Shown here in pieces: positions 1 through 24,238 of a stretch of DNA of 24,238 nt. The position numbers were made by a program, and so were the translations under genes. Source of the DNA: a virus; the IMG/VR virus record IMGVR_UViG_3300048588_000116, positions 1 to 24,238 of that record; one strand, written 5' to 3'. Every line of letters begins with the position of its first letter. Position 1 is the first letter of the stretch. Below the pieces are notes generated by a model, which was given only the letters and a program-made list of their open reading frames with translations, was not told the DNA's origin and searched no databases.

Positions 1-236
1 GCGTAGGCGCCAGAGGGAGTGATGTAGGGCATGATGCGCGCGGACGGCGCAGCCACTTCCTGGATGAACTTGGTGCCCGGCGTGCGAGCTGCGGTGCCCT
101 GCTGGGTCGGGTAGAAGTTTCTCATTTCCAGCACAGAGCGCTTGTGCAGCGCAGTATCCTCGCGCATGGCCATCTGCAGGCCGATCTCGCCACCGCTGAA
201 ATCCTGCTGCAGGTGATACCCTTCCCGGTCAGCCAT
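1..236 (-). CDS. Podoviral tail nozzle/stabilisation-like protein, N-terminal part (3' end off the window)
   Basis: The ATG is at 236-234 and the frame stays open to the left edge, giving 78 complete codons. The visible N-terminus has the pattern DFSGGE, then R-x-D, then RNFYP, G-T-A-A-R and PGTKF. This spacing matches the start of the tail-tube B/nozzle/stabilisation proteins of short-tailed phages (GGE, R.D, N.., G...RPGT). Those proteins form the lower tail below the portal adaptor. The gene follows the endolysin with only a few bases between them, so it is probably co-transcribed with the late genes. The assignment rests on a short N-terminal pattern; the remainder lies outside the window. 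Confidence 0.6.
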   Translation of the reverse strand, partial: MADREGYHLQQDFSGGEIGLQMAMREDTALHKRSVLEMRNFYPTQQGTAARTPGTKFIQEVAAPSARIMPYITPSGAY

Positions 237-239
237 GCG

Positions 240-587
240 TTACCCCTTCCAGCGGGACTTCCCGTGCCGCGTGTCGATATGGGTGAAGGTGTCGTACCTG
301 CCGACGCCTCCGAGTCCCAACTGCTCCGCAAGTTCAGCCACGACCGCAGGAGGCGTGCCGTAGACAATGATGTCTGCTGCCCTGCCCCGGAGGTGCTGGC
401 TACCTGCTGCGCCTCCCACCGACTTGTTGTAGGCAGCGCAGCGCACTCCACTCGTGACAGTCACCGGGCGGTCGAAGTGCTCGCGGATGTCGTCGAGCGC
501 CCTGACCAGCTCGTAGTCAACGGTGTCAGCGCCACACCCGCACTTGCAGGCAAGTTCAGCGCGCTTGAAGTAGCGGCTGTCCCACAT
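240..587 (-). CDS. Endolysin: zinc peptidase of the M15A type
   Basis: A 115-residue protein matching the Peptidase_M15_3 (VanY/D-Ala-D-Ala carboxypeptidase-like) fold. Visible landmarks are the CKCGCG motif near residues 14-19, SGVR at 46-49, SQHLRGRAAD at 63-72 and THIDTR at 102-107. H65, D72 and H103 are the expected zinc ligands. Such phage proteins cleave peptidoglycan peptide cross-links at lysis. There is no signal peptide, so release would depend on a holin; a one-TM protein lies immediately upstream (587-784) and a TM/coiled-coil protein before that. The length is typical for the family and the catalytic residues are intact. The call is secure; the exact bond cut is not known. Confidence 0.88.
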   Translation of the reverse strand: MWDSRYFKRAELACKCGCGADTVDYELVRALDDIREHFDRPVTVTSGVRCAAYNKSVGGAAGSQHLRGRAADIIVYGTPPAVVAELAEQLGLGGVGRYDTFTHIDTRHGKSRWKG

Positions 588-784
588 CAGGGATTCAGCT
601 TCTCTGCGGCGACTTGCTCTGCATTCTTCGCGTGGCCGGAGTTGAGCGCGAGCTTGTTGATCACCTGGTGAACCACGGCCAGAACACCGTCATCCACCGG
701 CGTCGGCGTGAATCGGGCGATGATGCTGGCAATCGTCACCACGCTGCTGGCGATAAGCCATATTTGATCGGCGGTAATATCCAT
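587..784 (-). CDS. Small membrane protein, probable holin
   Basis: A 65-residue protein starting at ATG 784-782, preceded by GAGG eight bases upstream. An upstream TTG in frame was not chosen because it lies inside the previous gene and has no ribosome site. One hydrophobic segment runs through about residues 6-23 (IWLIASSVVTIASIIA), followed by a soluble tail rich in V, N, K and A. The stop codon overlaps the start region of the M15 endolysin, and the TM/coiled-coil gene ends only about 10 bases before it. Position and topology suggest a holin or holin partner. No family motif was recognised. Confidence 0.6.
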   Translation of the reverse strand: MDITADQIWLIASSVVTIASIIARFTPTPVDDGVLAVVHQVINKLALNSGHAKNAEQVAAEKLNP

Positions 785-794
785 CAGTGCATCC

Positions 795-1115
795 TCATTT
801 TTGGCTGCCGCGCTCAAGCAGCCTGTCCAGTTTTCCGTCGAGCCGGTTATGCCGCTCCTCGGATCGCTCCCATAGCGCCTTCACATCGGTTTTCATGTCG
901 GTGCGCAGGCTGTGAATGTCGTCCTGAATCTCGCGCAGTTTCTGGTCGTGCGCCCTCTGCAGGTTCTGGATGTCCTTCTCAGCGGCAGTAATTCGAGCGC
1001 TCATTGCGTCATCCTTCGATGCTTGCCGGGCCGCTCGTTGAGCCCAGCCAGCGACAACAGCACCGATAGCGAGCATTCCGGCGAGCCACTTTTCTACAAT
1101 CGTAAGGTCTTCCAT
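795..1115 (-). CDS. N-terminal TM plus coiled-coil protein (lysis cassette, XhlA/spanin-like layout)
   Basis: A 106-residue protein with a hydrophobic stretch at about residues 10-25 (LAGMLAIGAVVAGWA) followed by a long charged coiled coil (residues about 38-105, rich in K, D, E, R and Q). It is the first of three adjacent genes (TM/coiled coil, small TM, M15 peptidase) that form the apparent lysis module. A membrane anchor with a long periplasmic or cytoplasmic helix is seen in holin-associated proteins and some inner-membrane spanins; no lipobox partner is visible nested or adjacent. The role is inferred from topology and position. Confidence 0.6.
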   Translation of the reverse strand: MEDLTIVEKWLAGMLAIGAVVAGWAQRAARQASKDDAMSARITAAEKDIQNLQRAHDQKLREIQDDIHSLRTDMKTDVKALWERSEERHNRLDGKLDRLLERGSQK

Positions 1116-1130
1116 TCATGCTCTACTTCG

Positions 1131-2018
1131 CTAGTTTCCGTGAACCCTGAACCGCGAACCATTAAGAGACAGACCAACTCCGCCTATATTCAATGTGCTT
1201 TGTTGCCACGGGATTTCTGCGAGGAATAGTTCCCCTGCCTGTTGGCCTTGGTTGGTGCAGCTAACGGGAAAATAGTGAATATTATCGCCGACGAGTTCTA
1301 AGCCATTTGAATTTGTGCGGCCTATCCGATCATTAAATCGCGCCAGCACTTTTTCCACGCCCTTCCATGTACTGAAGTTGTCCCATATGTAGCCACTGCG
1401 AGGCATGTCAAGGATAACAATCTGTGTGACGCCTGGAACCCACCAGCCCTCACTGATCATGTTGCTGCGCCACGTTGTCATATTCGTAACGTGTGTCTCT
1501 TCCGGTATCCCTTGAATAGCATCATTGCCGCCCATGCTTATGAGGATGCAGTCGAAATAGGTTGGCGATCCGGGTATGCTCGCCAACGCCCCTGGGATTA
1601 CACGCTCAAGTGAAGTCTTACCAAAGCCCGAGGAAAAGTAAGCCGCATTAACACCGCCTCTGGCTCCCTGTACCACATAAGTGTCTATCCCTGTACCGTT
1701 CTTCAGAACAGCTCCGCATTGCATTGAAGGATTTCCGCAACCTCCCAATATTTGCCCAAAAAACGGTGCAGTGTTGAATAATGGTCCTGCGGCGTAGTCA
1801 TTATACTCTGCGAGACGATTTGCCCCGTTTGGGTTTACTCCGTTGCGCCACCCCAGGTTGGCCTCAGCATACGGAACCTGTCCTGTCGCGGATATGTAGC
1901 ACCACAGCCCAGACGTTGCTACCTGTCCTCCAGATGGGGTGAACCCACCGGCTGGCAGTATGTTGGAGTCTCCTGCCCCTAGCACAGATATCGCGGATTT
2001 ACCTGTATACCAAGCCAT
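1131..2018 (-). CDS. SGNH/GDSL-type hydrolase, probable tail-associated esterase
   Basis: A 295-residue protein with the SGNH blocks in order: GAGDSN at 14-19 (nucleophile S18), a block II-like QGARGG at 117-122, GGND at 163-166, and D-N-I-H at 245-248 (the catalytic D-x-x-H). Known members are esterases/deacetylases acting on polysaccharides or lipids. In this position, directly after a fibre-like gene, the likely role is removing acetyl groups from a surface polysaccharide during adsorption. There is no signal peptide or TM segment. Codons look AT-richer than the packaging genes, consistent with recent exchange of a host-range module. The ATG lies 4 bases after the previous stop and has only a weak ribosome site. 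The fold is clear; the substrate is unknown. Confidence 0.72.
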   Translation of the reverse strand: MAWYTGKSAISVLGAGDSNILPAGGFTPSGGQVATSGLWCYISATGQVPYAEANLGWRNGVNPNGANRLAEYNDYAAGPLFNTAPFFGQILGGCGNPSMQCGAVLKNGTGIDTYVVQGARGGVNAAYFSSGFGKTSLERVIPGALASIPGSPTYFDCILISMGGNDAIQGIPEETHVTNMTTWRSNMISEGWWVPGVTQIVILDMPRSGYIWDNFSTWKGVEKVLARFNDRIGRTNSNGLELVGDNIHYFPVSCTNQGQQAGELFLAEIPWQQSTLNIGGVGLSLNGSRFRVHGN

Positions 2019-2022
2019 CTAA

Positions 2023-2679
2023 CTATGCGCCTATGCGCTGCATGAAAAGGTCGGCGTCGCTAATCGTCATCGCCGTGCCTCCGTCTGTACTAAAGACCCC
2101 AAGAGTAATTACGTCGCCTGCTAAAAGAGCGACGTTTGAGGAAACAGTTAAGTTTCCACCGGCCCCTGCCGCACTTGTCACTTGATAAGCTACACGAGTA
2201 GCAAATAATCCTGAGTTCACAAATATACCGAAACCATATCTTTTGCTGTTCGATCCGACATACGCATAAACATTGGACACGATCCGATAGGTTCCGCCCT
2301 CGCCTTCTGGTACGATCAAAGTGCCTGCCACATGGGACGGAGTTATCCGGCTGCTGACATCGTTAGATGTCCATGCCTGAACTATGTTGATCGCCGGAAA
2401 AAGTCCCACTGTTCCTTCGGCCACAGCGTTACCTGTTGCGAATATTCCGCCGTAACCGCTGGCACCGAGAACATCCCCAACTGTCGTCTTTTTCCCTGTA
2501 CCAGCTTGAGATACGGCTAACAGTTCTGCTCTCGTCAATGCGGATGCTGTGGCCAAATCTGGATAACCGACTGAACCCAACCTGGGGTCCGTGGTCTCTA
2601 CCGCGTTTGTAAAGTTGCCGTTCAGCTTATCCCTAACGACTAAGCCATCTTCACCATTGATTATTACGTCAAATGCCAT
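2023..2679 (-). CDS. Tail fibre-like protein with C-terminal beta-rich (TNF/C1q-like) head
   Basis: A 218-residue protein starting MAFDVIINGEDG and containing a short N-terminal attachment-like region (DKLNGNFTN). The C-terminal half (about 100-218) is rich in G, V, T and S with alternating beta pattern: GTYRIVSNVYAY, then NLTVSSNVALLAGDVITLGV, then a final SDADLFMQRIGA. That pattern is typical of jelly-roll receptor-binding heads of phage fibres. It has a strong ribosome site (GAGGTGAT) before the ATG. It sits between an unknown structural gene and the SGNH hydrolase, which would make a two-gene adsorption module. Base composition looks lower in GC than neighbours. Function is inferred from architecture. 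Confidence 0.55.
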   Translation of the reverse strand: MAFDVIINGEDGLVVRDKLNGNFTNAVETTDPRLGSVGYPDLATASALTRAELLAVSQAGTGKKTTVGDVLGASGYGGIFATGNAVAEGTVGLFPAINIVQAWTSNDVSSRITPSHVAGTLIVPEGEGGTYRIVSNVYAYVGSNSKRYGFGIFVNSGLFATRVAYQVTSAAGAGGNLTVSSNVALLAGDVITLGVFSTDGGTAMTISDADLFMQRIGA

Positions 2680-2687
2680 ACATCACC

Positions 2688-3044
2688 TCAATCAATCCAA
2701 ACCGCGCCGTCGAGCCACACACCCGCGTCGTTCCACGCGCCTGATAGCAGTATCCAGACAGAGGCCAGAGAGCCGCCGCCGAGGCACCAGAAATCTTTCT
2801 CCATGTCGGCCAGCGCGCCGGTATACCCGAGAGACCGCAGCAGCGCCCACCAGGCGTCTTGCACGGTTCCGTAGGTGCTCAGCGGGAAGCCCTGCACGGT
2901 GAGCATTTCCACCCACGCATCATTGACGGAATCCGATGTTGCGCCACCTTCCGCCTTGAGCCACGCCAGCAGCATGTCCGAAGTGCTGCCGGTGTGGCCC
3001 AGCAAGCGGAGTGCAGCGAAGCGGCAATCAACCATCGCGGTCAT
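2688..3044 (-). CDS. Conserved-type phage protein with two internal repeats, function unknown
   Basis: A 118-residue tryptophan-rich protein. Two motif pairs recur within it: LLGHTGSTSDM (14-24) against SLGYTGALADM (71-81), and NDAWVEML (41-48) against QDAWWALL (62-69). This suggests an internal duplication. The C-terminus (90-118) has several W and D residues (SGAWNDAGVWLDGAVWID). It lies between the unknown 3048-3440 gene and the fibre gene and shares the minus-strand late operon, with 3 bases separating it from the previous stop. Similar repeats occur in other podoviral genomes near fibre genes as far as I recall, but no function is known. A structural or fibre-linked role is an inference. 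Confidence 0.6.
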   Translation of the reverse strand: MTAMVDCRFAALRLLGHTGSTSDMLLAWLKAEGGATSDSVNDAWVEMLTVQGFPLSTYGTVQDAWWALLRSLGYTGALADMEKDFWCLGGGSLASVWILLSGAWNDAGVWLDGAVWID

Positions 3045-3047
3045 CGG

Positions 3048-3440
3048 TTAGACTCGCTTCGCCAGCTCAAGGTAGCCCTCAAAAAGCCGCGTGAGTGTGC
3101 GGTTAATGAAGTGCGTCTGCTGCTTTGTGGCCAGTGTCGCGCCGACAGTGATGGATATGGACGTGACGCCGGGCGTGCCGTTCACGACGATGGCCGTGTC
3201 GTTGCCGGCCGTGAATGGCAGGTGCACCTTCGTCACCCCGTTGTGGGCGTTGCTTTTCAGGTACGCCTGCAGGGTTTTCAGGATGCCAAGATTGATCTGC
3301 GAGCGGTACTGAGGGACGCTGGAGCCAAACCAGATGGCCACGTCATTCACGCCGACTGTGGGCGCGCCAGTTGCGATTACGATCTTCGATTTTGCGCTGT
3401 GCGCGTCCAGTCTAAGTGATCTGTTTGCCGCGATAGTCAT
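3048..3440 (-). CDS. Late-operon protein of unknown function (probable virion or tail component)
   Basis: A 130-residue soluble protein beginning MTIAANRSLRLDAHSAK. It has a mixed alpha/beta pattern: basic N-terminal segment, central helix-like region (LGILKTLQAYLKSNAHNG), then beta-rich stretch (TAIVVNGTPGVTSISITVGATL), then a C-terminal helix (RTLTRLFEGYLELAKRV). No motif was recognised. It is the first gene after the terminator-like hairpin at 3483-3509, so it may need its own promoter or readthrough. Position between capsid and fibre genes suggests a structural role, unproven. Confidence 0.55.
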   Translation of the reverse strand: MTIAANRSLRLDAHSAKSKIVIATGAPTVGVNDVAIWFGSSVPQYRSQINLGILKTLQAYLKSNAHNGVTKVHLPFTAGNDTAIVVNGTPGVTSISITVGATLATKQQTHFINRTLTRLFEGYLELAKRV

Positions 3441-3482
3441 GCTGTACTTCCTCTTTCATCTCGCCCTGGGGCGTCTCATCTC

Positions 3483-3509
3483 AGAAGCAGAAAGGGGGCC
3501 GAAGCCCCC
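3483..3509 (-). terminator. Rho-independent terminator with UUCG loop
   Basis: Read on the minus strand, a perfect 6-bp stem GGGGGC/GCCCCC closes a TTCG tetraloop and is followed by TTTCTGCTTCT. It lies 17 bases after the stop of the 3526-3831 gene, at the end of the capsid block. The stem and the very stable loop are seen directly; the T tract is interrupted, so termination may be partial. Confidence 0.75.
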
Positions 3510-3525
3510 GCGATTGTGGTGGGCG

Positions 3526-3831
3526 TTACTCGCCGCCTTCGTCCCGCGCGGCGATGAATGCCTCTACGTCGCCCTTCGTGATGTTGCCGTTGGCGCCGGT
3601 ACCAGTGACCAGCGCCAGGTCCACACCCTTGTCATACGCGAGCTTTGCAGCGGCATCGCTGGCTGCAATGTCATCAGGCTCATCGACCACAGCCACCTTG
3701 GCCGGGTCCAGGTCCTCCACGAGCTGCTGCTCGATGTTGGTCTGGTCGGAGATGTCAGCAGGTGACAGGCCCTCGGCGAACAGCGCCGCAATCAGCGTCA
3801 CATCGTTTTGAAATGCGAAATTCTTTTTCAT
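3526..3831 (-). CDS. Capsid-adjacent protein with a peripheral-subunit-binding (E3-binding) domain
   Basis: A 101-residue protein. Residues about 60-95 (AAKLAYDKGVDL, GTGANG, ITKGDVEAFI) match the E3-binding domain of 2-oxoacid dehydrogenase acyltransferases: A..LA...G+DL....GTG..G.I...DV. The first 55 residues form a separate acidic segment with a possible small helical bundle. It lies directly after the major capsid gene, has a good ribosome site (GAGGAA), and is closed by a strong hairpin terminator. Capsid plus this gene thus form one unit, which suggests a capsid accessory or cement protein, or a scaffold for partner binding. The domain is clear; its role in a virion is inference. Confidence 0.7.
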   Translation of the reverse strand: MKKNFAFQNDVTLIAALFAEGLSPADISDQTNIEQQLVEDLDPAKVAVVDEPDDIAASDAAAKLAYDKGVDLALVTGTGANGNITKGDVEAFIAARDEGGE

Positions 3832-3847
3832 GTCTGGTTCCTCAATG

Positions 3848-3874
3848 CCGCCAGGGCGCGAACCCTGACGGCGG
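3848..3874 (-). other. Intercistronic hairpin after the capsid gene
   Basis: CCGC-CAGGG pairs with CCCTG-GCGG across a 6-base loop, with a 3-base bulge. No T tract follows on either strand, so it is more likely an mRNA-stability or processing structure between the capsid gene and the next gene than a terminator. Confidence 0.45.
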
Positions 3875-3883
3875 TCAGGTGGC

Positions 3884-4744
3884 TTACAGGACTTCGTTCA
3901 GCGGGATCTTGACCAGCTGCTCGTCCTCGACACGAATCGCACCGGCTTCGAGGTAGCTGTACACGCGCCAAGCGAAGCTGATCGAGGGGTCTTTCGCGAC
4001 TTCGGTGCACACGTCCTGGTTCATCTGCAAACCAATCGCCGAGCGCGTCATTGCGAAGTTGTCCTTGATGTTGGTGCCAGAAGTCGGCAACCCGGTGTGA
4101 ACGATCCAGGTGAATCCCATCCAGCTGTCGACGTAGCCCTTACGCAGGGCGTCCATCATGGTGTAGTCGCGGCTGGTCGCTTCGGTCAGCTGCAGCAAAC
4201 GGCGCTGTTGTGCCGGCGTGATGACGAACACCTTGGGTTCTTCCGGGTCCACGTTGTTGTTGGCGAACTTCTCCTGCACTTGGGTCACGAGATCGAAGGT
4301 GATGGGCGTGGCGCCCGCACCGATGACCTGGCCAGCAGGGAATGCAACGGATGCACCAGCACCATCGCGTGATGCGCCGACAGCTGCCGTGATGATCTCC
4401 AGGTCGATGGCGCGCTTCATTGCCATGCCCTGGGCTTTCACGTAGGAGGAATTGGGGTCGACCAGCATCTGGTTGATGTCGCCCTTCTCGTACACATCAC
4501 CGCGATGGTAGATGTTCGGGATGGACTTCCTGCGTGACCAGGGCGTGTCGTTGTCAGGCGTTGCGGTCTTGCGGGTGGTTTTCAGTACCGCTTCCGCGAC
4601 ACCCAGGCGCTCGAAGTTATGTGCTTCGCCGCCCTCTGAATTTTCCATTACCCAGGGTCGCAGGCGTGCAATGCCTTGCTGGGCGAGAAAGCGCACGCGG
4701 CGCTCGAAGGTTGTGACTTTGACCAGGTCTGCTGATGCGCCCAT
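3884..4744 (-). CDS. Major capsid protein
   Basis: A 286-residue protein in the expected place directly after the scaffold gene. Visible features fit a podoviral HK97-fold capsid protein: N-terminal segment with charged helix, SIPNIYHRGDVYEKGDINQML (split here: a loop with RGDVYEKGD near 81-89), a long helix with AMKRAIDLEIITAA, a P-domain-like stretch FDLVTQVQEKFANNNVDPE, and KVFVITPAQQRRLLQL. It also has a strong ribosome site (AAGGAGG, 8 bases before the ATG) and a 196-base leader, consistent with high expression. The C-terminus ends VKIPLNEVL. The assignment combines sequence pattern and synteny (portal, Bbp19-like, scaffold, capsid). Confidence 0.82.
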   Translation of the reverse strand: MGASADLVKVTTFERRVRFLAQQGIARLRPWVMENSEGGEAHNFERLGVAEAVLKTTRKTATPDNDTPWSRRKSIPNIYHRGDVYEKGDINQMLVDPNSSYVKAQGMAMKRAIDLEIITAAVGASRDGAGASVAFPAGQVIGAGATPITFDLVTQVQEKFANNNVDPEEPKVFVITPAQQRRLLQLTEATSRDYTMMDALRKGYVDSWMGFTWIVHTGLPTSGTNIKDNFAMTRSAIGLQMNQDVCTEVAKDPSISFAWRVYSYLEAGAIRVEDEQLVKIPLNEVL

Positions 4745-4940
4745 GTTGGCGGCCTCCTTAGCGAAATTGAAAGTTCATTTCGTCGTAAGGCGACCCGGCC
4801 AACCGGACCTGTGTGACTTGGGAGTTTTACACCTACCCCAGGTGTTTGTGGTCTGACTGAGGGACCGTTACCGGCGATCCAACCACGGACAGGCGAATCC
4901 TAACCACTTAGATTTTGATCAGGCAATAACTTTTTGCTGG
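4745..4940 (-). promoter_or_regulatory. Structured leader upstream of the capsid gene
   Basis: A 196-base non-coding gap, the longest in the late operon. It holds a perfect 6-bp hairpin ACACCT/AGGTGT with a 5-base loop (4829-4845), no T tract on the minus strand, a possible weak minus promoter (TTGCCT, 18-base spacer, TAGGAT), and the AAGGAGG ribosome site for the capsid gene. It probably lets the capsid gene be expressed or stabilised separately from the upstream genes. Confidence 0.4.
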
Positions 4941-4942
4941 TT
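4931..4942 (-). repeat. Dodecamer AACCAGCAAAAA, copy 1
   Basis: Minus-strand AACCAGCAAAAA overlaps the scaffold stop codon. The same 12 bases recur at 7745-7756, also just after a stop codon and before a major late gene (portal). Seen directly; function unknown. Confidence 0.5.
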
Positions 4943-5822
4943 ACTGTTGCACGAACCGCATCAGATCGGGCGGCGGTCGCTGACCAGCTGCCATGTACTC
5001 GTAAGCCTCGGCCTTCTTCTGGAGCACTGCCAGCTCGTCGCGTGATGGCCTGTTCGGCCCGGTGTCCATGATGCGCCGGGTGATCTCGTCGGCGCGCGAG
5101 GATGCCTCCTGCGGCGACAGCATGGCGGGCGCTTTGTTGGGGTCCTGCTTGTGGAATTGGCCGTCCTCGTTGCTGACAGTGGCGGCAATCGAGTGCAACC
5201 AGCGCACCTGGTCAGCGGGCAGGTTGCCCTTCTCCAGCTGCTCGATGATGTACGGCGGCGTGGTGGTGTTGGTCTTGAGCAGCGCGGCGATCTGCCCCAC
5301 GTTCTGGTCGTAGGCTGCGCCCCACTCGCCACGGAGGGTTGACATGGCTTCAGCGTGCGCGGCGATCTGCGCTTCCGTCTGCGCCTTACTGGTCTCGGAT
5401 ACCGTGGCCACGTAGGCCGCGAACTGCTGCTGCGTCAGGTTGGACTTAAACGCGAGTGACTTGAGTTGCCCCAGCGCCTCGCCCTCGATGCCGGCGCCCT
5501 CGGGCACTGAGTAACCGTCAGCATTGTCCGGTCTGCCCAGCTTGGCGTAGATGGACTGCATGCCCTCGGCATCTTCGAGGTTGGGTGTGACCATGAGGCC
5601 GGGCACGCGCTCCATCACTTTGGTGTAGAACGCCTTCTTGTCATCGTCGCCCGCGTCATTGCTCGGCAAGCGCAGGCTGTTACCCATGTACTGGCCGGCA
5701 TCCACCAGGCGCTGCTTGAATGTCTCGGGCGAGTCAGCATCTTTCAGGAAAGGCACATCGTGCAGCGCTTCAGGGAGGCTGGATTTTGCCCACTCAGGTA
5801 CTGCTGATGCTTCATCGCCCAT
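4941..5822 (-). CDS. Capsid scaffold/assembly protein
   Basis: A 293-residue, helix-rich, acidic protein located between portal/Bbp19-like and capsid, the usual place for the scaffold. It contains a VPEWAKSSLPE N-terminus, a central SVPEGAGIEGEALGQL segment (resembling the linker before the coiled region of phage scaffold proteins), and an A/Q-rich helical region (about 140-170) that probably forms a coiled coil. The C-terminal part ends RPPPDLMRFVQQ; basic C-termini often bind the capsid protein. The ATG overlaps the end of the Bbp19-like gene and has a GGAGG site. No protease domain is visible. Confidence 0.78.
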   Translation of the reverse strand: MGDEASAVPEWAKSSLPEALHDVPFLKDADSPETFKQRLVDAGQYMGNSLRLPSNDAGDDDKKAFYTKVMERVPGLMVTPNLEDAEGMQSIYAKLGRPDNADGYSVPEGAGIEGEALGQLKSLAFKSNLTQQQFAAYVATVSETSKAQTEAQIAAHAEAMSTLRGEWGAAYDQNVGQIAALLKTNTTTPPYIIEQLEKGNLPADQVRWLHSIAATVSNEDGQFHKQDPNKAPAMLSPQEASSRADEITRRIMDTGPNRPSRDELAVLQKKAEAYEYMAAGQRPPPDLMRFVQQ

Positions 5823-6048
5823 TGGTTTCCTCCAGTAATTCCTTGATGTAACTCACCAGCTCGTGCTGGCCGACGCGATAGGCCATCTTGATCGCCGACT
5901 CATCCAGCATGGTGTTGCGCTGGAAAGTGTCCTCCAGCATTTTCAGGCACGCCTGACCTTGCGGGTTTGACGGTCCGAATGTTGCCTGCACCGTCTCGGA
6001 CTTCTTGCGCAGCACATCGCGCCAGTCACGTTTTTCAGCCTGCTGCAT
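5812..6048 (-). CDS. Bbp19-like small phage protein
   Basis: A 78-residue protein with the pattern F-G-P-x(3)-G-Q-A-C-L-K-M-L-E-D-T-F and a C-terminal A-Y-R-V-G-Q-H-E-L-V-S-Y-I-K. This matches the short proteins found between portal and scaffold in BPP-1-like podoviruses (Bbp19), whose role is not established. It overlaps the portal stop by 14 bases and the scaffold start by 11, so all three are translationally linked. A head-assembly role is inferred from position. Confidence 0.68.
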   Translation of the reverse strand: MQQAEKRDWRDVLRKKSETVQATFGPSNPQGQACLKMLEDTFQRNTMLDESAIKMAYRVGQHELVSYIKELLEETNGR

Positions 6049-7684
6049 TCGTTGCCTCCTGATTCACCAGTGCGGCCTTGCCCTGCTGCTCGGCGATCAT
6101 CGCAGCCTGCATGGCTTCCTCGGCCTCGCGGCGCTCATCGCGGATGATTTCGACGCCTGTCTCATCCCTGACAATCTCAGCCGGTACGGACATGCGCCGG
6201 CCAATCAGGCGCATCGCTGCATCCAGATCGATGTTGTCCATGGGGTTCGGTTGCTGGGTTGCCAGTGCGGCCTCGGCCATGCCTGCGCCGAATGACACGT
6301 AATCCTTGATCACATTGGCCTCGGCCATGCGCATAGCGCGGGCAAGCGGACCGATGTATTCCACGTCCATCTGGGCGTTGCTCTCGACTACTGCAGGGGG
6401 TGGCGGTGGCAACACACCTTCCCTGGCCATCATCTTGAAGGCCCGGGCAATGATCGGTGAGAGCAGGTCATTCTGGATGCGGCCCATCGTCGGCCCCAGC
6501 ATCTGCAGCACTTCCTCCTGCATGCGGGCGATCTCAAACGCCGTGCGCTCCTTGTTGTCGGTGAGCAGCGCCTGCAGGCCCGGCACGAAGAAGTATTCCT
6601 CGATGCGTGACTCCAGCTGGCTCATGCGCTCAAAGGTGCTGAACGCGGGCTTTTGCGGGAACAGTTCCTGGATGCCTTCGACGCTGCGCACGACTGAGAC
6701 GCCGCCCGCGCGCAGGTCCATATCGGTGATCATGGCGCGCTCTTCGATAGCCATAGGTGGGTCCACTTCCTTCTCGGCCCGCACCAGGTCCAGCTGCACC
6801 AGCCGGTTCAGGGTTTTGATATCGCCCATCGCCATCATGCCGGGCGAGTTGCCCCACACAGAGCCGCTTGTTTTACGCCAGCGCGGTATAAATACGGACA
6901 TCTCGTAATACCCGCCCTTCTTGCCCAGGCATTCCTTGGTGTCGTGCAGGATGTAGCAATGGCCCCAGGGGCGCTTGGAGGGTGAGGCTTTCTGGCCTAC
7001 CGGCACGATGCGATTGTTTGCCGGGTACACGCAGTACAGGACTTTCAGCTTCTCAGTGCGGCCTGCCTCCTCCAGTTTCTTGATCGAGTCGGGTACGTCA
7101 TCGCCAAACTTGCTGATGATCTCGGCAGGCGTCCACATGATCTCGCGGTAGAAGCGCAGCACGCGGCCTGTGAAATCTTCCTCGAAGAAGCATTCCTTCA
7201 GCGGCACAGCGGTGAACAGCAGGCCATTCCACTGGCCATTGGGCCCGGGCGTCTCCTCCAGCGTGATGCACGCGGTGCCGAAGCCGCACAAGTCCTGGTA
7301 CGTCTCGTTGATCTGTAGGTCGAGATTGGAATCCTGCAGGCCGTTGTACACCCGGTCAGAGACATCGTTCAGCCAGACAGCGGCCTGCTGGTTCTCGTTC
7401 AGCGCCTTGTCGCGGAATTTCATATCGAACCAGCGAATGCTCGGGCTGGTCACTGCGCCGTGAATCTTCGCCGCCAGCTTCTGGTGCGAGACCACTGCCA
7501 CGCTGCTGTAGTCGGAACCGTAGCGATCCCACTCGACCGAGGTTTCGCCCGCGTCCTCTTTGAAGAAGTCGCCGCGATAGGGTGTGACAAACCGCTCGAT
7601 GTCATCCCATTGCTTCTGGACGACCGTGCGATTGCTTTTGAGTGCATCAAACCTCTTGCAGAGGTCAATTTCGAGGGTGGACAT
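6035..7684 (-). CDS. Portal (head-to-tail connecting) protein
   Basis: A 549-residue protein of the podoviral head-to-tail connecting family (PF12236-type): N-terminal RFDALKSNRTVVQKQWDDI with FVTPYRGDFF, a GSDYSS loop, a KIHGAVTSPSIRWFDM region and NPMDNIDLDAA near the C-terminus. Twelve copies would form the ring through which DNA is packaged and ejected. The ATG at 7684-7682 was chosen over an upstream in-frame ATG (7705) because GGGAG sits at the right distance. The C-terminal part is acidic and alanine-rich (the barrel/crown region). It follows large terminase in the standard packaging order. Confidence 0.9.
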   Translation of the reverse strand: MSTLEIDLCKRFDALKSNRTVVQKQWDDIERFVTPYRGDFFKEDAGETSVEWDRYGSDYSSVAVVSHQKLAAKIHGAVTSPSIRWFDMKFRDKALNENQQAAVWLNDVSDRVYNGLQDSNLDLQINETYQDLCGFGTACITLEETPGPNGQWNGLLFTAVPLKECFFEEDFTGRVLRFYREIMWTPAEIISKFGDDVPDSIKKLEEAGRTEKLKVLYCVYPANNRIVPVGQKASPSKRPWGHCYILHDTKECLGKKGGYYEMSVFIPRWRKTSGSVWGNSPGMMAMGDIKTLNRLVQLDLVRAEKEVDPPMAIEERAMITDMDLRAGGVSVVRSVEGIQELFPQKPAFSTFERMSQLESRIEEYFFVPGLQALLTDNKERTAFEIARMQEEVLQMLGPTMGRIQNDLLSPIIARAFKMMAREGVLPPPPPAVVESNAQMDVEYIGPLARAMRMAEANVIKDYVSFGAGMAEAALATQQPNPMDNIDLDAAMRLIGRRMSVPAEIVRDETGVEIIRDERREAEEAMQAAMIAEQQGKAALVNQEATNAAG

Positions 7685-7744
7685 GCGTGTCTCCCGACAG
7701 AGCATTGCGCATTGATACCGTAAACTGCCGGGAGTGTGTAGGAT

Positions 7745-7756
7745 TTTTTGCTGGTT
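7745..7756 (-). repeat. Dodecamer AACCAGCAAAAA, copy 2
   Basis: Exact repeat of the element at 4931-4942 on the same strand, a few bases after the terminase stop and about 60 bases before the portal start. It may be a late promoter or RNA-processing element; this is inference. Confidence 0.5.
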
Positions 7757-7760
7757 TGGC

Positions 7761-9248
7761 TTAGGTGCTGCGCTTTGACCGTGGTGGCGGCCTGAAATCG
7801 CCGTTGCTGGTCGCTATCGGCGTGCGCTCTGCCGCGAGCAGGACAGCATCAGCGTAATCGGTGGACCTGCCCAGCCGTTTGATGATGTCCTCCTTGCTCT
7901 CGACCTTGATCCCGTTGGCCTGCAGCCAGTAGCGCGGCGCGCACAGTTCGGATTTCAGGCGCTGATTCCTCGGTAGCGCCACCTTGCGACCGTTCGCCGG
8001 GTTCAGGAGGTCGCGAAACTGCCACCACAGCCTGGCGCGCTCGTTCACGAATTTGAAATTGCCTGACCAGTCCGTAGCTCCAGCACAGCCAGCTGCGGCA
8101 TTCACCGGCACGCACCTGTTCTCGATGTACGCCTCCAGGTGATCCACTGCACTGGCGCCGATGCCAATCACGTCCACATGCACCGGGCACATGGAACTGC
8201 CAACCAGTTCAATCACCTTGCCGCACACATCGCCACCCGTGCGTATCTGGTGGCCGGCAAAGGTTGCCAGCTCGTGGTAGTACCAGTCCTCGCGCATGGC
8301 GATCACGGTATCGTCCTTGCCACCTCGTGATGGGTCCACCCCCGTGCTGGTGATGCGGTGCGAGATGAACTCACGCGGCTCCCAGCGCGCCATGGCAATT
8401 TCCACCCACTCGCTGGGGATGATCTGCCACTCGCCATCCTCTTGGCCCGCTGTGAAGTCGCCATACAGCATCTGTGAGCGCAGCGGCTCAGGCAGGGCCT
8501 GCAGCACAGCCACGTAGCCGGTATCGCGCAGGAACGGGTTGTCAGTGACCTTGGCCGGGATGAACGTGCGGGACTGCGGTATCACCTCCTCGCCGTTGTG
8601 CATGAAGCGATCCGGGCCATCGACGATCTTTTCCTGCCCATCCATTGCCGCATACCACAGCAGCTCGCCGGGCGGGTACGGGTATTTCGGGTGATTAGGA
8701 TCAAGCCACGGCGCAAACCAGGTAATCAACCAAGTACCATCGGAACTGGTCGGCGGGTTGGAGCACAGCAGCGTACGGCATCGCTGGCCGGGCACTGTGG
8801 ATCGCACCCAGCCGCGCAGGAAGTGCACCTGCGATTCCAGCATGTTGGCGGCTTCGTCGACCACGAGCAGGTCACGCGCACGGCCCTGGTACTTGGTCTC
8901 GTCGCCGACGTGAGGCGTGGACCCGAATACGATCTTGCGCTGCACGCCGTCCCACGGTCGCAGCCTGAAAATCTTGTCCGCCCCGTTGAGACCGTCGCGG
9001 GTCTTGTTGAAGATCGCCACCTCGTCGATCACAGCGCCCAGCTGCGTGGCCTCTCGCCGGATGAACAGGGTCTCACGGTGTTCGCACATGGCAAGCCCAA
9101 TGGCGAGGGCAGTTTTTCCGCCACCGGCTGCACCGCCATACAGCATCAGGTCAGCGAGGGAATCATAGGCTGCAGTCTGAGGGTCGGAGCGGGGAAACCA
9201 GGGGGTGTTATCAGCAAACCAGATCAGCTGTTCGTCAGTGAGTGACAC
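7761..9248 (-). CDS. terL: Terminase large subunit
   Basis: A 495-residue protein, numbered from GTG 9248. The ATPase half has Walker A GGAAGGGKT (38-46) and Walker B LLVVDE (127-132), followed by the coupling SNPPTS (163-168). The nuclease half has acidic residues of the RNase H-like fold: D305 (GVDPSRGG), D359 (HVDVIG) and D467 (DYADAVLLA). It cuts and translocates concatemeric DNA into the prohead with the small subunit. A longer start (GTG 9260) exists, but the ribosome site GAGGAC lies correctly before GTG 9248. It overlaps the small-subunit gene by 14 bases. All key residues are present, so it is probably functional. Confidence 0.93.
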   Translation of the reverse strand: MSLTDEQLIWFADNTPWFPRSDPQTAAYDSLADLMLYGGAAGGGKTALAIGLAMCEHRETLFIRREATQLGAVIDEVAIFNKTRDGLNGADKIFRLRPWDGVQRKIVFGSTPHVGDETKYQGRARDLLVVDEAANMLESQVHFLRGWVRSTVPGQRCRTLLCSNPPTSSDGTWLITWFAPWLDPNHPKYPYPPGELLWYAAMDGQEKIVDGPDRFMHNGEEVIPQSRTFIPAKVTDNPFLRDTGYVAVLQALPEPLRSQMLYGDFTAGQEDGEWQIIPSEWVEIAMARWEPREFISHRITSTGVDPSRGGKDDTVIAMREDWYYHELATFAGHQIRTGGDVCGKVIELVGSSMCPVHVDVIGIGASAVDHLEAYIENRCVPVNAAAGCAGATDWSGNFKFVNERARLWWQFRDLLNPANGRKVALPRNQRLKSELCAPRYWLQANGIKVESKEDIIKRLGRSTDYADAVLLAAERTPIATSNGDFRPPPRSKRST

Positions 9249-9759
9249 GGGCGTCCTCACGCCGCTTGCGTAGTTCCCGGATCATGGCCTTGTCGTCGTC
9301 GGTGACGCTGGTGTTTTCCACGGTGAGATTGCCGTGCACGTTGTGGTCGTGTTCCTGCTTGTCTCGCCATAGCTCTGGCCTGCGATTCTTGAGCCAGAAA
9401 ATCATACTGGTAGGGTCTGGCGGGTACACCTTGACAAGATCAACCGTGGTGACATGGCCGTCAGCATTGCAAAACACTTTCGTTTCTGGGTGTGAGTACC
9501 CCATTGCGCGCTCAAATAGCGACCGCTCTACTTTGGCGTCCACTATCGCCTTGGCGTTTTTTAGGGCCTCCGAAAACTCTGGGTAGTCGATCTTCCATTT
9601 GCTGACAGTTGACTCAGTAACCTTGAACACCTTGGCGAGGTCTCGATCTGTGGCGCCGAACGCGCACAGCTCCGCAGCCCGTTGCACAAATTCGGGTTTG
9701 TACTTGGACGGCCTGCCGCCTTTGGCTTTCGCCTTCGGTTTAGTTTTGGCCTTGGTCAC
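9235..9759 (-). CDS. terS: Terminase small subunit
   Basis: A 174-residue protein with a lysine-rich N-terminus (KAKTKPKAKAKGGRPSKY) followed by a helix-turn-helix (about 28-60: ATDRDLAKVFKVTESTVSKWK). It has a middle region F-x-x-A-M-G-Y-S-H-P-E-T-K-V-F and a D-P-T-S-M-I-F-W-L-K-N-R motif typical of small terminases. It recognises the packaging site and stimulates the large subunit. GTG start at 9759 overlaps the stop of the preceding gene in a GTGA. Order relative to terL and portal is canonical. Confidence 0.9.
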   Translation of the reverse strand: MTKAKTKPKAKAKGGRPSKYKPEFVQRAAELCAFGATDRDLAKVFKVTESTVSKWKIDYPEFSEALKNAKAIVDAKVERSLFERAMGYSHPETKVFCNADGHVTTVDLVKVYPPDPTSMIFWLKNRRPELWRDKQEHDHNVHGNLTVENTSVTDDDKAMIRELRKRREDARVTH

Positions 9760-10202
9760 ACGCTCCTCCTCACGCCCGGCTTCCCAGCCTGCAGCCCTCG
9801 ACGCCTGGCATACACCGGCGCGTGCAGTCCGGGTATTGAATCTGGCACAGCCTCGATGATCTGGTAGGGCTCCATTTCCTTGCGCCAGTTCATCGCCCGC
9901 TGCTGGAATCCGAAGTCTTTGGGCTTGAATTCACTACGGTGCTTGCGCTGCGCCAGTCGGCTGGGCTCGGGTATCGACAGCGTAGCGCCCTTGCTGCTGA
10001 ACGTGACCGTTGCCACCAGCTCGTTGTGCTTGAGTGCCTTGATTTCCGACACATCGATCACTGCCCACTCCTCATCGTAATCGCCATGGAATTTCTCGGC
10101 CATCGTGCCCATGCCCAGGGTGTGCGCACAGAACTGGTTTAGCACCGCTGCCGCTGTGCGGCGCGCGATGATGACAGGAGTTGGTGCAATTTTTTCAGAC
10201 AC
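9756..10202 (-). CDS. Unknown protein upstream of terminase
   Basis: A 148-residue protein from a GTG at 10202 (sequence begins SEKIAPTPV after the initiator), with AGGAGG about 11 bases upstream. It contains a central segment WAVIDVSEIKALKHNELVATVTF and a basic C-terminus (RRRGLQAGKPGVRRSV). No fold was recognised. It overlaps the 10139-10324 gene by 64 bases, which is long; a later GTG at 10145 would remove most of the overlap and give 129 residues. Its stop is coupled to the terS start by GTGA. The start choice is uncertain and the function unknown. Confidence 0.55.
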   Translation of the reverse strand: MSEKIAPTPVIIARRTAAAVLNQFCAHTLGMGTMAEKFHGDYDEEWAVIDVSEIKALKHNELVATVTFSSKGATLSIPEPSRLAQRKHRSEFKPKDFGFQQRAMNWRKEMEPYQIIEAVPDSIPGLHAPVYARRRGLQAGKPGVRRSV

Positions 10203-10324
10203 TGTGCGTCGGCCTCCTCGGACTGGTTTTTATCATACACATGCTCGATGTGGCTTGGGCCCTTTTTCTCCAGCGCTTCGATAGCGCGCCGGATTGTCTG
10301 CGGCTTTGCGATCATTTTTTGCAT
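10139..10324 (-). CDS. Small helical protein of unknown function
   Basis: A 61-residue protein from ATG 10324-10322, which lies 1 base after the stop of the 34-residue membrane protein upstream. It is charged (MQKMIAKPQTIRRAIEALEKKG) and likely helical. Its last residues (SSSRAAQRQRC) overlap the next gene in another frame and look like low-quality coding. The tight spacing supports it being translated; the function is unknown. Confidence 0.5.
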   Translation of the reverse strand: MQKMIAKPQTIRRAIEALEKKGPSHIEHVYDKNQSEEADAQCLKKLHQLLSSSRAAQRQRC

Positions 10325-10325
10325 G

Positions 10326-10430
10326 TCACCACCACCCATTTTTCACGATGACGCCCAGCAGGATCAGTCCCAGCCCGATGATCAGGGCCGGGGATATCAT
10401 CCAGATTGTTACCAGGTCGATCAGTTGCAT
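10326..10430 (-). CDS. 34-residue single-TM protein
   Basis: A short ORF starting at ATG 10430-10428, overlapping the RusA stop. Residues 3-30 are almost entirely hydrophobic (LIDLVTIWMISPALIIGL and LILLGVIV), ending KNGWW. It fills the gap between RusA and the next gene exactly, with one base to the following start. Topology suggests a tiny inner-membrane protein. It is easily missed by length cut-offs; function unknown. Confidence 0.6.
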   Translation of the reverse strand: MQLIDLVTIWMISPALIIGLGLILLGVIVKNGWW

Positions 10431-10846
10431 GCGGCGATCTCCATCTGGTTGTGCGCACTGTGCGGCGCGCTGATCGGAGTGAGGGTCACAACGACTCGCC
10501 CGGGCGCATGTTTCGGGTGCATGCGGATGTGCAGGTCGATGATCTGGCTGTCGTCGTTGTAGACCAGGGCATAGGTGAGCGCATCGAGTAACGCCTTGGC
10601 GTAGTTGTCGCAGTCCCTGCGGCGATTGCAGGGCGGGTACAGGTCGAGAGTGCAGGCTATCGGGCCGTGCATGTAAGTCGGGATGTTTTTGATCATGCAG
10701 GTCTCGGCAACACTGACGCGGTACGCCCTGCCCTTCTCGGAGATCAGCGTGCGTGCGCGCTTTCCGATGGTGATGTGGCGCCAGTAGGTATTCGTGCTTG
10801 GCGGGAATGGCAGTTCGAGTGTCAGCCCTTGCGCTTGCGCTCCCAC
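10421..10846 (-). CDS. rusA: RusA-type Holliday junction resolvase
   Basis: A 141-residue protein if started at GTG 10846. It contains LTLELPFPPSTNTYWR, then R-R-D-C-D-N-Y-A-K-A-L-L-D-A-L and V-Y-N-D-D-S-Q-I, which carry the conserved acidic residues of RusA (D-x-D-N...K..LDAL...DDsqI). It resolves four-way junctions made during recombination and replication. A longer frame (to 11032) adds a Gly/Ala-rich N-terminus that overlaps a more plausible small gene in another frame, so the shorter start is preferred. It sits in the early replication block. The family is certain; the start is not. Confidence 0.88.
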   Translation of the reverse strand: MGAQAQGLTLELPFPPSTNTYWRHITIGKRARTLISEKGRAYRVSVAETCMIKNIPTYMHGPIACTLDLYPPCNRRRDCDNYAKALLDALTYALVYNDDSQIIDLHIRMHPKHAPGRVVVTLTPISAPHSAHNQMEIAACN

Positions 10847-10986
10847 GCGATCCTGATGTGCGTTTCGATCATTGGCCGCAGGTGTGGCGGGACTTGCTCC
10901 AGCGCTTCCCTGCGCTCCGTCACACTGGCTCTCGCGAGTATCTCTTGCGCCCACTGCCTGGGCCGTTTCTCCGGTGGTGTATCCAT
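10822..10986 (-). CDS. Small DUF7696-like phage protein
   Basis: A 54-residue ORF, ATG 10986-10984 to TGA 10824-10822, lying in a different frame within the apparent N-terminal extension of RusA. It reads RPRQWAQEIL, then VTERREALEQVPPHLR and ETHIRIAWERKRKG. This pattern (RxWAxEI...ERRxALExVPxHLR...) is that of a common short phage protein (DUF7696 as I recall) found near replication genes. Its start lies three bases after the previous gene's stop. Function unknown. The alternative is that RusA truly starts upstream; codon-bias analysis would decide. Confidence 0.62.
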   Translation of the reverse strand: MDTPPEKRPRQWAQEILARASVTERREALEQVPPHLRPMIETHIRIAWERKRKG

Positions 10987-10989
10987 CGC

Positions 10990-11271
10990 TCATGCCTGAA
11001 TCCCCAAGGCTTCGTTGCTGCGCTTGCGCCATGGAATGCGCGCGGCGCTGATCGGTGGCACGGTGTAGTATCGGCTTTGCCGCTGGGAGGAATGCTCATT
11101 CAGGTAGCCGTCCTGCGCCATGCCGTGCAGCAAATTCGCTGCCTCTGCCGGTTTCAATCCAGTGATCCGCGCCGCGATGGTCTTGGTGATTTTCTCGCGG
11201 CCAATGAATTCCGGCGATGTGCGGATCGCGGCGACCTGCGCGGCCTTGCCCTGAATTAATATCTTGCTCAC
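10990..11271 (-). CDS. Winged-helix-like protein of unknown function
   Basis: A 93-residue protein from GTG 11271-11269, which overlaps the upstream stop as GTGA and has AGGAGG 7 bases before it (the in-frame GTG at 11277 is too close to that site). Residues about 20-60 (FIGREKITKTIAARITGLKPAEAANLLHGMAQDGYL) have the pattern of a small winged helix, followed by the basic SSQRQSRYYTV. It is likely nucleic-acid binding. Placed after the helicase-loader gene, it may act in replication or early control; that is inferred. Confidence 0.6.
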   Translation of the reverse strand: MSKILIQGKAAQVAAIRTSPEFIGREKITKTIAARITGLKPAEAANLLHGMAQDGYLNEHSSQRQSRYYTVPPISAARIPWRKRSNEALGIQA

Positions 11272-11804
11272 CCCCACACCTCCTTGAGTTTGAATTCTTC
11301 CGGTATTGCGTCCGGGGTGTTGTACAGCATGGCCTGCTCGTTGACGATGCGCAGGTAGCGCTCTGCGGTCTCTGGATCAACATCGGGCTGCGCATCGAAC
11401 ATATTCTTGAATAACACGCTGTCGACGGTAATTATCTTGAAAAACCACACCCAAGCCGTGGCGATTTCTTTGTCGTATTCCTTCGGGGGCGCGTCCTGTG
11501 GCGGTGGAACCTTTGCGCGATTTTTGGCCTTGTGCAAATCCATGATTTCGATGATGTGCGCTGGCCTGGGCGCGAACTTCCCGGTTTTCGTGTACTCGAT
11601 GAGCGCGTTCTTGATGGCCTGCACGTCATTGCCCCACAGGGCATCGAGCCAGAACGTGGCGCCCCCCTGATCCAGTTTTTTGCCGTAAAACCCTTGCACC
11701 TGGGCGATGGCGTGCACCAGGTCGTTACGCACTGCTGCGTCCCAGCGCTCTACCCGGTCGCGCGGCGGTGGTTTGAACAGGGTTGTCTGGCTCAGTGTTT
11801 CCAT
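11268..11804 (-). CDS. Probable replicative helicase loader (lambda P-like position)
   Basis: A 178-residue protein immediately after the O-like initiator gene, with the first 13 bases overlapping it. It contains F-Y-G-K-K-L, F-W-L-D-A-L-W-G, a central helix (VQAIKNALIEYTKTG) and F-A-P-R-P-A-H-I-I-E-I-M, a motif shape common in phage P/DnaT-like proteins that recruit the host helicase. It has no ATPase motif, so it is not a DnaC-type loader. The C-terminal half is acidic (PDVDPETAERYL). Function is inferred from gene order and the short motif. Confidence 0.55.
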   Translation of the reverse strand: METLSQTTLFKPPPRDRVERWDAAVRNDLVHAIAQVQGFYGKKLDQGGATFWLDALWGNDVQAIKNALIEYTKTGKFAPRPAHIIEIMDLHKAKNRAKVPPPQDAPPKEYDKEIATAWVWFFKIITVDSVLFKNMFDAQPDVDPETAERYLRIVNEQAMLYNTPDAIPEEFKLKEVWG

Positions 11805-12700
11805 TCGATTTGCCTCTGGTCTGGCGCGATCACGTCATCGTCTCCGAACATCGATTTGATCAATTCGTCCGTGCTGGTGGCGCTGTAGCCTTCAGCCGCC
11901 TGCTGCGTGGTGCCGGTCTCGCCTGCGTCGTTGAGATACCCGTCGAATTTTTGGGCTTGGAACAGGGTTTCAGGTCTCAGGTACTGGGCCATCTCGGTCC
12001 CATGCCACCGCGTCACCCGGCTGGCAATGACCCGGTAGCAATCCTGCTCGGTGTACCCCTCCTTGAGCCTGGCGAGGATCGGCTTGCGGTTGGCGTCGGT
12101 GAGCCTGTAATTTTTCCCAGCTCGTTGGTTGAGTCCGAGGATGATCCGATTGGCGGTTTCGGTGACTTCCGATTTCAAACTTGGGGGACTACAGGGGGGT
12201 TCTTTTTCTTTTCCCGTTAATCCCGTTATCCTTTTAGTGTCCGACACTTGGACGATTAGAAAGTCGTTTTTGGACGAATAGAAATCCGTTTTTGGACGAT
12301 TAGAATCTGAATCCAATGGTCCAGTTTTGGGCGATTGGGAAGGCTTTAATGATCCGTTTTTGGACGATTGGGTAGCGGCTTTTAATGCTCCAAGGTTGGA
12401 CGAATTGTGACCCTGTTTTAATAGTCCAGTTTTGGGCGATTGGGAATCGAAGTTAAGCAGGTATCGACGGTGTCTTTTACTGCGTGGATCGAATGTCACT
12501 AAACCCGATTTGAGTAGCCAGCCGAGGGCGCCCCGAATTGTCTTGTTGTTCAATTCAGTGAACTGGACCAGGGTGTCAATCGAGGGAAAGCATTCATCCC
12601 TCTTATCGTGGTGATAATGCGCAAGCGCGATCAGCACAGCCTTGTGACTGGCCTTGCCGACAGTGATTCCAGAGACCCATTCCATAGCCTTCACGCTCAT
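11792..12700 (-). CDS. Replication initiator (O-like) with internal origin repeats
   Basis: A 302-residue protein with three parts. Residues 1-85 form a winged helix (HTH_36-like: KASHKAVLIALAHY, then SIDTLVQFTELNNKTIRGAL, then LLKSGLVTFDP). Residues 87-152 are a low-complexity linker with recurring SPKTG/SSKNG units. Residues about 182-258 match the conserved phage C-terminal domain (phg_2220_C): ANRIILGLNQRAGKNYR...RWHGTEM...LRPETLF. It is the expected protein to bind origin DNA and recruit the loader encoded next. The linker is encoded by DNA repeats that probably form the origin itself, as in lambda O. ATG 12700 overlaps the previous stop (ATGA). Confidence 0.78.
   Translation of the reverse strand: MSVKAMEWVSGITVGKASHKAVLIALAHYHHDKRDECFPSIDTLVQFTELNNKTIRGALGWLLKSGLVTFDPRSKRHRRYLLNFDSQSPKTGLLKQGHNSSNLGALKAATQSSKNGSLKPSQSPKTGPLDSDSNRPKTDFYSSKNDFLIVQVSDTKRITGLTGKEKEPPCSPPSLKSEVTETANRIILGLNQRAGKNYRLTDANRKPILARLKEGYTEQDCYRVIASRVTRWHGTEMAQYLRPETLFQAQKFDGYLNDAGETGTTQQAAEGYSATSTDELIKSMFGDDDVIAPDQRQIEWKH
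12248..12446 (+). repeat. Iteron cluster, probable replication origin
   Basis: Seven copies of the 12-base core TTGGRCGAWTRG (allowing 0-2 mismatches) start at 12248, 12270, 12292, 12327, 12360, 12396 and 12432. Spacings are 22, 22, 35, 33, 36 and 36 bases. They lie inside the initiator gene, in the low-complexity linker. Downstream on the gene's strand, at about 12201-12240, is a purine-rich/AT-richer stretch (GAAAAAGAAAAAG on the minus strand) that could be the melting region. The repeats are seen; origin function is inferred from lambda-type arrangement. Confidence 0.7.
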
Positions 12701-12945
12701 AGTGCCCCCGCCTTCCGCCGACGCACAAATGCCATTAGTTCGGCCTTCAACTGCGGAGCAGGAGTGTCACTGGCGGTGCGTCTTTCAGCCTTACCCATTT
12801 CAAGCGTAAGACGATCCAGCTCAGGCTCAGCGACCTTGAAAAAGCGGTCCATATCCTGCTCGGTAGCAACCCTGGATTCATCGTTGGCCATCAGAATCGA
12901 GCCATCGATCCCGGTGAAGTGACTGAAGTGGAATGGTCTGGGCAT
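12697..12945 (-). CDS. Small early protein of unknown function
   Basis: An 82-residue protein between Cro and the initiator, starting 3 bases after the cro stop and ending in an ATGA overlap with the initiator. A mostly charged, helical protein: MANDESRVATEQDMDRFF near residue 19, then EPELDRLTLEMGKAERR and a basic C-terminus (KAELMAFVRRRKAGAL). An internal ATG before ANDES is a possible alternative start. No family was recognised. Position resembles early regulators such as those between cro and O, but no motif supports that. Confidence 0.55.
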   Translation of the reverse strand: MPRPFHFSHFTGIDGSILMANDESRVATEQDMDRFFKVAEPELDRLTLEMGKAERRTASDTPAPQLKAELMAFVRRRKAGAL

Positions 12946-12948
12946 AGA

Positions 12949-13140
12949 TCAAGCCGCCGAGACGTTGAACAGATCAGGCCGCAATTCGTAGCGGATTCGC
13001 AGCTCTTGTTTCTCCGGAATCGGTGCGCCGTCCTTCCACTGGCATACGGCAGAGCGCTCAATTCCCAGTGCGCGAGCGAGTTCGGCTTGAGTACCGAAAA
13101 TTGCGACCGCAGCCTCTTTGGTGATGGGTTCGGGTTTCAT
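12949..13140 (-). CDS. Cro-like regulator
   Basis: A 63-residue protein from ATG 13140-13138; an ATG six bases upstream is too close to the GGA ribosome site. It carries one helix-turn-helix: ITKEAAVAIFGTQAELARALGI, then ERSAVCQWKDG, followed by PIPEKQELRIRYELRPDLF, a pattern typical of phage Cro and toxin-antitoxin-like HTH proteins. It is divergent from the repressor gene, with two operator palindromes between them, and heads the leftward operon of replication and late genes. It probably represses the same operators with different affinity and helps commit to lysis. Family clear; details inferred. Confidence 0.85.
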   Translation of the reverse strand: MKPEPITKEAAVAIFGTQAELARALGIERSAVCQWKDGAPIPEKQELRIRYELRPDLFNVSAA

Positions 13141-13154
13141 TTGCATAATCCGTA

Positions 13155-13164
13155 AAGCGTGCTT
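13155..13164. promoter_or_regulatory. Operator-like palindrome 1 (AAGCGTGCTT)
   Basis: A 10-bp near-palindrome just downstream of the predicted cro transcription start. Three other related sites in the window share AAGYRYGCTT. Confidence 0.65.
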
Positions 13165-13171
13165 AACTTGT

Positions 13172-13200
13172 ACTGTAAAGCACGCTGAACCGAAAATCAA
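13172..13200 (-). promoter_or_regulatory. Leftward cro promoter (PR-like)
   Basis: On the minus strand, TTGATT (13200-13195), a 17-base spacer, then TACAGT (13177-13172). Operator 2 sits in the spacer next to the -10, and operator 1 at about +1, so a bound repressor would block it. Confidence 0.55.
13178..13187. promoter_or_regulatory. Operator-like palindrome 2 (AAGCACGCTG)
   Basis: Second copy of the 10-bp palindrome, 23 bases centre-to-centre from operator 1 (about two helical turns), inside the predicted cro promoter. Confidence 0.65.
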
Positions 13201-13213
13201 CTACCCTCGGTGC

Positions 13214-13552
13214 ATGTCATCGATTATGGAAAGATTTACAGAAGCCCGGCTTGCCAGCGGATTATCACAGGCCGCATTGGCACGCGCCCTTTCGCTGAGC
13301 AGATCGGCAGTCAGCCAGATAGAGAGCGGGGAAACCAAAACCCTGAAGGCTTCGACGCTGGTGGCTTTTGAGCGGGCGACTGGATATCGCGCATCCTGGG
13401 TAGAAACCGGGCGCGGGCCACGCAAGGCAATACTAGGTCACGCTGACCAACTAGAGCGCACCTACGATAAGATCACCCGCCTGGATCAGTCTTTCCGCGA
13501 GAAGATCGAGGCCGACATCGATTTTTATTTGAAGCAGCAAGAGCGCGGTTAG
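13214..13552 (+). CDS. Short CI-like repressor without cleavage domain
   Basis: A 112-residue protein from ATG 13214 (108 residues from ATG 13226; neither has a clear ribosome site, and a near-leaderless mRNA like lambda cI is possible). It has a classic helix-turn-helix (GLSQAALARALSLSRSAVSQIESGE) followed by a helical segment and WVETGRGP, typical of phage repressors. The rest (ILGHADQLERTYDKI...IDFYLKQQERG) is a short coiled-coil-like tail that could dimerise. No S24/LexA-type catalytic domain is present, so it is not expected to self-cleave in an SOS response. It lies between two operator pairs. Confidence 0.8.
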   Translation: MSSIMERFTEARLASGLSQAALARALSLSRSAVSQIESGETKTLKASTLVAFERATGYRASWVETGRGPRKAILGHADQLERTYDKITRLDQSFREKIEADIDFYLKQQERG

Positions 13553-13749
13553 CCGCCTGCTCCACCCTTCCCAGATTTTCCCTGCTTAGTTTCCGCAATT
13601 TTTCCATCAGAGTGTTCTTGTTATTTTCTTCCATGACCGACTCCACTGTTGGTGCGTAAGATATAAATCGACCCCCGTTTTTTGTCCAGAGCCAAACGCT
13701 TACTAGTCGCCTTTTCAGCCCGGTTTTTCGTTAAGTAAAATATTTTGTT

Positions 13750-13759
13750 AAGTGTGCTT
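13750..13759. promoter_or_regulatory. Operator-like palindrome 3 (AAGTGTGCTT)
   Basis: The palindrome overlaps the first two bases of the -35 box of the predicted rightward promoter. The 268-base gap between the repressor stop and the next start holds nothing else but this control region. Confidence 0.62.
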
Positions 13760-13787
13760 GACGTGTGATTGTTAAGTGCGCTAATCT
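13758..13787 (+). promoter_or_regulatory. Rightward early promoter (PL-like)
   Basis: TTGACG (13758-13763), an 18-base spacer and TAATCT (13782-13787). Operators 3 and 4 overlap the -35 and the -10 respectively. It would drive the recombination-to-integrase operon. Confidence 0.55.
13774..13783. promoter_or_regulatory. Operator-like palindrome 4 (AAGTGCGCTA)
   Basis: Fourth copy, 24 bases centre-to-centre from operator 3, overlapping the predicted -10. Preceded, like operator 3, by GTT. Confidence 0.6.
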
Positions 13788-13820
13788 CTTTTCAAACATC
13801 GCCGGCATGGGAGAAGGGAA

Positions 13821-14015
13821 ATGTGCAAAGCCAAGGAGATTTACAACGACGCCACCAGCCGCTACGCAGCCTTGAACATGGCGGGCGGGGAGGCAGTTCG
13901 ATGCGGTCGTCGCGGCGAGAACATCGTCTGCGATTTCAGCGACGGTAGCCGCATGACGTTTACGGACACCGGCTACACATGGACGCCGCCCCGGCGCGTC
14001 GAGGTGGCAGCATGA
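13821..14015 (+). CDS. Small first gene of the rightward operon, unknown
   Basis: A 64-residue protein with a good ribosome site (GGGAGAAGGG). It starts MCKAKEIYNDATSRYAAL and carries a beta-rich C-terminal half (ENIVCDFSDGSRMTFTDTGYTW). No motif was recognised. It is the first gene after the PL-like promoter and ends in an ATGA overlap with the next small membrane gene. The position would suit an antiterminator or host-takeover factor, but nothing in the sequence shows that. Confidence 0.6.
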   Translation: MCKAKEIYNDATSRYAALNMAGGEAVRCGRRGENIVCDFSDGSRMTFTDTGYTWTPPRRVEVAA

Positions 14016-14128
14016 ACCGCCGCGAATCACTAGAACCACTCCGCTGCCGCCTGCTGGGCTACGGAGTGCTGTTTGTTTTTGCCCTCGTGTGGGGCCTGTC
14101 ATTGATCTACATCAAGGAGATTTTATGA
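14012..14128 (+). CDS. 38-residue single-TM protein
   Basis: A short ORF with a basic, charged N-terminus (MNRRESLEPLRCR) and one hydrophobic segment (LLGYGVLFVFALVWGLSLIY, residues 14-33) ending IKEIL. Both ends overlap neighbours as ATGA, which supports translation. The basic N-terminus predicts N-in topology. Function unknown; below usual gene-finder length limits. Confidence 0.65.
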   Translation: MNRRESLEPLRCRLLGYGVLFVFALVWGLSLIYIKEIL

Positions 14129-14424
14129 GAATTACAATCGAGGTCGAATTCGAGGCTGACTGCAATGTCAGCGGCGACGACAAGGTCACGCTGCAAGCGC
14201 TGCGCTTCCCGGGCTGCAAACAGAATTTGCTGCCCTACCTGTCGAAAGTTGAGCAGGTCAAAGCGCAGGCCGAGCTGGAGTCTCAGGTAGAACAGCTTGC
14301 CATGGCCACCGCCGACGCGATCCGCGAGCGCCGGGAAATGGCCGGCGACTACCGCCGCGAGATTGCCCGGGAATTCCAGCGCGAGGAGCTGGCCAGCCGG
14401 GAAAGCCAGCGGGGTTTCCGATGA
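14125..14424 (+). CDS. Small protein before the exonuclease, unknown
   Basis: A 99-residue protein from ATG 14125, which overlaps the previous stop and has AAGGAG upstream. The N-terminal 40 residues are beta-like (MRITIEVEFEADCNVSGDDKV), and the C-terminal half is a charged coiled coil rich in R and E. It directly precedes the exonuclease (ATGA overlap), so it may be a partner of the recombination pair. No known motif. Confidence 0.62.
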   Translation: MRITIEVEFEADCNVSGDDKVTLQALRFPGCKQNLLPYLSKVEQVKAQAELESQVEQLAMATADAIRERREMAGDYRREIAREFQREELASRESQRGFR

Positions 14425-15326
14425 ACGCGCCGGAGCCGGTAGTAACGCCGGTCCAGCGCCCCCAGTACGCACCAGGCTGGTACCGCGACCTGACCAACGA
14501 GGAATACCACGGCAGTTCCGGATACTCCTCCAGCCAGATCAAGACGCTGATCGAGCAGACGCCCGCGCACTTGCGGCACAGCTTCACTGTGCAGAAGGAA
14601 TCCACGGCCAACATGCTGCTGGGTACTGCTGTGCACGCGCTGATCCTGGAGCCGGAAAAGTTCCACAGCCAGTTTGCCATCTCGGAAAAGTACGATGGCC
14701 GCACGACTGCCGGGAAAGCGGCTAAAGCCCACTTCGAGGCTGGCGCCGTCGGCAAGACAATCATCACCGAGGACATCTACCAGAAGGCGCAGGCGATGGC
14801 CGCGTCCGTCCTGAACCACCCGATTGCCGGCCTGCTGGTGCAGGACGTGATTACCGAGTCATCGGTGTACTGGTGGTACAAGTCGATGGATGCCGACGAC
14901 GATACGCGCTACAAAATCATGGCCAAGGTGCGGCCCGACATCCTGTGCCGTGGCTACCCGGTGATCGCCGACATAAAGACCACCGCCGATGGTTCCTACT
15001 CAGGATTCATCAAGTCGATCCAGAATTTTTATTACCACGTCAGCGCCGCCATGTACCTGGAAGGCGTGAACCAGTGCAAGCCGCTGCTGGATGAAATGGG
15101 CCGCATGGCGTTCACCAAGTTCGTGTTCATCTGCGTGGAGAATTTCGAGCCCTACTTGACCAGCGCTTACGAGCTGTCACCGGAGTACCTGGACATCGGC
15201 AAGCTGCTGTATCGCCGCTCCATGCGCACGCTGCGTGATGCGCTGGAGGAGGGATTCCCTGGCTACCCCGAGGAAGTCCGAATCATCGAACCACCGTCAT
15301 GGGCCAATCGTGGCCACGTTGTTTAA
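14421..15326 (+). CDS. PD-(D/E)XK exonuclease, RecE/ExoVIII-like
   Basis: A 301-residue protein with the landmarks of the phage PDDEXK exonucleases (DUF3799-like). These are YSSSQIK (35-41), a GTAVHALIL segment (68-76, with G68 and H72), E146 in ITESSVYWW, D173 in RPDIL, and D184-x-K186 in ADIKTT, then Q201...Y205 in QNFYYHVSAAMY. It should degrade one strand of duplex DNA to give single strands for annealing. The next gene encodes the probable annealing partner. The C-terminus is long but ordinary. Catalytic residues are all visible. Confidence 0.85.
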   Translation: MNAPEPVVTPVQRPQYAPGWYRDLTNEEYHGSSGYSSSQIKTLIEQTPAHLRHSFTVQKESTANMLLGTAVHALILEPEKFHSQFAISEKYDGRTTAGKAAKAHFEAGAVGKTIITEDIYQKAQAMAASVLNHPIAGLLVQDVITESSVYWWYKSMDADDDTRYKIMAKVRPDILCRGYPVIADIKTTADGSYSGFIKSIQNFYYHVSAAMYLEGVNQCKPLLDEMGRMAFTKFVFICVENFEPYLTSAYELSPEYLDIGKLLYRRSMRTLRDALEEGFPGYPEEVRIIEPPSWANRGHVV

Positions 15327-15343
15327 TCACTGAGGAAATACCT

Positions 15344-16465
15344 ATGAACTTACCAGCAGCAAGAGCAGAGAACCCTTTCGGCAGCCAAGTCGCTACCGAA
15401 AACCAGAACGCCCTCGTGCAATCAGGATCGCAGCGCGAGATTCAGGAAGTTCAGGCCGCAATGGTGATCGCCAAGAAGTTCCCGCGCGATTCCATGCGGG
15501 CAATGGATCGCATCATCAATGCCTGCACCCGGCCCACGCTGGCGCAGAGCGCGCTGTATTCGTATCCCCGTGGCGGGCAAGAGGTCACTGGTCCCAGCAT
15601 CCGGCTGGCCGAGGCGATGGCGCAGGAGTGGGGCAACATCCAGTTCGGCATCCGCGAGCTGTCAGCGGAGAACGGCAACAGCACCGTGGAGGCGTTCGCC
15701 TGGGACATGGAAACCAACACCCGGCAGGTGAAGGTGTTCCAGGTTGGGCACACTCGGTACAGCCGCAACGGAGGCAACCAGAAGCTCACCGACCCGCGTG
15801 ATATTTATGAACTGGTGGCCAACCAAGGCGCACGACGCCTGCGCGCCTGCATCCTGGGCGTGATACCCGGCGATGTGACCGAGGCTGCGGTGCAGCAGTG
15901 TGAGGTCACACAGGCCAGCACCATCGAGGTCACGCCCGAAGCGATCAAGAAAATGCTGGAGTATTTCGCCGATAACTGGGGCGTCCCGCAGGAGTTGATC
16001 GAGAAGCGCATTGGCCGGCGCGCTGATGCGATCAATGCCCCGCTGATGCTGAACCTGCGCAAGATCGTGCAGTCGCTTAAAGATGGCATGAGCAAGCCCA
16101 GCGACTGGTTTGACATCGATGCTGCCACCGAGACGGTAGCCCCGAAAGTCAGCGATCTGAATGCCGACCTTGGCGCGAAGAAAGCGGCGAAGAAGAAGGC
16201 CCCTGCTGCCACAGATCCCGACAAGCCCGCCGACGCAGCACCAGCCCCGAAGCCCGAACCCGAGCCCGAAGAATTGCCCCTGGCTGCCGCCACCACCTAC
16301 GCCGACGTGATGGCCGCGATCAATGCTGCCGACTCGCCGGAGACGATTCAGGCAGCCAAGGCCCTGATGATCGGCTTTTGCGGTGAGGGCGATAACAGCC
16401 AATTCCAAGAAGAACTTGGCGCAGCGTACCGATACAAATTATCGGAGCTGAAGGGCAAGAAGTAA
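15344..16465 (+). CDS. Probable ssDNA-annealing partner of the exonuclease
   Basis: A 373-residue protein from ATG 15344 (GAGGAAA upstream). Residues about 20-200 form a conserved-looking core (KFPRDSMRAMDRIINAC, YPRGGQEVTGPSIRLAEAMA, QGARRLRACILGVIPGDV). Next comes a K/A/P/E-rich linker (about 290-330) and a short C-terminal domain (ADSPETIQAAKALM). This layout, a folded core with a flexible tail next to a RecE-type exonuclease, fits a RecT/Bet-like single-strand annealing protein. The core resembles a family usually listed as a phage hypothetical protein. The role is inferred from the neighbour and should be tested by structure comparison. Confidence 0.6.
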   Translation: MNLPAARAENPFGSQVATENQNALVQSGSQREIQEVQAAMVIAKKFPRDSMRAMDRIINACTRPTLAQSALYSYPRGGQEVTGPSIRLAEAMAQEWGNIQFGIRELSAENGNSTVEAFAWDMETNTRQVKVFQVGHTRYSRNGGNQKLTDPRDIYELVANQGARRLRACILGVIPGDVTEAAVQQCEVTQASTIEVTPEAIKKMLEYFADNWGVPQELIEKRIGRRADAINAPLMLNLRKIVQSLKDGMSKPSDWFDIDAATETVAPKVSDLNADLGAKKAAKKKAPAATDPDKPADAAPAPKPEPEPEELPLAAATTYADVMAAINAADSPETIQAAKALMIGFCGEGDNSQFQEELGAAYRYKLSELKGKK

Positions 16466-16474
16466 TCAGTTTTG

Positions 16475-16528
16475 GCGGGCCGGTTTAACCCCAACCGTGC
16501 CGGTGAATGGCGCCGGTCCGCTTTTTTT
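16475..16528 (+). terminator. Rho-independent terminator
   Basis: A 9-bp stem (GCGGGCCGG with CCGGTCCGC, one G-U pair) and a 29-base loop, followed by seven T. It lies right after the annealing-protein gene and before the next ribosome site, so it would lower expression of the downstream genes. Confidence 0.6.
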
Positions 16529-16543
16529 ATTCAGGAGAACATC

Positions 16544-16753
16544 ATGTCAGAAGCAGCAGTAGTCATTAAGCAAACCGCCTCGACCGGCATAGTCGAGTTC
16601 AACCAGTTCGAGCACGACCTGGCCGAATCTTACCAGCACTTCACTGGAAACCCACTTGATGGCGCGCACAGCGCCATGGCTGACGTGCTCGGCTGCATCG
16701 AAGTGTATCGCCGCATCACCGCACCAATACCCCAGGAGGCTGCCAGTGTTTAA
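16544..16753 (+). CDS. DEDDh exonuclease C-terminal remnant
   Basis: A 69-residue protein with a clear AGGAG site. Residues 21-58 (FEHDLAESYQHFTGNPLDGAHSAMADVLGCIEVYR) match the end of DnaQ/exonuclease-X-like 3'-5' exonucleases, including the ExoIII motif H-x4-D (H-S-A-M-A-D). The N-terminal D-x-E and the second Asp motif are absent, so no complete active site is present. It may be a decayed gene, or a domain with a new role. Its stop overlaps the rdgC start, so it is translated with it. Confidence 0.7.
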   Translation: MSEAAVVIKQTASTGIVEFNQFEHDLAESYQHFTGNPLDGAHSAMADVLGCIEVYRRITAPIPQEAASV

Positions 16754-17678
16754 ATCGTTGACCATCTACCAGATCACCCTCCCCACCCGCGTGCTGCTGG
16801 AGCGCCTGCCCATTGCGCTGGAGAAGCACAAATTCCAGAAGTGCCTGAAGAAGCAGCCGCGCTCGCGCGGGTATGTGCCGCCGCTCGGGCATGGCGAGGA
16901 GATCACCTACGGCGCCAACGGCGGGACGCTGTTCTGCCTGCGCACCGATGAAAAGACTGTGCCGTCATCTGCTGTCAAAGAGCTGCTGCAGGAGCGCCGC
17001 GCGAAGGTCGAGAAGGAGGACAAGGAGTTTTCCAAGGTCGATGAGCGCGTGGCGAAGGAGGCGATCATCGAAGGCTTCCTGCCAGGCATTCCACCGGCGA
17101 CCAGCCTCACCTACGCCTACGTCGATAGCGTTCAGGGACTGTTCTACCTCGGTGCCAGCGGTGACGCTGCCGACGAGTTCACGAAGTTCCTGGGCGATGC
17201 CATGGGCGGTACCGCACCACTCAAGCTGCTGGGCATCAAGGATGACCCCTGCGACAAGTTCACCGCGTGGGTGCAGAACACGGCATTGCTGGGTGACGAC
17301 TTCGAGCTGGGCACGCAGGGCGCGCTGAAGCACGAGGGCACCGAGGGCGGCGTCGGAATCATGAACATCAGGCACGAGGATTTTGGATCCCCGGAGCTGC
17401 TATCGCTGATCGAAGCGGGCCGCAAGGTGTGTAGCATTTCGCTGGTTCACGAGGACATGGAATTCAGGCTCACGTCATCGCTGGGGATCCGCAACATCCG
17501 GCTGGGCGCGGAGGTGCTCGCAGAGGCAGCAGACGATGACGGAAAAATCGAGCGGCCAGAGGAATTCGCGTCGTTCGTGCCTGCGATGCGCGCGGTCATG
17601 GGGGCGCTGGATCCACTGTTCGGAGGTTGGCCGAAGCAGGAGATTTTGGACCTGCAGGATAGGGAGGATGCGGCGTGA
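16746..17678 (+). CDS. rdgC: RdgC-like recombination-associated protein
   Basis: A 310-residue protein from GTG 16746, chosen because AGGAGG lies 7 bases upstream and the N-terminus then reads FKSLTIYQI as in RdgC. It has the expected length (E. coli 303) and the family landmarks: EKHKFQKC, PRSRGYVPPLG, LFCLRTDEKTVPSSAV, AYVDSVQGLFYLGAS and the C-terminal LFGGWPKQ. RdgC forms a ring around duplex DNA and inhibits RecA-driven events. In a phage it may protect or steer recombination by the exonuclease/annealing pair upstream. The whole protein seems intact. Confidence 0.9.
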   Translation: MFKSLTIYQITLPTRVLLERLPIALEKHKFQKCLKKQPRSRGYVPPLGHGEEITYGANGGTLFCLRTDEKTVPSSAVKELLQERRAKVEKEDKEFSKVDERVAKEAIIEGFLPGIPPATSLTYAYVDSVQGLFYLGASGDAADEFTKFLGDAMGGTAPLKLLGIKDDPCDKFTAWVQNTALLGDDFELGTQGALKHEGTEGGVGIMNIRHEDFGSPELLSLIEAGRKVCSISLVHEDMEFRLTSSLGIRNIRLGAEVLAEAADDDGKIERPEEFASFVPAMRAVMGALDPLFGGWPKQEILDLQDREDAA

Positions 17679-17905
17679 GAGTGCATCAACTAATCGCATT
17701 GTGGGCGCATGCCCTTGCGCCAGGTCGTGGCAGAGAATATCGCCGGGTTTCGCGGCTTATCGGCGGCCATCGCAACCCGAAATATTCACCAACCTCATTC
17801 GATGTGGAGAGGCATGCCGCCGCACAGGATCGCCGGGAGCACAGGGCTGCGAAACGCTACGGCAACCACGTCAAGTGCCTGGCAAACAACCGGTGCCTGC
17901 GATGA
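17675..17905 (+). CDS. Small basic protein, unknown
   Basis: A 76-residue protein whose GTG start overlaps the rdgC stop (GTGA) and whose stop overlaps the cupin start (ATGA). It is rich in R and H (RRVSRLIGGHRNPKY, RHAAAQDRREHRAAKRYG). It might bind nucleic acid because of its charge, but no motif is seen. The coupling on both sides is the main support. Confidence 0.55.
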   Translation: MRVHQLIALWAHALAPGRGREYRRVSRLIGGHRNPKYSPTSFDVERHAAAQDRREHRAAKRYGNHVKCLANNRCLR

Positions 17906-18330
17906 TCAAGCGCCCACCCGACAGAATCATCGGCGAGAACTATTTGCATAGGTGGTACCTGGTTCCGCGAAATGTATTTTCCAACATCATGCTGCACCTG
18001 TTCATCGGCAGCGACGATGACCGGGCCTGCCACACGCATCCTTGGTGGAGCTTGTCATTCTTGCTTATGGGCGAGCTGTGGGAAGTGATCGAGACCGGGC
18101 ATGAGACTGGCTTGGTCAAAACGAGAACCCGGAGAATCCGGCGATTCATGCCTGTAGTTCGCAGCGCATCACACGCGCACCGCCTGATCCTGAATAGCGA
18201 CAAGGCATTAACTCTGTTCATTACTGCGCCAGTGATTCAGCGATGGGGATTCTGGTGCGGTACACGATGGGTCCACTGGAAGGACTTCACCGACGAAACC
18301 GGGAACGGGATTGGAAGGGGGTGCGAGTGA
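17902..18330 (+). CDS. Phage cupin-like protein
   Basis: A 142-residue protein matching a recurrent phage cupin family: YLHRWYLVPRN, FIGSDDDRACHTHPWWSLSFLL, GELWEVI, SHAHRLIL, TLFITAP and WGFWCGTRWVHWKDF. The metal-binding-like H-x-H (HTHPW) and the second H-x-H (SHAHR) positions are present, so a metal-centred beta-barrel is likely. Substrate and role are unknown; such genes recur in phage accessory regions near modification genes. Here it sits beside a DNA adenine methyltransferase. The start is the ATG overlapping the previous stop. Confidence 0.75.
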   Translation: MIKRPPDRIIGENYLHRWYLVPRNVFSNIMLHLFIGSDDDRACHTHPWWSLSFLLMGELWEVIETGHETGLVKTRTRRIRRFMPVVRSASHAHRLILNSDKALTLFITAPVIQRWGFWCGTRWVHWKDFTDETGNGIGRGCE

Positions 18331-18830
18331 GCGGCATGGGATCTCACCAGTCGGCAGCGATGCAGGAGGAAACCTGGTTGACGCCGCCGCACATCCTGCG
18401 CGCTCTCGGTCCGTTCGATCTGGACCCCTGCGCCGCCCTGCAACAACCGTGGCGCACTGCCCACCGCCAATTCACGATACTGGAAAACGGTCTCAATCAG
18501 GAGTGGTCAGGCAGGGTCTGGTGCAATCCGCCCTACGGACAAAAAACAGGGCAGTGGCTGGCAAAGCTGGCAGATCACGGTGATGGCATCGCGCTGATAT
18601 TTGCACGCACTGAAACCGCCATGTTTTTCGATCACGTCTGGAATCGGGCTAGCGCCCTGCTGTTCATCGAGGGGCGCCTGCACTTTCATCACATCGACGG
18701 AACGAAGGCCAAGGCCAACGCAGGCGCGCCATCGGTACTAATCGCTTATGGCGAATCGTGCGCGCAGCGATTGCGCAACAGCCTCCGCGAGATCTCGGGG
18801 CATTACATACAATTAAAGGGGTGCGAATGA
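18327..18830 (+). CDS. DNA N6-adenine methyltransferase (phage Dam-like)
   Basis: A 167-residue protein from GTG 18327 (overlapping the cupin stop, with GGAAGGGGG 5 bases before). It has TWLTPPHILRAL, DLDPCA (31-36) and the catalytic NPPYG (67-71) of the phage Dam family (PF05869). The C-terminal half has the usual ALLFIEGRLHFH and GAPSVLIAYG. It methylates adenine, probably to evade host restriction or alter phage DNA control. An ATG at 18336 would be three codons shorter. Complete. Confidence 0.9.
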   Translation: MSGMGSHQSAAMQEETWLTPPHILRALGPFDLDPCAALQQPWRTAHRQFTILENGLNQEWSGRVWCNPPYGQKTGQWLAKLADHGDGIALIFARTETAMFFDHVWNRASALLFIEGRLHFHHIDGTKAKANAGAPSVLIAYGESCAQRLRNSLREISGHYIQLKGCE

Positions 18831-19195
18831 CCACCACCGAACAAATCCAGTCCCACCTACGCACCTGCGACCTACAGCGCACGCGAGCAGAGACCACTGC
18901 TGCTGCCCTTAAAATCTCCAACACCACAATGCGCCGAAGGTTGCGCGCGGAAGGCGTGCAGTATTACGACCTGGTCGAGGCCGAGCGCCTGCGCCGATGT
19001 GAGCAGCTGCTGCAGGACAAGCCGACGATGCGCGGCAAAGAGATGATGGACGAACTTGGATACACCGAACTCAACAGCTTTTTGCGCGCATTCAAACGAT
19101 GGACTGGCCTGAACTTTCGCGACAAGCACAACCCTGCGCCGGTCAAATTGTGCGAGTGCTGTGGTGGGAGTGGGAGGGTGTTGTGCAATCCATAG
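18827..19195 (+). CDS. Standalone AraC-type DNA-binding domain with C-terminal Cys motif
   Basis: A 122-residue protein made of both AraC helix-turn-helix units. First: AALKISNTTMRRRLRAEG, and VEAERLRRCEQLL; second: EMMDELGYTELNSFLRAFKRWTG and FRDK. No N-terminal effector domain precedes them. The tail KLCECCGGSGRVLC carries a C-x-x-C-x-G-x-G motif (DnaJ-type half zinc module). It probably activates or represses promoters constitutively, or through its metal site. It is coupled to the methyltransferase (ATGA overlap). Host origin of the domain is likely. Confidence 0.82.
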   Translation: MTTTEQIQSHLRTCDLQRTRAETTAAALKISNTTMRRRLRAEGVQYYDLVEAERLRRCEQLLQDKPTMRGKEMMDELGYTELNSFLRAFKRWTGLNFRDKHNPAPVKLCECCGGSGRVLCNP

Positions 19196-19263
19196 CCGAC
19201 CTATTTTTAATCGTAGCCCTGGCCGCAGTTGTGGTTTTGGCGCTGCGTTTTCTGGGAGTGTGA
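19183..19263 (+). CDS. 26-residue single-TM protein
   Basis: A GTG start with GGAGG a few bases before it gives QSIADLFLIVALAAVVVL then ALRFLGV after the initiator. It is almost wholly hydrophobic. It overlaps the end of the AraC-type gene by 13 bases and ends 3 bases before the next ATG. A tiny membrane peptide is plausible given the ribosome site, but it is short enough to be chance. Confidence 0.5.
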   Translation: MQSIADLFLIVALAAVVVLALRFLGV

Positions 19264-19266
19264 GGT

Positions 19267-19488
19267 ATGAGAGACGCCAGAATAGACCCTATGGTTGGCG
19301 ATGAGATAAAGCAGAGGGCCTCTGGATTGGTGTTGCGTGTCATTGCTATAGGTGAGGATTCGGTTACTTGGCAAAGAAAAACTAAAATCGGATGGCAATA
19401 CGAAAACTCATGGACTCTGCGCGGATGGCGAGACATGGTGGCCCATAACAGCGATGTGCTAAATGCCGCTACTGACAACGACAAATAG
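19267..19488 (+). CDS. Small phage protein, unknown
   Basis: A 73-residue protein (MRDARIDPMVGDEIKQRASG, then V-L-R-V-I-A-I, D-S-V-T-W, and T-L-R-G-W-R-D-M-V). The pattern D-P-x-x-G-D-E...V...TL..WR recurs in phage small proteins, but no function is known. It follows the tiny membrane ORF with 3 bases between. AT-richer than the recombination genes. Confidence 0.6.
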   Translation: MRDARIDPMVGDEIKQRASGLVLRVIAIGEDSVTWQRKTKIGWQYENSWTLRGWRDMVAHNSDVLNAATDNDK

Positions 19489-19510
19489 CGCCAAGGCGCG
19501 GGAGGTGGGT

Positions 19511-19666
19511 GTGATTGAGTTTAAACTGGTTCGCTGCTTTTCTTTAGGCTTTACGATTTTTTCCCCAACGCTAAACGGGTTCGTTATGTCGATAGATGTA
19601 GCCTGCTTTAGCATCATGCTGCGCGGTCACGGCAAGGGTGTGAAGTTTACAAACTATTGGAGATAG
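19511..19666 (+). CDS. Small hydrophobic-rich protein, unknown
   Basis: A 51-residue protein from GTG 19511, with GGAGGT 5 bases upstream; the ATG farther upstream lies inside the previous gene. It reads IEFKLVRCFSLGFTIFSP after the initiator and ends KGVKFTNYWR. Moderately hydrophobic but no clear TM segment. Unknown. Confidence 0.45.
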   Translation: MIEFKLVRCFSLGFTIFSPTLNGFVMSIDVACFSIMLRGHGKGVKFTNYWR

Positions 19667-19670
19667 CACC

Positions 19671-19853
19671 ATGACACAAGAAGAATTCGACTTTTGGCAG
19701 CGGGCTTATCTGGCTGTGTTGCCAGCTTTGTGTGGCAAGCCGGATATATGGGCGATGGATAACTGTGCAAAAGACGTGGCGGATATTGCCCTCAAATCCT
19801 ACCGCGCCGCAAAAGCCACGGTAGTGCAGACTACCTATGCGACAGGGGAGTAA
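19671..19853 (+). CDS. Small phage protein, unknown
   Basis: A 60-residue protein with a GGAGA ribosome site and ATG 19671. It starts MTQEEFDFWQRAYLAVLPAL, contains a likely helical core and DIALKSYRAAKATVV. Resembles short phage proteins of the type F-W-x-x-A-Y... but function is unknown. It ends 6 bases before the next start. Confidence 0.58.
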   Translation: MTQEEFDFWQRAYLAVLPALCGKPDIWAMDNCAKDVADIALKSYRAAKATVVQTTYATGE

Positions 19854-19859
19854 CGATTT

Positions 19860-20063
19860 ATGAGTATGACAATTATCCAATTGATGAAAGAACTCGCAAT
19901 ACTGCTAGAAGAACATGGCGATATTGATGTTGAGGTTTGCAACTTCGCGGGCGAGTTTGTTGACCTGCAAAGCGTTGACCTCAAAGGCCGGCATGGCTCT
20001 ACAATAACGGATACCAGAGAGGACACAACGACACAGCCGAGGGTGTTTACGTCGATATACTGA
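19860..20063 (+). CDS. Small phage protein, possibly frameshifted
   Basis: A 67-residue protein (MSMTIIQLMKELAILLEEHG, DIDVEVCNFAGEFVDLQSV), of the common short phage type in which a helical start is followed by beta strands. Its C-terminus (STITDTREDTTTQPRVFTSIY) looks unlike protein, while the frame that stays open beside it reads AEGVYVDIL and continues to 20146. A one-base shift near 19980-20040 could join them. Either decay or sequence error is possible; function unknown. Confidence 0.5.
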   Translation: MSMTIIQLMKELAILLEEHGDIDVEVCNFAGEFVDLQSVDLKGRHGSTITDTREDTTTQPRVFTSIY

Positions 20064-20071
20064 GCTGCGAC

Positions 20072-20146
20072 ATGGATACATATCACGCAGATGTTGTAGC
20101 CGAGATGTTAGCTGACATCGACCCACCAGAGGAGAAAGGCGAATGA
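20072..20146 (+). CDS. 24-residue ORF or continuation of the frameshifted gene
   Basis: ATG 20072 gives MDTYHADVVAEMLADIDPPE then EKGE, 8 bases after the previous stop, and ends in an ATGA overlap with the zinc-ribbon gene. The frame is open upstream to 19979, which suggests it may be the displaced C-terminus of the 19860 gene rather than an independent peptide. Confidence 0.35.
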   Translation: MDTYHADVVAEMLADIDPPEEKGE

Positions 20147-20322
20147 GCAAACAATGGTACTGCCCGAACTGCGGGATACTCGACAAAGAGAAAGTGATAG
20201 CCAGCATTGATATCCCCGGCGACACAAGCCCAAAAATGGCGCGATGTGGCGAGTGCATGATACTGATCAATGCCTATGCAATTGACCATCGCCTTCCACC
20301 AGCCGACAGCGGGAAGGGGTAA
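20143..20322 (+). CDS. Small zinc-ribbon protein
   Basis: A 59-residue protein from ATG 20143. It has two Cys pairs, CPNC (7-10) and CGEC (34-37), spaced as in a zinc ribbon, with a beta-like middle (KVIASIDIPGDTSPKMAR). It ends immediately before the next ATG. A metal-bound, nucleic-acid-related adapter is possible; unknown function. Confidence 0.6.
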   Translation: MSKQWYCPNCGILDKEKVIASIDIPGDTSPKMARCGECMILINAYAIDHRLPPADSGKG

Positions 20323-20598
20323 ATGGGTAAGGAAGTGCAAGTCGATATTCAACTGGACCGCGATCCACGCGAGAACAGCTATCGAATGTATGTTTACTTT
20401 GAAAATACACTGAAAGCCGTATCCCACGAACTGATCGCCAAGGTTCTTTGTGAGTGCGCCACTATGATTGCGTCCGACATTAAAGACCGAATCATTGAGG
20501 AAGTTGCGGCGAGCATTGATGTGAATGCCGTTGCAGAGATGGTCACCCGCGAAATTGTCGCCGATACAAAACGAAGAATACTTGGATCTAAGGAATGA
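20323..20598 (+). CDS. Small phage protein, unknown
   Basis: A 91-residue protein that begins directly after the zinc-ribbon stop and overlaps the next start in ATGA. It has a beta-like N-terminus (MGKEVQVDIQLDRDPREN, Y-R-M-Y-V-Y-F) and a long charged helical C-terminal half (AKVLCECATMIASDIKDRI, EVAASIDVNAVAEMVTREIV). No motif seen. Confidence 0.6.
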   Translation: MGKEVQVDIQLDRDPRENSYRMYVYFENTLKAVSHELIAKVLCECATMIASDIKDRIIEEVAASIDVNAVAEMVTREIVADTKRRILGSKE

Positions 20599-20798
20599 AA
20601 GAATTCCTCCGCCACCGCTCGCGCCGATTCGGCTATGACGGCTGGGCCCTGAAAATGCCAGGCGCTACCAGAGCCATGGACTGGACCGTCTGCACCACCC
20701 GGGCAGAGTGCCGCGAGTTGCGCACCAGGCGCGGCGACCTGCTGGATCGGAAGGCGGAGATTGTGAAGGTGAGAATCAGTGTTGAGGTGGTTGAGTAA
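20595..20798 (+). CDS. Small basic phage protein, unknown
   Basis: A 67-residue protein whose ATG overlaps the previous stop. It reads MKEFLRHRSRRFGYDGWALK, then T-T-R-A-E-C-R-E-L-R-T-R-R-G and a C-terminal beta-like segment (IVKVRISVEVVE). The GYDGWAL and T.AECR.LR pattern is shared by short phage proteins as far as I recall. Function unknown. Confidence 0.55.
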   Translation: MKEFLRHRSRRFGYDGWALKMPGATRAMDWTVCTTRAECRELRTRRGDLLDRKAEIVKVRISVEVVE

Positions 20799-20800
20799 CC

Positions 20801-20983
20801 ATGTGGCTGACCGATGAAGAAGTGAAAGCCCTCACTCGCAGGCATCGACCCAGCGCGCAGGCCAGGGTGCTGCTGCAGTCAGGCATCCCGTTCCGCATGG
20901 TCGATGGCCGCCCTATTGTTGAAAAGGGGATCGTGGTTAAATCGGAGCCCCGGCCCCAAGTGAGACACCTGCCGCGTGCGTAA
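20801..20983 (+). CDS. DUF4224 protein, candidate excisionase
   Basis: A 60-residue protein matching DUF4224: MWLTDEEVKALTRRHRPSAQ, then L-L-Q-S-G-I-P-F-R-M-V-D-G-R-P-I-V. It overlaps the integrase start by 8 bases. The LT.EE+..LT.......L...GI.F....GRP.V pattern is a small winged-helix-like unit similar in shape to excisionases. DUF4224 genes often sit next to integrases, so a recombination directionality role is plausible but unproven. Confidence 0.75.
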   Translation: MWLTDEEVKALTRRHRPSAQARVLLQSGIPFRMVDGRPIVEKGIVVKSEPRPQVRHLPRA

Positions 20984-21962
20984 GGACGCATTCAATAACC
21001 CACTACCTCCCCGGATGTACTACAAGAACGGGCGCTATTACTACGTCAGGGACAATCACTGGCACACACTGTCACGGGACTACACTGAAGCGCTGGTGCA
21101 ACGCGCTCGCCTGGAGGCCCCGACAGGTGACTGGGAGAAACTGGTAGCCGTAGTGTATGAACGATACGAGGCGCGTTACAAGGCCGGGGATCTCACCTCG
21201 AATGCCTTCAAGCAATACTGCGGCCTTCGCCCGCGAATAGAATACGGGTTTGCAGAATTTCACCCGCGAATGGTGAGAACGTCCGACATCACTGCGTTCC
21301 TGGATGAGTATGAGAATACGCCGAACACCGCCAACCGTATGCTGACCATCATCAAGGCTGTTTTTGAGCGAGGCGTCAGGCGAGGACTGTGCGATACAAA
21401 CCCCGCCTATGGCATCAAGCGGTTTGAGGAAGGAAAGAGGGATCGCTATTTGCAGGACTGGGAATTCAATGCGATCCGGTCACGGACAAATCCTCACACC
21501 CAGTTGATCATGGATATGTGCTACCTCACCGGCCAGCGGATCAGCGACGTGCTCGCGATACAGCACAAAGACATCACCAGTGAAGGGGTGTATTTCAAGC
21601 AGGGTAAGACCGGGCAGCGCGTCCTGGTGAATATGAGCGATGAACTGGGGCGCGTTGTGCGCGAAGCCAAGGCGCTGCACAAGGTCATGGCGTTGTACCT
21701 GTTCCACCCAACTGGCAAGGCCACCCGCTACAGCTACAAGGGCATCAGGGATAACTACATGCGCGCAGCGGTCGCAGCAGGGGTAAAGGATACCCGGCTC
21801 CATGATCTTCGCGCCAAGGCCGCGACGGACGCCGAGGCAGAGGGGATTGATCCCCAGGCGCTGATGGGTCACGCATCTGCAGCTATGACAAAGCGCTACC
21901 TGCGGCTGCGCAAAACAGTACAGACAGACAGCCCCAGTCTTAGAAGGTTGTTAGAAAATTAG
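20976..21962 (+). CDS. int: Tyrosine integrase
   Basis: A 328-residue recombinase from GTG 20976. An N-terminal arm-type region (about 1-50) is followed by a core-binding region (about 52-140) and the catalytic domain. Active-site residues are visible: R188 (TGQRISDVL), K211 (QGKTGQ), H276 and R279 (LHDLRA), H299 (MGHA) and Y308 (TKRYLR). It should recombine attP and attB with the help of a directionality factor. It ends the rightward operon, and the attP-like region follows at once. Confidence 0.92.
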   Translation: MRKDAFNNPLPPRMYYKNGRYYYVRDNHWHTLSRDYTEALVQRARLEAPTGDWEKLVAVVYERYEARYKAGDLTSNAFKQYCGLRPRIEYGFAEFHPRMVRTSDITAFLDEYENTPNTANRMLTIIKAVFERGVRRGLCDTNPAYGIKRFEEGKRDRYLQDWEFNAIRSRTNPHTQLIMDMCYLTGQRISDVLAIQHKDITSEGVYFKQGKTGQRVLVNMSDELGRVVREAKALHKVMALYLFHPTGKATRYSYKGIRDNYMRAAVAAGVKDTRLHDLRAKAATDAEAEGIDPQALMGHASAAMTKRYLRLRKTVQTDSPSLRRLLEN

Positions 21963-22207
21963 AAGCCGATGGCTTGAAACCCAGTAGCTGTAAGGCATGA
22001 GCACAAGACACACATGATCGTTCATTACATGAGAAATCCGGCTGCATCCCGCGACACACAAGGGATCGCTGTATTCGGCTTCTAAGAATGTTGGCGTTTT
22101 TGCAGTGCGTTTGAGACTGTATTTACAGTGTGTCGACAGATGGGATTAGAAGGTTTTGGGCCCGCCACCCGGTAGCACAACGCCCCCGCCCGGCGTATAT
22201 TCCGGGC
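21963..22207. other. Candidate attP region with arm-like repeats
   Basis: Non-coding 245 bases between the integrase and the small membrane gene. It holds an 11-bp inverted repeat TTAGAAGCCGA/TCGGCTTCTAA (21959-21969 and 22075-22085), a 10-bp direct repeat TTAGAAGGTT (21940-21949 and 22146-22155), and CGACACAC-type sites at 22007 (GACACACA), 22052 and 22128 (inverted). Also a palindrome CTGTATTTACAG at 22117-22128. No tRNA was recognised. Clustered repeats next to int suit integrase and excisionase arms; this is inference. Confidence 0.5.
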
Positions 22208-22381
22208 ATGATTCTGGAAAACGTCATCGTGTTATTGATCCTGGCGGCGTGCACTGTCCTTGCCGCACCGCGTGTCGATGACAGTCACTTCGGCCAGCCC
22301 TGGGTGCCAGACTGGCTATACCTCATCGCTATTGCCGGCATGATTGGATCATTTGGCTACATGGCCTGGTCAGTCCTCTAA
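22208..22381 (+). CDS. Two-TM small protein, unknown
   Basis: A 57-residue protein with hydrophobic segments at about 6-19 (VIVLLILAACTVLA) and 36-57 (WLYLIAIAGMIGSFGYMAWSVL) joined by a polar loop. The ribosome site is weak. It ends 12 bases inside the opposite-strand giant virion gene (convergent). Possibly a superinfection-related or moron-like membrane protein, but nothing shows that directly. Confidence 0.5.
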   Translation: MILENVIVLLILAACTVLAAPRVDDSHFGQPWVPDWLYLIAIAGMIGSFGYMAWSVL

Positions 22382-24238
22382 CTCCTGACGCTGGCTGTAC
22401 GGCGTGCCAAACAAGACGTGGCTCACCGCCTCACCGAAATCATCCGCCGTCGCCAGTGCCTCGGTGTACATCACCACCTGGTAGGCCGGCAGCCACGTAA
22501 CCAGCGTCATCGCCTTTGCAATGTTCCTAATATCCGTCCAGTTGCCCTCCCCGGTCAGCCAGTCGTATGCACCGCCAGATGCGCCGACCAGTGATTGCAC
22601 TACCTGGTCCAGCGGTGTGCTGGGCGCTTGCCAGTCTCGCGTGGCCGCAGAGTAGACATCGCGGAAGATTGGCACCCCCGCCACATAGCTGGAGGCGATG
22701 CGCGTGGCCAGGTACGGTAGCAGCTCGTCGTCATCGTCCTCATCATATTTCAGGATCGCCTCTACCATCGCCGGCACCAGCACGATGTACAGGTTAGCCG
22801 CGGCGAACTTGCCCAGGGATTTAGCGCGACCGTTCGGACCCTCTCCCTTGATGAACCCCTTGATCAGGTCCTGTCGCCCGGTGAGGCGCAGCTGGTTGTG
22901 CTGCACGGAAAAGTAGGTGTAGAACAGCGTCACCAGCTTGGACAGTTCATTGCCCTGCTGCAGGCCGGCCAGATCCTTCAGGCCACCCCCGGACTGCGTC
23001 TGTCGCACGGTGGCGTCGGCGTACTGGACTGACTCGCCCACGGTCCTGCCCTCGCCCTGCGCTTTCTCGTGAGCTGCCAGCCAGGTTGCCGCGTTGATGT
23101 GTTTCTGCATGGCGATGATCATGTAGAACGCCTGGTCTTTCACCCAATGCAGCGCCTCGGTTCCTGGATTGCGCCGCATGATCTCCACGGCGTTGTCTGT
23201 AAACTCCCGAATATCCCGATCAATCTGGCTGTCCAGGTGCCGCAGCTCCGGGCTGGCGTCGAGCGCCCGCTGGTAATCGGGATGCACCCTGGCCTGCCCC
23301 ATGGTGCCGACACGGCCATACGACAGCTTCAGCAGCCAGCTAGCCATGTTGAGCGCACCTACCTCCTTGGCTGCGGGTCCGGTGCCGAGTACCTGCATCA
23401 TGGCGCTGGATACCTTCCAGCCCAGGCCCAGCAGGGATCCACCGAACCGCGCGCGGCGGAATATCGTGTCCATGGTTTTGCTGGAATCGTGCGATGTCTG
23501 CGCGATAGTGCCATTGGTGGCGATGTTCTGCAGCCAGGAGCGCAGCTGCTTGTAGCCGTCAGCGCCGAAGTAGGAGTGATACATCGCAGAAAATTCCGAC
23601 TTGCGGCGCAGCTTGTCGAAGTTGCGCACGGCCTCGTAGTGGGTGATGTAGTGCACGACCTGGTGCAGGTGCTGGGGCAGGCCCGCGAAGTCGAGACTGA
23701 TCACACCCCCGGCGCCAGTCATCCGGCTTTTGGTCATGGACTTGGACACCTGCCCAGTGATGGGGCTCGGGCCCATGTCGATACTGTTCGACTCCTCCAG
23801 CACGGAGGCTTCACGACTGCCAATGGTATCTTTGTACTTGACCGGGTAGTACCACCCCGACAGCTCGACGCCGTACTTGGCCAGATACAGCGGCTTGGCC
23901 TCCACCTTGGGCGGGCGGATACCGTCGACGCGCTCAGACACTGCGGCCATTGGTTCGTACATTCTGTCGATCATCTGGCCAAGTGCTTCGATGCGCCGGA
24001 AATCCTCCAGCGTCAGTTCGTCCTGCAGCTTCGCCAGCACCTCGCGCTCCTGTCCCTTCCAGCGCATCGAGAACAGCCTGTCCCAGTTGCCCTGGTTGCC
24101 CATGTTCAGCGCGACCACGTACAAGTTGCTCCGTTTTAGCTTGGCGCCCAGGAAGTTTATAGTTTCATCCAGGCGCTGCGCATCCTTGCGCGTGAGCGTT
24201 CCCATGATGGACTGCAGTTCGGCCACGGAGGTCGACAG
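22370..24238 (-). CDS. C-terminal part of a giant virion (ejection/polyvalent) protein
   Basis: A partial protein of 622 visible codons; the frame is open through the right edge, so the start lies beyond. It contains ARFGGSLLGLGWKVSSAMMQ (near 256-275 of the visible part), resembling the PLxRFG/large polyvalent protein type, then long helical regions (HWVKDQAFYMIIAMQKHINA; FYTYFSVQHNQLRLTGR) and a hydrophobic C-terminal part (AAANLYIVLVPAMVEAI). Such proteins in podoviruses are packaged inside the capsid and ejected with the DNA. Its length, lone position and strand fit the end of the late operon on a circular map. Confidence 0.65.
   Translation of the reverse strand: MSTSVAELQSIMGTLTRKDAQRLDETINFLGAKLKRSNLYVVALNMGNQGNWDRLFSMRWKGQEREVLAKLQDELTLEDFRRIEALGQMIDRMYEPMAAVSERVDGIRPPKVEAKPLYLAKYGVELSGWYYPVKYKDTIGSREASVLEESNSIDMGPSPITGQVSKSMTKSRMTGAGGVISLDFAGLPQHLHQVVHYITHYEAVRNFDKLRRKSEFSAMYHSYFGADGYKQLRSWLQNIATNGTIAQTSHDSSKTMDTIFRRARFGGSLLGLGWKVSSAMMQVLGTGPAAKEVGALNMASWLLKLSYGRVGTMGQARVHPDYQRALDASPELRHLDSQIDRDIREFTDNAVEIMRRNPGTEALHWVKDQAFYMIIAMQKHINAATWLAAHEKAQGEGRTVGESVQYADATVRQTQSGGGLKDLAGLQQGNELSKLVTLFYTYFSVQHNQLRLTGRQDLIKGFIKGEGPNGRAKSLGKFAAANLYIVLVPAMVEAILKYDEDDDDELLPYLATRIASSYVAGVPIFRDVYSAATRDWQAPSTPLDQVVQSLVGASGGAYDWLTGEGNWTDIRNIAKAMTLVTWLPAYQVVMYTEALATADDFGEAVSHVLFGTPYSQRQELED

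Follow-up and report, generated by a model that had tools for sequence, protein, structure and literature searches.

The cro-repressor region and its four operator sites

The window analysed here is the whole stretch of 24,238 nucleotides of viral DNA. It contains a cro gene and a repressor gene on opposite strands, with a pair of palindromic sites on each side of the repressor gene. The features of this region and of the downstream operon are as follows.

12949..13146, minus strand: cro, encoding a 65-aa lytic repressor of the P22_Cro family
13152..13167, no strand assigned: OR site 1, GTAAAGCGTGCTTAAC, directly upstream of the cro start
13172..13200, minus strand: candidate PR for cro, TTGATT-17-TACAGT (alternative TTTACA-17-TTTACG)
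13175..13190, no strand assigned: OR site 2, GTAAAGCACGCTGAAC, within the candidate cro promoter
13214..13552, plus strand: cI-like repressor, 112 aa, HTH_3 and two C-terminal helices
13732..13737, plus strand: lone half-site GTTAAG, read from the sequence, with the second half absent
13747..13762, no strand assigned: OL site 3, GTTAAGTGTGCTTGAC, ending in TTGAC, five bases that belong to the PL -35
13758..13787, plus strand: PL, promoter of the recombination operon, TTGACG-18-TAATCT (-10 candidate)
13771..13786, no strand assigned: OL site 4, GTTAAGTGCGCTAATC, over the PL -10
14421..15326, plus strand: RecE/exonuclease VIII-like gene in the PL operon (phrog_412, E 8e-74)
20976..21962, plus strand: tyrosine integrase (PF00589, 64.5 bits), on the same strand as the PL operon

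The Cro protein scored 40.7 bits against PF14549 (P22_Cro), above the Pfam curated cut-off of 30.2, and shared ~43% identity with P22 Cro across residues 3-51. The start codon of the repressor was backed by alignment. Gene length and a domain scan bore out the original prediction of a 112-residue repressor with no cleavage domain, as peptidase S24 was absent from the protein. This absence is meaningful because the same scan detected S24 in the full-length repressors of related loci (L045, L046 and L048, each at 70 bits or above), which served as positive controls. The predicted structure (pLDDT 86) consisted of an HTH domain followed by two C-terminal helices only, and neither the model nor the domain scan contained a C-terminal cooperativity domain of the lambda/P22 type. 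The nearest solved structures to the model were those of P22 c2 with its operator, a moderate match (E 0.0019).

The sites had been described as four copies of AAGYRYGCTT at 13155, 13178, 13750 and 13774, with centre spacings of 23 and 24 bases within pairs. The places and both recomputed spacings were correct, but the motif was exact only at 13155 and 13750, with one mismatch each at 13178 and 13774. Scanning the window with this 10-bp motif and one mismatch allowed gave 11 matches against 10.9 expected, which is not significant, and thus the motif is unable to carry the claim. It was trimmed too short; the operator is 16 bp, and the four sites are copies of GTNAAG-N4-CTNNAC starting at 13152, 13175, 13747 and 13771. 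Unbiased repeat finding placed three sites in one 16-nt family and paired the fourth with the third site. Exactly two pairs of TNAAGN4CTTNA sites spaced by 20-27 bp were present in the window, compared with a mean of 0.2 in 100 random windows, of which one had two or more. The two clusters lie ~595 bp apart, centre to centre.

Four other phages (L006, L012, L021 and L051) served to train an operator matrix, with the window left out of training. Over ~24,200 window positions, sites 1, 2, 3 and 4 ranked 2, 3, 1 and 6, with scores of 21.5, 17.6, 21.6 and 10.5 bits, and no position outside 13.1-13.85 kb reached 12 bits. Site 4 is the weakest operator, ranking beneath two unrelated positions. A third operator per cluster was sought in the window, and nothing was found beyond the half-site at 13732, which is a possible degenerate third OL site. 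A terminator-like call at 13751-13782 was rejected, as it was produced by the inverted repeats of the operators themselves. The region had no DNA-level matches to named phages or plasmids.

Promoters at the operator pairs and the PL operon

Both PR candidates overlap the cluster of sites 1 and 2, in line with the predicted position of one pair at the cro promoter, and a counterpart of PR (TTGATT-17-TACCAT) is retained in the relative L009. The other pair lies, as predicted, over the promoter of the recombination operon, with a TTGACG -35 and a -10-like TAATCT. By plain hexamer count, slightly higher scores go to GCTAAT, a 16-bp alternative, and to a 9/12 promoter upstream at 13712; we preferred TAATCT as the PL -10 because L009 (TTGACG-17-TAATCT) and L029 (TTGACG-17-TAATTT) retain a similar element. 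The TTGAC -35 at the operator end was common to the window, L006, L012, L021, L043, L051 and L029. This promoter had also been assigned to the integrase; only the recombination part of that assignment is borne out, and the integrase part is inferential because the gene lies ~7 kb downstream.

Other genes were observed in this operon or on its strand. A phage-encoded RdgC-like protein lies in the recombination operon at 16782-17675 (plus strand; PF04381, 134 bits), and a 122-aa AraC-type HTH_18 protein in the PL operon at 18827-19192 (plus strand) may be an extra regulator. A Dam-like adenine methyltransferase (PF05869; 18243-18827, plus strand) and a gene matching phrog_4786 'cysteine dioxygenase' (17536-18327, plus strand) overlap in different frames.

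Related loci with the same, another or no repressor

The environmental phages L006, L012, L021 and L051 have two pairs of the same operator around a short repressor, so that both the sites and the layout are conserved. When each test locus was held out, its four sites ranked 1-4. The sites in these phages were located by looking near the Cro and repressor genes, and therefore the hold-out probes the motif and not the choice of loci. Integrases were carried by the window, L051 and L021 records.

Other relatives differ between the operator pairs. L029 is a sister phage whose exonuclease is 95% identical to that of the window. At the same location it has a short repressor (~117 codons) without S24 that is unrelated to the window repressor; four GCGTAA-N4-TTAC-like sites, arranged as two pairs, flank it. 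In L009 and L010, whose Cro is 90% identical to that of the window, the gap between the divergent operons is only 172 bp and contains no repressor; both edges of the gap align to the window, and ~0.5 kb is missing. L009 retains remnants of all four sites, in which 42/48 arm positions but only 5/16 spacer positions are identical to the window (p=4e-5). The AG and CT of AG-N4-CT are intact in L009 (16/16 across the four sites), and each of the four departs from the window at arm position 13. The corresponding gap of L043 (Cro 66% identical) also has no repressor and keeps operator-like sites. L009, L010 and L043 are short contigs of 5-18 kb, and since these records are fragments, a repressor may be located elsewhere in these phages. 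The fragment records L030 and L031 contained neither an HTH_3 protein nor an integrase. In L009 (675-1508) and L010 (119-892), on the minus strand, the first gene of the PL-side operon encodes a pentapeptide-repeat-like protein (ANLAGANLDG...), with unlike repeat numbers in the two records.

The operator sequence of the window was absent from L044/L120 (Cro 55% and repressor 35% identical). Six further short-repressor loci gave mixed results: L125 and perhaps also L121 had partial site sets, L127 and L128 showed other operator sequences by eye, and no clear operator set was found in L120 or L126. In L128 (2929-3445), two pairs of TAAACYATRGTTTA-like sites were seen by eye around a 111-aa repressor, and TTGACA-17-TTTAAT overlaps the distal pair, a window-like layout with a different operator sequence. 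Searching genome contigs for the repressor gave only three remote matches, one of which (L038, Quisquiliibacterium) was on inspection a full-length repressor.

A probable P22/dicAC-type switch and its alternatives

We consider it highly probable (roughly 0.86) that this region controls the choice between lysis and lysogeny in a temperate phage, as a switch on the P22/dicAC plan in which Cro and a short repressor share operators. We infer binding by the two proteins, the order of occupancy and the route of induction in the following scheme. We expect GTNAAG-N4-CTNNAC to be read both by Cro, with its P22_Cro fold, and by the 112-aa repressor. From PR, cro would be transcribed leftward, towards the replication and virion genes, and the repressor gene would be transcribed rightward; PL would drive the rightward recombination operon with the exonuclease VIII-like gene, RdgC and probably the integrase. 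In a lysogen, the repressor would block PR from sites 1 and 2 and also occupy sites 3 and 4, holding the PL -35 and -10. Upon induction or infection, Cro would occupy the sites, turn the repressor off and later tune PR and PL down. No RecA-dependent self-cleavage is expected because the repressor has no S24, and a repressor without a self-cleaving domain implies a different route of induction; the likeliest are an antirepressor, of the kind in Gifsy and dic, and spontaneous switching. No antirepressor was named among the scanned proteins of the window, a 24-kb fragment. The window has no perfect LexA box, and its one-mismatch matches were at chance level (11 compared with 8.7 expected).

Two operator clusters also flank cI in lambda OR/OL, and this general logic is common with the window. 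Lambda differs in its unrelated operator, three sites per cluster, a cleavable CI with a cooperativity domain and another Cro fold. The original prediction, which equated the logic with lambda OR and OL, was partly supported as a whole: OR/OL-like clusters flank a short repressor, but the proper comparison is with P22 immC and dicAC because Cro is of the P22_Cro family and the operator core matches P22 operators. These, with dicAC contributing the short, uncleaved repressor, are the closest known systems.

P22 operators have TNAAG-N4-CTTNA at five sites in OR/OL. In the window this core is exact in sites 1 and 3, with one mismatch in site 2 and two in site 4. The OR1-OR2 spacing of P22, 23 bp, matches the first pair of the window, and the Cro family and gene orientation relative to the early operons are as in immC. 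The full 18-bp P22 operator matrix did not single out the sites in the window (ranks 11, 18, 60 and 137), and therefore the kinship is at the core level only; the outer arms of P22 operators are AT-rich, unlike those of the window. P22 also differs in its c2 repressor (216 aa with a cleavage domain) and in the three sites annotated in both OR and OL, compared with two per cluster here, and the window region has no DNA-level match to P22.

The dicA-dicC-dicB region of the E. coli Qin prophage has, like the window, a short uncleaved HTH_3 repressor and a P22_Cro-family partner, DicC. The features typical of dicAC, an HTH_3 protein of ~110-140 aa without S24, a P22_Cro partner and operators on both sides, were all found in the window, and the gene order and a 16-bp GT...AC frame are also common to both. 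In the dicBp promoter, TTGACC-17-TAATCT, the operator GTTAGTCATGGCTAAT covers the -10, comparable to PL and site 4. The dicAC operator core is GTTAG-N6-CTAAC in contrast to GTNAAG-N4-CTNNAC, and three operators per region are reported, compared with two here. The dic locus belongs to a cryptic prophage, and the dicB operon has cell-division/lysis genes where the window has recombination genes. Short repressors without a cleavage domain are already documented: DicA (135 aa) lacks the cleavage bond and represses dicBp, which rises 22-fold upon dicA deletion (PMC10448788), and the Gifsy repressors GfoR and GtgR (~136 aa) are not cleaved and show heteroimmune operator variation (PMC3121763). The Gifsy repressors resemble that of the window, and a LexA-controlled antirepressor is known in Gifsy.

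The switch reading draws on the 16-bp family in two pairs, the held-out matrix ranks, the P22_Cro match, the core common to P22 operators, the HTH_3 repressor without S24 and its P22 c2-like model, the traceable sites of L009/L010, the TTGAC at the operator end, the dicBp parallel and the integrases. Counting against it are the weak site 4, the two-site clusters, the failure of the P22 matrix, the lack of the operator in L044/L120 and the absence of an antirepressor or perfect LexA box from this 24-kb fragment. It is rather unlikely, though the most serious alternative, that the sites are primarily Cro operators at divergent early promoters, later adopted by the short repressor as an exchangeable insert. 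Operator-like sites kept in repressor-less gaps (L009/L010 and L043), the four sites of L009 with an intact AG-N4-CT and the unrelated repressor at the same place in L029 argue for this order of events. However, those repressor-less contigs are short enough for a repressor to sit elsewhere, a temperate ancestor that lost its repressor would give the same pattern, and the change of position 13 at all four L009 sites looks as if one reader had been lost.

The original prediction had called looping between the pairs possible, but a genuine lambda-type switch with OR and OL joined by looping repressor tetramers across ~0.6 kb is improbable. Its sole support is the geometry of the two pairs; the domain that mediates looping in lambda is replaced by two short helices after the HTH, the distance between the pairs varies among relatives, and L009 lacks the insert. 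If the sites were palindromes arisen by chance in AT-rich intergenic DNA, this would account for the unremarkable frequency of the 10-bp motif and for the failure of the P22 matrix alone to single the sites out. This is a very improbable origin, given the ranks obtained with the matrix from other phages, the same 2+2 set in four other phages and the conservation of arms but not spacers in L009.

The P22/dicAC-type reading extends this plan to uncultured phages. The switch it describes is minimal, with a two-plus-two arrangement of a defined operator and proteins of 65 aa (Cro) and 112 aa (repressor), and could readily be reconstructed experimentally. Mildly novel is the retention of the operator pairs in relatives whose intervening repressor has been replaced or is absent. 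We suggest, tentatively and at somewhat less than even odds, that in a large group of environmental phages the operator pairs and Cro may make up a constant framework, with exchange of the repressor cassette between the pairs (short, full-length, unrelated or absent) and with repressor-less members relying on Cro alone for their early transcription. If so, exchange of a single 0.5-kb segment flanked by the conserved operators would confer or remove lysogeny. Sister loci that lack the repressor but retain the sites provide a test of moves between temperate and non-temperate lifestyles.

Two further genes were observed in the window. A 618-aa protein (22373-24226, minus strand) matches only positions 1610-2204 of the 2231 positions of phrog_9880, and its gene probably runs past the contig end. 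The portal protein (6038-7705, minus strand) shares ~37-41% identity with its counterparts in Alteromonas phage ZP6 and Vibrio phages VP2/VP5; the window phage encodes an integrase.
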